Of a DNA stretch of 64,000 nt, positions 1 through 64,000 are shown piece after piece. The DNA lies in NCBI RefSeq assembly GCF_005876985.1, contig NZ_VAHD01000001.1:496001-560000 (forward strand), read 5' to 3'. The stretch's first letter is position 1, and every line of letters starts with the position of its first letter. The stretch is from Rhodoferax bucti. Lineage in GTDB: Bacteria > Pseudomonadota > Gammaproteobacteria > Burkholderiales > Burkholderiaceae_C. The position numbers were made by a program, and so were the translations under genes. The notes under the pieces are model-generated. The model ran no database searches. It was not told the origin of the DNA and was given only the letters and a program-made list of their open reading frames with translations.

Positions 1-184
1 CCTGACCGAGTTGGCCTGCGAGCTTGAAAATCAGAGCGCCGGTGGTGAACACGGCCACTGCCATACCCACCATGCCGAACACATTGCCGCGGATCGAGGT
101 GGTAGGGTGGGACAGGCCCTTGAGCGCCTGGATAAAGCAGACGCTGGCAAAGAGATACAACAGGGTAACGAGGTTCAGGCTCAT
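1..184 (-). CDS. pntB: NAD(P) transhydrogenase subunit beta, N-terminal part (cut by window edge)
   Basis: Only the first 61 codons lie in the window. The protein begins MSLNLVTLLYLFASVCFI and continues with hydrophobic stretches, as expected for the membrane-embedded beta subunit of the proton-translocating transhydrogenase, which couples hydride transfer between NADH and NADP+ to proton movement in the inner membrane. The ATG at 182-184 overlaps the TGA of the preceding alpha-2 gene in an ATGA arrangement, so translational coupling is likely and the start is well supported. Identity rests on this N-terminus and on the two alpha genes just upstream. Confidence 0.9.
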   Translation of the reverse strand, partial: MSLNLVTLLYLFASVCFIQALKGLSHPTTSIRGNVFGMVGMAVAVFTTGALIFKLAGQLGQ

Positions 185-501
185 TCTTTGGCTCCTGCAG
201 TGGATGCTTTCTTTTCTTTCTTCTTGAACATTTCCAGCATGCGGCGGGTGACCATGAAGCCGCCGAACACATTGACCGCCGCCAAGGCCACGGCCAGCAC
301 GCCCATGGATTTACCCAGGGTGGTTTCTGTCAGTGCCGCAGCCAGCATGGCGCCCACGATGACGATGGCAGAAATGGCATTCGTCACGGCCATCAGCGGC
401 GTATGCAGTGCGGGGGTCACGGTCCAGACCACGTGGTAACCCACATAGATGGCCAGCACAAAGATGATCAGGTTCAGTATGGTGGGGGAAACCATTTCCA
501 T
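181..501 (-). CDS. pntAB: NAD(P) transhydrogenase subunit alpha part 2 (membrane domain)
   Basis: A 106-residue membrane protein with about three hydrophobic segments (starting near residues 8, 36 and 60) and a short lysine-rich tail. It matches the C-terminal membrane domain of PntA, which in many alpha- and betaproteobacteria is a separate polypeptide. It helps form the proton channel with the beta subunit. It lies between pntAA (58-bp gap upstream) and pntB (ATGA overlap downstream), so the three genes form one operon reading leftwards. Confidence 0.9.
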   Translation of the reverse strand: MEMVSPTILNLIIFVLAIYVGYHVVWTVTPALHTPLMAVTNAISAIVIVGAMLAAALTETTLGKSMGVLAVALAAVNVFGGFMVTRRMLEMFKKKEKKASTAGAKE

Positions 502-559
502 GGTGTCGCTCCTTGAAGGGGTAAGTGAATGAAGTGGGGCGTGAGGTGAGGTGCGCGGT

Positions 560-1687
560 TTACTTGCGGCGCACTTCGCCGCCCTGCGTCACCAGGCAGG
601 CTGCCACGATGTCGTCTTCCAGGTCCACGTGCAAGGCACCTTCCTTGTTGATGATCAACTTCAGGAAGTCCAGCACGTTGCGCGCATAGAGGGACGAGGC
701 ATCTGCCGCGACCAGCGCCGGCAGATTGGTCTCACCAATCAGCGTGACGCCGTGTTTGACAACGGTTTTGTCGGCCTCGGATAGCGGGCAGTTGCCGCCG
801 CCGTTGGGGCCCTTGCCCGCCGCGATGTCCACAATCACCGAACCGGGTTTCATGGACTTGACCATGTCTTCGGTAATCAGCGTGGGGGCCGCACGACCGG
901 GAATCAGCGCGGTGCTGATCACCACATCAGCCTGCGCCACGCGCTTGGCAACCTCAGCCTTCTGGCGGTCCAGCCAGCTCTGGGGCATGGGCTTGGCGTA
1001 GCCGCCCACACCGACAGCGGCTTCTTTTTCTTCATCGGTTTCGTAGGGCACGTCAATGAACTTGCCACCCAAGGATTCGACTTGCTCCTTCACGCTGGGA
1101 CGCACATCCGAGGCTTCGATCACTGCGCCCAAGCGCTTGGCGGTGGCGATGGCCTGCAAACCGGCCACGCCAACGCCGAGAATGACAACGCGCGCCGCTT
1201 TGACAGTGCCGGCAGCCGTCATCAGCATGGGGAAAAAGCGTTGGTACTTATCGGCCGCCATCATCACGGCCTTGTAACCGGCGATGTTGGCCTGACTGGA
1301 GAGCACGTCCATGCTTTGTGCGCGGGTGGTGCGGGGTGCCGCTTCCAGCGCGTAGGCGTTGAGTTGGGCGGCGGCCAGGCGTTGCAGGCCTTCGGCGTCA
1401 AACGGGTTGAGCATGCCCACCACGGTGCTGTCCGGGCGCATCTGGGCGAGTTCGGCATCCACCGGCGTGCGGACCTTGAGCACCAATTCACTGCCGAATG
1501 CGCCAGCAGCGTCGGTGATTTCGGCACCGGCAGCGACATAGGCCTCGTCGGTCACGCTGGCAGCGATGCCCGCACCGGATTGAACACGCACCGTGTGGCC
1601 CTGGGATTTCAGTTTTTTGACTGTCTCCGGGGTCACGGCAACTCGGGTCTCTCCCGCCAAGGTTTCAGCGGGTACGCCTATGTGCAT
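560..1687 (-). CDS. pntAA: NAD(P) transhydrogenase subunit alpha part 1 (NAD-binding)
   Basis: A 375-residue soluble protein of the alanine dehydrogenase/PntA N-terminal family. It opens with MHIGVPAETLAGETRVAVTP, the typical family start, and has a Rossmann-type glycine motif (ILGVGVAGLQAIATAKRLGA) near residue 170. This subunit binds NAD(H) at the cytoplasmic face of the transhydrogenase. It is the first gene of the pntAA-pntAB-pntB operon. The 123 bp upstream, towards the divergent nudJ-like gene, must carry both promoters, but no clear box was picked out by eye. Confidence 0.93.
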   Translation of the reverse strand: MHIGVPAETLAGETRVAVTPETVKKLKSQGHTVRVQSGAGIAASVTDEAYVAAGAEITDAAGAFGSELVLKVRTPVDAELAQMRPDSTVVGMLNPFDAEGLQRLAAAQLNAYALEAAPRTTRAQSMDVLSSQANIAGYKAVMMAADKYQRFFPMLMTAAGTVKAARVVILGVGVAGLQAIATAKRLGAVIEASDVRPSVKEQVESLGGKFIDVPYETDEEKEAAVGVGGYAKPMPQSWLDRQKAEVAKRVAQADVVISTALIPGRAAPTLITEDMVKSMKPGSVIVDIAAGKGPNGGGNCPLSEADKTVVKHGVTLIGETNLPALVAADASSLYARNVLDFLKLIINKEGALHVDLEDDIVAACLVTQGGEVRRK

Positions 1688-1810
1688 GGGGCACTCCTAT
1701 AGAGTTGGAAAACAAGCTGTCTGTTAGCTTACATGAGTTTCCCTGCATTCCATGGGGCTAAAGTAGGCGTTGACGGCAAAGACTTTTGCATGAAATACAC
1801 ATAATCCAAC

Positions 1811-2317
1811 ATGACCCACCGATGGAAACCCCACGTGACCGTAGCCGCGGTGATTGAGCGGGACGGCCGTTTTTTGCTGGTAGAAGAGCGTACGGCCGAG
1901 GGCCTGCAGCTCAACAACCCCGCCGGGCACCTGGACCCCGGCGAGTCCCCGGCCGAGGGCTGCATCCGGGAGGTGCTGGAGGAAACGGCCCATCCCTTCA
2001 CCCCGGAAGCGCTGGTGGGCATCTACCTGTCCCGGTCGGTACGAGAGCGCGCCCATGGGCCGGAAGACATCACCTATCTGCGTTTTGCCTTTTGCGGCGC
2101 TGCGGGCCAAGCGATTGACGGGTGGGTGCTGGACCACGGCATCGTGCGTGCCGTGTGGCTCACGCCGGACGAAGTCCGTGCCAGCCGCGATCGGCACCGC
2201 AGCCCGCTGGTGTTGCAATGCATGGAAGACTACCTGCGCGGGCAGCGCTATCCCCTGGAGCTGGTGCAGACCGATGCCAGTGTTTGGGCACCGCGAACAA
2301 CGCTACCAAAATCATAG
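1811..2317 (+). CDS. nudJ: Nudix hydrolase, NudJ-like
   Basis: A 168-residue Nudix protein. The Nudix box is readable at residues 39-61: G39, E45, then REVLEE at 53-58, with the usual second glycine replaced by alanine (A60). The family hydrolyses nucleoside diphosphates linked to another group; NudJ acts on thiamine pyrophosphate precursors and nucleoside phosphates. In E. coli nudJ lies directly upstream of mnmA, and the same order is seen here, which supports the subfamily call. The last codons (P-K-S-stop) fall inside a dispersed palindromic repeat, so the C-terminus was probably reshaped by that element. Confidence 0.85.
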   Translation: MTHRWKPHVTVAAVIERDGRFLLVEERTAEGLQLNNPAGHLDPGESPAEGCIREVLEETAHPFTPEALVGIYLSRSVRERAHGPEDITYLRFAFCGAAGQAIDGWVLDHGIVRAVWLTPDEVRASRDRHRSPLVLQCMEDYLRGQRYPLELVQTDASVWAPRTTLPKS

Positions 2318-2359
2318 CTACTCGCGCACATTCCACGAGCGCCAAAGGCCAATTTGGCA
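2305..2359 (+). repeat. Dispersed palindromic repeat, copy 1 (overlaps nudJ stop)
   Basis: Contains TAGCTACTCGCGCACATTCC, matching, on the appropriate strand, the copies at 23376-23430 and 32447-32511. The TAG at 2315-2317 is the stop codon of the Nudix gene and lies within the element. The copy reads in the same direction as the gene it follows. Confidence 0.7.
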
Positions 2360-2398
2360 CATCAAGCAGCGCCCCCTGCGCAGGGCTAAAATTGCAGC

Positions 2399-3523
2399 AT
2401 GAGCAAGCAACGCATCGTAGTGGGCCTGAGCGGGGGCGTGGATTCGGCCGTCACCGCGCACCTCTTGAAACAGCAGGGTCACGAGGTGGTCGGCATCTTC
2501 ATGAAGAACTGGGAAGATGACGACGACAGCGAGTACTGCTCCTCCAACATCGACTTTGTAGACGCCGCCGCCGTCGCCGACGTGCTGGGCATCGAGATTG
2601 AGCACGTCAACTTTGCGGCCGAGTACCGCGACCGGGTGTTTGCCGAGTTTCTGCAGGAGTACCAAGCGGGCCGCACCCCGAACCCGGACATCCTGTGCAA
2701 CGCCGAAATCAAGTTCAAGGCCTTTCTGGACCACGCCATGCGACTGGGCGCCGAAAAAATTGCCACCGGACATTACGCGCGGGTGCGCCATAACGACACA
2801 ACTGCCAACTATGAGCTGCTCAAAGGCCTCGACCCGGCCAAAGACCAGAGCTACTTTTTGCACCGCCTGAACCAGGCACAGCTGTCCAAAACCCTGTTCC
2901 CCGTCGGTGAGCTGCACAAAACCGAAGTGCGCCGCATTGCGGATGAAATTGGCCTGCCCAACGCCAAAAAGAAGGACTCCACCGGTATCTGCTTTATTGG
3001 CGAGCGCCCGTTCCGGGAGTTTTTGAACCGCTACATCTCCAAAGAGCCCGGCCCCATCAAAAACCCCAAGGGCCACACCATTGGGGAGCACGTAGGTTTG
3101 TCGTTTTACACGCTGGGCCAGCGCCAAGGGCTGGGCATTGGCGGCATCAAAGCCAAAGGGGCACAACGCGGCGGCGGCGAGCACACTCCGTGGTTCGTGG
3201 CCCGCAAGGACTTGCAGAACAACACCCTGTGGGTCGTGCAAGGCCATGACCACCCATGGCTGCTCTCCGAGCGGCTGGAGGCGCTGAATGCCAGCTGGGT
3301 CGCGGGCACAGCGCCGCCTGCAGCAACCATCGCAGCCAAAACGCGCTACCGCCAATCCGACGCCCCTTGCCACATCACTTCAGTAGACGCGGACCGGTTT
3401 GCGCTGCAGTTCCCGCAAGCCCAGTGGGCCGTCACCCCCGGTCAATCGGCGGTGCTCTACGACGGGGAGGTCTGCCTGGGTGGAGGCATCATCCACCAGG
3501 CATCGGCCTTGGCAGGCACCTGA
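2399..3523 (+). CDS. mnmA: tRNA-specific 2-thiouridylase MnmA
   Basis: A 374-residue cytoplasmic enzyme that adds sulfur to U34 of the tRNAs for Lys, Glu and Gln, using ATP and a persulfide relay. The PP-loop motif SGGVDSAV is at residues 11-18. The two family cysteines are present, C100 in PDILCN and C198 in TGICFIG. Length and start (ATG giving [16 protein letters not shown]) are typical. It follows the NudJ-like gene after an 81-bp gap that holds a palindromic repeat. Confidence 0.96.
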
Positions 3524-3652
3524 ACGTGGTGGTTGCAACAAATTTTCATGGAAAACATGGCATTTTTGGCATCCGGTTTTCGCGATGCGGTGCTAGCATT
3601 CCACAGCGCAGGCGATAGGGCCTGCCCGAGTCCGGATTGAAAGTGCCCCGCC

Positions 3653-3976
3653 ATGTTCCACGTATTGCGCAATGAGGACGGATCGATTGCTTCACTGTCC
3701 CGCGCAGAGCGGGCGGGCGGGGAGTTGCTGGGCGACGACCACCCGGATATTCAGGCCTTTCTCGGGCGCTCTGCCGGCTCCACAGGCTTTAATGAAGCCG
3801 ACGCCGAGTTCGTGCGGGTTTTGGAAGACTTGATCGACACCCTGATCATCAAAAACGTGATCAGGCACACGGATTTGCCCGTGGCAGCACAACAGAAAAT
3901 CAGCAAACGCAAAGGTTTGCGCAACCGCATGCAGGGCGCGCTGAATCTGCTGGGCGGCGATCAACGTATTATTTAA
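3653..3976 (+). CDS. Small conserved protein in front of the type I secretion genes
   Basis: A 107-residue acidic protein with a recognisable layout: a short beta-like start (MFHVLRNEDGSIASLSRAE), a stretch resembling E-F-V-R-V-L-E-D-L-I-D followed by TDLPVAAQQKI, and a basic stretch near the C-terminus. Similar small proteins are often labelled 'tryptophan synthase subunit beta-like' in databases, a name with no enzymatic support. The stop codon (3974-3976) is directly followed by the ATG of the secretion ATPase, so the two are cotranslated. Its role is unknown; the position suggests an accessory function for adhesin export. Confidence 0.7.
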   Translation: MFHVLRNEDGSIASLSRAERAGGELLGDDHPDIQAFLGRSAGSTGFNEADAEFVRVLEDLIDTLIIKNVIRHTDLPVAAQQKISKRKGLRNRMQGALNLLGGDQRII

Positions 3977-6169
3977 ATGACAGAGACTTTGCCCCCTTCC
4001 GGCCCTGCCCCTTCCGCACCCAAGCCAAGCGCCTGGCGGCTTGGCGAGCACAGTACCCACTTCGACCCCCTGCTGGACAGCCTAGTGTCGATTGCCCGTG
4101 TGTATGGCATTGCTACCACCCAGGAGTCGTTGTCGGCCGGTCTGCCGCTGGAAAACAACCTGCTCACCCCTGCCCTGCTACCCCGGGCAGCGGCGCGCGC
4201 TGGCCTGACCGCCCGGATTGCGCGACGCAAGCTGAGCGATTTGCGACCTGGCCTGCTGCCCGTGATCTTGATGCTGCAAGACAAGCAGGCCTGCCTGTTG
4301 CTGGAGTGGACCGAGGACGGCCAAGCGCGTGTACGCTTTCCGGAAAGTGGCGAGTCCGGGGACGTCGTTACCCAAGAAGCCCTAGAAGCCTTGTTTGCCG
4401 GTGTTGTGTTTTTTGTGCGCCCGGTCTTCAAGTTTGACCCGCGCACACCAGCTACCGGGGAGTTGAAGTCCAAACACTGGTTCTGGAGCGTGGTGTTTCA
4501 GAACTGGCGCTTGTACCGGGACAGCCTGCTCGCAGCCTTGTTAATCAACATATTTGCGCTGGCCATGCCCATGTTTTCCATGACGGTGTATGACCGCGTG
4601 GTGCCCAACCGGGCGGAAGAAACGCTGTGGGTGCTCGCGATTGGTGTACTGCTGATGATGGTGTTTGACACCATGCTGCGCACCTTGCGCGCGTACATCC
4701 TGGACACCGCCGGCAAACGGATCGATGTGACGCTGTCCGCCCGCATCATGGAGCGCGTGCTGGGGCTGCGGATGGCCGACCGCCCTGCATCCGTGGGGTC
4801 GTTTGCCGCGAATTTGCGGGCATTTGAATCCGTACGTGACTTTGTGGCATCCGCCACCATCACCACTCTGGTCGACCTGCCGTTTGTGTTGGTGTTCTTT
4901 CTGGCACTGATCTGGATTTCGCCTTGGCTGACCTTGCCGCCCTTGGTCTGCATCATGCTGCTGCTGGTCGTGTCCCTGGTCACCCAGCGCAAGATGCAAG
5001 AACTGGTGGAGGTGTCCTCGCGGGCCACATCGCAACGCAATGCCACCTTGGTGGAAAGCCTGGTGGGCATCGAAACCATCAAGTTCATGGTGGCCGAAAG
5101 CAGCTTTCAACGGAAATGGGAGCAAAACACCATCTTTCTGGCGCAAACCAGCACCAAGCTCAAGTTGCTCTCGAATGGCACCATGAACTTTGCGCAAGCC
5201 ATGCAGCAGCTGGTATCGGTGACCAGCGTGATCGTGGGCGTGTACCTGCTCATGGACAACAGAGTCAGCATGGGTGCCATCATTGCGGCCTCCATGCTGG
5301 CGGGCCGGGCGATGGCGCCTTTCGGACAGATCGCCGGACTTTTGTTGCAGTACCACAGCGCCAAAAGCGGTTTGGCCTCGGTGGACACCCACATGAAACA
5401 GCAGCCAGAGCGATCCGAGGAGTCTTCGTATCTGCATCGCTCGGGGTTTCAAGGCACGATTGAATTCAAAAATGTCAGCTTTACCTACCCGGGCCAACAA
5501 CAGGCGGTGTTGAACAAGGTATCGTTCAAAATCCACGCGGGTGAAAAAGTGGCATTCATCGGGCGGGTAGGCTCGGGCAAGTCCACCATCCAACGCTTGA
5601 TTCTGGGTTTGCATCAGCCCAGCGAGGGCGCCATCCTGATTGATGGCATAGATGCCCGCCAGATTGACCCGGCGGAGTTGCGGCGCGCAGCCGGCTTTGT
5701 GTCACAGGATGTGAGTTTGTTTTACGGCACCTTGAAAGAAAACATTGCACTAGGCGCCCCCTTTGCCGACGACCAGGACATTTTGGCCGCCGCAGAGATT
5801 GCGGGCGTGACCGAATTTGTTAACCGCCACCCCAAAGGTTTTGACATGACCATCGGCGAGCGGGGCGAGTCCCTCTCGGGCGGTCAGCGCCAAGCGGTCG
5901 GAATTGCCCGCGCGGTGCTCAATGACTCCCCCATGCTGTTGCTGGACGAACCCAGCAGCGCGATGGACCACCAAAGTGAAGATGCCCTCAAGAGCCGGTT
6001 GCGCCGCTTTGCAACCGGCAAAACGATGATTCTGGTCACCCACCGCACGTCGCTGTTGGAGTTGATTGACCGATTGATCGTGATCGACAACGGACAAATC
6101 GTGGCAGATGGACCCAAGGCCCAGGTGGTCGAGGCACTGCAGAGCGGCCGCATCGGGAGGGCTTCGTGA
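3977..6169 (+). CDS. lapB: Type I secretion ABC transporter, permease/ATPase (LapB-like)
   Basis: A 730-residue inner membrane exporter subunit. Domain order: an N-terminal C39-peptidase-like domain (about residues 25-145) without the catalytic cysteine motif, so it is a substrate-docking rather than cleaving domain; a six-helix transmembrane region (about 165-430); then an ABC ATPase with Walker A GRVGSGKST at 529-537, signature LSGGQRQ from 633, Walker B MLLLDEPSSAMD and the switch histidine in VTHRTSL. The next gene overlaps its stop. With the HlyD-type adaptor and the TolC-like gene at 15577 it forms a complete tripartite exporter, and the adhesin downstream is the obvious substrate. Confidence 0.93.
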   Translation: MTETLPPSGPAPSAPKPSAWRLGEHSTHFDPLLDSLVSIARVYGIATTQESLSAGLPLENNLLTPALLPRAAARAGLTARIARRKLSDLRPGLLPVILMLQDKQACLLLEWTEDGQARVRFPESGESGDVVTQEALEALFAGVVFFVRPVFKFDPRTPATGELKSKHWFWSVVFQNWRLYRDSLLAALLINIFALAMPMFSMTVYDRVVPNRAEETLWVLAIGVLLMMVFDTMLRTLRAYILDTAGKRIDVTLSARIMERVLGLRMADRPASVGSFAANLRAFESVRDFVASATITTLVDLPFVLVFFLALIWISPWLTLPPLVCIMLLLVVSLVTQRKMQELVEVSSRATSQRNATLVESLVGIETIKFMVAESSFQRKWEQNTIFLAQTSTKLKLLSNGTMNFAQAMQQLVSVTSVIVGVYLLMDNRVSMGAIIAASMLAGRAMAPFGQIAGLLLQYHSAKSGLASVDTHMKQQPERSEESSYLHRSGFQGTIEFKNVSFTYPGQQQAVLNKVSFKIHAGEKVAFIGRVGSGKSTIQRLILGLHQPSEGAILIDGIDARQIDPAELRRAAGFVSQDVSLFYGTLKENIALGAPFADDQDILAAAEIAGVTEFVNRHPKGFDMTIGERGESLSGGQRQAVGIARAVLNDSPMLLLDEPSSAMDHQSEDALKSRLRRFATGKTMILVTHRTSLLELIDRLIVIDNGQIVADGPKAQVVEALQSGRIGRAS

Positions 6170-7587
6170 TGCAAGTCGACACCCCTCCAGAAAAAACAAA
6201 ACTGGCGAAGATCTGGGACAAGTTATACGCACGCAGTTCCACCGTGCTGGATCGCTTGCTACTGCTGGTCACCGGCAAGCAAAAAGAGTTGGACAGCGAC
6301 TTCGATGCGAGTGCCGACTGGGCCATCGCCGAGCAAACCCCGCAAGGCGCGCGCGTTCTGGTATGGCTCAGCGCCATCACGGTTTTCGTGCTGTTGCTGT
6401 GGTCTGCCTTTGCAGAGCTGGATGAGGTCACCCGGGGCGAGGGTAAAGTCATACCCTCGCGGCAAATTCAAATTCTGCAAAGCCTGGATGGAGGCATCGT
6501 CTCCGAAATTCTCGCGCGCGAAGGTCAGATAGTAAAAACCGGCGATCTGTTGCTGAAGGTAGACCCCACGCGCATGGTGTCCTCCTTGCGGGAAAACCAA
6601 TCTCAGTATCTATCCCTCCTCGCAAAAGCCGCACGCCTGCGCGCTTTGGCCGAGGGATCTCGCTTCGTACCCCCGGAAGAGGTCTTAAAACAAGCTCCGG
6701 AAATTGTGGAGCAGGAGCGTGCGCTCTACGAATCGCGCCGGGCGGAATTGGATGCAACGGTTGGCGTTGCCCGGCAACAGTCCTCCCAGCGGTCGCAAGA
6801 ATTGATTTCCGTGCGCGCACGCCGCGAACAAGCAGCCCAAAGCTACACCTTGACGGCCAAAGAATTGGAGCTGACGCGCCCCCTGGTAAAAACCGGTGCG
6901 GTGTCCGATGTGGAGCTGCTGCGCTTGGAGCGCGATGTTGCCCGCTACCGCGGTGAACGGGACAGCGCGAACTCCGACATTCCACGACTGGAATCTGCCG
7001 TCGCGGAATCCAACCGAAAAATTCAAGAGGTGGAGCTCACCTTCAGGAACATCGCTCGCTCTGAATTGAGCGAAACCAATGCCAAATTGAATGCCCTGTC
7101 GGAAGGCAGCACCGCCTTGGAGGACCGGGTGAAGCAAACCGAAATCCGGTCCCCGGTAAACGGCACCGTGAAACAGCTGCGGGTGAATACTGTGGGTGGT
7201 GTTGTGCAACCGGGCAAGGATCTGATTGAACTGGTTCCCTCGGACGACGCATTGCTTCTGGAGGCCCGGGTGCTCCCCAGAGACATTGCGTTTCTCCGCC
7301 CGGGGCAGAAAGCACTGGTCAAATTCACGGCCTATGACTTTGCCGTCTACGGCGGCTTGGAGGCCACCCTGGAGCAAATTGGGGCAGACAGCGTGGTCGA
7401 CGAAAAAGGCAACGCCTTCTTTGTTGTCCGGGTACGGACCTTGTCCACCACCATCGGACAACAAAAGCTGCCCATCATTCCGGGCATGGTCGCCGAAGTA
7501 GATATTTTGACTGGCAAAAAGTCTGTACTGGCTTATTTGATGAAACCCATACTGCGCGCGAAATCAAGGGCGATGTCGGAACGATGA
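6169..7587 (+). CDS. lapC: HlyD-family periplasmic adaptor of type I secretion (LapC-like)
   Basis: A 472-residue membrane fusion protein. It has a cytoplasmic N-terminal tail of about 60 residues, one transmembrane helix (TVFVLLLWSAFAEL), a first lipoyl/barrel half, a long coiled-coil region rich in E, R, A and L (about residues 150-310), and the closing barrel with the HlyD-type stretch RSPVNGTVKQL. It links the ATPase to the outer membrane channel. The ATG at 6169 sits in a TGATG overlap with the ATPase stop and has GGGAGG 8 bp upstream; an in-frame GTG one codon earlier is less likely. Confidence 0.93.
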   Translation: MQVDTPPEKTKLAKIWDKLYARSSTVLDRLLLLVTGKQKELDSDFDASADWAIAEQTPQGARVLVWLSAITVFVLLLWSAFAELDEVTRGEGKVIPSRQIQILQSLDGGIVSEILAREGQIVKTGDLLLKVDPTRMVSSLRENQSQYLSLLAKAARLRALAEGSRFVPPEEVLKQAPEIVEQERALYESRRAELDATVGVARQQSSQRSQELISVRARREQAAQSYTLTAKELELTRPLVKTGAVSDVELLRLERDVARYRGERDSANSDIPRLESAVAESNRKIQEVELTFRNIARSELSETNAKLNALSEGSTALEDRVKQTEIRSPVNGTVKQLRVNTVGGVVQPGKDLIELVPSDDALLLEARVLPRDIAFLRPGQKALVKFTAYDFAVYGGLEATLEQIGADSVVDEKGNAFFVVRVRTLSTTIGQQKLPIIPGMVAEVDILTGKKSVLAYLMKPILRAKSRAMSER

Positions 7588-8222
7588 AACGGAATGCAGC
7601 GCCATTGCTCGTCAGCAAAGACCCCGGGCTCTTGAAACATTGGAAGGCAGCTTTGCATCTCAAAGCACCTATCGAACTTCACAGTTTTTCCGCACTACAA
7701 CAACTGGCACGCCGCACTAACGATGTCGTGTGGCTCGATCTCAGCGTAGGTGATGTACCGCCTTGGGACGCCCAAGACTGGGGAGAGTTACTTCGGGACA
7801 AGCACATCCGATTGGTAGCTGCCAGCTCATACCCCAAAGATGCGGACGCAATTGCCGCTCTGGATGCTGGCTGTGCAGGTTATTGCCATGCGTTTTCGGA
7901 TCCGGACACGCTTCTTCAAGTCCATCAAGTCACGTCTGCGGGCCACGTATGGATCGGCCAGCACCTGATGCAGCAGCTTATTCAAGCAGCAAACCGGGCA
8001 AAACCGCAGGACATATTCCCAACTCCGTCGTGGGATGACGCATTAACGCTCCGGGAACGAGAAGTCGCCAAGTTGGCAGCACATGGCGCCTCCAACTCGA
8101 CTATCGCAGAGCAGTGCGACATCACGGAACGCACCGTCAAAGCCCATCTGAGTGCAGTTTTCGAAAAACTTGGCGTGAGTGACCGCCTGCAACTGGCACT
8201 CAAAGTACACGGAATCCAGTAA
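7584..8222 (+). CDS. LuxR-family response-regulator-like transcription factor
   Basis: A 212-residue protein with a C-terminal LuxR/GerE helix-turn-helix (about residues 153-205; LTLREREVAKLAAHG, then TERTVKAHLSAVFEKLGV). The N-terminal part looks like a receiver fold with one central aspartate (VVWLDLS, near residue 52), but the usual acidic pair at the start is missing (LLVSKDPG), so phosphorylation is doubtful. It overlaps the adaptor gene (ATGA at 7584) and stands just before the adhesin. The likely job is control of adhesin or secretion gene expression. No histidine kinase is adjacent. Confidence 0.85.
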   Translation: MKRNAAPLLVSKDPGLLKHWKAALHLKAPIELHSFSALQQLARRTNDVVWLDLSVGDVPPWDAQDWGELLRDKHIRLVAASSYPKDADAIAALDAGCAGYCHAFSDPDTLLQVHQVTSAGHVWIGQHLMQQLIQAANRAKPQDIFPTPSWDDALTLREREVAKLAAHGASNSTIAEQCDITERTVKAHLSAVFEKLGVSDRLQLALKVHGIQ

Positions 8223-8314
8223 TCCATCACACAACCTGTACTTGAGGCCAATAGGCGAAGAGGCCGCTAATCACTACAGTGTTCAGCTAGTTTTGCTGAC
8301 TTTGGAGTTTTTAT

Positions 8315-11300
8315 ATGGCCACTTCCCAAATTTCTGCCCAAGCCCGAGGCGTTGTTGTCATCCTGCAAGGTAATGCATGGGTGGTTTCCTCCGACGGTAA
8401 CAAGCGTGCGATCAAGCTGGGCGATGAAATCCAGGAAGGCCAGGTTGTCCTCACGGAAGATGGCACCCGGCTGGAGTTGGCACTCCCTAATGGCAAAGAA
8501 ATCAGCTTGGAATCTGGCCGGGAATTGCTGATAGATGCCAACTTGCTGGGGTTCGCACCAGAAGACGCCACCAACGCAGCACTCAAAGACCTCAACAGCG
8601 GGGCCGCCGCCATTGCACGAGTCATCGCCACCGGTGGCGATCTGTCTACCGAGCTGGAAGCCACCGCCGCGGGCCTTTCAGGTGGGGATGCCAGTGATTC
8701 GCATAGCTTTGTGCGGGTTATGCGTATCAGCGAAGGGGTGAGCCCCCTCGCGATCGACCGGGAAAACACGACTCCCACTTCAGAAACAAACACTATTAGT
8801 GGCTCGACACCGGTTATCGCAAACGGTATCTCCGCTACCGGCGGCATCACCGACAACGACCAGCCTTCCATCACCGGCGTCGAAGTCGGCAACCCCGGTG
8901 CGACCGATGACAACGTGGTCGAGGGCGCTGCCCTGGTCTACAACGTCACCCTCTCTGCCACCACCACCATTGCCTCCACCTACACCTTCGCTGTGGGCTC
9001 CGGCACTGCCACCGCTGGCACTGCCACCACCGGCGACTACAACGCCACCCCGGTTTTCTCCAACGGCGTGACCTACAACAGCACCACCGGCCAGATCACC
9101 GTCCCCGCAGGTGTCTCCTCCTTCTCCGTCACCTACTCCACCAACGATGACACCGTGGTCGACTCCGCTTCCCGCGAGACTCTGCCCCTGACCATCGGCG
9201 GCGTCTCCGCTACCGGCGGCATCACCGACAACGACCAGCCTTCCATCACCGGCGTCGAAGTCGGCAACCCCGGTGCGACCGATGACAACGTGGTCGAGGG
9301 CGCTGCCCTGGTCTACAACGTCACCCTCTCTGCCACCACCACCATTGCCTCCACCTACACCTTCGCTGTGGGCTCCGGCACTGCCACCGCTGGCACTGCC
9401 ACCACCGGCGACTACAACGCCACCCCGGTTTTCTCCAACGGCGTGACCTACAACAGCACCACCGGCCAGATCACCGTCCCCGCAGGTGTCTCCTCCTTCT
9501 CCGTCACCTACTCCACCAACGATGACACCGTGGTCGACTCCGCTTCCCGCGAGACTCTGCCCCTGACCATCGGCGGCGTCTCCGCTACCGGCGGCATCAC
9601 CGATAACGACCACATCAAAAATGACACGGCGACCACTGCCGAAGACAGCCCGGTCACCATCAATGTGCTGGCTAACGATTCCTTCGAAAATGCAGTTCGC
9701 ACTATCACCGCCGTCAATGGCTCTGCCATCACCGACGGCGGCGCCTCTGTCGCCGTCACCAACGGCTCCGTCGCCTTGGTGGGCGGTCAGCTGGTCTTCA
9801 CCCCGGCGACCAACTTCAACGGTACCGTGCCTGTTTTCACCTACACCGTCACCTCCGGCGGCGTCACCGAGATCGCTAACGTCACCGTTACCGTCACCCC
9901 TGTGAATGACGCTCCGGTCGTTACCAATGTCACCACTGCGGTATCCGAGGAAGGATTGGCAGGTGGCATAGCAGACACCACCGGCAACGTAGCGGGTGCT
10001 GACACGACGAATGCGGTGAGCGTTTCAGGCTCCATCGCCACGGATCCCGACAGCGCATTGACTGTCACACTCACCGCTCCCGGTGGGACTCTGACTTCCG
10101 GCGGCGTCAACGTCACTTGGAGCGGAACAGGCACAGAAGCGAATCCATTAATTGGATCGGCGGGTGGCGTTGAAGTCCTTCGCGCCAGTGTGAACAGCAT
10201 TGGCACCTACAACATCACCCTCTCCAAACCGATTGACCATGTCACCGGCAATGGTGAAAACGTACGTACGCTGACATTTGGAGTGAATGCCAGCGACGGT
10301 GTCGCACCAGCGGCAACCGGAACGATCACACTGAATATTGAAGATGATTCACCCACTGCAGTAGCCAGCACCAAGACAGTAACGCTACCTTCCATCAACA
10401 CCAATATCGAACTGATCTTGGACGTATCCGGAAGTATGGGCGACGCAGTAGGCACCTCAACACGCTTGCAGATCATGAAAGATTCCGTCGCGCTGATGCT
10501 GGATCAGTACGACAACCTGGGAGACGTCAAAGTGCGCATCGTCGCCTTCTCCAGCACAGCGACTGCAAACAGTGCAGGCTGGGTCAGCGTGGCAGACGCC
10601 AAAGCGTATGTGAACTCGTTGACTGCAAATGGCGGCACCAACTATGACGCCGCTATTTCCACGGCACAAACTGCGTGGACAACTCCCGGCAAGATGACCA
10701 ACGCACAGAATGTGTCGTACTTCCTCACCGACGGCGCTCCAAACACAGGCTTTGAAATACAAACTGCAGACGAAACCATCTGGACAGACTTCCTGAACCG
10801 TAACGAAATCAACTCGTACGCTTACGGAATGGGTACAGGTGCGACGGCGGCCAACATGGATCCAATTGCCTACAACGGCATCGGTGCAGGCACAAACACT
10901 ACATCGACCGTAGTGGCAGATGTAACCCAGTTGCCACCGATTTTGCGTGACTCCATTTTGGTACCCACCGGTGGTGACATCGTGACCGGTGGCTTAGGCG
11001 CAGGCTCAGGCATGGGCGCAGATGGCGGTCAATTGGCATCCGTCACGGTAAACGGTACCACTTATGCCTACAACTCGGCAGCAGGAGGAAGCATCACCAC
11101 GACCGGAACCAACCGCGGCGTGTTTGATACCACCGAAAACACCATGACCATCACGACCACAGCGGGTGGTAAATTGGTCATCGACATGGACAGTGGTTTG
11201 TATACCTACACACCACCAGTTTCGACCAGCGCCACATTTAACGAGTCGATTGGCTTCTCGTTGATCGACAAAGACGGGGACTCTGCCTCCAACACCCTGA

Positions 11301-12688
11301 CCATCACCGTCAATCCGCCTGGAACTGCGCCTGCCACCGGTATCGATACAGGGCTGAACCTGACTCTGACCACATCCACCACGGCAGTCACCACCTCCGG
11401 TCTGCATGGTGAGTTCTTCGGCTACAACGAAACCAACGGCATCTCTGGCAACAACTACCAAGCCGGCGACGCCACAGTTGGCAACGCAGACCGCGTGGCA
11501 GACCTGAACACCATCATCAACCTCCGCCAAGGCAGCACGATTGTGGGTTCCGGCACCTCTGCCAGCGCAGCTGCATCGGACGCCACCTGGAACGCCACCA
11601 ACATCAACTACGGTGTGTCACCCACCGTCACTGGCAATCTGGGCACCAACCCCAACATCGTGGCGGCAGACACCGCGATCACATCCGGTGCGTTGTACAA
11701 CTTCCTGGGCGCAGCGAATACAAGCAACAATGCAAGCTCCCTCAAAACGACCAGTAGCTTCGGAACCACCACCGACTCCATGCTGCGCTTTGCGGGCTCT
11801 GCTTATTTCGCCGCAGGCAACTACGACTTCCGGGTGCGTGCCGATGATGGTTTCAGCATCCGCATTGACGGTGTAACGGTTTTCGAATTCAACGACATTC
11901 AATCCCCCACCACCCGTACCTCGTCCTCCATCGCCATCGGCGAAGGACTCCACACTATTGAAATTCTTTACTGGGAACAAGGCGGGAATGCAGAGCTGCA
12001 GGTAGGCTACAAACTCAGCTCAAGCGCTACCTACTTAAACCTGAGTCTGGACAACCTGGCCATGTTCCAAAGCACGGAACTGCCTACCTTGACAGACCTG
12101 CAAGATATTGTGGAGAGCTCCACGAATGGCCAGTACGTCATCCGTACCGGACAGGAAGTCACCGGATCCGGGTCTAACGACACCATCACTGGCAGTGCAG
12201 GACGGGATCGGATTCATGGCGGCGATGGCAACGACGTCATCAACGCCGGCACAGGCGCAGACTGGATGGAAGGTGGTCGCGGCAACGACACCTTAACGGG
12301 TGGTGCTGGGTCCGACACCTTCCGTTGGCAACTGTCTGACCGGGGCATCACAGGCCAGCCTGCGGTGGACACTATCACTGACTTTGACTCGGCTGCAGCG
12401 AAATCCGGTGGAGATGTGCTCGATCTCCGTGATTTGCTACCAGACCAGCTGGGAACCAACAGCCTGGTGAACTACTTGGACTTCAACGTCACAGGTGGAA
12501 ATACCGTTCTTCGAATCAGCTCTACCGGTGGTTTCACTGGTGGCACTTACAGCGCTGCAGCCACGGATCAGCAAATCGTATTCCAGGGAGTGACTAATCT
12601 TGGCGACTCTTTGGGATTGGGTACCGCTGCGACGGACGCGCAGATCATTCAAGAGTTGATCAACCGCGGCAAGCTGATCATGGATTGA
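8315..12688 (+). CDS. lapA: LapA-type RTX adhesin with retention module, VWA and PA14 domains
   Basis: A 1457-residue secreted surface adhesin. Residues 1-120 form a LapA-type retention module ending in TAAG (117-120), the dialanine motif cut by LapG proteases. Then come two identical 125-residue Calx-beta-like units (173-422), a cadherin-like domain (about 435-531, TAEDSPVTINVLANDS), a second Ig-like region, and a von Willebrand A domain (about 695-880) with a full MIDAS: D703-x-S-x-S, T775 and D806. A PA14 domain (about 1030-1235; RADDGFSIRIDG) may bind glycans. RTX nonapeptides (about 1284-1335; GGDGNDVI, GGRGNDTL) and a VCA0849-type secretion domain end the protein. Short for a LapA-type protein. 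Expected behaviour: retained in the outer membrane while LapD holds LapG, and released when c-di-GMP falls. Confidence 0.93.
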   Translation: MATSQISAQARGVVVILQGNAWVVSSDGNKRAIKLGDEIQEGQVVLTEDGTRLELALPNGKEISLESGRELLIDANLLGFAPEDATNAALKDLNSGAAAIARVIATGGDLSTELEATAAGLSGGDASDSHSFVRVMRISEGVSPLAIDRENTTPTSETNTISGSTPVIANGISATGGITDNDQPSITGVEVGNPGATDDNVVEGAALVYNVTLSATTTIASTYTFAVGSGTATAGTATTGDYNATPVFSNGVTYNSTTGQITVPAGVSSFSVTYSTNDDTVVDSASRETLPLTIGGVSATGGITDNDQPSITGVEVGNPGATDDNVVEGAALVYNVTLSATTTIASTYTFAVGSGTATAGTATTGDYNATPVFSNGVTYNSTTGQITVPAGVSSFSVTYSTNDDTVVDSASRETLPLTIGGVSATGGITDNDHIKNDTATTAEDSPVTINVLANDSFENAVRTITAVNGSAITDGGASVAVTNGSVALVGGQLVFTPATNFNGTVPVFTYTVTSGGVTEIANVTVTVTPVNDAPVVTNVTTAVSEEGLAGGIADTTGNVAGADTTNAVSVSGSIATDPDSALTVTLTAPGGTLTSGGVNVTWSGTGTEANPLIGSAGGVEVLRASVNSIGTYNITLSKPIDHVTGNGENVRTLTFGVNASDGVAPAATGTITLNIEDDSPTAVASTKTVTLPSINTNIELILDVSGSMGDAVGTSTRLQIMKDSVALMLDQYDNLGDVKVRIVAFSSTATANSAGWVSVADAKAYVNSLTANGGTNYDAAISTAQTAWTTPGKMTNAQNVSYFLTDGAPNTGFEIQTADETIWTDFLNRNEINSYAYGMGTGATAANMDPIAYNGIGAGTNTTSTVVADVTQLPPILRDSILVPTGGDIVTGGLGAGSGMGADGGQLASVTVNGTTYAYNSAAGGSITTTGTNRGVFDTTENTMTITTTAGGKLVIDMDSGLYTYTPPVSTSATFNESIGFSLIDKDGDSASNTLTITVNPPGTAPATGIDTGLNLTLTTSTTAVTTSGLHGEFFGYNETNGISGNNYQAGDATVGNADRVADLNTIINLRQGSTIVGSGTSASAAASDATWNATNINYGVSPTVTGNLGTNPNIVAADTAITSGALYNFLGAANTSNNASSLKTTSSFGTTTDSMLRFAGSAYFAAGNYDFRVRADDGFSIRIDGVTVFEFNDIQSPTTRTSSSIAIGEGLHTIEILYWEQGGNAELQVGYKLSSSATYLNLSLDNLAMFQSTELPTLTDLQDIVESSTNGQYVIRTGQEVTGSGSNDTITGSAGRDRIHGGDGNDVINAGTGADWMEGGRGNDTLTGGAGSDTFRWQLSDRGITGQPAVDTITDFDSAAAKSGGDVLDLRDLLPDQLGTNSLVNYLDFNVTGGNTVLRISSTGGFTGGTYSAAATDQQIVFQGVTNLGDSLGLGTAATDAQIIQELINRGKLIMD
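8831..9580 (+). repeat. Two identical 375-bp tandem repeats inside the adhesin gene
   Basis: Bases 8831-9205 and 9206-9580 appear identical over all 375 positions by eye, and a third copy begins at 9581 for about 30 bp before diverging at GATAACGACCAC. Each unit encodes a 125-residue Calx-beta-like domain ending LPLTIGGV. Identity at synonymous sites means recent duplication or gene conversion. The true copy number may be higher if the assembly collapsed further copies. Confidence 0.95.
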
Positions 12689-12704
12689 GCGGACGACGAG
12701 CCCA

Positions 12705-12746
12705 CAAAAAAAGAGCTCAAAGGCCAAGTGCCTTTGAGCTCTTTTT
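12705..12746. terminator. Bidirectional terminator between the adhesin and lapD-like genes
   Basis: A 14-bp perfect stem (12711-12724 with 12730-12743, five-base loop CAAGT) is flanked by an A-run on the left and a T-run on the right, so it can end transcripts from both converging genes. Confidence 0.93.
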
Positions 12747-12767
12747 ACTTATGCCGCACCCTGTAAA

Positions 12768-14696
12768 TTACATAGCGGACACACCATCTTTCACCGCCGG
12801 GCCTGTCGCACCATCAAAGCCCAAAGCCCCCAAAGCATCTAACTCTTGGCGTGTAGATACGCCCTCTGCCAGCACCTGCAAGCCAATGTTGTGAGCAATC
12901 GCGCACAAGCCTTTCAAAAACGCTGCGTTGCCGGCATTGCCATCCACTCCACGCACAAAACTCGAATCCACCTTCAAGTAATCCAAGCCCAAGTCATGCA
13001 GCTGTCCGATTTGGCTGAATCGGTGGCCGAAATGCTCCAAGCCCACGCGGCAGCCCAAAGCTTTGACGCTTGGGCACAAGGCGCGGAACGCCTCTAAATG
13101 CTTGAACGCACCGTCTTCCGCCACCTCCAGCCACAACCTTTGCGACGCTGCACCGTGATGCTTCATAAGGGCCAAAAGTTTGGGCTGGAATACGGGATCT
13201 TCCAGAGAGCTTGCAGACAAGTTAATCGCCAGCCCAGGCAAATCGGGCTGGCGTGCCAGCTCCTGTAACCCCAGCTCTACCGCGGTCATATCCAGCTCTG
13301 CTGTCAGCTTCAGGCGCTCCGCTATCGGTAAAAACCGGCCGGCAGGCAGCCACTCGCCCTTCTCGTCAAACATCAGGCGCAACGGGCACTCCCGGTGAGA
13401 AAGTCGCCCTTGACTCGTCATCACCGGAAAGGAAATCAAACGCACCCACCCATGCTCCAACGCGCGCCGAATCATCACCGCCCACTGGTCTGCAGTACGG
13501 GGCAAATCATCCCCCGACTCCAGCACCGCCTCTTGCACACTGTTCGCTTGCGACGTTTCGGCTGCGGCCAAAGCGCCGTCTACCCGCGCGAGCAAACTGC
13601 CGACGTCATCGCCACGGAGGAAGCGTCCCACACCAATGCACGCGGTGGCGCCCGACTCCACGAAGGGTGCAGCCTCCCGGACCAGCGACTGCATCAACGC
13701 CTGTGCGATAGGCTGGGCATCGCTCGCGCCTGGCAGAACCAATGCGAAATCGGCACCATTCAAGCGAGCGGCCACCGCTTTGGCATGGGGCGCTGCAGCG
13801 CCTGATATCAGCTTGGCCGCCAGCCTTAACAAATCGTCCGTAGCAGATCGGCCCAAGCGCCGGTTAATCCCTGCCAAGTCCACCAGCCGGACCATGAGCA
13901 ACAGCCCGCCCACCGAGTCCTCGGCATCCAACCCTTGACGCAAGCGGGCCATGAAGTGGGTGCGGTTGGCCAAGCCGGTCAACGCGTCGAAGTTGGCTTC
14001 TTGGCGGACCTGCTCCAAACGGGTCGCCTCATCGTCAAACATCGACTTCAAACGCCCTACCGTGGCATTCATCGCCACCGCTAGTTGGCGCAGTTCCGGA
14101 ACTTGGGGCTCCTCCACCGTGACAAAACGGCGCTGGGTGATCGCCACCGCTTGTTCAATCACCGTGTTGAGCGGCTTGCGTAAGCGCCGGAGCACCAAAC
14201 TCCCCAAGTAGCCCCCAACCAAACCGGCCAAAGAAAGTGCTAACGCCATCTCATAGGCACTCTTCCACAAGGCCCCATATGCAAAGCGGCTGTGGCTGAC
14301 CAAGGTCACCGTGCCGAACTGTTTCCAGCCATTGCTGATTTGGGCCTGCCCCGGTGCGGACTGAATCGGCAGCAGGCGCACGAACCACGCAGGCGCATCC
14401 CATTCCCCCTCCGGGGCTGCCCGTTCCGAAATCACAACCCCTTTCGGATCCACGATACGCACCAGCTCATAGTGCCCGCCATCAAAAAGCGATGCGGTCA
14501 CCAAATCCACCGTCACCGGGTCCGGATTGCTTTGGCTCAAAGACAGCGCCAACGCGGTCGCGTTGTCCGTGTTCTTGATCGCCAACTGCGACTCCAGATA
14601 GCTGCGCGCAGACAACAGCGATGCCAGCAGCCCCCCGCCGAGAGCCAGCAACATGCTGACAATGATGGCCAGCCACAGCTGTCGGTACATAGACAT
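12768..14696 (-). CDS. lapD: LapD-like inside-out c-di-GMP receptor (degenerate GGDEF and EAL)
   Basis: A 642-residue inner membrane protein: N-terminal helix, a LapD/MoxY-type periplasmic domain (about residues 30-145), a second helix (MALALSLAGLVGGYLGSLV), HAMP, GGDEF and EAL domains. Both output domains look inactive: the GGDEF motif reads NGADF and the EAL motif reads ECP. This matches LapD, which binds c-di-GMP without making or breaking it. The periplasmic stretch NGWKQFGTVTLVSHSRFAY keeps the tryptophan that in LapD inserts into LapG. It lies 19 bp after the LapG-like gene with GAGGAG upstream, in one operon, and converges on the adhesin gene. Confidence 0.92.
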   Translation of the reverse strand: MSMYRQLWLAIIVSMLLALGGGLLASLLSARSYLESQLAIKNTDNATALALSLSQSNPDPVTVDLVTASLFDGGHYELVRIVDPKGVVISERAAPEGEWDAPAWFVRLLPIQSAPGQAQISNGWKQFGTVTLVSHSRFAYGALWKSAYEMALALSLAGLVGGYLGSLVLRRLRKPLNTVIEQAVAITQRRFVTVEEPQVPELRQLAVAMNATVGRLKSMFDDEATRLEQVRQEANFDALTGLANRTHFMARLRQGLDAEDSVGGLLLMVRLVDLAGINRRLGRSATDDLLRLAAKLISGAAAPHAKAVAARLNGADFALVLPGASDAQPIAQALMQSLVREAAPFVESGATACIGVGRFLRGDDVGSLLARVDGALAAAETSQANSVQEAVLESGDDLPRTADQWAVMIRRALEHGWVRLISFPVMTSQGRLSHRECPLRLMFDEKGEWLPAGRFLPIAERLKLTAELDMTAVELGLQELARQPDLPGLAINLSASSLEDPVFQPKLLALMKHHGAASQRLWLEVAEDGAFKHLEAFRALCPSVKALGCRVGLEHFGHRFSQIGQLHDLGLDYLKVDSSFVRGVDGNAGNAAFLKGLCAIAHNIGLQVLAEGVSTRQELDALGALGFDGATGPAVKDGVSAM

Positions 14697-14715
14697 ACAG
14701 TCTCCTCACTCCAAT

Positions 14716-15420
14716 TTATTCAAATCCCTCGGCCTTGGCGCGCCGAAGCAAATCTTCCCAACGAGACAGGCGCCCGGTACCACCGGCCGCAGGCCCTCCC
14801 CCCGCAACACCGGTGAATACACCCGCACTGTTAAAGCTGAACACCGGCACCAAATCCGGCCTGCGCGATGCAGGGCGTATGTCCCCGATCAAGTTGTCCA
14901 TCACCAAAGGCTCAGCATCGGGCGTGCTGTAGTAGGCCAGCACCATATGGGCCTGGGTGGCATCCGACGTACCAGTTTTGGCCCGCACATAAATCAGGCG
15001 CAGTTTGTCCGGCTGCACCCCCACTTGAATGAGCGTGAAATACTTGGCAATCGAAAAGTCTTCGCAATCGCCGGCGGAGCGGCCCAAGGTTTCCACTGGA
15101 GTGGCCCAGTAGTCAGCCTGCCCCCAAATCACGGTGTCGTCGCCGAACTGCACCTGCTGGTTCACAAAAGCGTTCACACGCTTGATGCGCTCGGTATCAG
15201 TGCTGTCGGTCAGGCTATTCACCAGCTTGCGCCAATTTTCATATTTGGGCAGGGCCGCCGCCCCCCAGCGCTGCATAAAGGAGGCCTGCACGCCATCGAG
15301 ATTGGCGGCGGAATGCGACACCGCAGCCACCACCACACACAAGGCCAAAAGCGGCAAACGGCAGCGCACAGCCGCTTTAAGCCCGAAATGCATCAAATTG
15401 GCAAAGGTGATGTTTTTCAC
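14716..15420 (-). CDS. lapG: LapG-like periplasmic cysteine protease (transglutaminase-like)
   Basis: A 234-residue exported protein of the bacterial transglutaminase-like cysteine proteinase family. A hydrophobic signal segment lies at residues 20-38. The catalytic triad is readable: Cys in GDCEDFSIAKYF, His in QAHMVLAYY and Asp in VMDNLIG. LapG cuts the dialanine site of LapA-type adhesins after release from LapD, and the neighbouring adhesin has the matching TAAG motif. The last 40 residues are Gly/Ala-rich, longer than the minimal family end. Transcribed away from the TolC-like gene. Confidence 0.92.
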   Translation of the reverse strand: MKNITFANLMHFGLKAAVRCRLPLLALCVVVAAVSHSAANLDGVQASFMQRWGAAALPKYENWRKLVNSLTDSTDTERIKRVNAFVNQQVQFGDDTVIWGQADYWATPVETLGRSAGDCEDFSIAKYFTLIQVGVQPDKLRLIYVRAKTGTSDATQAHMVLAYYSTPDAEPLVMDNLIGDIRPASRRPDLVPVFSFNSAGVFTGVAGGGPAAGGTGRLSRWEDLLRRAKAEGFE

Positions 15421-15576
15421 ACAGAAAAGAAGCGAAAACGGAAATTCGTCACAATATCGCGGCTACAAAAATAGAGAGGCCGCCTAAAATTGAGGCAGTT
15501 TGTACCGTCGCCGACACAAGTCGACGAACCTTATCGCCGCATCCCGTACAACCAGACGCATCCACAGCATACAAGA

Positions 15577-17412
15577 ATGATTACTCGCACCCCACTAGCC
15601 ATCGCTGTCACCACCCTTTTGATCGCCACCGCCGGTCATGCCCAGCCCATCACACAGCTGAAAGCTGCCGTCGAGAAGGCCATTCTTGAGAACCCTGAAG
15701 TCAAGGTGAAGCACAAGAACTTGATGGCCAGCACCAATGAGCAAGCCGTTGCAGAGGGCGCCTGGCGCCCCCGCATCGACTTAGAGGCCACTGCCGGGGA
15801 AAAGTCCACATTTTCCCCGGGCATGAAAACAGACAAAGGCTACTCCAACACCACGGCCACACTGCAATTGCGCCAAACACTGTTTGATGGCTTTGCTACT
15901 TTGAGCGAAGCACGCCGCTTGGGGCACACCCGCATGGCGGCCTACTATGACTTGCTGGCTACCAGCGACAACATTGGCCTGGAGGCAGCACGCGCGTTTC
16001 TGGATGTGCAGCGTTACCGCGAACTGGTCGAGCTCGCCAAAGAAAATTACGCCAACCACGCCGACGTCTACAACCGGCTGGAAACCCGCGTCAAAGCAGG
16101 TGTAGGCCGCCGCGTGGACTTGGAGCAAGCAGCTGGCCGCATGGCGCTGGCCGAGTCCAACTGGCTGACCGAAGCGAGCAACCTGCACGACGTCACAGCG
16201 CGCTACCAGCGCCTGGTGGGTGAGCTGCCCGCCAATGAGCTGAATGCAGCGCCCAACCTCGCATCGTTTTTGCCGGCACGTGAAAACTATGTGGGCAACA
16301 CCGTCCGTGGCAATCCGGAGTTTTTGAGCGCGGTATCCAACATCCGCGCATTCCGGGCAGATGCCGAGTTGCGCAAAGCGGCCAACTACCCTACGGTGGA
16401 ATTCCGTGCGTCGCAAAGCATGGAAACCAACCGCTCTGCTGTAACCGGCGACTACCGTGACTCCGCCGTACAACTGGTACTGAACTACAACCTCTACCGC
16501 GGCGGCTCCGACCAAGCGCGCATCCGCCAGTACGTAGACAAGCTGAATGCCACCTACGACCTGCGCGACAAAGTCTGCCGCGACGTGCGCCAGACGGCTC
16601 TGATTGCCTTCAACGACGTGAGCAAACTGGAAAGCCAGATCGGCTTTTTAAGCCAGCACGAGCTGTCCACCTCCAAGGCCCGCGAAGCTTACCGCCAGCA
16701 GTTCGATATCGGCCAGCGCTCCCTGCTCGACTTGCTGGACACCGAAAACGAATACTTCCAGGCACGCCGTGCGCTGGTCAATGCGGAATACGATCTCTCT
16801 CTGGCCAAAGCCCGCGTATTGGGCGCCAACGGCACACTGCTGAGCGCCCTGCAACTGCGCCCCATTGAAACCCAGGCCCCCGAGCAAGCAGCAGGTGCAG
16901 AAACCAACGACGACGCCATGCAATGCATTGCAGATTTGGCTCCACAAGTCGTCTTGGACAAATCCAGCCTGCCCAAACCCACGCTGGCCACCGCGCCTGC
17001 TCCAGTACCCGTGCCCGCACCAGCGCCGGCACCCGCGGCACCTCCGGCTACGCCCGCCGTGTGCGAATCCGTCGCGCCTTCAGTAGAGAAATGGATTGCC
17101 GCCTGGAACAGTAAAAACATCAATGGCTACCTGGACGCATATGCGGACAACTTCGTCCCCGCCCAAGGCCTGACACGCGCCCAGTGGGAAAGCCTGCGCA
17201 AGAAGCGGGTGAACAAGCAGGGTGGCATCTCCACCGTGCTGAAAAACATCACCCCGGCCCAGTGCACCGGCAAGACTACCGATGTGTCCTTCACCCAGGA
17301 ATACGGCTCTGACGACTACCGCGACACCGTGGAGAAAACCCTCTCCATGGAATACGTGAACGGCGGCTGGAAAATCCTGAAAGAAACCGTCACCAAAGGC
17401 CGCACCTTCTAA
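15577..17412 (+). CDS. lapE: TolC-family outer membrane channel fused to an NTF2/SnoaL-like domain
   Basis: A 611-residue protein starting MITRTPLAIAVTTLLIATAG with a signal peptide cut after GHAQ. An in-frame TTG at 15490 would add 29 residues before the signal peptide and is rejected. Residues about 20-440 carry two TolC/OEP repeats (LRQTLFDGFATLSEARR; LVLNYNLYRGGSDQARI). A Pro/Ala-rich linker follows, then about 110 residues resembling an NTF2-like fold (SVEKWIAAWNSKNINGYLDAY to the end). It completes the type I exporter. The extra domain is not part of classical TolC or LapE. Confidence 0.9.
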   Translation: MITRTPLAIAVTTLLIATAGHAQPITQLKAAVEKAILENPEVKVKHKNLMASTNEQAVAEGAWRPRIDLEATAGEKSTFSPGMKTDKGYSNTTATLQLRQTLFDGFATLSEARRLGHTRMAAYYDLLATSDNIGLEAARAFLDVQRYRELVELAKENYANHADVYNRLETRVKAGVGRRVDLEQAAGRMALAESNWLTEASNLHDVTARYQRLVGELPANELNAAPNLASFLPARENYVGNTVRGNPEFLSAVSNIRAFRADAELRKAANYPTVEFRASQSMETNRSAVTGDYRDSAVQLVLNYNLYRGGSDQARIRQYVDKLNATYDLRDKVCRDVRQTALIAFNDVSKLESQIGFLSQHELSTSKAREAYRQQFDIGQRSLLDLLDTENEYFQARRALVNAEYDLSLAKARVLGANGTLLSALQLRPIETQAPEQAAGAETNDDAMQCIADLAPQVVLDKSSLPKPTLATAPAPVPVPAPAPAPAAPPATPAVCESVAPSVEKWIAAWNSKNINGYLDAYADNFVPAQGLTRAQWESLRKKRVNKQGGISTVLKNITPAQCTGKTTDVSFTQEYGSDDYRDTVEKTLSMEYVNGGWKILKETVTKGRTF

Positions 17413-17425
17413 ACCCGGTGACCCC

Positions 17426-17459
17426 AATAAAAAAGCGACCCTCGGGTCGCTTTTTTATT
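17426..17459 (+). terminator. Rho-independent terminator after the lapE-like gene
   Basis: Hairpin AAAAAAGCGACC / GGTCGCTTTTTT starting 14 bp after the stop, with a T-run on the plus strand. The A-run on the other side would also allow termination of the converging ssb gene. Confidence 0.92.
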
Positions 17460-17512
17460 GCTCGGATGGCAGACCGGCAGCACCGCCGGTCTCGCCACAG
17501 AGAAGGTCGTTT

Positions 17513-18013
17513 TTAAAACGGAATATCGTCATCCATATCGTCAAACCCACTGGCCGGGCGAGGAGCCGGGGCTTGGCGGGGGGCAGGCGCCGGCGCCGCT
17601 GCGCGCGGAGGGGGTGCCATGCGGCGGGGAGGGGGGGCTCCACCTTCATCGCCACCATCGGACGGACCACCCATGCCTTCACGACCGCCCAAGAGTTGCA
17701 GCTCAGTGGCCACGATATCTACCGTGTTTTTCTCGACACCGGACTGGTCGGTGTACTTGCCGTACTTGAGACGGCCTTCCACATAAATCGGGCGGCCTTT
17801 TTTGACGTACTCCCCGGCGATTTCAGCCAAGCGGTCGTAAAAGGTGACGCGGTGCCACTGGGTGTCTTCCACCGTTTCGCCGGTGTTGCGGTCTTTGCGG
17901 CGGCTGCTGGTGGCCACGCTGACGTTCGCCACCGCCTGACCGGAGGGCAAGTAGCGGATTTCGGGATCGCGGCCGCAGTTGCCGACCAGAATGACTTTGT
18001 TGACGGATGCCAT
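17513..18013 (-). CDS. ssb: Single-stranded DNA-binding protein
   Basis: A 166-residue SSB. The OB fold fills residues 1-110, with the typical start MASVNKVILVGNCGRDPEIR and a VASSRRKDR-like DNA-binding strand (seen as VATSSRRKDRNTGE). A Gly/Pro/Ala-rich flexible linker follows, and the protein ends in the acidic tip DDDIPF that recruits repair and replication partners. It lies 24 bp downstream of the MFS gene, in the same direction, probably in one transcript. Confidence 0.97.
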   Translation of the reverse strand: MASVNKVILVGNCGRDPEIRYLPSGQAVANVSVATSSRRKDRNTGETVEDTQWHRVTFYDRLAEIAGEYVKKGRPIYVEGRLKYGKYTDQSGVEKNTVDIVATELQLLGGREGMGGPSDGGDEGGAPPPRRMAPPPRAAAPAPAPRQAPAPRPASGFDDMDDDIPF

Positions 18014-18037
18014 GGTTTTCTCCAGATTAGTCGCTGA

Positions 18038-19225
18038 TTATCCTGCCTTTGCAGCCACTTTCGGCGCAGGCGCCTCCATGCCCCAGGCCACGGCCAGCCA
18101 CAGCAGCATCGCCACGGTGCTAGTCAAAAACAAAGCCTGTGGGCCGGCCGATTTCACCAGCCAACCGCCCACAGCGCCACCGGCAAAAAAACCCAGCGAC
18201 TGCAGCGTGTTGTAAACCCCCAGCGCCGCGCCACGGGACGCCGCCGGCGCCACCCGCGAGGCCAAGCTAGGCTGGCTGGCCTCCAGCACATTGAAGCCGC
18301 AGAAAAACACAAACAGCACCAAGGCAATCGGCAACACCGTGGGCTCGGTGTGCAACAGACCCCACAAGGCCAGTTGCACCAGGGCAATCAAGCCGATGGC
18401 CGACAGAAACACTGCACGCAGGTAGCCCCGCTTTTCCAGCGGAAACAGCGTGGCCCCCATCACGAAGAAAGATGCCAGCACGGCAGGCAAATACACCTCC
18501 CAGTGCAGCTCGCGCGGCAAGCCGGCCTGCACCAGCAGAGCCGGCAATGCCACCCACATGGAGAGTTGCACCGCATGCAACACAAACACCCCGAAATCCA
18601 GACGCAGCAGGGCCGGATGCCGCAACACCGACAGCACCCCACCCCGCGCCTGGTCCACATGCTGCGCCGGCTCAGGCGGCACCCACCACAGCACCACCGC
18701 GACCCCACCCACGGCGAGGGCCGACGTCATGGCAAACAGGCCATGCAGCCCGATCTGCGCCGCCAACAAGGGCGACAGCACCAGCGACACCGCAAACATC
18801 AGCCCGATGCTGGCGCCCACCAGCGCCATGGCCTTGGTGCGCACCACATCGCGCGTCTGGTCTGCCAGCAAAGCGGTGACGGCGGCGGAAATAGCGCCCG
18901 CACCTTGCAAGGCACGACCGCCTACCAGCCACGCCAAAGTCGGCGCCCACGCGGCAATCGCGCTGCCTGCGGCAAATATCAGCAGGCCCAACACCATGAC
19001 CGGCTTGCGGCCGAACTTGTCCGAGGCCACACCAAAGGGAATCTGCAACAGGCCCTGCGTCAGCCCATAAATGCCCATGGCCATCCCGACCAGCGCGGCG
19101 TCATCGCCTCCGGGGTATTTGCGCGCCTCCAGCGCAAACACCGGCAGCACAAGAAATAGGCCCAGCATGCGCAAGGCAAAAATCAGCGCCAACGAGGCGC
19201 TGGAGCGCCGCTCTTGCGGCGTCAT
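18038..19225 (-). CDS. MFS transporter, YajR-like exporter
   Basis: A major facilitator of about 395 residues with twelve hydrophobic segments and the loop-2 motif GVASDKFGRKPVMVLG. The cytoplasmic start MTPQERRSSASLALIFALRM leads directly into helix 1. I use ATG 19225; it has no good ribosome site, and GTG codons at 19255 or 19264, following a GAGAG, are equally possible, so the N-terminus is uncertain by about 13 residues. The substrate is not evident. Divergent from uvrA with ssb downstream, an order I recall as common in this family. Confidence 0.88.
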   Translation of the reverse strand: MTPQERRSSASLALIFALRMLGLFLVLPVFALEARKYPGGDDAALVGMAMGIYGLTQGLLQIPFGVASDKFGRKPVMVLGLLIFAAGSAIAAWAPTLAWLVGGRALQGAGAISAAVTALLADQTRDVVRTKAMALVGASIGLMFAVSLVLSPLLAAQIGLHGLFAMTSALAVGGVAVVLWWVPPEPAQHVDQARGGVLSVLRHPALLRLDFGVFVLHAVQLSMWVALPALLVQAGLPRELHWEVYLPAVLASFFVMGATLFPLEKRGYLRAVFLSAIGLIALVQLALWGLLHTEPTVLPIALVLFVFFCGFNVLEASQPSLASRVAPAASRGAALGVYNTLQSLGFFAGGAVGGWLVKSAGPQALFLTSTVAMLLWLAVAWGMEAPAPKVAAKAG

Positions 19226-19296
19226 GGAGGTATCGGGAACAGTGGGGGCGGACACAGCAGTCACTCTCAAGCAATAAGGGCGGCGAAAACCGGGGG

Positions 19297-19326
19297 GTGA
19301 CACCGCAACACGACATTGTCTATCAT
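19297..19326 (+). promoter_or_regulatory. Candidate sigma-70 promoter, ancestral uvrA promoter
   Basis: GTGACA at 19297-19302 and TATCAT at 19321-19326 with an 18-bp spacer. It reads into the truncated uvrA copy. The -10 hexamer sits exactly at the left edge of the 108-bp direct repeat; in the second copy (20275-20280) it reads TATGAT with no good -35 in front. Prediction by eye only. Confidence 0.45.
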
Positions 19327-19432
19327 GGCGGGTTACTCTTCTGGCGGCCACGAACTTGAACACTCCTACCGACAACGGCACCTACCTTGCCCGGGCCCTG
19401 CAGCAGCAAACCATCAGCGTGCGGGGCGCACG
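19325..19432 (+). repeat. Left copy of a 108-bp direct repeat of the uvrA 5' end
   Basis: Identical over 108 bp to 20279-20386 (offset 954). With one mismatch allowed (C/G at 19324 and 20278) the match extends left to 19320 and 20274. It covers the uvrA leader and the first 25-26 codons. Flanks differ completely beyond these limits. Confidence 0.95.
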
Positions 19433-19436
19433 CTGA
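19356..19436 (+). pseudogene. Truncated uvrA 5' fragment (26 codons)
   Basis: The left repeat copy retains the TTG start and the first 26 codons of uvrA, ending at Arg in the conserved ISVRGAR stretch, where the inserted sequence immediately supplies TGA (19434-19436). The fragment lacks the Walker A motif and cannot function as UvrA; a short peptide might still be made if the ancestral promoter is active. Confidence 0.85.
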
Positions 19437-20278
19437 TATCGATGTTCACTGGCGAGAGTCGATGCCTATATGTGCAAGTACCCAATCACGTTAGTAACGA
19501 ACACTAAGATATATCAACTCAAACAACAGTAAAAAACGCCATGTCATACAACCGACTGTTATCTGTAGTGTTTCTCGCCGTTTGCACGCTACAACTCGCC
19601 GCATGTTCGGCTCCAAGTGCAAAGACCACACTGCATGAAACGCGCACCATTAAGCCAGACGATGGCGTTAGCATATTTTGGGACATTGGTATTTTTTCCG
19701 GCTCTCCAGAAATCCACAATGCGCTCAACCAAAACGGAACGTATTCGCAACGTTTCGAAGCCTGCACTAATGATTTTTTAGTCAAAACTTTTCAACGGAA
19801 TGGTTACGTAGCTACTGCGGAGAGAAGGCCTTTAGCGACCGTGAACAACACGGCGAGTAACGCAAAATTCATTTTGATTTTGAACAACGCCAAAGCGCGC
19901 TACACATCAGGTTCTGTTATTGCACACACTATCGGGTTAACGTTAGAGGGAACTCTTTATGAGCGCGATACAGGGAAATCGCTGTTGTCCGTGACATATC
20001 CTCTTTCATCCATGGCAGATGACAATGGAGCACTGGTTGTTCAACTAGTTCGCGGCTTAGCCAAAAAAGGCTTTCTTGATCGCCCAGTAGAGAAGGTGGT
20101 CGACTACGATGGCGTCTTAACTCAATCCTTCAGAAAAACCTCAGATTGCCCGATCTCAGTATCGGCACAACGATAAAGATGCATCGCGCGAATATTTGAT
20201 TACGCGAAAAATGGCATCGAGTTTTTCCACCGAAAGTGAAAGACAGCATAGAGCGACGTCAGTCCGTGCTTAACTATG
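19433..20278 (+). mobile_element. AT-rich insert between duplicated uvrA 5' ends
   Basis: The 846 bp between the direct repeats contains the lipoprotein gene and short flanks (108 bp before it, 102 bp after it). No integrase, transposase or terminal inverted repeat is visible. The arrangement fits recombination of a circular molecule carrying a uvrA start, or the remnant of a larger island. Mobility itself is inferred. Confidence 0.5.
19541..20176 (+). CDS. Putative lipoprotein inserted at the uvrA 5' end
   Basis: A 211-residue protein with a lipoprotein signal peptide: basic start MSYNRLL, hydrophobic core, then the lipobox LAAC with the cysteine near residue 23. The mature part has no family I recognise; a repeated cysteine pair and alternating hydrophobic strands suggest a small beta-rich periplasmic domain. 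Codon use is visibly AT-richer than its neighbours (for example many AAA, TTT and ATT codons). It is the only gene in an 846-bp segment (19433-20278) held between two copies of the uvrA start, which points to horizontal acquisition. Confidence 0.75.
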   Translation: MSYNRLLSVVFLAVCTLQLAACSAPSAKTTLHETRTIKPDDGVSIFWDIGIFSGSPEIHNALNQNGTYSQRFEACTNDFLVKTFQRNGYVATAERRPLATVNNTASNAKFILILNNAKARYTSGSVIAHTIGLTLEGTLYERDTGKSLLSVTYPLSSMADDNGALVVQLVRGLAKKGFLDRPVEKVVDYDGVLTQSFRKTSDCPISVSAQR

Positions 20279-20309
20279 ATGGCGGGTTACTCTTCTGGCG
20301 GCCACGAAC

Positions 20310-23369
<3,060 letters not shown>

Positions 23370-23375
23370 GTGCCT

Positions 23376-23430
23376 AAATAGCTGCTAGCGCACGTGGAAT
23401 ATGCGCTAGCAGCTATTAACTTTATAGCAA
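23376..23430 (-). repeat. Dispersed palindromic repeat, copy between uvrA and ygjP-like gene
   Basis: A 16-bp perfect stem (23377-23392 with 23402-23417) around the loop CGTGGAATA. Read on the minus strand it begins GTTTGCTATAAAGTTAATAG about 10 bp after the stop of the ygjP-like gene, and aligns along its length with the copy at 32447-32511. It could form a strong RNA hairpin ending both converging transcripts. Confidence 0.85.
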
Positions 23431-23440
23431 ACTCCACCAC

Positions 23441-24163
23441 TCAAATCGAGGCACCAAACGCTGCCTGCTCCAGCGCGGCGTGGTGCAGCTGCCAACCCGG
23501 CATGTGGCGCGCCACCAGCGCCCAGAAGGCGCGGGTGTGGCTCTTCTCTACGGTGTGGCACAACTCATGCACGATCACATAGTCCTGCACACTGGCAGCT
23601 AGCTCCATCACGCGGGGGTGAAACTCCAGCACGTTGTGCGCATTGCAGCTGGCCCAACGGCTCTGGAAAGTGCGAATGCGGGCCAGCGTGGCCTGCAAGC
23701 CGGTTTGCCGCTCCCAGTGGCGCACACGCTGCAACAATTTATCTTGTGCGCGATGCCGGTAAAAGTCTTCCAGCAAAGGCGCCAGCACCTGCTGCGCCAT
23801 GCTGCGGCCGGTGGGACACTCCAGCACAAAGCGTGCGGCGGTAAACCGAAGGCGTGCCACCGGCAGGGTGGGCACATGGCGCACCTCCACAAAGTAGGTG
23901 CGACCGGCATATCGCAAACGGCTGCCTGTCACCACATCACCCTGTGTTTGCGGCTGCGCCACCAGCGCCTGCTTCTCGCGTATCCAGCGCGCGCGCTGGC
24001 GCACCAGTGCCTCTTGCTCCGCCAACCCCACACGCGGGCCGCGCAGCAGCACCGGCTGGCCGCGCTCCACCGTCACGTAGTGGCGCTTGAGGCGCGAGTC
24101 CGCCCGAAAGCACCACTCGATTCGCGTCTGCCCGTACTGCAGGGTGTGTGTTGCGGTAGCCAT
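23441..24163 (-). CDS. YgjP/SprT-like zinc metallopeptidase (DUF45)
   Basis: A 240-residue protein with the zinc-metallopeptidase signature HELCH (in YVIVHELCHTVEKSHTRAFW) near the C-terminus, the third ligand position and the spacing of the YgjP family. Such genes often sit beside type I restriction genes, and this one starts immediately after the hsdR stop, so it is probably cotranscribed with hsdR. Its cellular substrate is not known; the family is only assumed to cleave proteins. Confidence 0.87.
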   Translation of the reverse strand: MATATHTLQYGQTRIEWCFRADSRLKRHYVTVERGQPVLLRGPRVGLAEQEALVRQRARWIREKQALVAQPQTQGDVVTGSRLRYAGRTYFVEVRHVPTLPVARLRFTAARFVLECPTGRSMAQQVLAPLLEDFYRHRAQDKLLQRVRHWERQTGLQATLARIRTFQSRWASCNAHNVLEFHPRVMELAASVQDYVIVHELCHTVEKSHTRAFWALVARHMPGWQLHHAALEQAAFGASI

Positions 24164-24164
24164 T

Positions 24165-27100
24165 TCAGTTCTTCAGCAACATGTCCAGAATGCGCCCCGC
24201 GTGGTCGCGCGCCACGCTGCGCTCCCAGCCTGCCAGCGGCATCAGCAGCTTGCGCAGCAGGTCTTTCACATCCGGGTGCAGCTGGGGCATGTGCTTCCAG
24301 TTCGCCGCCAAGGTGCGGGCCAGCTCCGGGTCGGCAAACAGTTGCTCGGTCGCCGTCTTGGCGGTGTCAGGGTCCAGCGCCGTAGTCAGGTAGTGGTACA
24401 CGGCAGACTGCGCCGCTGTGGCAAAGCCCGTGTTGTCTTTGTCGCGAATGCGCGCCCCAAACAGATCCAACTGCTCCAAAAACTGCGCCTGGCTGATGCG
24501 GCCCGCTTTTTCTTCAGCCAACAGCTTGTCCAGCTCCTCGGCCAGCTTGTCAAAAAAGCCGGGGTCTTTGTCGCGCCCGGTGGCAATGGTGTGCTTGAGC
24601 TGGTTCTTCATCACCAGCGCTTGGCTGCCAGGGTTGGCCAGCGCCCGCAGGCGCGCCATGTCGCCGGCGTTCAGGATGGACACCTCCTTGCCCAACAAAC
24701 TGCGCGCCGGACTGGCGTCCACATACTCGTCCAACAAGCGCTGCAGTAGCACGCTCTCCAGCCGGGTAATACGCTCGCGCTGCGCGCCCTCGGGTAGCTT
24801 GTCGCGCAACATCAGGCGCACTTCAGCAAAGAGTGTGAAGTACGGCTTGAACGGCACGCCGCGCACGTCGGGCAAGATGATGTCCACACTGCGGTTGAAC
24901 TGCTTCACCAGCTCCAAAAAGTCTTCCACCGCGTCCAGCCGCGTAGCTGGGTCCAGGTGGCGCTCGGCGTCCAGCTTGTAGGCTTCGCGCTCACGCACCG
25001 GGTCGTGCTGGCGCGGCAGCAGCCGCAAGATGCGCTCCAGCGTGGCCTGCAACTTGGGCAGCTCGCTCTCCACGCTTTGCCACACCTGCTGGGGCGTCAC
25101 GTCGCCGCCATAAAGCTTCAGCGCCGCATCCAGCTCGTCCACCACACCGTGGTAGTCCACGATGTAGCCCGCATTTTTGTGCGGCGGCAGCGTGCGGTTC
25201 ACCCGCGCAATGGCTTGCAGCAGCGTGTGTTCCTTGATGGGCTTGTCCAAGTACATGGTGCCCACAATGGGCGCGTCCCAGCCGGTGAGCAGCATGTCCG
25301 ACACGATAATCAGCCCCACCGGGTTATCCGCCTGCGGGAACAGCTTGCCCACAAAGTTGGCAATCTGATCAGCAGGCATAGCCACTGGCTGCTTGCCCGC
25401 TTTGATCTCATCCCGCACACGCTCTTCAATGGTGATGACCTTTTTGACATCTACCTTGTACTGCGCCGCTTCTTCCTGCACCGACAGCCCGGTGCGCGCA
25501 GCCGTCATGCCCGCCAACGACACCACCACCCGGCTCTCAAAGGTGGGCAGGCCTTGCGCTACACGCTGCGTCATGAGCGCGTCCAGCAAGTCTTTGTAGG
25601 CCACGGCCTGGTCACGCCCGTCGCACACCAGCATGCCCTTTAGGCCCTTGGCCTGCACGTTGCTGACGAAGTGCTCCACCAAATGCGCCGCCACCTGCTC
25701 CATGCGACCACTGGCCTCGCGCCAGCGGCGCAGCAGCTCACGCTGTAAAGCGAGCTGCTTGGCTTCGGGCAGGTGAGCGAACTGGTCTTTAAAGGCCTGG
25801 TCCAGCCCCGCATCGGTCGCCAGCGCCACCCAAGCGTCGATGTATTTGATGGGCAGCGTGGCCCCATCGGCCACGGCCTCGTGCAGGCGGTATTCGTCAA
25901 TATACGCACCCCCACCAAACTCGCCCAGCGTGTGCTTGTCGTCTTGAAGCAGCGGCGTGCCGGTAAACGCAATGAACTTGGCCTGCGGCAGGCTGGCGCG
26001 CATGAATGCAGCCAAAAAGTCGTACTGGCTGCGGTGCGCCTCGTCCACCAGCACATAGAAATTGGGCTTGCTGCTCAACACGCGGAAGTGCACCTTTTCC
26101 CGCGCCAGCTCCACCCAGTGCGCAGGCTTAAGCACGCCATCGGCGTCCACCTGCCCGTGGTGCACATTGCGCTCGTGCAGCATGAAAAAGTCTTTGCCCT
26201 CGCGCACACGGCGGTGGCGCTCTTGCTGGCCAGGGTCTGCATCTTCCGCATCGGCATCTGTCGAAAGCTCCGGCTCGGCATCAGCCTTGGCAGGGTCGGC
26301 AGGCGTGTCCCCTTCCTGAAACTTCTGCACCGTGCTGGTAAACACGCTGCCATAGTCGTTGCCCAGCAGCTTCACCAGCCCGTCCACCGACACCGCCTGC
26401 ACCGCCTTGATGCCCACGGCGTGGAAGGTCTCGAAGATTTGCTTGTCCAGGTCCTTGCGGTCCGTCAGCACCAGCACCGTGGGGTTGCCCAGGCCCGTGC
26501 TGTCGGAGCGCAGCATGCGCGCCAGCAGCGCCATGGTGAGCGACTTGCCGCTGCCCTGCGTGTGCCACACCACGCCGCCCTGTGGCTGTGGGGCCGTCAG
26601 GCGCTGCACCGCCTTGCGCACCGCGCGCCACTGCTGGTAGCGCGGCAGCTTCTTCACCGTCTTGCCCTCACGCGTTTCAAACAGCACAAAGTGCGTCACC
26701 AGTTGCAAAAAGCGGCTGGGCTCCAACAGCGCCCACAGCAACTGGTCTTGTTCGGTAGGCGCTTCCCCTGACGGCAAACCTTGCAGCGCCGCCACTGTGG
26801 CCAGCTCGTCGGGCTGCAGGCGGTAGCGCGCATACGCTTCGGGCTTGTTGCCCACCGCGCCATAGCGCCCGGCGCGGGCATTGAGCGCCACACACACTTG
26901 GTTGAACACAAACTGCGGCGCAAAGCTGCGCTGGTAGCCGTCAAGTTGCGCCAGCGCCTCTTCCAGCCGGTGGTGGCTGGCCTTGCACTCGATGATGGCC
27001 AGCGGCAGCCCGTTCAAGAATACAAGCAAGTCGGGCCGAAAACCATCGCCATCCGCACTGCGGCCCACGTACTGGCTCACCACATGAAAGTCGTTGCGGC

Positions 27101-27443
27101 TGGCATCCGAAGCATCTAGAAAATGCACGCTACGCATGCGCCCCTGCGCGTCGGCCAGTTGGATGTCACTGCGGTGCAGCACCTGCTGCCAAAACGCCTG
27201 GTTGGCAGGCAGCAGGTCGGTAGCCACGCGCTTGCGCAGCTCCAGCAGCGCAGCATCCACCCCACCCGGCGCCGTGGCCAGCCAAGGGTTCAGTGCCAGC
27301 AGGCGCGGGCGCAACACGTCTTCCAGCACAGGCGCCAAATGGCGCAGGGCCACGTGGACTGCGCTGCCCGGCAGATGGGTGTAGCCCAGCGTTTGCAACC
27401 AGGCAATAGCGGGCAGTTCTACGCCCTCATGTTCTGCGCTCAT
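24165..27443 (-). CDS. hsdR: Type I restriction enzyme, R subunit
   Basis: A 1092-residue restriction and translocation subunit. The N-terminal nuclease motif is readable as FRPDLLVFLNG followed by AIIECKAS (D and ExK). The helicase part carries Walker A (TQGSGKSLTMALLARML) and the DEAD-like VDEAHRSQYDF, then motif VI-like sequence QAIARVNRT. The C-terminal part is helical, for binding the methylase core. An unusual acidic stretch (AEPELSTDADAEDADPGQQE) lies in the first motor domain. Separated from hsdS and hsdM by a three-gene cassette on the other strand. Confidence 0.95.
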   Translation of the reverse strand: MSAEHEGVELPAIAWLQTLGYTHLPGSAVHVALRHLAPVLEDVLRPRLLALNPWLATAPGGVDAALLELRKRVATDLLPANQAFWQQVLHRSDIQLADAQGRMRSVHFLDASDASRNDFHVVSQYVGRSADGDGFRPDLLVFLNGLPLAIIECKASHHRLEEALAQLDGYQRSFAPQFVFNQVCVALNARAGRYGAVGNKPEAYARYRLQPDELATVAALQGLPSGEAPTEQDQLLWALLEPSRFLQLVTHFVLFETREGKTVKKLPRYQQWRAVRKAVQRLTAPQPQGGVVWHTQGSGKSLTMALLARMLRSDSTGLGNPTVLVLTDRKDLDKQIFETFHAVGIKAVQAVSVDGLVKLLGNDYGSVFTSTVQKFQEGDTPADPAKADAEPELSTDADAEDADPGQQERHRRVREGKDFFMLHERNVHHGQVDADGVLKPAHWVELAREKVHFRVLSSKPNFYVLVDEAHRSQYDFLAAFMRASLPQAKFIAFTGTPLLQDDKHTLGEFGGGAYIDEYRLHEAVADGATLPIKYIDAWVALATDAGLDQAFKDQFAHLPEAKQLALQRELLRRWREASGRMEQVAAHLVEHFVSNVQAKGLKGMLVCDGRDQAVAYKDLLDALMTQRVAQGLPTFESRVVVSLAGMTAARTGLSVQEEAAQYKVDVKKVITIEERVRDEIKAGKQPVAMPADQIANFVGKLFPQADNPVGLIIVSDMLLTGWDAPIVGTMYLDKPIKEHTLLQAIARVNRTLPPHKNAGYIVDYHGVVDELDAALKLYGGDVTPQQVWQSVESELPKLQATLERILRLLPRQHDPVREREAYKLDAERHLDPATRLDAVEDFLELVKQFNRSVDIILPDVRGVPFKPYFTLFAEVRLMLRDKLPEGAQRERITRLESVLLQRLLDEYVDASPARSLLGKEVSILNAGDMARLRALANPGSQALVMKNQLKHTIATGRDKDPGFFDKLAEELDKLLAEEKAGRISQAQFLEQLDLFGARIRDKDNTGFATAAQSAVYHYLTTALDPDTAKTATEQLFADPELARTLAANWKHMPQLHPDVKDLLRKLLMPLAGWERSVARDHAGRILDMLLKN

Positions 27444-27574
27444 GCGTCTCCCTGTGTATCTTGAATAACCTACGTGCCGCCTCGTTCAGCAATACGCACT
27501 TTTCATGTATTTTCCGGCCAATAGCCCAGCGCCATAATCATGCTTGGTCCAGACCTTAACCCAACCGCCCTCGA

Positions 27575-28465
27575 ATGCCACATTACGCAATTGTCAGCAT
27601 CCCGCTTGAAGCGCGAGAAGACACCGAGCAGTTGGGCAGCAAGCCCAAATTCTGGGTATTGATGGATGGGCAGCGTTGGTTGTTTAAGGAGGCCCGCCCC
27701 AATACTGGGGAAGACTGGGCGGAGAAAGCTGCGGCAGAGATTGCAGGTGCTATGGGCATTAATGCAGCCAAGGTGGAGCTTGCGGAATACAACGGCAAAG
27801 TTGGCTGTATCTCCTGCAATTTCATTGACGTAGACGCTGGTGAGGCACTGGTGCACGGCAATGAAATCATGGCTTGGAAAGTCACGGGCTATGACAAGAC
27901 CAAAATTTTCAGGCAAGCAGACCACACCATCGAAAACATCCAACTAGCCATTCGCGCACTGTCAGACTTTGCCGACACAGATGTTGTGCTCACGGAATTG
28001 GCAGGCTACATAGTGCTGGACGCCTTGATTGGCAACACAGATCGCCACCATGAGAACTGGGGCTTGCGCTTGCACAGCCCTGTGGCCCACCAAACTCGCG
28101 TGCTCAGCGCCGCCCCAAGTTTTGACCATGCTTCGTCTTTGGGTAGAGAGTTGTTGGACGCGCGCAGGACAGAGCTACTCGCCAATAGACAGGTAGAGCG
28201 CTACATCAGCAAAGGGCGAGGAGGCATCTTCCGCGACGCCGAGCAAGCACATGGCGAAAACCCTCTCCGGCTGGTACAGGTAGCGGCGAGGGCGTATCCT
28301 ACGTACTTCAGACCCGCCATTGAGCGGGTGGCGGCCTTAGACCCACAAGTGCTGCATGAGATATTCGAGCGCATACCACCCGAACGCGCGGCAGAACCCG
28401 CCAAGCGGTTTGCAGAGGCCATGGCATTGAGCGCCCGCCTCACCTTGTTAGATTTGTTGAAATGA
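27575..28465 (+). CDS. HipA-like kinase-fold protein lacking the HipA N-terminal domain
   Basis: A 296-residue protein with the HipA/CtkA kinase layout: a substrate-loop-like LGSKPKFWV (residues 20-28), the lysine of strand 3 (K38 in WLFKEA), the catalytic loop GNTDRHHENWG with D156 and N161, and the metal-binding D184 in SFDHASSLG. All key residues are present, so it is probably an active Ser/Thr kinase. HipA itself has an extra N-terminal domain, missing here but recognisable in the next gene, so the two may form one split HipA-type unit. Transcribed divergently from hsdR, 11 bp before the HIRAN gene. Confidence 0.8.
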   Translation: MPHYAIVSIPLEAREDTEQLGSKPKFWVLMDGQRWLFKEARPNTGEDWAEKAAAEIAGAMGINAAKVELAEYNGKVGCISCNFIDVDAGEALVHGNEIMAWKVTGYDKTKIFRQADHTIENIQLAIRALSDFADTDVVLTELAGYIVLDALIGNTDRHHENWGLRLHSPVAHQTRVLSAAPSFDHASSLGRELLDARRTELLANRQVERYISKGRGGIFRDAEQAHGENPLRLVQVAARAYPTYFRPAIERVAALDPQVLHEIFERIPPERAAEPAKRFAEAMALSARLTLLDLLK

Positions 28466-28475
28466 GTACCCCGAC

Positions 28476-29219
28476 ATGAGTACCCTCTTCGTTGCATGGC
28501 AAGCCCCCAGCCCCACTAGGGCATGGTTTCCCATTGGCCGCTTAGATGCGTCAGTAGGCCGACACGACTTTGTATTTCAGTACACCCATGGTGCACTGCA
28601 AGCCCAAGAAAGAGCCGGATTTTCGCCCCTGCTCGCCTTTCCTGAGTTTGAGCGTCGCTACGAAGCGAGCGAGCTATTCCCGCTGTTCAAAAACCGCATT
28701 CTGGAACCCAACCGCAAAGACTTTGCGGAATACCTGAACTGGCTGGACTTGGACCCCGCTCACGCAGACCCTATTGAAATTCTCAGCCTCACGGGCGGCG
28801 AACGCCAAACCGACAGCCTGGAAGTGTTTCCGCAAGTTCGCAAGATGGCGGATGGCACCATCAGTTGCCGTTTCTTTTTACATGGCCTGCGTCATGTCTC
28901 TGACGCAGCGCGCGCCCGCGCGGATGCGCTGACGGAAGGCGAAACCCTGCAAGTCGCTATTGAAGTCAACAACCCCGCCACGGGCTACGCCGTACAACTG
29001 CAAACCGAAGACTGCCACCTGATTGGCTGGGCTCCGCGCTATTTGGTCAATGACTTGCGCGCCGCCCTGCTGGAGCACTCCACCATCACAGCGACAGTGC
29101 GCCGTATCAACCGCATGGGTGCACCGTTTGCTCGCCGCGTGCTCATTGAGCTGCAAGGGGGCGTACCGGCAGGCTTTGAGCCAATGACCTCCAAGGAATA
29201 CAGCGTCTTGCCGGTTTAG
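28476..29219 (+). CDS. HipA-N-like (HipS-like) domain fused to a HIRAN domain
   Basis: A 247-residue protein. Residues about 1-120 follow the pattern of the HipA N-terminal domain: FPIGRLDAS, an F-x-Y pair, a PLL-x-FPEF turn, SELFPLFKNRIL, then DPIEILSLTGG and a VFP end. Residues about 128-235 match a HIRAN domain, including GYAVQLQ and GWAPRYLVNDL. HIRAN binds DNA 3' ends in HLTF and occurs fused to nucleases and helicases in bacteria. I infer a regulator or sensor partner for the kinase encoded 11 bp upstream. The domain pairing is inferred from patterns, not from a profile search. Confidence 0.7.
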   Translation: MSTLFVAWQAPSPTRAWFPIGRLDASVGRHDFVFQYTHGALQAQERAGFSPLLAFPEFERRYEASELFPLFKNRILEPNRKDFAEYLNWLDLDPAHADPIEILSLTGGERQTDSLEVFPQVRKMADGTISCRFFLHGLRHVSDAARARADALTEGETLQVAIEVNNPATGYAVQLQTEDCHLIGWAPRYLVNDLRAALLEHSTITATVRRINRMGAPFARRVLIELQGGVPAGFEPMTSKEYSVLPV

Positions 29220-29242
29220 GTGCTGTTTGCAGGGGCACGTGC

Positions 29243-29446
29243 ATGAAATCAACGACATCTTTGGCATCGGAGCCTGTGCACCCCATGCCCACTACGCCAA
29301 ATGCGGCATCAGCTTCCGTACCGCTGACGAGCTCCGAAATAGAGTCGCTAAGGCAGGGCAAGAGATCCATCTCCGCCTACGTGCAAAAGGAATTCGCCAC
29401 AGCGGTGCAACCCAAGCTTGACCGGCTGAAAAAGCAGGCCGCTTAG
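29243..29446 (+). CDS. Small protein at the end of the kinase-HIRAN cassette
   Basis: A 67-residue reading frame with ATG at 29243 preceded by AGGGG at a 7-bp distance. The C-terminal half (LTSSEIESLRQGKRSISAYVQKEF) looks like two charged helices; the first part is Thr/Pro/Ser-rich. It ends overlapping the last codon of the converging hsdS gene. No helix-turn-helix is evident, so it is not an obvious HipB-type antitoxin. Spacing suggests it is the third gene of the cassette. Confidence 0.5.
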   Translation: MKSTTSLASEPVHPMPTTPNAASASVPLTSSEIESLRQGKRSISAYVQKEFATAVQPKLDRLKKQAA

Positions 29447-30786
29447 GCGGCTACAGCTTCCACCCGCACCCGCCACTCCCCGGTGAGCAGCTTTTGCATG
29501 AGGCCGCGTTTGAGGGATTGGTAGTGGGTTTGTTGGGTGGTGAGGACATTCAACTTGTTAAAAACCTCCTCACAAATGGTACTAATTTGATCTCTCTCGG
29601 CTTCCGCAGGCATTGGCACGTACACCTCTCGCAGAGACTTCAAATTAATCACCTGTTGAGCAGAACCGATCATTCCGCCAAGTAGGCACGCTCTACCTGT
29701 AGTAGATGCAAGATAGCAATGAATGAACTTGGACATTGCCAAGCTGCTCGTTCTTATCATTCCCGCTTGGCGCGCAATGTTTGCTCCAGCAAGCTCTTCT
29801 GGCACTACCGCCGTTTCCCCTGGGTAGCCGACGAGCGAGACAAGTAACTCGCCACCTTGCAGCACTGTGCGCTTGAATTGGACGGATATTTCTTGCGAAA
29901 CCGTACGCAGGTTGGCTGCAATCTTTCCGTTCTTGATGTCACCACCTCGAACAAGCGGCACGCCGCCTGCACTGACCTCTCCAGGCTGAACAACTCCATA
30001 GGTGATGTTCTCTGTGGCTAGCTCTTCAAGCTTTCGCGCTTCCCAATTCTGCGGAATTTGCCCAATTGGGCTATCTTGAAACTCGGTGTGCGGGTGCCAG
30101 CGGCCTTGGGCGTCGGGGGTGCCTGCGCCGCGGGTGAAGAGGGTTTGCATCAGGCCCTGTTTGAGGGTCTGGGTGGCGCTGATCTGGCGGGCGATCAGGT
30201 CCAGCTTGTCGTCAACGGCGGTGAGGATGGCGGCGATTTTTTGTTGTTCGGGGAAGGGTGTATGCGGCGTAGGCAGCGTGAGCAAAACATCTTTGGAAAT
30301 GTTCTTCATGCTGTTGCTCGTTCCCGTTGCACCAGCAGCAATCAAACTTTTGATGGCGGGCAATTGAAGCCAGTACGACAACCAGCGTTGCGAGTGCGGG
30401 CGATCAGAGGGAACTGTTTGCCACAGCCGATCCGGCAGGAACAGATGCGGTTGCGCTGAAGGCACATACCCGGACTCACCCACAAGTGCGGGCGTGTTCA
30501 TGCGGCTGATCACAACGCGGTCCGCGAGAACAGGCGAAGCGACGCGGTCAATATCTTCCGGAACAACGACCTTGTGCTGGTGCGCGAAGAACTTACCGCC
30601 CAATACGGCGCTGGTTTTCAAGACGCCCACCTGACCATCCAGACAGCCTGCTTCAGTCTCGTTTGCATTAACGCTCACGCCTGCTTGAAGTGCAGCAACA
30701 AAGTCCCCCAGCTTGCCAAGCGTCCACTCCACCGGAATCCACCCCACTACCGTTTCCTTGTACCCCGGCTTGCCTGCCACGCTCAC
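29443..30786 (-). CDS. hsdS: Type I restriction enzyme, specificity subunit
   Basis: A 447-residue HsdS with two target-recognition halves. Each half ends in a helical spacer with a matching sequence: FPEQQKIAAILTAVDDKLDLI near residue 185 and AERDQISTICEEVFNKLNVL near 400, each followed by QTLKQGLMQTLFT or QSLKRGLMQKLLTGEW. The start overlaps the hsdM stop (ATGA). It sets the recognition sequence for both methylation and cleavage. Confidence 0.93.
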   Translation of the reverse strand: MSVAGKPGYKETVVGWIPVEWTLGKLGDFVAALQAGVSVNANETEAGCLDGQVGVLKTSAVLGGKFFAHQHKVVVPEDIDRVASPVLADRVVISRMNTPALVGESGYVPSAQPHLFLPDRLWQTVPSDRPHSQRWLSYWLQLPAIKSLIAAGATGTSNSMKNISKDVLLTLPTPHTPFPEQQKIAAILTAVDDKLDLIARQISATQTLKQGLMQTLFTRGAGTPDAQGRWHPHTEFQDSPIGQIPQNWEARKLEELATENITYGVVQPGEVSAGGVPLVRGGDIKNGKIAANLRTVSQEISVQFKRTVLQGGELLVSLVGYPGETAVVPEELAGANIARQAGMIRTSSLAMSKFIHCYLASTTGRACLLGGMIGSAQQVINLKSLREVYVPMPAEAERDQISTICEEVFNKLNVLTTQQTHYQSLKRGLMQKLLTGEWRVRVEAVAA

Positions 30787-32399
30787 AGCCCGCCCTCCAC
30801 CAACCCCAGCTCCGCCAGATACCCATTCAGCCGCGCATCCACCGCCTTCTCTTCCTCGGCCAGTTCGCGCAGCAGCGCCAGGGTGGCGGGCACATCCACC
30901 ACGTCTTCTTTCTGGCCGTTGTCGATGTAGCGGGCGATATTGAGGTTGCCGTCGTTGGCGCGGATTTCGTCCAGGGGCACCACGCGGCAGTAGTGGGCTA
31001 CCTCGGCTTGCGCTTCAAACGCGGCGCGGTGGGTGGCGACGATGCGTTGCACATCCTCAGGCCGCAGGCTGTTTTGGGCTTTGCCCTCCGCAAAGTCGCG
31101 GCTGGCGTCGATGATGATGACGTTGCCTTGCAGGGCTTTGGGCTTTTTCTTGTTGAGGATGAGCACGCAGGCCGGAATGCCGGTGTTGTAAAACAGGGCA
31201 GACGGCAGGCCGACGATGGCCTCGATCAAATCGCCCGGCTGGTTGCCCTGCGCGGCGCTGGTGCCGAAGAGCAGGCCGTCGCGAATCTTGCCTTCCTCCC
31301 CACTGCGGAACAGCACGCCGTGCGGCAGGATGATGCCCATGCGGCCGTCGGCCTTGAGGCTGGCCAGCATGTGTTGTGCAAAGGCCAGGTCGCCATAGCC
31401 GCGCGGGGGCGTGCCGTAGAGGAAGCGGCTGTGGGGGTCGTTGATGGTTTTGTAGTTGGGGGCTTTGGGCTTTTTGCCACTGTCGGCGTTTTGCTCGGTC
31501 TCGGCCTCGATCTCCAGCGGGCTCCACCAGGCTTTGGCGCTGAAGGGTGGGTTGGCGATCACGCGGTCAAAGGTTTGCAGGTGGCCGCCGCTCAGGTGCT
31601 TGGGCTCTACCAGCGTGTCGCCGCGCTCTATCTTGGCGTGCATGTTGTGCAGGTAGAGGTTGAGCTTGGCGATGGCCCAGGTGCCCAGGTTTTTCTCCTG
31701 GCCGTAGAGCTGAACGTTGGGCTGGCCCATGACCTTGCCGTTGGGCAACTCTGCGATGTGGTGGGCGCTTTCCACCAGCATGCCGCCGCTGCCACAGGTG
31801 GGGTCGTACACGCTGTGGCCGGGGCGGGGGTCTATGAGCTGCACCACCAGTTGCACCACGGCTTTGGGGGTGTAGAACTCGCCGCCTTTTTTGCCTGCGT
31901 CGTCGGCAAATTGCTTGATGAGGTATTCGTAGGCGTCGCCCAGCATGTCGGCCTTGTAGAGGTCGGCGTTGCCCAAGCGGTATTGGTTGAAGTGGCGCAG
32001 CAGGCGCTGCAGGGTGGCGTCGCTCAATATGCGTTTGTCGCCGTACTGGGTGGCGGTGAGCACGTGTTGCAGCTCGGTGTTTTGCTCTTCGATTTTGGCA
32101 AAGGCTTGGTCCAGCGCCTCGCCTATGTTTTGGGTGCGGGCGATCAGGCTGGGCCAGCGGGCCTCGGGCGGGAACTGGCCCATGGCGTCTTGCACTTCGG
32201 TTTCGGCCTCGGCAGCGCTGAGGTGCTCGTCGGCCATCTTGGCGCGCACGCGTTCGTCAAACACGTCGTTAAAGCGCTTGAGGAAGAGCAGGCCAAAGAT
32301 GTAGTTTTTGAAGTCGCTGGAGTCGATGGAGCCGCGCAGGATGTTGGCGGACTCCCAGAGCCAGCTCTCTAGGGTGTCGAGGGTGAGTGCAGATGACAT
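30783..32399 (-). CDS. hsdM: Type I restriction enzyme, methyltransferase subunit
   Basis: A 538-residue N6-adenine DNA methyltransferase. The SAM-binding motif appears in YDPTCGSGGMLVES and the catalytic motif IV in VIANPPFSAKAW. An N-terminal helical HsdM domain (LDTLESWLWESANILRG) precedes them. I use the ATG at 32399 (MSSALTLDTLES), three codons inside the longest frame, because family members start this way; the upstream ATG at 32408 is possible. First gene of hsdM-hsdS. Confidence 0.94.
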   Translation of the reverse strand: MSSALTLDTLESWLWESANILRGSIDSSDFKNYIFGLLFLKRFNDVFDERVRAKMADEHLSAAEAETEVQDAMGQFPPEARWPSLIARTQNIGEALDQAFAKIEEQNTELQHVLTATQYGDKRILSDATLQRLLRHFNQYRLGNADLYKADMLGDAYEYLIKQFADDAGKKGGEFYTPKAVVQLVVQLIDPRPGHSVYDPTCGSGGMLVESAHHIAELPNGKVMGQPNVQLYGQEKNLGTWAIAKLNLYLHNMHAKIERGDTLVEPKHLSGGHLQTFDRVIANPPFSAKAWWSPLEIEAETEQNADSGKKPKAPNYKTINDPHSRFLYGTPPRGYGDLAFAQHMLASLKADGRMGIILPHGVLFRSGEEGKIRDGLLFGTSAAQGNQPGDLIEAIVGLPSALFYNTGIPACVLILNKKKPKALQGNVIIIDASRDFAEGKAQNSLRPEDVQRIVATHRAAFEAQAEVAHYCRVVPLDEIRANDGNLNIARYIDNGQKEDVVDVPATLALLRELAEEEKAVDARLNGYLAELGLVEGGL

Positions 32400-32446
32400 G
32401 GCGGGCATTGTGCCAGCTTGGGTACGCTGCCACGCCCCTCATTTTT

Positions 32447-32511
32447 AAGCCAAATCGGGCTCTAGCGCAGATGGGATGTGCGCGAGTAGCTACCAATTTA
32501 ATAGCAAACCG
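32447..32511 (-). repeat. Dispersed palindromic repeat, copy after the sigma-54 regulator gene
   Basis: On the minus strand it starts GGTTTGCTATTAAATTGGTA, continues TAGCTACTCGCGCACATCCC, and ends near GATTTGGC. It lies 12 bp after the stop of the regulator at 32524. It fills most of the 115-bp gap to hsdM. Confidence 0.8.
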
Positions 32512-32523
32512 ACATTCAATGCA

Positions 32524-34527
32524 TCAAACACTAGCCGCACTCAGCTTGCGGTACAGCGTCTGCCGGCTGATGCCCAACTGGCGGGCGGCGAGGGACACGT
32601 TGCCCCGCGTCGCCTCCAGCGCGTGTTGGATAGCCGCTTGCGACAGGGCTTGCAGGCTTTGGGGCTCGCGCACCGCTGCCGGCTGGGGCAACACGATCTG
32701 GGTGGCCTGCAGGGCTTGAGCACTTGCAAGGGTGGCAGAGGGCGCAGGGGCTTGCAGTGCCTCCAGCAAATCGTCGGGCATGTGGGTCCAGTCCAGGGTG
32801 TCCTCGCCGTCTTGCAGCATGGCGCAGGCGGTGCGCAGCACGCTGGCGTACTGGCGCAGGTTGCCGGGCCAGGGGTAGGCAGTCAGGCGGCTCATCAGCT
32901 CGGGGGCGACTTGCACCGCCAAGTCCGGGCTCAGGTCGGCCAGCAGGCGCTCGGTCAGGGCCACCATGTCGCTGCGCTCGCGCAGGGCCGGCAGGGTGAC
33001 GGTAAGGCCGTTGATGCGGTAGTACAAGTCGTGGCGGAAGCTGCCTTTCTCGGCCGCTTCGGCCAGCTTGCAGTGGGTGGCGCACACCAGGGCAAAGTCC
33101 ACCGGCACGGCCTTGCCCGCGCCCACGGGGGTGACGGTGCGCTCTTGCAGCACCCGCAGCAGCCGAGTTTGCATGGCCAAGGGCATGTCGCCGATTTCGT
33201 CTAGAAACAAGGTGCCGCCGTGGGCCTCGCGCAAGCGGCCGGGGCTGCCTTCTTTGCGGGCACCAGTAAAGGCGCCAGCCACGTAGCCGAACAGCTCGGA
33301 CTCGATCAGGCTCTCGGGAATGGCGCCGCAGTTGATGGCCACAAACGGGCCGTCTTTGCGCGGGCCGCTGTCGTGCAGGGCGCGCGCAAACATCTCTTTG
33401 CCCACGCCGGATTCGCCCTGGATCAGCACCGGGATCGGCTTGGCCACCACGCGGCGGGCTTTGTCCGCGGCACTGCGCCAGCGGGCATCGCCAGTGTCCA
33501 GCGCGGTCAGCGCGTCGCCGCTGCGGGCGGTGGCCAACGTCGCCTGTGGTACCGCGTGCCAAACGCCGCTGTGGGCAGTCTGGGACTGGGGGATGGCGGG
33601 CAGCACTGCCGCGTCCACCTGCACCTGGGCAAACAAGATGGCACCGTTGTGCAGGCGCAGTTGCTGGGGCTGCAGGGGGCGGCGCTTGTGGCGGGAGAGT
33701 AGGTCGTCCAGCCGCACATCCAGCACCCGCTCCAGCAGGGTGGCGCCGATGTCGCCGGTGTTCAGGCGCAGCAGGGCCAGGCCCACGCGGTTGGCGCCCA
33801 CGACCCAACCGTCATCCGACAGGGCAATGATGCCTTCGGCCACGCTGCCGATGCCCTCGGGCTGCAGATGCATATGCAGGCGGATGTTGCGCTTGCAGGT
33901 GGCCACCATGAGGCGGTTCTCGATCATGCGGGCGGCGGTGCTCACCAGCCCCAGCGTGTGGGCATGGCCGTTGCGGTGGTCGCCCGAGATATCCAGAATG
34001 CCGCTCAGCTCGCCGGTGGCCGAGAGGATGGGCGAGGCCGCGCAGGTGAGAAAGCCGTTGCGCTCCAGAAAGTGCTCGGAGCCATGGATTTCCACCGCAC
34101 TGCGCTCGGCCAGCGCGGTGCCGATAGCGTTGGTGCCCCGGTGCGCCTCGTGCCAGGAGGCGCCACTGGTGAGCGCCACCCGCTCCGCCTTGTCCACAAA
34201 GTAGGGATCGCCCAGCGTGTGCATCAGCATGCCGCTGGGGTCGGCCAGCACCACCACGCTCTGGCTCTGGCGCACTTGGTCAAACACGTATTCCATCACC
34301 GGGCGCGAATGGGCCAGAAGCGCATGGTTGCTGGCCAGCACATGGCGCAGATGGTGCTGGCTGGCATGGTCGGGCGCCACGCGGGCCGTGGGTGCGAGCC
34401 CCGCCGCCACGCTACGGTGCCAGGAACGGGCCAGGCGCTCGTCCACGATGCCGCTGGGGCATTGGCCGGTTTCCAATAGCTGTTGGCGGGCCTGTCGCAA
34501 GGCCAGTAAGGGGGAGTTGGGTCGCAC
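32524..34527 (-). CDS. acoR: AcoR-type sigma-54-dependent activator
   Basis: A 667-residue regulator. A GAF-like sensory region fills about residues 75-220, a PAS-like segment follows, then an AAA+ domain with Walker A GESGVGKEM, the sigma-54 contact loop GAFTGA and Walker B-like GGTLFLDEIGDMPL, and a Fis-type helix-turn-helix at the end (NVSLAARQLGISRQTLYRKL). AcoR-type activators respond to acetoin or short alcohols and aldehydes. It is divergent from an aldehyde dehydrogenase gene that has a sigma-54 promoter, which is its likely target. Confidence 0.92.
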   Translation of the reverse strand: MRPNSPLLALRQARQQLLETGQCPSGIVDERLARSWHRSVAAGLAPTARVAPDHASQHHLRHVLASNHALLAHSRPVMEYVFDQVRQSQSVVVLADPSGMLMHTLGDPYFVDKAERVALTSGASWHEAHRGTNAIGTALAERSAVEIHGSEHFLERNGFLTCAASPILSATGELSGILDISGDHRNGHAHTLGLVSTAARMIENRLMVATCKRNIRLHMHLQPEGIGSVAEGIIALSDDGWVVGANRVGLALLRLNTGDIGATLLERVLDVRLDDLLSRHKRRPLQPQQLRLHNGAILFAQVQVDAAVLPAIPQSQTAHSGVWHAVPQATLATARSGDALTALDTGDARWRSAADKARRVVAKPIPVLIQGESGVGKEMFARALHDSGPRKDGPFVAINCGAIPESLIESELFGYVAGAFTGARKEGSPGRLREAHGGTLFLDEIGDMPLAMQTRLLRVLQERTVTPVGAGKAVPVDFALVCATHCKLAEAAEKGSFRHDLYYRINGLTVTLPALRERSDMVALTERLLADLSPDLAVQVAPELMSRLTAYPWPGNLRQYASVLRTACAMLQDGEDTLDWTHMPDDLLEALQAPAPSATLASAQALQATQIVLPQPAAVREPQSLQALSQAAIQHALEATRGNVSLAARQLGISRQTLYRKLSAASV

Positions 34528-34634
34528 GTTGTCTCCTGCGCGGGGTCATGCCGCCCCGCTTTGCGCCAGTATGGGGGTTGGCTGCACAGGGGGCAATGGC
34601 ACAGACCCGCAAAACTGTCCGAGTGTTCCATTTT

Positions 34635-34648
34635 GTGACACTTGTCAC
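34635..34648. promoter_or_regulatory. Candidate upstream activator site
   Basis: Perfect palindrome GTGACA-CT-TGTCAC. Its symmetry and distance from the sigma-54 promoter fit an enhancer for the Fis-type activator. The binding protein is inferred from position. Confidence 0.5.
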
Positions 34649-34748
34649 TGTGGCAAAGGTAGACAGCTTGGCAGGGCGGACACTTTTCAAGGCCGGGTCG
34701 TTTGGAAAAAATGCAATGAAATCAACGCTCTGCCATGGGCACCCCGGG

Positions 34749-34764
34749 TGGCACGGCTCTTGAG
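34749..34764 (+). promoter_or_regulatory. Sigma-54 promoter of aldB
   Basis: TGGCACGGCTCTTGAG matches the consensus TGGCACG-N4-TTGCW at all conserved positions except the last C, which is A. It lies 66 bp before the aldB start codon and is read towards it. Confidence 0.7.
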
Positions 34765-34829
34765 TGGGTGGTGCCACCTGCCGGAGTGATTCCGCGGGAA
34801 ACCAAACCAATCACAAGAGGACGACAACC

Positions 34830-36353
34830 ATGGCTATTTATGCAGCACCCGGCGCAGCTGGCGCCAAGATCACTTACAAAGCCCAGTACGACAACTTCAT
34901 CGGCGGCAAGTGGGTTGCCCCGGTCAAGGGCCAGTACTTTGACGTGATCACCCCTGTCAGCGGCAAGGTGTACACCAAGGCAGCCCGCTCCGGCGCTGAA
35001 GATGTGGAACTGGCACTGGATGCCGCCCACGCCGCAAGCGACGCTTGGGGCAAGACCGATGCGGCCACCCGCGCCAACATCCTGCTCAAGATTGCTGACC
35101 GCATCGAGCAAAACCTGGAATTGCTGGCCTACGCCGAAACCGTGGACAACGGCAAAGCCATCCGCGAAACCCTGAACGCCGACATCCCGCTCACCGTGGA
35201 CCACTTCCGCTACTTTGCAGGCTGCGTGCGTGCGCAAGAAGGCGCGCTGTCCAACATCGACGAGAACACCGTGGCGTATCACATCCAGGAACCCCTGGGC
35301 GTGGTCGGCCAGATCATTCCCTGGAACTTCCCCATCCTGATGGCAGCCTGGAAGCTGGCACCTGCTTTGGGCGCCGGTAACTGCGTGGTGCTCAAGCCCG
35401 CAGAGTCCACTCCCATCTCCATCCTGATTCTGGCGGAGCTGATCGCCGACCTGCTGCCACCCGGCGTGCTCAACATCGTGAACGGTTACGGCCGCGAAGC
35501 CGGCATGCCTTTGGCGACTTCCAAGCGCATTGCCAAGATCGCCTTCACCGGCTCCACCACCACCGGCCGCGTGATTGCACAAGCTGCTGCTAACAACCTG
35601 ATTCCAGCCACGCTGGAACTGGGCGGCAAGAGCCCCAACGTGTTCTTTGCGGACGTGATGGACAAGGACGACGCCTTCCTGGACAAAGCCATCGAGGGCT
35701 TGGTGCTGTTTGCCTTCAACCAAGGCGAAGTCTGCACCTGCCCAAGCCGTGCGCTGATCCAGGAAAGCATTTACGACAAGTTCATGGAACGTGTCTTGAA
35801 GCGCGTAGCCGCCATCAAGCACATGAACCCGCTGGACACCGACAGCATGATGGGCGCGCAGGCCTCCAAAGAGCAGCTGACCAAGATCCTGAGCTACTTG
35901 GACTTGGGCAAGCAAGAAGGCGCAGAGCTGCTGGCAGGCGGCGGCCAAGCCCATTTGGGCGGCGACCTGGAAGGCGGCTACTACGTGCAGCCCACCTTGT
36001 TCAAGGGCCACAACAAGATGCGCATCTTCCAGGAAGAAATTTTTGGCCCCGTGCTGGCCGTGACCACCTTCAAGGACGAAGCCGAAGCTTTGGCCATTGC
36101 CAATGACACGCTCTATGGTCTGGGCGCCGGGGTGTGGAGCCGCAACGGCAATGTGGCCTACCGCATGGGCCGCGCCATCAAGGCCGGCCGTGTGTGGACC
36201 AACTGCTACCACGCCTACCCTGCACACGCCGCCTTCGGTGGCTACAAGGAATCCGGCATCGGCCGCGAAACCCACAAGATGATGCTGGACCACTACCAGC
36301 AGACCAAGAACTTGTTGGTTTCTTACTCTGAGAACAAGCTGGGCTTCTTCTAA
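34830..36353 (+). CDS. aldB: NAD+-dependent aldehyde dehydrogenase (AldB/ExaC type)
   Basis: A 507-residue aldehyde dehydrogenase, which oxidises acetaldehyde or similar aldehydes to acids. Visible are the fold marker [17 protein letters not shown], the general base Glu in ELGGKSPN, and the catalytic cysteine in [15 protein letters not shown] 34830 is chosen because AAGAGGA precedes it and family members start MAIYAAPG-like; an in-frame GTG further up overlaps the promoter. Control by the divergent AcoR-type activator is likely, and the DUF779 gene downstream is a usual companion of this enzyme class. Confidence 0.94.
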
Positions 36354-36389
36354 AGCCCTATCTAAAACCCCTTCTCGCCGGAGGGGTTG

Positions 36390-36585
36390 CCAAGCGGCTA
36401 CCCCAAGGGCGCCCACCTCATACTGGAGTACCAGAAATCGGTGGTCACCCTTGGGGTAGCCGTTTGGCTTTGTGCTTTTGGGCGTACACGGTGGTGCGCC
36501 AGATATCCGGCGTGAGAGTGGGTGTAGGCGGACGCCGATTTCTGGTACTCCAGTATGAGGCGGCCGCCTACACCCACTCTCACGC
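36390..36585. repeat. Pair of nested hairpins with mutually inverted loops
   Basis: Hairpin 1: 25-bp arms at 36390-36414 and 36443-36467 (three mismatches), centred on CGGCTACCCCAAGGG. Hairpin 2: perfect 22-bp arms at 36510-36531 and 36564-36585, starting GCGTGAGAGTGGG. The loop of hairpin 1 (26 bp, 36416-36441) is the exact inverse complement of the loop of hairpin 2 (36535-36560). Each loop contains the mini-palindrome CTGG-4 bases-CCAG. The structure lies between aldB and the DUF779 gene. No T-run follows either stem, so it is not a standard terminator. Confidence 0.93.
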
Positions 36586-36616
36586 AGCGAACACCAACAA
36601 CACAGGAGACAAAACC

Positions 36617-36991
36617 ATGGTCGACAAAGTAGTAGCCACCCCCGCCGCCCTGGAGCTGGTGGCCTTCCTCAAAACCAAGCACGGCCCCGATTTGATGTTC
36701 CACCAAAGCGGTGGCTGCTGCGACAACAGCGCCGCCAACTGCTACCTGCCTGGCGAAATCACCATGGGCGCCGGCGATGTGTACCTGGGCGACGTGGGCG
36801 GCAGCCCGTTTTACATCGGCAAATCGCAATACGAATACTGGAAGCACACCCAACTCATCATCGACGTGATCGAAGGCCACGGCGGCACCTTCTCGCTCGA
36901 AGGCCCCGAAGGCAAAGCGTTCCACACCCGCTCCCGGGTGTTTACGGATGCGGAGTTGGCGGAGTTGGGGATTGAGAAGCCCAGCGTCTGA
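36617..36991 (+). CDS. DUF779 domain protein
   Basis: A 124-residue protein beginning MVDKVVATPAALELVAFLK. It carries a cysteine motif GGCCDNSAANC, which could bind metal, as in other DUF779 proteins found next to aldehyde dehydrogenases. ATG 36617 has CAGGAG 8 bp upstream; a longer in-frame start would translate the hairpin region and is rejected. Function is unknown; the repeated pairing with aldehyde dehydrogenase suggests a role in aldehyde oxidation or enzyme maturation. Confidence 0.88.
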   Translation: MVDKVVATPAALELVAFLKTKHGPDLMFHQSGGCCDNSAANCYLPGEITMGAGDVYLGDVGGSPFYIGKSQYEYWKHTQLIIDVIEGHGGTFSLEGPEGKAFHTRSRVFTDAELAELGIEKPSV

Positions 36992-37037
36992 AAGACGGCA
37001 CTCAAATTCAGCACCGCGCGGATGACAAGCCTTTTGA

Positions 37038-37090
37038 GCCGCTTGCGCACAGAGGGCAAGCGGCAGCAGCTATCAATTCAGGAGCAATCA
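37038..37090 (-). repeat. Dispersed palindromic repeat, copy at the pyrF stop
   Basis: On the minus strand the element begins at the pyrF stop codon: TGATTGCTCCTGAATTGATA, then GCTGCTGCCGCTTGC. A stem CCGCTTGC / GCAAGCGG follows. Resembles the pgk-adjacent copy (TTTGCTCCTGAAATAGGATC). Confidence 0.65.
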
Positions 37091-37930
37091 GGCTGCCTGG
37101 GCCGCCCGTAGCACATCGCGGGTGCGCGTAGCTTCACGGCGGGCTGCCTCCGCAAAATCAGCAGCCGACGAGGCGTACAAAATGGCGCGGGACGAGTTCA
37201 CGATGATGGGGGCCGTAGTGGCACCCGCATCTGCCCGCCACCCGGCCTTCACCGTGGCCACCGCATCACCGCCCTGCGCGCCCACGCCGGGGATCAGCAG
37301 AGGCACGGTCGACGCCAAGGCGCGCACCCGCTCAATTTCCGCTGGGTAAGTGGCCCCCACCACCAATCCCAACTGGCCGTTGAGGTTCCAGGGCCCTTGG
37401 GCCAAGGCGGCAATGTGTTCATACAGGCGCGGCTGGCCGGGTACGTCACGCAAGTGCTGCGGCTGAAAGTCGTCCCCACCGGGGTTGGAGGTGCGGCAGA
37501 GCAGAAATGCCCCCTTGCCGTGGTACTTGAGGTACGGCTGAACCGAATCAAAGCCCATGAAAGGCGAAAGCGTGACCGCATCGGCACCGTAGCGCTCGAA
37601 GGCCTCCTTGGCGTATTGCTCGGCAGTGCTGCCGATGTCGCCCCGCTTGGCATCCAGAATCACCGGCACCTGCGGCGCGGTACGGCGCATGTGCTCCATC
37701 AGCTTTTCGAGCTGGGCCTCAGCGCCATGGGCGGCGAAGTAGGCGATCTGGGGTTTGAAAGAATTCACCAAATCAGCCGTGGCATCGACGATGGCGGCGC
37801 AGAAGTCGTAAATCTTGCTGGCATCGCCCCGGATATGGTCCGGAAACTTGGCAGGCTCCGGGTCCAGGCCCACGCACAACAAGGAGCCGTTTTGGCGCTC
37901 GGCGGTGCGCAACTGGTCAAGAAAGGTCAT
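37088..37930 (-). CDS. pyrF: Orotidine 5'-phosphate decarboxylase
   Basis: A 280-residue cytoplasmic enzyme of the last step of UMP synthesis. The active-site stretch [15 protein letters not shown] identifies the longer (type 2) subfamily, as does the overall length. The phosphate-binding end is seen in [11 protein letters not shown]. Start ATG at 37930. The gene overlaps no neighbour and ends in a dispersed repeat. Confidence 0.96.
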
Positions 37931-37953
37931 GGGGCTATTCTAAGAAAGCGGCT

Positions 37954-38817
37954 TTAAGAAGAGGTCAAGGTGTCCATGGCCAGGCACAAATCGGCCCAGG
38001 CCTTGGCTTTGTCAGCGCTGTTGCGCAGCAGCAGCTTGGGGTGGTAACTCACCACCACCGGAATGCCCCGGTAGCGGTACACCGTGCCGCGCAACTTGCC
38101 CAGCGGCTGGGTCGCGAGGGCGCCATGCTCTGACAACACGGTCTGGATGGCAAAGCGCCCCACGGCAAAAATCACCTTCGGCTGCACCAGCTCGATTTCG
38201 CGCTGCAGGTAGGCCGCACATTGGGCCAGGTCGGCCGGCTGGGGGTTGCGGCCGTGGGGCGGGCGGCACTTCACCACATTGGTGGCGTAAGCACCTTGCG
38301 CACCACTGCCGGTGCGGCTGGCGCCCACGGCCTTGAGCATGTTATCCAACAGCTGGCCCGGCGCTTCCACAAAGGCCTGGGCTGCGCTGTCTTCGTCTTC
38401 CTCAGGCGGGTCGCCCACCACCATCCAATCCGCTTGCGCCTGCTGTGCGGGTTGCAAGGTGGCGTGTTTGCGGCCGGCGCACAGGCCGCAGGACTCGCAG
38501 GCCGCGGCGGTATCCGCCAGGCCATTCCAATCCAGAGCCGCCAAAGCCGAAGGGTGAACGGGTACGACTGCCGCGACCGGAGCCGCCTGCAGAGGAGCAG
38601 GACGGCTGGCGGGCGGCACAACAGGAGCGGCAGGTCGCGGCGCGGCCTCAGGCGCAGGGCGCACGGGCGCGGCAGCCGCTACGCGTGGAGGCACGGTGGG
38701 AGCCAGGTCCGCCGGCGCATCGTCTGCCACCGTAGCAAATGCGGTGCCGGGCAGCCACACGCGCACCCCCATCTCCAGCAGCATGGCGCGTTGGCGCTCG
38801 TCGAGTTGCAAGGCCAT
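37954..38817 (-). CDS. Uracil-DNA glycosylase family 4-like protein
   Basis: A 287-residue protein. Residues 1-115 are Pro/Ala-rich and probably disordered. The rest matches the iron-sulfur uracil-DNA glycosylase family: CESCGLC for two cluster cysteines, then NVVKCRPPHGRNP and a later QCAAYL for the others, and a motif B SYHPKLLL. Motif A, normally GEAPG-like with E-D, reads GDPPEEDED, a departure that may alter activity or substrate. It lies 5 bp from the rimI gene in the same direction. Confidence 0.85.
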   Translation of the reverse strand: MALQLDERQRAMLLEMGVRVWLPGTAFATVADDAPADLAPTVPPRVAAAAPVRPAPEAAPRPAAPVVPPASRPAPLQAAPVAAVVPVHPSALAALDWNGLADTAAACESCGLCAGRKHATLQPAQQAQADWMVVGDPPEEDEDSAAQAFVEAPGQLLDNMLKAVGASRTGSGAQGAYATNVVKCRPPHGRNPQPADLAQCAAYLQREIELVQPKVIFAVGRFAIQTVLSEHGALATQPLGKLRGTVYRYRGIPVVVSYHPKLLLRNSADKAKAWADLCLAMDTLTSS

Positions 38818-38822
38818 GGTGT

Positions 38823-39314
38823 TCAGCGCTCCAAAGACAGGCTCATGACCACCGCGTCTTCGCGTTGGCCGTTATGGGCGGGGTAGTAGCCTTTGCGTTG
38901 CCCGACACGGCGGTAGCCATGGGCTTCATAAACGCGCAGAGCCCGGTCGTTACTGACGCGCACTTCCAGCCACAACCACTGCGCGCCCTGCCCGCGCGAC
39001 CAGATGGCCAGTGCATCCAGCAGCACCCGGGCCCAGCCTTGGCACTGAAATTCAGGGGCCACCGTGATGTTGAGCAAATGCACTTCGTCCACGCCTTTCA
39101 TGGCCACAAAGTAGCCCAGCAACTGGCCGTTGGCCGTCAGCATCTGGGCCTGGTAGCCGCTGTGCAAGGCATCCACAAAATTGGCGCGGCTCCAAGGGTG
39201 CGAATAAGCCAGCTGCTCAACCTGGAGCACCCTGTCCAGGTCATCCGCGAGCAAAGGTTCAAACGCGGCCTCATGGGTAACGTCAGCGGGGGGCACTGCG
39301 GAGTACGGGCTCAT
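38823..39314 (-). CDS. rimI: Ribosomal protein S18 alanine N-acetyltransferase
   Basis: A 163-residue GNAT acetyltransferase. The acetyl-CoA site reads VAPEFQCQGWARVLLDAL, and the C-terminal YEAHGYRRVGQRKGYYP is typical of RimI. It acetylates the N-terminus of ribosomal protein S18. The start overlaps the tsaB stop (ATGA at 39311-39314), the conserved tsaB-rimI order. Confidence 0.93.
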   Translation of the reverse strand: MSPYSAVPPADVTHEAAFEPLLADDLDRVLQVEQLAYSHPWSRANFVDALHSGYQAQMLTANGQLLGYFVAMKGVDEVHLLNITVAPEFQCQGWARVLLDALAIWSRGQGAQWLWLEVRVSNDRALRVYEAHGYRRVGQRKGYYPAHNGQREDAVVMSLSLER

Positions 39315-40060
39315 GGCGCGGCTGCTGCGGAAACGGCTGCTTTTTCAGCCTCCCGCTCTGCAGTAGTTTTGGCCACCTTGTCGCGGATATAGCGGGGCAT
39401 GGCCAAGGCAGCATCCACCGCCAGCCCTGCGGCGAGCATGGCGGGGGCCAAGCGCAGCATGGCAGCCGCCATAGGCAAGGCCTGCACCACCTGCGCGGAT
39501 TGCAGAGCTTGCGCCGGCAGCCGGTCCGCGTACACGGTGAACACATTGCCAGCTAGCAAGTGCGGCACACCGACGTCCGCGCTCTGGGTCGTCAAGTCTT
39601 GCGGCTTTAGCAAAGCACTGGGCTGTAGGGTCTGCCACTGGCCTTGCGTGTAGCCATAGTGGGCCACATACATCTCGTCCATACGCGCATCCAGCAAAGC
39701 CATAACTTGCAGCGCCGGCGCATCGGGCGCCACGCGGAAACGGGCGTCTTCCGCTACCGCGAGCAGCGAATCCACCGCCAGCACCGGCACACCCGCTCCG
39801 AAGGCCAGCCCTTGCACCACCGAGCAGGCGGTGCGCAAACCGGTAAACGAGCCCGGGCCGCTGCCAAAGCAGATGGCGTCCAGCTGGTCCAAGCGCACAC
39901 CGGCGTCGGCCAGCATCTGGAGGATGGCGGCGATCAATTCCGTCGAGGCCTTGGCACCCCCGGCGCTATGGTGCTCCACCACGCGCGTGCCCTCTGCGCC
40001 GTCGGTGCGCAGCGCGATCGAGAGAAATTCGGTTCCGGTATCCAGGGCCAACAGGTTCAT
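39311..40060 (-). CDS. tsaB: tRNA threonylcarbamoyladenosine synthesis protein TsaB
   Basis: A 249-residue member of the ASKHA fold. It starts MNLLALDTGTEFLSIALR and has CFGSGPGSFTGLRTA, the TsaB hallmark. TsaB supports TsaD in making t6A at position 37 of ANN-decoding tRNAs; TsaC, at 41643, makes the substrate. The ATG at 40060 is the family start; a longer frame to 40156 runs into the divergent dacB gene and is rejected. Confidence 0.94.
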   Translation of the reverse strand: MNLLALDTGTEFLSIALRTDGAEGTRVVEHHSAGGAKASTELIAAILQMLADAGVRLDQLDAICFGSGPGSFTGLRTACSVVQGLAFGAGVPVLAVDSLLAVAEDARFRVAPDAPALQVMALLDARMDEMYVAHYGYTQGQWQTLQPSALLKPQDLTTQSADVGVPHLLAGNVFTVYADRLPAQALQSAQVVQALPMAAAMLRLAPAMLAAGLAVDAALAMPRYIRDKVAKTTAEREAEKAAVSAAAAP

Positions 40061-40101
40061 GCACGAATTATCCCCGCTGGGGCGGGCCGGATAATGCCTG
40101 C

Positions 40102-41598
40102 ATGCATCTTCGTCGCTTCCTTTCCCCTGATTCCCGTCGCGCCCTCGGGGCTGCATTCGCCCTGTGGGCCGTGCTTTTGAGCACCTCCGCCAGCGCCCAA
40201 ACCCTGCCCCCCGAGGTGGACGCCGCGCTGGCCCGCGCCAAGGTGCCGCGCGACGCGGTGTCGTTTCTGGTGGTGGATGCCCAAGGGGGCGCCACGCCCC
40301 GGCTGGCCCACCGCAGTGCCAGCCCCATGAACCCCGCGTCGACCATGAAACTGGTGACCACCATTGCCGCCCTCGACCTGCTGGGCCCGGCCTACACCTG
40401 GGCCACCCCGGTGTACGTGGACGGCACCGTGCAAAACGGCGTACTCAACGGCAACCTCTACGTCAAAGGCTTGGGCGACCCCAAACTGGTAATGGAGCGC
40501 CTATGGCTGCTGCTGCGCCGGGTGCAGGGCATGGGCATCAAAACCATTGCCGGCGACATCGTGCTGGACCGCAGCGCCCTCGACTTGCCGGAGCCCGACC
40601 CTGCCAAATTCGATGGTGAGCCCCTGCGCCCCTACAACGTGGCGCCGGACGCCCTGCTGATCAACTTCAAGTCAGTAGTGATGACATTCACCCCGGACCT
40701 CGGCGCCAAAGTGGCCCAGGTGCAGTACGACCCGCCCCTAGCTGGCGTGAGCCTGCCCACCACTGTGCCACTCAACAGCACAGCGACCGACTGCGGCGAC
40801 TACCGAGGCGCCCTCAAAGGCGACTTTGCCGACCCGTTGCGCTTCCGCTTCGGCGGCAGCTACCCCGCGAGCTGTGGCGAGAAGGTATGGCCCATCGCCT
40901 ACGCGGACCCCAAGTCCTATCCGGGGCGTGCCGCACAAGGCCTGTGGGAGAGCATGGGTGGCAAGGTGCTGGGCACCGTGCGCAATGGCAGCGTGCCCGC
41001 CCCCCTGTTAGCCGGCAAGCCCGCGCTGGTGGTGAACTCGGCCACGCTGGCCGAGGTGATCCGCGACATCAACAAGTTCAGCAACAACGTGATGGCGCAG
41101 CAGGTGTTTCTGACCCTGGGCCGGGTCGCAGGCAACGCCCAAGGCCTGCCAGCCGATGTAGTGGCCGACGCCAACCTGCCCGCGGGCAGCTTTGCCGCCA
41201 GCCGCGCGCTGGTGCAGCGCTGGTGGAAGGACCGCATCGGCACGGACGACGCACCCGTCATGGACAACGGCTCCGGCCTTTCGCGTCAGGAGCGCATCAC
41301 CGCGCAGGCCATGGGCCGCTTGCTGCAGGCCACCTATGCAGCGCCCTTCATGCCGGAGTTGATGTCGTCCTTGCCGATTACCGGGGTGGACGGCACCCTC
41401 AAGCGCATCAAAACCCGCACCAGCGGCACCGCCCACCTCAAAACCGGCACCCTCACCGGCGTGGTGGCCTTGGCGGGCTATGTACACGCGGTCAGCGGCA
41501 AGCGCTATGTGCTGGTGGCCTTCATCAACCACGCCAATGCCAACGAAACCCGGCCTGCGCTGGATGCGCTGGTGGACTGGGCGGGGCGGGATCAGTAA
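40102..41598 (+). CDS. dacB: D-alanyl-D-alanine carboxypeptidase/endopeptidase (PBP4)
   Basis: A 498-residue periplasmic penicillin-binding protein of the S13 family. A signal peptide ends near SASAQ. Active-site motifs are complete: S80-T-M-K83, S327-N-N329 and K447-T-G. It trims and cuts cross-links in peptidoglycan. It is divergent from tsaB with only 41 bp between starts, so the two promoters overlap, and it converges on tsaC. Confidence 0.95.
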   Translation: MHLRRFLSPDSRRALGAAFALWAVLLSTSASAQTLPPEVDAALARAKVPRDAVSFLVVDAQGGATPRLAHRSASPMNPASTMKLVTTIAALDLLGPAYTWATPVYVDGTVQNGVLNGNLYVKGLGDPKLVMERLWLLLRRVQGMGIKTIAGDIVLDRSALDLPEPDPAKFDGEPLRPYNVAPDALLINFKSVVMTFTPDLGAKVAQVQYDPPLAGVSLPTTVPLNSTATDCGDYRGALKGDFADPLRFRFGGSYPASCGEKVWPIAYADPKSYPGRAAQGLWESMGGKVLGTVRNGSVPAPLLAGKPALVVNSATLAEVIRDINKFSNNVMAQQVFLTLGRVAGNAQGLPADVVADANLPAGSFAASRALVQRWWKDRIGTDDAPVMDNGSGLSRQERITAQAMGRLLQATYAAPFMPELMSSLPITGVDGTLKRIKTRTSGTAHLKTGTLTGVVALAGYVHAVSGKRYVLVAFINHANANETRPALDALVDWAGRDQ

Positions 41599-41642
41599 GA
41601 AAACCGGCTGATGGTCGGCAAGAGTGCCGACAGTGGCCCGTT

Positions 41643-42704
41643 TCAGGCTGCAGCGCGGGTCAGACGGTCACGCACGCCATCCCACTCGGGGGTGTCAGGC
41701 GGGGTTTCGACCCAAATTAGCGTGACGCCCTGCGCATCCATCTCCCGCAGCTTGGAAAACAGCTCGTGGGCCGCCGGCTGGGCATGCGTCGGCATGCGGT
41801 GCGCAGCCACCAGCGGCGAGCGCACATGCAGCGGGCTGCGGTGGTACAGCGCGATGGTGGGCCGCTTGTCCGGCGGGGTGGTGCCGCTTAGCAAGTCCAG
41901 GGCGGATTGCAAGGCTTTGGCATCCATCAGGCGCACGGTGGCGCTGGGCGCGTAGTGCGACTCCAGGGTCCCAGAGGCCCGTGGCGCTTGTTGACGCTGC
42001 GCATCTAGCTCTTCTTTTGATAGCAATTTGCATCCGCAAGCGTCTTCCACCTGCTGGGCGGTGATGGAGCCCGGGCGCAAGAGCACCGGCGCACCCCGAG
42101 TGCAGTCGATGATGGTGGACTCAATGCCCACTTCGCAGGGGCCGCCATCGAGGATCAGCAAGTCGTCCCCGAATTCGCTGTGCACATGGGCGGCTGTGGT
42201 GGGGCTCACACGGCCGAATTTGTTGGCGCTGGGCGCGGCAATGCCCCAGACTTCGCGCCCGCCGTCCGAAGGCTTACGCAGGGTTGCTAACACCGCTTGG
42301 GCCACCGGGTGGGCCGGGCAACGCAGGCCAATGCTGTTCTGCCCCCCGGCTGCGGCTTCGCCCACGCCGTCTTTGCGCGGCAGGATCAGGGTGAGCGGAC
42401 CGGGCCAAAAGGCCGACATGAGCTGCTGCGCAAACGCAGGCACCCGGGCGCAGTAATGCGCCACCCCGCCCATGCCGCCGTCAAACGCAGCCACGTGGAC
42501 GATCAAGGGGTGGTCCGAGGGTCGGCCCTTGGCAGTGAAGATTTGGCCCACGGCCACCGGGTCAGACGCATCCGCACCCAAGCCATACACCGTCTCAGTA
42601 GGCAAGCCAATCAGGCCGCCAGCGCGCACCGCGTCTGCGGCAGAAGCTATGGAATCAGGAGCAAGCTCCACCCCGTCAGCGAATTGGTAGGCAGAAACAA
42701 TCAT
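41643..42704 (-). CDS. tsaC: Threonylcarbamoyl-AMP synthase (Sua5/YrdC/YwlC)
   Basis: A 353-residue two-domain Sua5-type protein. The N-terminal YrdC domain has TETVYGLGADA, the nucleotide-binding KGRPSDHPLIVH and PSANKFGRVSPTTAAHV; the C-terminal part is the Sua5 domain. It makes threonylcarbamoyl-AMP from Thr, bicarbonate and ATP for t6A formation. It follows purK by 26 bp, so it probably shares the purEK transcript. Confidence 0.94.
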   Translation of the reverse strand: MIVSAYQFADGVELAPDSIASAADAVRAGGLIGLPTETVYGLGADASDPVAVGQIFTAKGRPSDHPLIVHVAAFDGGMGGVAHYCARVPAFAQQLMSAFWPGPLTLILPRKDGVGEAAAGGQNSIGLRCPAHPVAQAVLATLRKPSDGGREVWGIAAPSANKFGRVSPTTAAHVHSEFGDDLLILDGGPCEVGIESTIIDCTRGAPVLLRPGSITAQQVEDACGCKLLSKEELDAQRQQAPRASGTLESHYAPSATVRLMDAKALQSALDLLSGTTPPDKRPTIALYHRSPLHVRSPLVAAHRMPTHAQPAAHELFSKLREMDAQGVTLIWVETPPDTPEWDGVRDRLTRAAA

Positions 42705-42730
42705 GCGCGGGGCGACTCGCTAACAGGCAT

Positions 42731-43969
42731 TCAGAATGCGGCAATGCCGAGGATGCGCGCCGCTTCCAGCGCGGTGGCTCGCACCTGCTCGATGCTGGCG
42801 CCGGTGACGTTGAGGTGGCCCATCTTGCGGCCCTTTTTGGCGTCCAGCTTGCCGTACAAGTGCAAATGGGTGCCGGGCAAAGCCAGCACGGCCGACCAGT
42901 CAGGCACACCGCCGTTACGACCATCTTGGGGCCAAATGTCGCCCAACAGATTGAGCATGATGGACGGGCTGTGCTGACGCGGTTGCACCAAGGGCAAGCC
43001 CGCCAGCGTGCGCACCTGCAGATGGAACTGCGACACATCGCAGGCGTCCATGCTGTAGTGGCCGCTGTTGTGGGGGCGTGGGGCCATCTCGTTGACCACC
43101 AAGCCACCTAAGCCTGCGGCGGCGGGGTGGGATTCGTCCAGCACGAAGAATTCCACGCACAGTACACCGACGTAGTTCACGCCCTGCGCTATCGATTTCG
43201 CAGCAGCCACTGCACGTTCGGCGAGCGCTGGAGGCACATTTTCTTCATACACCTCGGTGACTGCCAGAATGCCGTCCCGGTGTAAGTTGCGCTGCACCGG
43301 CAGGTTCACACAAGCGCCATCGGCACCGCGCGCCACGATGACGCTGCACTCCCACTGCAGGGGCAGCATCTTCTCCAGCACGCAAGGCACCTGCTTCAGG
43401 TCGGCCCACGCGGCGGCCAACTCGGCGGGCGTCTTCACGCGGACCTGGCCTTTGCCGTCGTAGCCCATGCGGGCGGTCTTGAGAATGCCTGGAAGCAGGT
43501 TGGCATCGATGGCAGCCAGTTGCTCGGCGGTTTCAATCACCGCGTACGGCGCGCAAGGCACGCCGCATTGCACAAAGTGGGCTTTTTCGGCTGCACGGTC
43601 CTGCGCAATCGCCACGGCTGCTCCGCTGGGCGCCACGGGCCGGCTTTGGGCCAGCTGGTTCAACGCCTCAGCCGGCACATTCTCAAACTCGGTGGTGATG
43701 GCGGCAGACACGGCGGCCAGTCGGGCCAGTCCCTCTGCATCGGTGTAAGCCGTTTGCACATGGTGGTGGCTGATGCGGCCGGCCGGGCTGTTGTCGTCCG
43801 GGTCCAGCACCGCAGTGAAAAAACCCATCTGCTGCGCGGCGTGGGCAAACATGCGGCCGAGCTGGCCGCCGCCCATGACGCCCAGCGTCATTTCCTGTGA
43901 ACCGCCCAGGGTCATTTCCTTGGGTCCGCCCAGCTTCATCCCGGAACCACCCACTGCCTGTGCCACCAT
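42731..43969 (-). CDS. purK: 5-(carboxyamino)imidazole ribonucleotide synthase
   Basis: A 412-residue ATP-grasp enzyme of purine synthesis. The conserved GVMGGGQLGRMFAHAAQQMGF begins at residue 30. The ATG at 43969 overlaps the purE stop (TAATG), which supports this start by coupling. The first 29 residues are unusual: a 24-base unit is repeated (GGPKEMTLG, GGSQEMTLG), so several in-frame ATGs exist; the minimal protein would begin at the ATG near 43891. Confidence 0.94.
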   Translation of the reverse strand: MVAQAVGGSGMKLGGPKEMTLGGSQEMTLGVMGGGQLGRMFAHAAQQMGFFTAVLDPDDNSPAGRISHHHVQTAYTDAEGLARLAAVSAAITTEFENVPAEALNQLAQSRPVAPSGAAVAIAQDRAAEKAHFVQCGVPCAPYAVIETAEQLAAIDANLLPGILKTARMGYDGKGQVRVKTPAELAAAWADLKQVPCVLEKMLPLQWECSVIVARGADGACVNLPVQRNLHRDGILAVTEVYEENVPPALAERAVAAAKSIAQGVNYVGVLCVEFFVLDESHPAAAGLGGLVVNEMAPRPHNSGHYSMDACDVSQFHLQVRTLAGLPLVQPRQHSPSIMLNLLGDIWPQDGRNGGVPDWSAVLALPGTHLHLYGKLDAKKGRKMGHLNVTGASIEQVRATALEAARILGIAAF

Positions 43970-44472
43970 TACGCGTCGCTGCCGGTCACCGGCAGGGTCA
44001 TGTTGCGGGCGGTCTGGGTCTGGTCGACGCGGTAGGCGTCCAGCTCCATGCGCAGGTCGGGGTTTTCATTGGCCAAGAGCGCCACGGCAAACAGGGCCGC
44101 ATTCGCCGCACCCGCGTTGCCAATGGCAAAGGTAGCGACCGGAATACCCTTGGGCATTTGCACGATGCTGTGCAGCGAGTCCACGCCTGAGAGTGCCTTG
44201 CTCTGCACCGGCACACCCAGCACGGGCACCGTGGTTTTGGCCGCCAGCATGCCCGGCAGGTGGGCCGCGCCGCCGGCACCGGCGATGATGGCTTTGAGGC
44301 CCCGGCCTGCGGCGGCCTCAGCGTAGCGGAACATGTCATCAGGCATGCGGTGGGCGGAAATGACGCGCGCCTCGAAGCCGATACCAAACTGTTGGAGAAT
44401 CTGGACTGCGTGTTGCATGGTGTCCCAATCCGAGTTGGAACCCATGACGACGCCGATTTGAATTGATTTCAT
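43969..44472 (-). CDS. purE: N5-carboxyaminoimidazole ribonucleotide mutase
   Basis: A 167-residue class I PurE. The substrate loop GVVMGSNSDWDTMQHA and the active-site histidine in VISAHRMPD are present. It converts N5-CAIR to CAIR after PurK. purE and purK overlap by the TAATG sequence. Divergent from the thioredoxin-like gene with 37 bp between starts. Confidence 0.96.
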   Translation of the reverse strand: MKSIQIGVVMGSNSDWDTMQHAVQILQQFGIGFEARVISAHRMPDDMFRYAEAAAGRGLKAIIAGAGGAAHLPGMLAAKTTVPVLGVPVQSKALSGVDSLHSIVQMPKGIPVATFAIGNAGAANAALFAVALLANENPDLRMELDAYRVDQTQTARNMTLPVTGSDA

Positions 44473-44509
44473 TGTTGAATTTTACTTTTTCACCCCGAGC
44501 TACTTGCCC

Positions 44510-45466
44510 ATGATCGACGTCACCCTAGAAAACTTCGAAACCGAAGTCATCGCCGCCTCCCATCAGGTGCCCGTTCTGGTCGATTTCTGGGCGCCTTGGT
44601 GCGGGCCTTGCAAGACGCTGGGACCACTGCTGGAAAAGGTGGAAGCCGACTACGGCGGCCGCTTCAAGCTGGTGAAAATCGACTCCGACCAGGAGCAGCA
44701 GCTCGCGCAGGCCTTCGGTATCCGCAGCATTCCTACCTGCGTGCTGATGATCAATGGCAAGCCGGCCGATGGCTTCATGGGCGCGGTGCCCGAAAGCAAG
44801 CTCAAGGAGTTTCTGGACAAGCACGTGCCCTCCGAAGAAGTGCTGGAGGCAGAAGCCGATGTGGAAGACGCCCAATCCTTGGCTCAAGCAGGTGACCCAC
44901 GCGCCGCCCTGCAAAAGCTGCACGAAGCGCTGACGCTGAACCCCGGCAACGATGACGCCCGCTACGACTACGTCAAGCTGCTGATTGAGAACGACATGAT
45001 CGAAGACGCCGAGGCCGCTTTGGCCCCGACGCTGGCCTACATCCCCAAGCAGCAGCGCTTCGAGGCACTGGCGCAGTTTCTGGATGCCATCAAGTTCGTC
45101 CTGACCGACGACAAAGGCCTGTGGACACCCGCCCAGTTTGACGAAGTGATTGCCACCAACAAGCGGGACTTCGACACCCGTCTTGCCAAGGCCCGTGTGC
45201 TGATGGTGGGCGGAGACTGGACCGGCGCCATGGATGAGCTGCTGGAAATCATCATGCGCGACAAGGCGTGGAACAGCGAAGTGCCGCGCAAAACCTTTGT
45301 CGCGATTCTCGAATTGCTCACCCCGCCCAAGCCCAAAGCGGACTCGGCAGCTGCCGGCAAAACAGCCGGTGGCATCGAAGTACTGGGCAAGGTGGTGGCC
45401 GAGCAAGACCCGCAAGCGCAGCTGGTGGCCAGTTACCGCCGCAAGCTGAGCATGGCGCTGAACTGA
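44510..45466 (+). CDS. cnoX: Thioredoxin-TPR protein, CnoX/YbbN-like
   Basis: A 318-residue cytoplasmic protein: thioredoxin domain at residues 1-110 with the active site W-C31-G-P-C34, then a tetratricopeptide-like helical region (for example DPRAALQKLHEALTLNPGNDDARY). This is the CnoX/YbbN layout, a redox-linked holdase for chaperonin clients. The full CxxC motif is kept, unlike E. coli YbbN, so a reductase role is also possible. ATG 44510 is preferred over a TTG two codons earlier. Confidence 0.9.
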   Translation: MIDVTLENFETEVIAASHQVPVLVDFWAPWCGPCKTLGPLLEKVEADYGGRFKLVKIDSDQEQQLAQAFGIRSIPTCVLMINGKPADGFMGAVPESKLKEFLDKHVPSEEVLEAEADVEDAQSLAQAGDPRAALQKLHEALTLNPGNDDARYDYVKLLIENDMIEDAEAALAPTLAYIPKQQRFEALAQFLDAIKFVLTDDKGLWTPAQFDEVIATNKRDFDTRLAKARVLMVGGDWTGAMDELLEIIMRDKAWNSEVPRKTFVAILELLTPPKPKADSAAAGKTAGGIEVLGKVVAEQDPQAQLVASYRRKLSMALN

Positions 45467-45484
45467 TACCGCGCTTACCCCTCA

Positions 45485-45511
45485 AGAAACCGCCAGATGG
45501 CGGTTTTTTCG
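45485..45511 (+). terminator. Terminator after the thioredoxin-like gene
   Basis: Stem AAACCGCC / GGCGGTTT (45487-45494 with 45499-45506), loop AGAT, followed by TTT and C. It separates this gene from the two-component operon. Confidence 0.92.
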
Positions 45512-45622
45512 TTTCCGGGCCAATGGACACGCAGGTAACGCCTGCCACATTTCAAGTTTCTTTCATTCAACCTGCGCGCTAACCCCATTGCGGGGCCAGC
45601 CCCCTGACAGCACGATACCGGT

Positions 45623-46309
45623 ATGGATGTGTTGTTGGTGGAAGACGATCTGGATCTGGTGGACGCCTTGGGGCGTGTACTCGCGTCGCGCGGGTTCAAG
45701 CCGGTGTGCTGTGCCGATGGGCACGAGGCGCTGGCATGGATGCGCAAACGCAGCTTCGACGCGGTCATCTTGGACCTGAGCTTGCCAGGGTTGGATGGTC
45801 TGGACGTGTTGCAACGCATGCGGGACCTCGGGTTGCGCTTGCCGGTGCTGGTAGTCACGGCCCGCACCTCCATCGGCGAGCGGGTCACCGGCCTGACCCT
45901 CGGCGCCGATGACTACCTGACCAAGCCTTTCGACACGGAAGAACTGGTGGCTCGCCTGCGTGCCCTGATGCGCCGCAGCCAGGGCATCGAAGACTTCCGT
46001 TGCGGGCACTTGCAGCTCGACATGAACCAGGGGTTATTCCTGCGATCAGGACGCCCTTTGGACATTGCCCCTCGCGAAAGCGCGATGCTGCGCGCCTTGA
46101 TCACCAAGCCGGGCCGCCCGGTGTCCAAAGACGACCTGTACCAGGCCATCTTTGGCGACGATGCCAGCCATCAAAGCGATGCCATTGACCTGCTAGCGCA
46201 CCGTTTGCGCAAGCGCTTGGCAGGCAGTGGCGCCGCCTTGTTAACGATGCGCGGTATCGGCTACCTGCTGGTGGACGAACTGGGTCACGACAGCAAGGAT
46301 CCGGCATGA
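45623..46309 (+). CDS. OmpR-family response regulator (TctD-like)
   Basis: A 228-residue response regulator: receiver with acidic pair D8-D9, phosphoacceptor D51 (VILDLSLPG) and lysine in YLTKPFD, then a winged-helix DNA-binding domain (ALITKPGRPVSKDDLYQAIFG, then LLAHRLRKRL). It is the first gene of a six-gene run that continues with a kinase and an ABC importer, so it probably controls that importer. The stop overlaps the kinase start (ATGA). The 110 bp upstream, after the terminator, should hold the operon promoter. Confidence 0.93.
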   Translation: MDVLLVEDDLDLVDALGRVLASRGFKPVCCADGHEALAWMRKRSFDAVILDLSLPGLDGLDVLQRMRDLGLRLPVLVVTARTSIGERVTGLTLGADDYLTKPFDTEELVARLRALMRRSQGIEDFRCGHLQLDMNQGLFLRSGRPLDIAPRESAMLRALITKPGRPVSKDDLYQAIFGDDASHQSDAIDLLAHRLRKRLAGSGAALLTMRGIGYLLVDELGHDSKDPA

Positions 46310-47373
46310 CCCAGACCAACGGCAAAGCCGCGCTGTCCATGCGGAAGCAGTTGTTACTGATGTTCGTGATCTGCACCGGACTGGGGGGAGCGATCGGCGC
46401 CATCGGATCCACGACACCGTGGCTTGCTGTCTGCATGGCACTGGCTAGCGCACCAGCCCTGTGGTGGCTGGCGGGGCATTGTCTGCGGCCACTACAAGAA
46501 CTAACGACCACCGTAGCTAGCCGTCAACCCCAGGAAACAACGCCCTTGGGCCATACACCGGCCGTAGAGTTGGAACCCATCGTGCACGCCCTGAATGTGC
46601 AATGGCAACAACAACGGGATGCCCTGGAGCAACAGCAACGCTTCATTGCGGAAGCCTCGCACCAGTTGCGCACACCGTTGGCAGTGCTGAAAACCCAAGT
46701 GCAAGGTGTCACGTCCGGCGAACTACCGGCCTCGGACACCCTGCCCAAAATGCTGCGCACGCTGGATCGCGCGAGCCATCTGGCGAATCAATTGCTGTCG
46801 CAGGCCAAAGTGGAGCAAAAGGTCCGGCAGGCGCAGTGGAGCTTGGTGGATATGCACCACCTTGCCAGCGACATTCTGGTGGAATTTGCACCCTTGATCG
46901 CCCGCAAGCAGCTGGAAGTGTCCTTGGACGCCGAACCCGTACGGCTCATGAGCGATAGCTGGCTGGTCGGTGAAATGCTACGCAACCTGTTGGCCAATGC
47001 GATCCGCCAGTCCGCTACCGGAGCCAGTCTGGGCGTGGTCATCCGCCACCTGCCAGACGAACTGGAGCTTTTAGTCTGGGACAACGCAGGAGGGTTGGAC
47101 GAAGCAGTCCGGGAGCGCCTGTTCCAACCCTTCGAATCGGCCAGCGGAGGCACCGGAGTGGGCCTGGGCCTGTCGATCTGCAAACAAATTGCTGTGTCCA
47201 TGCACGCGACGCTGGACCTTTACAACCGTATCCAACAAGGCGCAGTGGTGGGCGTCGATGCCGTCGTCCGCTGGCCCCGGCCTGCGCATGCCATGGCACA
47301 AGACTCCGCAGTACCAGCCCGCTCGATGCCGCATGCAGCCTTGTCGGAAGCCACCTTGAGGATGCCAGCATGA
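46306..47373 (+). CDS. Sensor histidine kinase with almost no periplasmic domain
   Basis: A 355-residue kinase. Two transmembrane helices (about residues 16-33 and 38-57) are joined by only a few residues, so the usual TctE-type sensor domain is missing. Then come a HAMP-like linker, the H box with H119 in ASHQLRTPLAVL, N box LRNLLANAIRQSA and the G box GVGLGLSICKQIA. Input probably comes from within the membrane or from a partner such as the transporter encoded next. Overlaps both neighbours by ATGA. Confidence 0.92.
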   Translation: MTQTNGKAALSMRKQLLLMFVICTGLGGAIGAIGSTTPWLAVCMALASAPALWWLAGHCLRPLQELTTTVASRQPQETTPLGHTPAVELEPIVHALNVQWQQQRDALEQQQRFIAEASHQLRTPLAVLKTQVQGVTSGELPASDTLPKMLRTLDRASHLANQLLSQAKVEQKVRQAQWSLVDMHHLASDILVEFAPLIARKQLEVSLDAEPVRLMSDSWLVGEMLRNLLANAIRQSATGASLGVVIRHLPDELELLVWDNAGGLDEAVRERLFQPFESASGGTGVGLGLSICKQIAVSMHATLDLYNRIQQGAVVGVDAVVRWPRPAHAMAQDSAVPARSMPHAALSEATLRMPA

Positions 47374-48446
47374 GGCCCGGTCTGGAAATCCGCGGGGTAA
47401 CCAAGACCTACGCCAATGGCTATCGGGCGCTGCACGGCGTGGACGTGCATATTCCAGATCGTCGGTTGACGACGCTTCTGGGCCCCTCCGGTTGCGGCAA
47501 AACCACGCTGCTACGCCTGGTAGCCGGACTGGAAACACCCGACGAAGGGCAGCTGATTTTTCACGGGGAAGACGTCACGTCCAAGAGCGCTGAACAACGG
47601 GACCTCAGCCTGGTGTTTCAGAGCTACGCCCTGTTTCCCTACCAGAGCGTGGAAGACAACGTCTGCTATGGCTTGCGCATGCAAGGCTTGTCGGCGGCAA
47701 GCCAGCGCGAGCGCAGTGCCCAGGCCCTAGCACTGGTCGGCCTGCAAGGCTTGGAAGATCGTATGCCGCACGAGTTATCCGGTGGCCAGCAACAGCGCAC
47801 AGCTTTGGCCCGTGCACTCGCATTGCAGCCCCGCATCCTGTTGCTGGATGAGCCCCTCTCCAACCTCGACAGCAACTTGCGACGCCATATCCGTGAAGAC
47901 ATCCGCGCCCTGCAACAGAGGCTGGAACTGACGGTGCTGTACGTCACCCATGACCATGCAGAAGCCATGTCGGTCAGCGACCGCGTCGTCGTCATGCAAG
48001 AGGGCCGGATTGTGCAAATCGGTTCCCCGCGGGATCTTTATGAGCACCCCCTGTCAGAGTTCGTTGCCGCCTTCATGGGGGACGCTGCCACTTTCGACGC
48101 AGAGGTGGACGCCCAAGGTCTGGTGCATCTAGGCCCCTTGCAGATCGGTCCTGACCCCGGACTGCGCCGTGGCGCGGTGCGCATCGTCGTGCGCCCGCAC
48201 GCCTGGCGCATCGCACCGGCCAGTTCGGCCGGATTGCCGGGCAAAGTCTTGCGGAGCGCCTTTTTGGGCTCCTCTACAGAGGTGTGGGTGTACACCACCT
48301 TGGGCGAGATATTGGTGCTCATTCCGTCACAAGGGGCGGCCTATGCCTGCGGCGCCCCGGTCAGCTTGTTTTTGTCAGCACAGGGGGTCAGCGTGCTGTT
48401 GCCCTCCGTTTTTTCCAACGCATCCGAACCCCTGGTCCAACACTAA
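47370..48446 (+). CDS. ABC importer ATPase 1 (FbpC/PotA-like)
   Basis: A 358-residue ATPase with Walker A GPSGCGKTTLLRL, signature LSGGQQQRTALARAL, Walker B ILLLDEPLSNLD and a C-terminal TOBE regulatory part. Family members energise uptake of ferric iron, spermidine/putrescine, 2-aminoethylphosphonate or sugar phosphates. It overlaps the kinase gene and lies 11 bp before the binding-protein gene. A second ATPase of the same family closes the operon. Confidence 0.92.
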   Translation: MRPGLEIRGVTKTYANGYRALHGVDVHIPDRRLTTLLGPSGCGKTTLLRLVAGLETPDEGQLIFHGEDVTSKSAEQRDLSLVFQSYALFPYQSVEDNVCYGLRMQGLSAASQRERSAQALALVGLQGLEDRMPHELSGGQQQRTALARALALQPRILLLDEPLSNLDSNLRRHIREDIRALQQRLELTVLYVTHDHAEAMSVSDRVVVMQEGRIVQIGSPRDLYEHPLSEFVAAFMGDAATFDAEVDAQGLVHLGPLQIGPDPGLRRGAVRIVVRPHAWRIAPASSAGLPGKVLRSAFLGSSTEVWVYTTLGEILVLIPSQGAAYACGAPVSLFLSAQGVSVLLPSVFSNASEPLVQH

Positions 48447-48457
48447 AGGAGACTTCC

Positions 48458-49483
48458 ATGAAAAAAACCCACCTGATCGCTGCTGCGTGTATCGCGCTCT
48501 CGCAAGCCAGTGTGTATGCCCAATCCGGCAGCGAGGTCAACATCATCTGCTCGGGCCAAGCGCCGTGGTGCAGCATGATTGCCGTCACCTTCGAGAAAAG
48601 CCAAGGCGTCAAGGTCAATATGACCCTCAAGGGCTCGGGCGAAGCCGTCGCCCAGCTCATGGCCGAAAAAGCCAACCCCAAGACAGACATCTTTTTCGGA
48701 GGCACGGGCGATCCGCACCTGGTGGCTGCCGAACAAAACCTGACTCAGGAGTACAAGTCGCCCCTGCTGCCGAAGTTGTACGACTGGGCGCAAAAGCAGG
48801 CCGCACAGTCCGGCTACAAGACGGTGGGCATTTATTCCGGACCTTTGGGCTTTGGATACAACACCGAGCTGATCGCCAAGAAGAAGCTGCCCATCCCGAA
48901 GACGTGGGCGGATCTGATCAAGCCTGAATACAAAGGCGAAATCCAATCCGCCAACCCGTCCTCCAGCGGTACGGCCTACACCATGATTGCCACGCTGGTG
49001 CAGCTGATGGGAGAAGACAAGGCCTATGACTACCTGGCCAAGCTGCACAAAAACATTGCCACCTACCAGCGCTCCGGCGTAGGCCCCATCAAGGCCGTGG
49101 CAAGGGGCGAAGCCGCTATTTCCATCAGCTTTGTGCACGACGGCCCCGGCGAAAAAGCCCAGGGCTTCCCCCTGGAGACCATCACACCGTCCGATGGCAC
49201 AGGTGCAGAGATTGGCTCCATGTCCATCGTGCGCGGTGCGCGCAACCTGGAAGCAGCCAAGAAGTTTTATGACTGGGCTTTAACGCCCGGCGCGCAGGCG
49301 CTGGGCGCTGCCACGCTGCAATTCCAGCTGCCCTCCAACCGCGAAACCAAGGTGGACCCGCGCGTACCGGACTTCCGCAAGATCAAGATGATCGACTACG
49401 ACTATGCGAAGTATGGCCAGTCCGCAGAGCGCAAGCGTCTGATCCAGCGTTGGGAACGCGATGTGAACGGCCAATCCCGCTAA
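48458..49483 (+). CDS. ABC importer periplasmic binding protein (AfuA/FbpA-like)
   Basis: A 341-residue extracellular solute-binding protein with signal peptide (MKKTHLIAAACIALSQAS, cut after VYAQ). The mature start VNIICSGQAPWCSMIAVTFE is of the iron/sugar-phosphate/aminoethylphosphonate binding group. Two cysteines (C-x5-C) near the mature N-terminus may form a disulfide. Iron-binding tyrosine pairs of FbpA are not clearly seen, so a phosphorylated organic ligand is as likely as ferric iron. ATG 48458 has AAAGGAGA upstream. Confidence 0.88.
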   Translation: MKKTHLIAAACIALSQASVYAQSGSEVNIICSGQAPWCSMIAVTFEKSQGVKVNMTLKGSGEAVAQLMAEKANPKTDIFFGGTGDPHLVAAEQNLTQEYKSPLLPKLYDWAQKQAAQSGYKTVGIYSGPLGFGYNTELIAKKKLPIPKTWADLIKPEYKGEIQSANPSSSGTAYTMIATLVQLMGEDKAYDYLAKLHKNIATYQRSGVGPIKAVARGEAAISISFVHDGPGEKAQGFPLETITPSDGTGAEIGSMSIVRGARNLEAAKKFYDWALTPGAQALGAATLQFQLPSNRETKVDPRVPDFRKIKMIDYDYAKYGQSAERKRLIQRWERDVNGQSR

Positions 49484-49555
49484 TCCCGCATTCCCTGCTA
49501 ACCCGCCCGCCGCTGCGCTCTGCAGCAAGCAGGGCCCTGCCTCACGCTGGATGAC

Positions 49556-51757
49556 ATGAACACTTTTCACCCGTGGCGAACACGCCGCGTCATTGCCCTT
49601 TGGGCCACTCTGGGCGCTGCGGCCTTTGTGCTGCTGCCCTGGTATTTTCTTCAACGGGGGAGCCTGTGGGAGGCCCTGCCCGGCCTCTGGGGCTCCGCCG
49701 CCAGTGCCAACGGCTGGACTCACATGACGAGCCATGCCCACCCCTGGCTAGGGATAGGCCTCGGGGGACTGCTACTGGCAGCCTCCGCCGTATTCGCCCA
49801 CACACCGCGCCGCCAGGGTCTGTTGTTGTGCAGTGGGGCAGGCCTTGGGCTGGCCGGGCTGGTGATCAGCGGATTTGCCATCGGTATGGTGGGGTGGGCT
49901 TGGGATTGGCTCACTGCATTGGCAGGCGCCACGGACTACACGCAGCCGGGCATGGGGTGGGGCGCCATGGTGTTGATAGTGAGCCTGCTGGCACTGCTCT
50001 CCATCGGCGTAGCCCGACTTGGAGGATTCAAGGGTGACGCCTTCGTAGCCGGTGCCGTGTTGTGTTGCACCGCCTTGCTGGCGCTGTTTGTGGTCTACCC
50101 GGTTCTCAAGTCCTTGATGGGCAGCGTGCTCAATGACGAGGGACTATTCTCCATCAGCGCCCTGTGGGACCGGATCGGCACTGCCCGCATCTGGGGACTC
50201 GGATGTATCAGTGGCCAAGGCCGCTGCGGTGTGGCGTGGAACACCCTGGGTCTCGCACTGCTCACCGCCACGGGGACCACGTTCCTGGGCACCTTGATCG
50301 CACTCTGGGCGGAGCGGGAAGCAAAAGCACTCGCCAAGCCGCTCAACATTTTGGCCATGTTGCCTATCATCACGCCGCCGTTTGTGGTGGGCTTGGGGCT
50401 GATTTTGTTATTTGGGCGTGCCGGGCTCTTCAATCAATATCTGGAGTGGGCTTTTGGCATTGAGCCCACGCGCTGGTTTTATGGCTTCTTTGGTGTCTGG
50501 CTGGCGCAGTTGTTCGCCTTCACCCCTATTGCCTTCATGATCATGCGCGGTGTGGTGCAAGGCGTGAGCCCTTCGATGGAGGAAGCCTCCCAGACCCTGC
50601 GTGCCAGCCGCATGCAGACTTTTTGGACCGTCACCCTGCCATTGCTCAAGCCGGGCTTGGCCAATGCATTTCTGGTGGGCTTTATCGAGAGTATGGCGGA
50701 CTTCGGGAACCCGATCGTGGTCGGCGGGCAGTTCGCCGTGCTGTCGACAGAAATCTTTTTTGCCATCGTGGGAGCGTCCCTGGACCCCGGAATGGCTGCG
50801 GCTTTGTCGCTGATCCTGACGGTGTTTGCGCTGGCTGTCTTCTTCATCCAGCGCAGGGTCCTTGGCAAAGGCAGTTTCACCACGGTTGCCGGCAAGGGCG
50901 ATGCCGGTCTGCCCATGCCCCTCCCCGCGGGTATCCGCAAGCTATGTCTGGGTGTGGCGGGGCCCTGGCTGGTGTTCACGCTGGTTGTGTACCTCTTTGC
51001 CTTCGCCGGTGGTTTCGTCCAGACATGGGGGCGTGACTACACGCTCACGCTGAATCACTTCCGCACGGCCTTTGACGTGCAATGGGGAGAGTACGGTGTG
51101 GTCTGGGCAGGTACTGCCTGGAACTCGCTGTTCACCACCGTGTCGCTGGCAGCCATGGCGGCCCCTTTGTGCGCGGGCCTCGGCCTGCTGATTGCCTGGT
51201 TGCTGGCGCGTGCAGAGTTCCGGGGCAAGGCCAGCTTCGAATTCTCTGCACTCTTGACCTTTGCAGTTCCGGGCACGGTGCTGGGTGTCAGCTACATCCT
51301 GGCATTCAACGTACCGCCGGTGGAGTTAACCGGTACCGGGCTGATCATTGTCTTGTGCTTTGTGTTCCGCAACCTGCCGGTCGGGGTGCGTGCCGGGACT
51401 GCCGCCTTCAAGCAATTGGATCGCTCCCTGGACGAAGCGTCCCTGATGCTACGCGCCAACACCCTCACCACGTTACGCCTGGTGGTATTGCCCCTCATCA
51501 AATCGGCGCTGGTAGCAGCACTGGTGTATTCGTTTGTGCGCTCCATCACCACCGTGTCTGCCGTGATCTTTCTGGTTACTGCGCAGTACGAACTGTCCAC
51601 TACCTACATCATCGGCCGCGTCGGCAATGGTGACTACGGCGTGGCACTGGCGTATTGCACGGTGCTGATCCTGCTCATGTCCTGCAGCACCCTCTTGGTA
51701 CAGGCCCTGGTGGGTGAACGCAAACTTGGCCGCCGCCATGCTGCGACGGCCCATTGA
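49556..51757 (+). CDS. ABC importer permease, two fused permease domains (FbpB/AfuB-like)
   Basis: A 733-residue inner membrane protein with many hydrophobic helices and two EAA-type ATPase contact loops: EEASQTLRASRMQTFWTVTL near residue 342 and DEASLMLRANTLTTLRLVVL near 627. This double-permease layout is typical of FbpB and AfuB. About 170 N-terminal residues form extra helices not needed for the basic fold. The stop overlaps a TTG of the next frame. The two domains could be served by two different ATPases of this operon. Confidence 0.92.
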   Translation: MNTFHPWRTRRVIALWATLGAAAFVLLPWYFLQRGSLWEALPGLWGSAASANGWTHMTSHAHPWLGIGLGGLLLAASAVFAHTPRRQGLLLCSGAGLGLAGLVISGFAIGMVGWAWDWLTALAGATDYTQPGMGWGAMVLIVSLLALLSIGVARLGGFKGDAFVAGAVLCCTALLALFVVYPVLKSLMGSVLNDEGLFSISALWDRIGTARIWGLGCISGQGRCGVAWNTLGLALLTATGTTFLGTLIALWAEREAKALAKPLNILAMLPIITPPFVVGLGLILLFGRAGLFNQYLEWAFGIEPTRWFYGFFGVWLAQLFAFTPIAFMIMRGVVQGVSPSMEEASQTLRASRMQTFWTVTLPLLKPGLANAFLVGFIESMADFGNPIVVGGQFAVLSTEIFFAIVGASLDPGMAAALSLILTVFALAVFFIQRRVLGKGSFTTVAGKGDAGLPMPLPAGIRKLCLGVAGPWLVFTLVVYLFAFAGGFVQTWGRDYTLTLNHFRTAFDVQWGEYGVVWAGTAWNSLFTTVSLAAMAAPLCAGLGLLIAWLLARAEFRGKASFEFSALLTFAVPGTVLGVSYILAFNVPPVELTGTGLIIVLCFVFRNLPVGVRAGTAAFKQLDRSLDEASLMLRANTLTTLRLVVLPLIKSALVAALVYSFVRSITTVSAVIFLVTAQYELSTTYIIGRVGNGDYGVALAYCTVLILLMSCSTLLVQALVGERKLGRRHAATAH

Positions 51758-51768
51758 AATACTTACGG

Positions 51769-52827
51769 ATGACGACTTCCATGAACAACACAGGCATTTC
51801 TTTCCGTCAGGTCTCCAAGCGCTACGGCGGCGCCCACAGCCCTCTGGTGGTCAACGCGATTGACTTTCATGTTCCCAAAGGAACGCTGACCACCATCCTC
51901 GGTCCGTCCGGCTGTGGCAAGACCACCACCCTGCGCATGATCGCCGGGCTGGAGTCGCCCTCCAGCGGTCAAATTTTCATTGACGGCCGCGATGTCACCC
52001 ACCTCGGACCGGCGGAGCGCAACGTGAGCATGGTCTTTCAGAGCTATGCCTTGTTCCCCCATATGTCGGTGCTGGAGAACGTGTCCTACGGGCTGAACGT
52101 GAGCGGCGTCCCCAAACAGGAGGTGGGCGAGCGGGCCCGCTCAGCCATGGCTATCGTAGGCTTGGGGGGGTACGAGAGCCGCTACCCCGCAGAGTTGTCT
52201 GGGGGGCAACAGCAACGCGTGGCATTGGCCCGTGCGCTGGTGCTGGAGCCCTCTGTCCTCTTGTTTGATGAGCCGCTGTCCAACCTGGACGCACGCTTAC
52301 GCCGGTCCATGCGCGAAGAAATCAGGGCACTGCAACAGCGGCTGAAACTGACGGTGGCTTATGTGACGCATGACCAAAGCGAAGCCTTGGCCGTCAGCGA
52401 CCAGATCATTGTGATGAACGCAGGGCAGATTGCTCAGGCAGGCAGTCCGCGCGAACTGTACGAAAACCCGCAAACGGAGTTTGTGGCTGGCTTCATGGGC
52501 GAAGCGGTATTGCTCAATGGCCAATGCCTGGAGAATGGCTCGGTGGAATTGGGCCCCTTGACGCTCTCAACACCGCGCCGCTTGAACGCAGGCCCGGTGA
52601 AAGTGGCGATTCGCCCCGAAGCATGGTCCGTCAATCCCGGACACAGCACAGGCCTGCAAGGCACGGTGAGCAAAGCGGCCTATCTGGGGAGTTTTCAGGA
52701 ATTGACGATAGATACCGTTTTGGGGCCCATCTTCGTCGTGGCCTCAGATGCCCAAGGCCACTGGTCCCCCCAGGACGATGTCACCTTGAACATCAGCCAA
52801 AGGGGCGTATCCGTCGTAGCGGCTTGA
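51769..52827 (+). CDS. ABC importer ATPase 2 (FbpC/PotA-like)
   Basis: A 352-residue ATPase similar in layout to that at 47370: Walker A GPSGCGKTTTLRM, signature LSGGQQQRVALARAL, Walker B VLLFDEPLSNLD and a TOBE end. Several starts are possible (TTG 51754, ATG 51769, ATG 51781); I use 51769 without a clear ribosome site. It ends six bases before the converging purC stop. Having two ATPases and one double permease in an operon is uncommon. Confidence 0.9.
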   Translation: MTTSMNNTGISFRQVSKRYGGAHSPLVVNAIDFHVPKGTLTTILGPSGCGKTTTLRMIAGLESPSSGQIFIDGRDVTHLGPAERNVSMVFQSYALFPHMSVLENVSYGLNVSGVPKQEVGERARSAMAIVGLGGYESRYPAELSGGQQQRVALARALVLEPSVLLFDEPLSNLDARLRRSMREEIRALQQRLKLTVAYVTHDQSEALAVSDQIIVMNAGQIAQAGSPRELYENPQTEFVAGFMGEAVLLNGQCLENGSVELGPLTLSTPRRLNAGPVKVAIRPEAWSVNPGHSTGLQGTVSKAAYLGSFQELTIDTVLGPIFVVASDAQGHWSPQDDVTLNISQRGVSVVAA

Positions 52828-52833
52828 GGACGA

Positions 52834-53739
52834 TCAGGTCGTCAAGCGCTGCAGGGCTTCGCGGTACTTGTCGGCCGTCTTCTCGATCACCTCGCGCGGC
52901 ACGCGGGGTGCGGGTGGAGTTTTGTCCCAAGGCTTGCCGTCCACTAATGCCTGCTCCAGCCAGTCGCGCACGAACTGCTTGTCGTAGCTGGGCGGGTTGG
53001 TTCCCACTTGGTAACTTTCCACCGGCCAGTAGCGGCTCGAGTCAGGGGTGAGCACCTCATCCATCAGGGTCAGAGTGCCGTCCTTGTCCAGGCCAAACTC
53101 GAACTTGGTGTCTGCAATGATGATGCCCTTGGTCAGCGCAAACTCGGCCGCCACCTTGTAGATGCGGATGCTGATGTCACGGATCTGGGTCGCGAGGTCC
53201 AGACCGATCATTTCCACGGTTTTCTCGAAGGTGATGTTTTCGTCGTGGTCGCCGACCGCGGCCTTGGCCGCCGGCGTGTAAATGGGCTCGGGCAACTTGC
53301 TGGCGTTTTGCAGGCCAGCAGGCAACTTCACGCCGCATACCGCGCTGTTCTCTTGGTATTCCTTCCAGCCACTACCAGCCAGGTAGCCGCGCACCACCGC
53401 CTCCACAGGCAGGGGCTTCAAGCGCTTGACCAGCATGGAACGGCCTGCAACCTGCGCCACCTCTGCGGGAGTCACTACGCTTTCAGGAGCATCTCCGGTC
53501 AGGTGGTTGGGGCAGACGTCGGCGCCGTTCTTGCCCAGCTTCTCAAACCAGAACAACGCCATCTGCGTCAGCAACGCGCCCTTGCCGGGAATGGGCTCGC
53601 CCATGATCACGTCAAACGCACTGAGCCTGTCGCTGGCCACCATCAGGATGCGGTCGTCGCCCACTGCGTAGTTATCACGCACCTTGCCGCGGGCAAGCAA
53701 GGGAAGAGACAAGGCGGAGGTGTGCAAAGCTGAAGTCAT
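52834..53739 (-). CDS. purC: SAICAR synthase
   Basis: A 301-residue phosphoribosylaminoimidazole-succinocarboxamide synthase. Readable markers are [31 protein letters not shown] (given here only as the start RGKVRDNY and SDRLSAFD) and [16 protein letters not shown]. It joins aspartate to CAIR in purine synthesis. ATG 53739 begins [15 protein letters not shown]; an upstream extension is out of character for the family. Follows fba on the minus strand after a terminator. Confidence 0.96.
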
Positions 53740-53754
53740 GGCGTCCACATAAGT

Positions 53755-53791
53755 AAAAAGGCTTCGCCCCCGGAATGGAAGGCGAAGCCTT
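53755..53791 (-). terminator. Terminator after fba
   Basis: Perfect 11-bp stem AAGGCTTCGCC / GGCGAAGCCTT (53758-53768 with 53781-53791) with a T-run on the minus strand. It lies 43 bp past the fba stop and upstream of purC. Confidence 0.92.
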
Positions 53792-53833
53792 GGATTATCG
53801 CAAGTTCGGGCCGGCGTGCGGCACCGCAGCGTC

Positions 53834-54916
53834 TCAGGCAGCGACTGCGGACTCCTGCACCACCTGGGCCAGCTCACCGCGCGCGTATTGCGCTGCCACC
53901 ACCTGCAGGCTGTGGCCCTTGATGCTGGCCGCACGGCCTTCGCAACCGAACTCGATGTAGCGCTGCTTGCAAAGCTGCTTGGCGGCTTCGCGGGCGGGCC
54001 TGAGCCACTCGCGGGCATCGAATTTTTCCGGGTTCTCGAACATGAACTTGCGCACCGCAGCGGTCATGGCCATGCGGATGTCGGTGTCGATGTTGACCTT
54101 GCGCACGCCGAAAGGAATGGCGCGCTGCACCTCTTCCACCGGCACACCCCAGGTTTGGGCCATCTTGCCGCCGTACTGGTTGATCGCAGCCAGCAGCTCT
54201 TGCGGCACCGCGCTGGAGCCGTGCATAACCAAATGGGTATTGGGAATGCGGGCGTGGATTTCCTTGATGCGGTCGATTGCCAGAATGTCGCCCGTAGGCT
54301 TGCGGGTGAACTTGTAGGCGCCGTGGCTGGTACCAATGGCAATAGCCAAGGCGTCGAGCTGGGTGCGCTTCACAAAGTCAGCGGCCTGCTCGGGGTCGGT
54401 CAGCAACTGCTCGCGGGTCATGATGGCGTCGGTGCCGTGGCCGTCTTCCTTGTCGCCTTGCATGGTTTCCAGCGAGCCCAAGCAGCCGAGTTCACCTTCC
54501 ACGGTGACGCCCAGTTTGTGCGCGAGGTCCACCACCTTGCGAGTAACGTCCACGTTGTACTCGTAACTCGCAATCGTCTTGCCATCGGCTTCCAGAGAGC
54601 CGTCCATCATCACGGAGCTGAACCCGAGGTCAATGGCGCCTTGGCACACCGCGGGGCTCTGACCATGGTCCTGGTGCATCACCACGGGGATGGAGGGGTA
54701 GCTTTCCACCGCCGCCTGGATCAGGTGCTTGAGGAAGTGCTCACCCGCGTATTTGCGGGCGCCGGCGCTGGCCTGCATGATCACGGGGGCGCCGGTCTCC
54801 TTCGCGGCCTCCATGATGGCCTGGACTTGCTCCAGGTTGTTGACGTTGAACGCCGGAATCGCATAGTTGTGCGTCGCAGCGTGGTCCAGAAGCTCGCGCA
54901 TGGAAACGAGTGCCAT
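53834..54916 (-). CDS. fba: Class II fructose-bisphosphate aldolase
   Basis: A 360-residue zinc aldolase, [20 protein letters not shown] at the start, with zinc ligands in [10 protein letters not shown] and downstream histidines ([18 protein letters not shown]). Length and sequence fit the Calvin-cycle-type subfamily used in both glycolysis and carbon fixation. It lies between pyk and purC, with its own terminator. Confidence 0.96.
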
Positions 54917-55086
54917 TTTTCTATCCCCAGGAAGTTAATAACCTGCAACAGCGGTTGATGTAACCGCTTGGTAACTTGTACCGTTGCCGGATTCTAACCG
55001 CCGGAGATTGCCACGTCCTATCGCCCGAACGGGCCCATGAAAAAGGGAGCCTCAGCTCCCTTGTGTATCTGCCCGATAAAACCGGC
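54917..55086. other. Intergenic region between pyk and fba
   Basis: 170 bp without a gene. It holds the pyk terminator at 55038-55066 and presumably the fba promoter; no clear hexamers were picked out. Confidence 0.7.
55038..55066 (-). terminator. Terminator after pyk
   Basis: Stem AAGGGAGC / GCTCCCTT (55043-55050 with 55055-55062), loop CTCA, with a T-run on the minus strand just beyond the stem. Confidence 0.92.
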
Positions 55087-56520
55087 TTAGCTCACTGCGC
55101 AAATCTTGAGCATATTGGTGCCGCCCGGAGCGCCCATGGGCTCGCCACAGGTAATGGCGTAAATGTCGCCCTTTTGCACAATGCTGCGGGTCTTGAGGTG
55201 CTTTTCGGCGTCCATCAAAGCGGTGTCGCGGTCTGCGCTGGTGCTCATCAGCAGGGGGCGCACGTTGCGGTACAGCGTCATCTTGCGCTGGGTGCTGACC
55301 TTGGGAGTCAAGGCATAAATCGGCACATGGATCAAATGGCGGCTCATCCACAGCGCGGTGCTGCCGCTGTCGGTCATGGCCACAATCGCTTTGGCACCCA
55401 AGTGGTGGGCCGTAAACAGTGCACCCATGGCGATGGACTGGTCAATGCGGGTGAAGGTTTTGCCGGTGAAGTCGGCATCCAGCTTGACCATCTCGCTGCC
55501 TTCGGCGGCGAGGCAAATCTTGGCCATTTCAATCACGGTTTCCAGCGGGTACTTGCCGGCAGCGGTTTCGGCCGACAGCATCACCGCGTCGGTGCCGTCC
55601 AACACCGCGTTGGCCACGTCGCTCACTTCGGCGCGGGTGGGCACCGGGTTGGTGATCATGGACTCCATCATCTGGGTGGCGGTGATGACTACTTTGTCGT
55701 GCTCACGGGCCAGCTTGATCATGCGCTTTTGCAGGGCGGGCACGGCGGCGTTGCCGACTTCCACCGCCAAGTCGCCCCGGGCGACCATGATGCCGTCAGA
55801 AGCCAGCAAAATTTCTTCCAGCTTGGGGATGGCCTCCGCGCGCTCGATCTTGGCGATCAGGCCGGGCTTGTGGTTGTATTCGGCTGCAGCCACGTTGCAC
55901 AGCTGGCGTGCCATTTCCATGTCCGTGGCGTTTTTGGGGAAGCTCACGGCCACGTAATCGGCCTGGAAGCTCATCGCAGTGCGGATGTCTTCCATGTCCT
56001 TGCCGGTCAGGGCGGGAGCGGTCAGGCCACCACCCTGCTTGTTGATGCCCTTGTTGTTGGACAACTCACCGCCCAGCTTCACGGTGGTGTGCACTTGGTC
56101 GCCAACCACGGCGTCCACGGTGATCACGATCAAACCGTCATTGAGCAACAGCACATCGCCGGCTTTGACTTCGCTGGGCAGGGACTTGTAGTCCAGGCCC
56201 ACGGCATCGATGTCACCCAGCTCGGTGCGGGCGGCGTCCAGGATGAACTTCTGACCTTGCTCCAAAAAGACCTTGCCTTCGGCGAACTTGCCGACGCGGA
56301 TCTTGGGGCCTTGCAAGTCGGCCATGATGGCCACTTCGCGGCCGGCACGCTGGGCGGCTTCACGCACCAAACGGGCACGGTCGATATGGTCTTGCGCCTT
56401 GCCGTGGCTGAAATTCAGCCGCACCACATTGACCCCTGCACGGATCATTTGCTCAAGGATGGCGGCATCGCTGGAAGCGGGGCCGAGGGTGGCAACAATT
56501 TTGGTGGCGCGGCGCGGCAT
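55087..56520 (-). CDS. pyk: Pyruvate kinase
   Basis: A 477-residue glycolytic enzyme. It starts MPRRATKIVATLGPASSD, and contains the active-site stretch IMVARGDLAVEVG and the magnesium-binding IAKIERAEAI. It converts PEP and ADP to pyruvate and ATP. It lies between pgk and fba, all reading leftwards. Confidence 0.97.
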   Translation of the reverse strand: MPRRATKIVATLGPASSDAAILEQMIRAGVNVVRLNFSHGKAQDHIDRARLVREAAQRAGREVAIMADLQGPKIRVGKFAEGKVFLEQGQKFILDAARTELGDIDAVGLDYKSLPSEVKAGDVLLLNDGLIVITVDAVVGDQVHTTVKLGGELSNNKGINKQGGGLTAPALTGKDMEDIRTAMSFQADYVAVSFPKNATDMEMARQLCNVAAAEYNHKPGLIAKIERAEAIPKLEEILLASDGIMVARGDLAVEVGNAAVPALQKRMIKLAREHDKVVITATQMMESMITNPVPTRAEVSDVANAVLDGTDAVMLSAETAAGKYPLETVIEMAKICLAAEGSEMVKLDADFTGKTFTRIDQSIAMGALFTAHHLGAKAIVAMTDSGSTALWMSRHLIHVPIYALTPKVSTQRKMTLYRNVRPLLMSTSADRDTALMDAEKHLKTRSIVQKGDIYAITCGEPMGAPGGTNMLKICAVS

Positions 56521-56624
56521 GAATCTGTCTCCTAGAGGTAGTTACCTATTTTCACACGCAAGCATGTATCTTGGTTACATGCCAGGCACAAGATACCCGC
56601 GTGCGGGTAAATACCTAGTTACCA

Positions 56625-56661
56625 ACAAAAAAGCACTTTTGATGATGCATCAAAAGTGCCT
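56625..56661 (-). terminator. Terminator after pgk
   Basis: Stem GCACTTTTGAT / ATCAAAAGTGC (56633-56643 with 56649-56659), with a T-run on the minus strand at the far side. Confidence 0.9.
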
Positions 56662-56708
56662 CTAGCGCTCGCCAATTCTGCGCGAGCAGATCCTATTTCA
56701 GGAGCAAA
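56658..56708 (-). repeat. Dispersed palindromic repeat, copy at the pgk stop
   Basis: On the minus strand TTTGCTCCTGAAATAGGATC begins at the pgk stop, followed by TGCTCGCGCAG and GCGAGCGCTAGAGGC. Shares the TTTGCT lead, the GCTCGCGCA core and the GCGCTAGAG end with other copies. Confidence 0.7.
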
Positions 56709-57902
56709 TTAAACGGCTGCGCGCTTGCCCAGAATCTCAAAGGCCGGCAGGGTCTTGCCTTCCAGCACCTCCAAGAAGGCGCCGCCACCGGTGGAGATGT
56801 AGCCCACCTGCTTCTCGATGCCGTACTTGGCAATCGCGGCCAGGGTGTCGCCACCACCGGCAATGCTGAAGGCATCGCTCTCGGCAATCGCCTGGGCAAT
56901 CACCTTGGTGCCGTTCTCAAACGCGGCAAACTCAAACACGCCGACGGGGCCGTTCCACACGATGGTGCCGGCCTTCTTGAGCTGGTCGGCCAAGGTCTGG
57001 GCCGTTTGGGGGCCGATGTCCAGAATCAGGTCGTCGTCGGCCACATCCGTCGCAGCCTTGATGGTGGCAGGCGCATCGGCGGCAAAGGTTTTGGCGGTCA
57101 CCACATCGGTCGGGATGGGCACGGCCGCGCCCCGCGCTTTCATGGCTTCGATGACGGCCGTGGCTTCCGCCAGCAAATCAGGCTCAGCCAGGCTCTTGCC
57201 GATTTTCAAACCGGCGGCCAGCATGAAGGTATTGGCAATGCCACCGCCCACGATGAGCTGGTCCACATTGGCCGCCAGGCTCTTGAGGATGGTGAGCTTG
57301 GTCGACACTTTGGAGCCGGCCACGATAGCCACCAAGGGGCGCTTGGGCGCCAGCAGGGCTTTGGAGATGGCGTCCATTTCAGCCGCCAACAAAGGGCCCG
57401 CGCAAGCAACCGGTGCGAACTGGGCGATGCCGTAAGTCGAAGCTTCCGCGCGGTGGGCGGTGCCAAAAGCGTCGTGCACAAAAATGTCGCACAGCGCGGC
57501 CATTTTCTTGGCCAAGTCTTCGTTGTTCTTTTTCTCGCCCTTGTTGACGCGGCAGTTTTCCAGCATCACCAATTGGCCGGGGGCCACGGTCACGCCGTCG
57601 GTCCAGTTCGCCAGCACGGCGATCTCGCGGCCCATCAGCTCGCCCATACGTTTCGCCACGGGAGCCAAAGAGTCTTCGGGCTTGAACTCGCCTTCGGTGG
57701 GACGACCCAGGTGGCTGGTGACCATGACAGCGGCACCGGCTTTCAGGGCCATCTCGATACAAGGAATGCTGGCGCGGATGCGGGTGTCTTCGGTAATAAC
57801 ACCGGCGTCATCTTGCGGGACGTTCAAGTCAGCACGGATAAACACGCGCTTGCCAGCGACTTGGCCTTGGGCCACCAGATCGGAGAAACGGATCACTTGC
57901 AT
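56709..57902 (-). CDS. pgk: Phosphoglycerate kinase
   Basis: A 397-residue glycolytic kinase. The N-terminal substrate site reads [14 protein letters not shown] and [10 protein letters not shown], and the nucleotide end has GGGDTLAAI and STGGGAFLE. First of the pgk-pyk-fba series, each gene having its own terminator. Confidence 0.97.
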
Positions 57903-58129
57903 GGGGAAAAACCTCGGAAGAGTGGAAATGAATTAAGGCGCACAGCCCGCGCGGCGCGGCAACAGCCCGCATTGTAGAAGTGCCCACCACGCCAGCGCCT
58001 CGTAACGGCAACGTACCGCCCACACCACTGGCGCGGGGGAGCTGTTTCAGCGCAGGGCCGCCCCAAGCTGAAACCGCACCCCTTGGGGGGCAGCGACCCG
58101 CGCAGCGGTGGAGCGTGGGGGCCATGCCT
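57903..58129. other. Intergenic region between azlD and pgk with a GC-rich repeat
   Basis: 227 bp without a gene. Around 58045-58110 an imperfect inverted repeat (GGGCCGCCCCAAG, then CCCCTTGGGGGGCAGC) and the following GACCCGCGCAGCGG resemble a GC-rich intergenic repeat I associate with Comamonadaceae genomes. The pgk ribosome site lies at the left end. Confidence 0.5.
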
Positions 58130-58489
58130 TCACCAACCGAGGCCGATGTGCAGCGGCAGGTACACCACCATGCCCGACAGAATGGTGCCCAATACCGCCT
58201 GCCCTTGCCCGCGCCGCCAGAAAAAATACGCCAGCCCGCCAGCCACGGCATAGAGGCGCGCATCTTTCAGCGTGTGGATCATCTGGCCCTGCAGCATCAC
58301 AATTTCCGGCACGATCACGGCCGACAGGGCCGCAATCGGTGCGTACTGCAAGCCACGCTGCGCCCAAGTGGGCAGCGTCCACTCTTTGTCCAGAATAAAG
58401 AAAAACGAGCGGGCCACTACCGTCACACAAGCCAGGCCCAAAATGGTGAGCAGCGTCCAGCTATCGGTCTCGCCCAGCAACCAACTCAT
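58130..58489 (-). CDS. azlD: AzlD-family branched-chain amino acid export subunit
   Basis: A 119-residue protein with three to four hydrophobic segments, starting MSWLLGETDSWTLLTILGLA. AzlD works with AzlC to export branched-chain amino acids or analogues. The ATG at 58489 overlaps the azlC stop (ATGA); a longer upstream frame is only the azlC gene in another frame. Confidence 0.9.
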   Translation of the reverse strand: MSWLLGETDSWTLLTILGLACVTVVARSFFFILDKEWTLPTWAQRGLQYAPIAALSAVIVPEIVMLQGQMIHTLKDARLYAVAGGLAYFFWRRGQGQAVLGTILSGMVVYLPLHIGLGW

Positions 58490-59229
58490 GGCGCAGCCTC
58501 CCCGGTATCGGCGCCAGCAGAGCGGTTCGCCTCCAGGAGCAGACACACCGCCACGGCTGCGGCAATCGCCACCAGGATATTGAGCTTGAGCGGCAGGGCA
58601 AATGCCGCCACCGCCGCGGACCCGGCCACGCCCGCCGACACCCAGCGCATGCGGGTATTGGCCAGCGAGGCCAACATGCCCACCAACGCCAGAATGCCCG
58701 CAAAACCCAGCCCCCACGCCGTCGGCACAAAATTCGCCAGCACCACGCCGACCACACTGCTACCGACCCAGCTGGCCCAGTTGATGCCGCCATTGCCCGC
58801 GAGATAAGCCATTTGCGCCTGCTTCTGCGCCGCATCCACGCCCGGCTGGGGGTAGCGCTTGGTGAACAGCACATAGGTCAAATCAGCCGACAAGTAGCCG
58901 GTAATAAGGCGCTGCCACCGCGGCAGGTGCATGAGGTAGGGGCGCAAATGCGCGCTGAAGACCACAAAACGTAGGTTCACGCAAAACCCGGTGGCCAGAA
59001 TCACCCACATCGGCGCACCCGCCTGGATGAGCGGCATGGCCGCGAGCTGGGAACTGCCGGCGAACACGGTGGTGGCCATCAGCAACGCTTCCACGGTGCT
59101 GAGGCCAGACTTGACCATGGCCACGCCCGTCATCAAGCCCCAGGCCGCGATGCCGGGCGCCACACCCGCCATCTCGGCAAAGCCACGCCGGTATTCCGGA
59201 TGGCGGCGGTTGGCGGGCAGGAAAAACAT
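58486..59229 (-). CDS. azlC: AzlC-family branched-chain amino acid exporter subunit
   Basis: A 247-residue inner membrane protein with the family start RGFAEMAGVAPGIAAWGLMTG and the motif ATTVFAGSSQLAA. Its start overlaps the fmt stop (ATGA) and its stop overlaps azlD, so it belongs to the def-fmt-azlC-azlD transcript. Coupling of an exporter to formylation genes is probably historical. Confidence 0.92.
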   Translation of the reverse strand: MFFLPANRRHPEYRRGFAEMAGVAPGIAAWGLMTGVAMVKSGLSTVEALLMATTVFAGSSQLAAMPLIQAGAPMWVILATGFCVNLRFVVFSAHLRPYLMHLPRWQRLITGYLSADLTYVLFTKRYPQPGVDAAQKQAQMAYLAGNGGINWASWVGSSVVGVVLANFVPTAWGLGFAGILALVGMLASLANTRMRWVSAGVAGSAAVAAFALPLKLNILVAIAAAVAVCLLLEANRSAGADTGEAAP

Positions 59230-60257
59230 CAGGCCGCAGACGCTGGCGAGGGCAGCACGTCGAATTGCATGCCCACCTCCAGCGGCATGCCACGCACGAA
59301 GTCGGACACCGGCATGCGCTTGCCACCGGGGCGTTGCAGCTCGGTGAGAAGCACTACGGAATTCATAGCAGCTACCGCAATACCATCGGGCGCTACCGCC
59401 ACTATTTGCCCAGAAACGCCGGTAGCATCGCCACTCCCGACCCGGGCGCCCCAGACCTTGATGGTTTCGCCCTGCAGCACAGCCGTTGCCCCCGGAAAGG
59501 GGTTGAACGCCCGGATGCGGCGCACGATGCCAACCGCGTCGTCCGTCCAGCGGATCGGGGCTTCTTCTTTCTCAATCTTGTGCGCGTACGTCACGCCCTC
59601 TGCCGGCTGCGGCACGGGCGTCAAGGCGCCTTGCGTGGCGAGATCCAGCGTGTACACGATCATGCGGGCACCCAAAGCGGCCACTTTGTCGTGCAGGGTG
59701 GCGGTGGTGTCGTCCCCAGCGATCGGCAGCGCTTCTTTGAGCAGCATGTCGCCGGTGTCCAGGCCCACATCCATCTGCATGATGGTGACGCCGGTATCCG
59801 TATCTCCCACTTCAATGGCACGGTGAATCGGCGCGGCACCGCGCCAGCGCGGCAGCAAGGAGCCGTGGATATTCAGGCAACCGTAGCGCGCGCGGCCATC
59901 CGCATGGGGGGCTGCCATGTCGTCCAGCACCCATTGCGGCAAGATGAGGCCATACGCGGCCACCACCATCACATCGGCCTGCGCGTCCGCCATCGCCCGG
60001 CGCGCGGCGGCTGCATCCTCCGGGTACTTGCCATCCAGGCGCAAGCTGCGAGGCTGCGCCACGGGAATGCCGTGTTCCAGCGCAAACTGCTTCACCGCAG
60101 AGGCCTGCAGTTTCATGCCCCGGCCGGCCGGGCGGTCCGGCTGGCTCATTACCAAAGCAATGGTGTGGCCGGCGGCATGCAGCTCTGCCAAGGCCAGCCG
60201 GGCGAACTCCGGCGTGCCGGCAAAAATGACACGCAAGGGGCGCTGCGCGGCCGGCAC
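59229..60257 (-). CDS. fmt: Methionyl-tRNA formyltransferase
   Basis: A 342-residue enzyme that formylates initiator Met-tRNA. Seen: [18 protein letters not shown] at the N-terminus and the folate/catalytic stretch [20 protein letters not shown] (given as [14 protein letters not shown]), then the C-terminal OB domain. Directly abuts def upstream and overlaps azlC downstream. Confidence 0.97.
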
Positions 60258-60767
60258 TTAGCGTGCTTCCTCGCGCTTGGCCTTGATCAGCTTGGTTTTG
60301 ATACGGTTGCGCTTGAGGGGCGACAGGTATTCCACAAACACCTTGCCCATCAAGTGGTCCATCTCGTGCTGGATGCACACGGCCAGCAAGCCGTCTGCCT
60401 CAATCACGCGGCTCTGCCCGTTGGCGTCCAGCGCCTTGCAATGCACCGCGTCGAACCGGGTCACCCCGTCGTAGATACCGGGCACCGACAAGCAGCCCTC
60501 TTCGTTGAGGTGGGTGGTCGGGCTGGTCCACACCAGCTCGGGGTTGATCAGGACCAGGGGCTGATCGCGGTCTTCGGACACATCGATCACGATGACGCGC
60601 TCATGGACATCGATCTGGCTGGCGGCCAGTCCGATGCCTTTGGCGTCATACATGGTTTCGAACATGTCGGCGGTCAGTTGGCGGATGCGGTCGTCCACAC
60701 TGCTGACGGGCTTGGCCACGGTGTGCAGGCGGGGATCGGGATAACAAAGAATGGGAAGTAGAGCCAT
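60258..60767 (-). CDS. def: Peptide deformylase
   Basis: A 169-residue metalloenzyme with all three motifs: [16 protein letters not shown] and HEMDHLMGK (Cys and two His bind the metal, Glu is catalytic). It starts [15 protein letters not shown] at 60767; the longer frame to 60851 is rejected because it overlaps the divergent LysM gene leader. Removes the formyl group that Fmt adds. Confidence 0.96.
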
Positions 60768-60908
60768 GAATGCTGCCTTGGAGATGTGGGTATTTTCGCC
60801 ACTTTTACGCTTGCTTGCATTACAGGGCGGCCAAAATCGTTGCTGAATCAAGGGCTTGAGCGCAAAATCGCGCGTAAATTATCAAGTTCACACTCTGATT
60901 TGCACCCT

Positions 60909-62126
60909 ATGACGAAACACCTAATGGCGAAATCCCGCCTAGCCATTGCGGCTTTGGCTGCACTGGCGGGCACGCTGGCCACTTCCGCCACCTGGGCACA
61001 GAATTTTCCGATCACTGCGGGGCAACGCGAAACCGCCAAGGCAGTCGCCCAAAAGGGTGTTCCTTTGAGTGAGCTGGCAGCCAACGCACCGGAGCGCTAC
61101 ACCGTCAAGAGTGGTGACACCTTGTGGGGCATTTCGACCCTCTTCCTCAAAAGCCCATGGCGCTGGCCCGAGCTGTGGGGCATGAACCTGGACGACATCA
61201 AAAACCCGCACCGCATCTACCCGGGGCAAATCCTCGTGCTGGAGCGCTCCAACGGGCTGGCCACCCTGAAGGTGCTGGGTAGCGCCACGGATGAGCCGGC
61301 CCCCGTCAACACCGTGCGCGTCAGCCCGCGCACCCGCTTTGAGACCCTGCCTGATTTCGCCCTGCCGGCCTTGCGCACCAGCGTGATCGAAGCCTTTTTG
61401 GCCGAGCCGATGATTGTGGATGCCGCCGGACTCAGCGCTGCCGCCCGCATCGTGGCGACCCAGGAAGAGCGCGTGCTGCTTGCCCGGGGTGACCGCGCGT
61501 ATGCCCGCGGAACCGAATCCCCCTTGCTGGACAACCAAGGCAAGGAACAGCTATTCCGCGTGTTCCGCAACGCCACACCGCTCAAAGATCCCGGCACCGG
61601 AGAGGTACTGGGCTATGAGGCGCAGTACGTTGGCAAAGCATCTCTGGCACGCAGCGAGACCACTGCGGATGTGATCGGCTCTGAGGGCACCACCGTCAGC
61701 GCCGTGGTGCCCGCCACCATCGACATTATTTCGGCCAAAGAAGAAATGCGCGTCGGCGACCGCCTGCTGCCCGAGCCGCCCAAGCAGTTCGCCAGCTACA
61801 CCCCCCACGCACCGGAAGGCAAAGTGGCCGGGCGCATTGTCTCGGTGTACGGCAGCACGTCCATCGTCAATGCCTCCCAAAACCAAGTGGTGGCCATCAA
61901 CCTCGGCTTGCGCGATGGCATCGAGCGCGGCCATGTGCTGGCGATCCAGAAGGACGGTGCCCGCATTGTGGACAAATCGGATGCCACCCGTCCGCTGATG
62001 AAACTGCCGGATGAGCGCAACGGCTTGTTGATGGTCTTCAGCACCTACGAACGCCTGTCGTACGCCCTGATTCTTGAAATTACGGATGGCGTGCGCATTG
62101 GGGACCGGTTGGTGTCGCCCCGCTAA
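60909..62126 (+). CDS. Exported LysM-domain protein
   Basis: A 405-residue exported protein. The start MTKHLMAKSRLAIAALAALA gives a signal peptide cut near TWAQ. A LysM peptidoglycan-binding domain lies at about residues 60-115 (YTVKSGDTLWGISTLFL, YPGQILVLE). The remaining 280 residues form a conserved uncharacterised region. Position divergent from def and upstream of dprA is a common order in related genomes. Probably acts at the cell wall; exact role unknown. Confidence 0.88.
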   Translation: MTKHLMAKSRLAIAALAALAGTLATSATWAQNFPITAGQRETAKAVAQKGVPLSELAANAPERYTVKSGDTLWGISTLFLKSPWRWPELWGMNLDDIKNPHRIYPGQILVLERSNGLATLKVLGSATDEPAPVNTVRVSPRTRFETLPDFALPALRTSVIEAFLAEPMIVDAAGLSAAARIVATQEERVLLARGDRAYARGTESPLLDNQGKEQLFRVFRNATPLKDPGTGEVLGYEAQYVGKASLARSETTADVIGSEGTTVSAVVPATIDIISAKEEMRVGDRLLPEPPKQFASYTPHAPEGKVAGRIVSVYGSTSIVNASQNQVVAINLGLRDGIERGHVLAIQKDGARIVDKSDATRPLMKLPDERNGLLMVFSTYERLSYALILEITDGVRIGDRLVSPR

Positions 62127-62141
62127 ACCCTAGGCAACGCC

Positions 62142-63308
62142 TTGGAAGCGTCGGAATTACAAGGTTGGCTCCGCCTGGGGCTGACCGATGGCGTGGGTGA
62201 CGTCACCGCACGCACCCTGCTGCAGCACTTTGGCTTGCCCGAAGCCATTTTTCAAGCGACCGAAGCCGAACTCTCCCGGTGCGTCACCGCCCGGCAAACC
62301 CAGGCACTTTTGCGCGTCCCTGAAGGGCTGAAGCATCTGCTGGAAAGCACCCTCCAGTGGCTCCAAGACGACCCCAGCCGTCGACGCATCCTCACCCTGG
62401 GCGATGCAGACTATCCCGCAGCCCTGCTGGACACCGAAGACCCGCCCTTGATGCTCTACGCCTTGGGTCGGGTAGAGGGCTTGGCAGACCACTTTGCGCG
62501 CTGTGCCAGCACCGGTATTGCCATCGTCGGCAGCCGCAACCCCACGCCCCAGGGCGTGCAAAACGCGCGGCAATTTGCCGAGGCGCTTGGGCAAGCAGGG
62601 TTGACCGTCGTATCCGGGCTGGCACTGGGTATTGATGGCGCGGCCCACGAAGGCGCCTTGGCGGGTTATGCATCGTCCGGCCTTGCCACGATTGCCGTGG
62701 TGGGTACCGGCTTGGACCGGGTCTACCCCAAGAGCCATCGCGACTTGGCGCACCAGATTTGCGACCAGGGCTTGCTGCTCAGTGAATATCCGCTGGGCAC
62801 CCCACCGTTGTCTGCCAATTTCCCCAAACGTAACCGCATCATTTCCGGGTTATGCAAAGGCACATTGGTGGTGGAAGCTGCTTTGAAATCAGGCTCCCTC
62901 ATTACCGCGCGATTGGCGGTCGAGCAAGGCAAAGATGTCTTCGCGATTCCAGGCTCCATCCACGCCACGCAGGCCCGGGGCTGCCACGCACTCATCAAGC
63001 AAGGCGCCAAGCTGGTGGAGTCTGCAGAAGACATTCTGGAAGAGCTGGACCTCAGCGCGGTTGCGCATCCGGCTGCTGATGCGTCCGGCCATGGCGAGCC
63101 ACATCCATCGCCCGCTGAATCCTCGCTTTCCAGTCTGGAGAGGGGCTTACTGGACAGCATGGGCTTCGACCCCTGCGGTCTGGATGCCATTCAGGCACGC
63201 AGCGGGATGGACACCGCCACCTTGCAGGCCTTGCTGATGGGCTTGGAACTCGCCGGCTGGCTAGCACGGCTACCCGGCGGCAAGTTTCAGCGCCTGGGAC
63301 GCTGCTGA
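62142..63308 (+). CDS. dprA: DNA-processing protein DprA
   Basis: A 388-residue protein that loads RecA on incoming single strands during transformation. The Rossmann-like core is clear: AIVGSRNPTPQGVQNA, GLALGIDGAAHEGAL and FPKRNRIISGLCKGTLVVEA. A winged-helix C-terminal domain (GLLDSMGFDPCGLDAIQARSG) is present. The TTG at 62142, 15 bp after the LysM stop, gives MEASELQGWLRLGLTDGVG, a typical start. Confidence 0.95.
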   Translation: MEASELQGWLRLGLTDGVGDVTARTLLQHFGLPEAIFQATEAELSRCVTARQTQALLRVPEGLKHLLESTLQWLQDDPSRRRILTLGDADYPAALLDTEDPPLMLYALGRVEGLADHFARCASTGIAIVGSRNPTPQGVQNARQFAEALGQAGLTVVSGLALGIDGAAHEGALAGYASSGLATIAVVGTGLDRVYPKSHRDLAHQICDQGLLLSEYPLGTPPLSANFPKRNRIISGLCKGTLVVEAALKSGSLITARLAVEQGKDVFAIPGSIHATQARGCHALIKQGAKLVESAEDILEELDLSAVAHPAADASGHGEPHPSPAESSLSSLERGLLDSMGFDPCGLDAIQARSGMDTATLQALLMGLELAGWLARLPGGKFQRLGRC

Positions 63309-63395
63309 AACTCCAAACGCCAGCCAAAACCCAGAAAAGAGGGGCAGTTCAGACCCGCAGACGGCGGCGGTTTTTTCTGCGATATATTGGCTTCC

Positions 63396-63893
63396 ATGTT
63401 TGAAGTCCTCGCCTTTGTTTACGAAAACTACTACGCCGAAGATGCCTGCCCCGAGCCGGCACATCTGCAGCGCAAACTGCAAGCGGTGGGCTTTGAAGCC
63501 GATGAAGTCACCGAGGCCATGGACTGGCTGAACGGCCTCTCCAGCGCGGCCCGCTTTGCCCGGCCCATGGCTACGGATTTACCGACGGTGGTGCACAGCA
63601 CATGGTTGCATTTGCCCGCGCCCGGCAGCATACGGGTGTATTCCGTGCCCGAACAAAACCACCTCGGCGCCCAATGCCTGGGCTACCTGAGTTTTATGGA
63701 CGCCGCGGGGGTGCTCCCCGCTCACATCCGCGAGGTCGTCATGGACCGCGCCATGGCCACTCCACGTGCGCCGGTAGCGCTGGAGGACTTGAAAATCATC
63801 ATCCTGATGGTGTTCTGGTCGTTCGGCCAGGAGCCCAACGCACTGGTGCTGGACGAACTGTGTGACGATGCAGGACACCGTATCGCCCACTGA
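63396..63893 (+). CDS. smg: DUF494 family protein Smg
   Basis: A 165-residue protein matching Smg, usually found after dprA. It starts MFEVLAFVYENYYAEDACPE and ends in VLDELCDDAGHRIAH. The ATG at 63396 is preferred over a TTG three codons earlier. The molecular function is not established. Confidence 0.92.
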   Translation: MFEVLAFVYENYYAEDACPEPAHLQRKLQAVGFEADEVTEAMDWLNGLSSAARFARPMATDLPTVVHSTWLHLPAPGSIRVYSVPEQNHLGAQCLGYLSFMDAAGVLPAHIREVVMDRAMATPRAPVALEDLKIIILMVFWSFGQEPNALVLDELCDDAGHRIAH

Positions 63894-63911
63894 GGGCTGC
63901 ACCCACCGGGT

Positions 63912-64000
63912 TTAGCTGAGCAGTCGCTCCGGGTTGGCTTCCAGCTTGGCCAGTGCATCCCGCGTGGCGCGCACCGTCAACGCTTCTTCTTCCTGCGGCA
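63912..64000 (-). CDS. C-terminal end of a gene running beyond the window
   Basis: The last 28 codons of a minus-strand frame ending in ALAKLEANPERLLS-stop, with codon use like the neighbours. It converges on smg. Too short to assign. Confidence 0.5.
   Translation of the reverse strand, partial: PQEEEALTVRATRDALAKLEANPERLLS

Follow-up and report, generated by a model that had tools for sequence, protein, structure and literature searches.

The two genes that lie between hsdR and hsdS in the window, i.e. the stretch of 64,000 nucleotides from Rhodoferax bucti analyzed here, are a hipIN module, composed of the kinase HipI and its partner HipN, and correspond to the PADLOC candidate system PDC-M03, a layout that has already been described. 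We regard it as probable that this module is a toxin-antitoxin pair with a role in abortive infection, whose HipN component restrains the kinase through its HipS-like half and acts as a sensor through its HIRAN half. The locus comprises the following features (positions are those of the window):

24165..27443, minus strand: hsdR, type I restriction subunit, flanking the pair and divergent from it (TIGR00348, 2.5e-123; HSDR_N, 5.6e-30)
27572..29215, plus strand: transferable unit, the stretch homologous to locus L036 (blastn, 1644 bp, 80% DNA identity)
27575..28465, plus strand: hipI, HipA-type Ser/Thr kinase of 296 aa, core kinase only, without HipA N-subdomain 1 (Pfam HipA_C, PADLOC PDC-M03A)
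28476..29219, plus strand: hipN, putative antitoxin/sensor of 247 aa (PADLOC PDC-M03B)
28476..28838, plus strand: HipS-like domain of HipN, residues 1-121 (predicted fold)
28848..29201, plus strand: HIRAN domain of HipN, residues 125-242 (predicted fold)
29243..29446, plus strand: ORF of 67 aa, judged to be outside the system (lies past the homologous unit)
29443..30786, minus strand: hsdS, specificity subunit, flanking the pair and convergent with it (Methylase_S, 9.9e-13)
30783..32408, minus strand: hsdM, methyltransferase subunit of the same locus (N6_Mtase, 7e-92; HsdM_N, 1.7e-22)

The pair is flanked by hsdS and then hsdM at one end and by hsdR at the other, a full type I restriction-modification (RM) set encoded on the minus strand. 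As the initial annotation had recognized, hipI and hipN lie on the opposite strand; they are in different reading frames and separated by 10 bases. Both ORFs are intact and contain all invariant catalytic residues, and a search with HipN detected a single hipN copy in this genome. The 67-residue ORF, which the initial annotation had listed after the two proteins, was rejected as a third component, because it lies outside the homologous unit and was matched only in the window's own genome when the fetched loci were searched with tblastn (E <= 1); a profile search of this ORF returned no HTH family. Between positions 27350 and 29600, there were no matches to a sigma-70-type promoter (1.2 expected) and two terminator-like sites, to which we gave no weight, since 2.8 are expected.

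HipI was matched by Pfam HipA_C (4.4e-11) and PADLOC PDC-M03A (4e-82). A Foldseek comparison of its single-protein AlphaFold model (pLDDT 93.5) with the 'pdb' database yielded TM scores, normalized on the query, of 0.70-0.78 for CtkA, 0.58-0.66 for HipA entries, and 0.60 (8ezs) and 0.40 (8ezr) for HipT, so that HipI is, by its predicted structure, a kinase of the HipA/CtkA type. Residues K38, D149, N154, D156, N161 and D184 are identical in all 51 rows of the kinase alignment; we take K38, D156, N161 and D184 to be the catalytic residues of a HipA-type kinase. These data bear out the earlier description of a HipA-like kinase with D156, N161 and D184 that lacks the HipA N-terminal domain. The window kinase has a serine at position 22, which is occupied by S or T in 50 of the 51 rows and by a gap in the remaining one, and the surrounding stretch may represent the Gly-rich loop.

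HipN was matched by PADLOC PDC-M03B (1e-82) over nearly its full length, while its second half gave a Pfam HIRAN match (7e-5) slightly below the curated cut-off. HIRAN was the sole Pfam match at E <= 1, with no hit to DUF3037 or to a HipA N-terminal domain, and NCBIfam contained no family scoring above cut-off for either protein; we therefore relied on profile and structure comparison instead. Foldseek, again with the 'pdb' database, and, for this protein only, VIA-align indicate that the HipN model (pLDDT 94.3) consists of a HipS-like fold followed by a HIRAN fold, i.e. a predicted split HipA partner fused to HIRAN. The earlier proposal of a partner with a HipA-N half and a HIRAN half thus holds at the level of predicted folds, although it finds no counterpart in a Pfam HipA N-terminal match. 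The aspartate of the NPxDxxA stretch has a role in the HIRAN domain of HLTF. In the corresponding stretch of HipN, it is replaced by threonine in the window protein and in 27 of 73 HipN sequences, so that binding of DNA ends by HipN is not assured. The entry titles of the solved HIRAN domains 4s0n, 4xzf and 5bnh describe them as DNA-bound, including binding to a single-stranded fragment.

The window pair displays the traits of the hipIN modules reported by Gerdes et al. (2021; PMC8262856), namely a short HipA-type kinase core that lacks N-subdomain 1 and carries the catalytic residues, followed by a downstream protein with a HipS-like and then a HIRAN domain. As reported there, HIRAN domains bind DNA ends, HipN is the predicted antitoxin and the proposed function is abortive infection triggered by DNA ends, the same mechanism as considered here; release of the kinase by broken or foreign DNA, as put forward in the initial annotation, corresponds to this published hypothesis. 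HipI kinases are placed there in subclades of main clade XI. The words 'restriction' and 'hsdR' are absent from the main text of this article, so that placement in type I RM loci is undiscussed in that text. Compared with PDC-M03, no difference was found, the adjacent genes matching the individual PDC-M03A and PDC-M03B models near full length; the term PDC-M03 itself was not found in the literature searched. Among the top-ranked literature matches, there was no experiment on hipIN; a preprint on embedded defenses (10.1101/2024.01.29.577857) may contain one. HipBST likewise has a kinase split from the HipS fold, but it includes an HTH gene, hipB, and a separate HipS, whereas the window pair, whose neighbors are hsdR and hsdS, has no HipB and carries the HipS fold fused to HIRAN after the kinase. 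HipL kinases combine the same kinase, HipS-like and HIRAN domains in one chain rather than two genes (PMC8262856). HipAD (also DS-6 or PDC-M66) is another two-gene module with a HipA kinase, for which defense and toxin-antitoxin behavior are reported from experiments, with defense requiring the kinase and deletion of the DUF3037 partner being toxic (PMC13092281, PMC12548924); its partner is a DUF3037/DUF1829 protein and not a HipS-HIRAN protein. HipA-HIRAN pairs have moreover been reported to adjoin diDNase genes and were called predicted phage defense (PMC11706625). The initial annotation, which knew of no described system with this layout, is thus answered by hipIN and PDC-M03, and there are also precedents for the position: the interval between hsdS and hsdR holds the toxin-antitoxin genes DarTG2 in Escherichia coli (PMC12255303), and the two-gene defense system TgvAB is reported within a type I RM cluster (PMC11411939), the proteins being unrelated to HipI and HipN in both cases.

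The dependence of the kinase on HipN was assessed with profiles of both proteins in 243 genomes of the order to which a Nostoc genome belongs (G776, source of locus L090), and the counts refer to the candidates scored, a limited number per genome in the first pass. Main-family HipN (225 bits or more) was matched 66 times, with 61 matches being intact (at least 225 of 249 positions covered and free of internal stops), and main-family kinases (200 bits or more) 39 times, with 29 being intact (at least 270 of 299 positions covered and free of stops). An intact HipN gene was located beside every one of the 29 intact kinases (within 1.5 kb, same strand). Conversely, once two intact HipN genes at contig ends (one of them G892:C248) were set aside, 30 of the remaining 59 had no intact kinase. 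Seven of these 30 adjoin a broken or partial kinase match, and re-reading the DNA around the other 23 revealed no intact kinase, with a kinase fragment just upstream in 12 cases (E <= 0.01, two very weak) and nothing in 11. None of the five non-intact main-family HipN genes has an intact kinase beside it; one of them (G950:C6, with one stop) adjoins a kinase match of 258 positions that has no stop and falls just below the cut-off, its end running on in a second match with stops. Eighteen weaker intact kinase matches (112-186 bits) did not enter the counts; nine have a HipN-like match beside them and nine do not, and we take the latter, without proof, to be other HipA families. Since the genomes surveyed are related, no probability is attached to the asymmetry. 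It is nevertheless the pattern expected if HipN is an antitoxin and thus suggests, at the sequence level, that HipN restrains HipI, so that this part of the earlier hypothesis is favored by the pattern of loss.

The 80 genome loci that we fetched (the best 80 of 116 confirmed ones, chosen by HipN) agree with this picture: among the 79 that were classed (all except L101), the kinase is full-length in 50, fragmentary in 20, absent in 6 and at a contig edge in 3. The fragmentary class wrongly includes L051, which has a full-length kinase, an error due to an overlong HipN ORF call. In the closest relative of the window pair, L036, HipN is intact and the kinase contains a stop. In the window's own order (399 genomes), a kinase match lies directly upstream of hipN in all six full-length relatives, being partial in L007 and L008. 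Because about half of the HipN genes surveyed have no intact kinase, HipN may either be decaying or serve an independent purpose; a lone HipN may, for instance, guard against foreign HipI. Eleven loci (L197, L198, L200, L202-L205, L210, L214, L215 and L217) contain an intact HipN gene with no trace of a kinase in about 2 kb upstream, a region that in L214 and L217 includes a weak second HIRAN match. The cyanobacterial order also contains a distant family whose HipN-like gene comes before the kinase (G860:C176, G892:C489, G908:C119, G971:C363 and others), with tandem copies in G860. In the 399-genome survey, 118 of the 125 positive genomes matched the HIRAN half only; these matches represent one or more separate HIRAN-bearing families and were excluded from the pair counts.

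How the pair came to lie in the hsd locus is best explained, judging from sequence comparison, by its arrival as a two-gene cassette in an accessory-gene slot between hsdS and hsdR. HipN and the kinase of L036 are 93% and 82% identical to those of the window, and a blastn comparison of positions 26900-30000 with this locus produced one match, from 27572 to 29215, and none in the flanks. No hsd match was found within 9 kb upstream and 1 kb downstream of the L036 pair, and its annotated genes (aroA, hisD and one of the cobW type) are 4-8 kb away. The GC content of the unit is 0.56-0.58, as against 0.63-0.64 for hsdM and hsdR; that of hsdS is also 0.56. A search of 299 family genomes identified a sister hsdR, 77-78% identical (75-76% by tblastn), in five genomes besides the window's own. 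The five sister operons (L190-L194) also carry hsdM, hsdS and a ygjP-like gene, yet none of them contains hipIN, so that the pair is, by this comparison, not an obligate part of the type I RM system. Instead, the slot holds one gene in four of the five operons, whose product of ~300-320 aa (68-76% alike between operons) gave an OST-HTH match (3.4e-9) and no PADLOC match at 1e-5 in the one protein tested. This OST-HTH/LOTUS protein carries an RNELVHH stretch, and its gene could be an undescribed embedded defense gene. In L194, the first 36 residues of the OST-HTH gene product remain (78%), followed by ORFs that read, by eye, as transposases and interrupt the slot (L194:7370-9974). A remnant of the OST-HTH gene was also considered for the window slot, and none was found.

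Beyond the window, proximity to type I RM genes recurs. Ten of the 80 loci (L046, L048, L049, L050, L052, L055, L060, L062, L064 and L106) have an hsdR ORF no more than 1 kb from HipN, compared with 0.14 expected when every HSDR_N match of the 80 genomes (110 + 102) is considered. No hsdR ORF was found that close in the other 70, although 15 of the 80 contigs end no more than 1 kb beyond HipN or 2 kb ahead of it; in L051, hsdM and hsdS lie upstream and the contig ends. In eight of the ten loci, hsdS and hsdR enclose HipN on the same strand, with an intact kinase in five (L046, L049, L050, L052 and L060), whereas HipN comes after hsdR in L064. In L046, L048, L049, L050, L052, L060 and L106, hipN and hsdR are consecutive on one strand, the longest ORFs being 0-6 bases apart. 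The HsdR proteins of the nested loci are 28-51% alike between groups, that of the window being 28-34% alike to all others. On a HipN tree of 95 rows, the nested label (12 rows, including the window and L051) requires 6 changes, compared with a mean of 11.5 after shuffling, and at least five changes are forced by supported branches, without distinction between gain and loss. A single origin of the nesting is therefore disfavored. The nest comprising L046 and Nitrospirota forms a supported clade (7/7 rows), where the divergence of HsdR parallels that of HipN. Taken together, the hsdR counts and the tree indicate that nesting recurs and persists in one lineage, with the window as a separate case of opposite orientation. 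The contexts of homologous pairs, for which a neighborhood survey had been proposed, are thus not random, but exclusive tracking with hsdRMS is rejected. Among the loci whose neighbors were inspected, others feature type III mod-res genes directly upstream of the pair (L038, L045), adjoining Hma genes on a plasmid (L033), a gene resembling GmrSD (L046), a methylase-specificity fusion gene on the other strand (L054), a transposase-type gene (L037) or ordinary neighbors, such as mutS (L041), PHB depolymerase and cytochrome bd genes (L040) and guaA (L079).

Related pairs also reside in prophages. The 48 viral loci fetched represent 24 distinct HipN proteins, and in 47 of them a single ORF covers 240 or more of the 299 kinase positions. 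With gene clusters named from L121, 26 of the 48 have a replication gene A cluster upstream and a portal gene within two ORFs downstream, and in 32 of the 48 the portal gene is the next ORF. The former 26 pairs occupy the gpA-gpQ interval of P2-like phages, an anti-phage hotspot according to PMC9122126, whose available text mentions neither HipA nor HIRAN. In the phage records L032 and L035, the pair adjoins an integrase gene. Two viral contigs (L118, L158) carry a DNA methyltransferase gene downstream of hipN (PHROG 67/6952).

In this reading, HipI would be a short HipA-type kinase, harmful to the cell when free. HipN would bind it through the HipS-like half, much as HipT is held by HipS, and the HIRAN half would most likely sense DNA ends or phage replication intermediates, upon which HipN would release HipI. 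The kinase could then phosphorylate a housekeeping target, which is a tRNA synthetase for HipA and HipT, such that the infected cell would stop growing. We infer toxicity, physical binding, trigger, target and phage defense, with HipAD as the nearest experimental analog. The toxin-antitoxin/defense reading draws on the PADLOC matches, the folds, the loss pattern, the defense-type contexts and the HipAD precedent; against it stand the nine weaker kinases (of 18) without a HipN-like neighbor, the threonine in NPxDxxA, the ordinary contexts and the frequency of HipN without a kinase.

The one-sided loss pattern would be expected of any toxin-antitoxin pair, so that hipIN may also be an ordinary selfish or stabilizing module, in which HipN neutralizes HipI, its loss being lethal, HIRAN serves autoregulatory DNA binding and whose position stabilizes RM loci or prophages without any phage sensing. 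Its presence on a plasmid (L033), in prophages (L032, L035 and the viral loci) and in hsd loci, all elements able to gain from addiction, fits this idea, which we nonetheless consider unlikely, because HIRAN is reported to bind DNA ends and not operators (PMC8262856), in line with the DNA-bound HIRAN entries, and because the common loss of the kinase from beside a retained HipN shows that the pair does not firmly hold its place. The tight hipN-hsdR arrangement in seven loci and the co-divergence of HsdR and HipN in the L046-Nitrospirota nest could instead point to a functional extension of the window's type I RM system, with HipN watching the ends made by HsdR and activating the kinase in response to ongoing or blocked restriction. 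This is very improbable, given the 70 of 80 loci with no hsdR ORF within 1 kb (contig ends near HipN in 15 of the 80), the inverted pair of the window, its closest relatives outside hsd loci and the five sister operons without hipIN; a back-up to restriction, as originally suggested, is thus a weak reason for the pairing. Broken kinases are frequent among relatives, including the nearest one, and could suggest that the insertion is neutral or decaying and plays no role in the window's genome at present, yet the two intact ORFs with all their invariant catalytic residues make this extremely improbable.

Our analysis establishes what the pair is, how its proteins are predicted to fold, its extent as a two-gene unit, the one-sided link between kinase and HipN, the repeated RM nesting and the prophage-hotspot sites; new are the asymmetry, the recurrence of nesting, the unit, the sister-slot contents and the pairs in the P2 hotspot. 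While hipIN has been a predicted toxin-antitoxin/defense candidate since 2021, the contrast between 29/29 and 30/59 provides genomic evidence as to which gene depends on which. As seen in the sister operons, the interval between hsdS and hsdR serves as an exchangeable cargo slot, a finding that aids the hunt for other hidden defense genes. It is tempting, if very improbable, to speculate that in the lineage with the order hsdM-hsdS-hipI-hipN-hsdR on a single strand, where hipN abuts hsdR, and by extension in the window, HipN gauges restriction by reading ends from HsdR cuts or phage-blocked repair, turning failing restriction into kinase-mediated growth arrest. If so, type I RM systems would carry their own second line of abortive infection.
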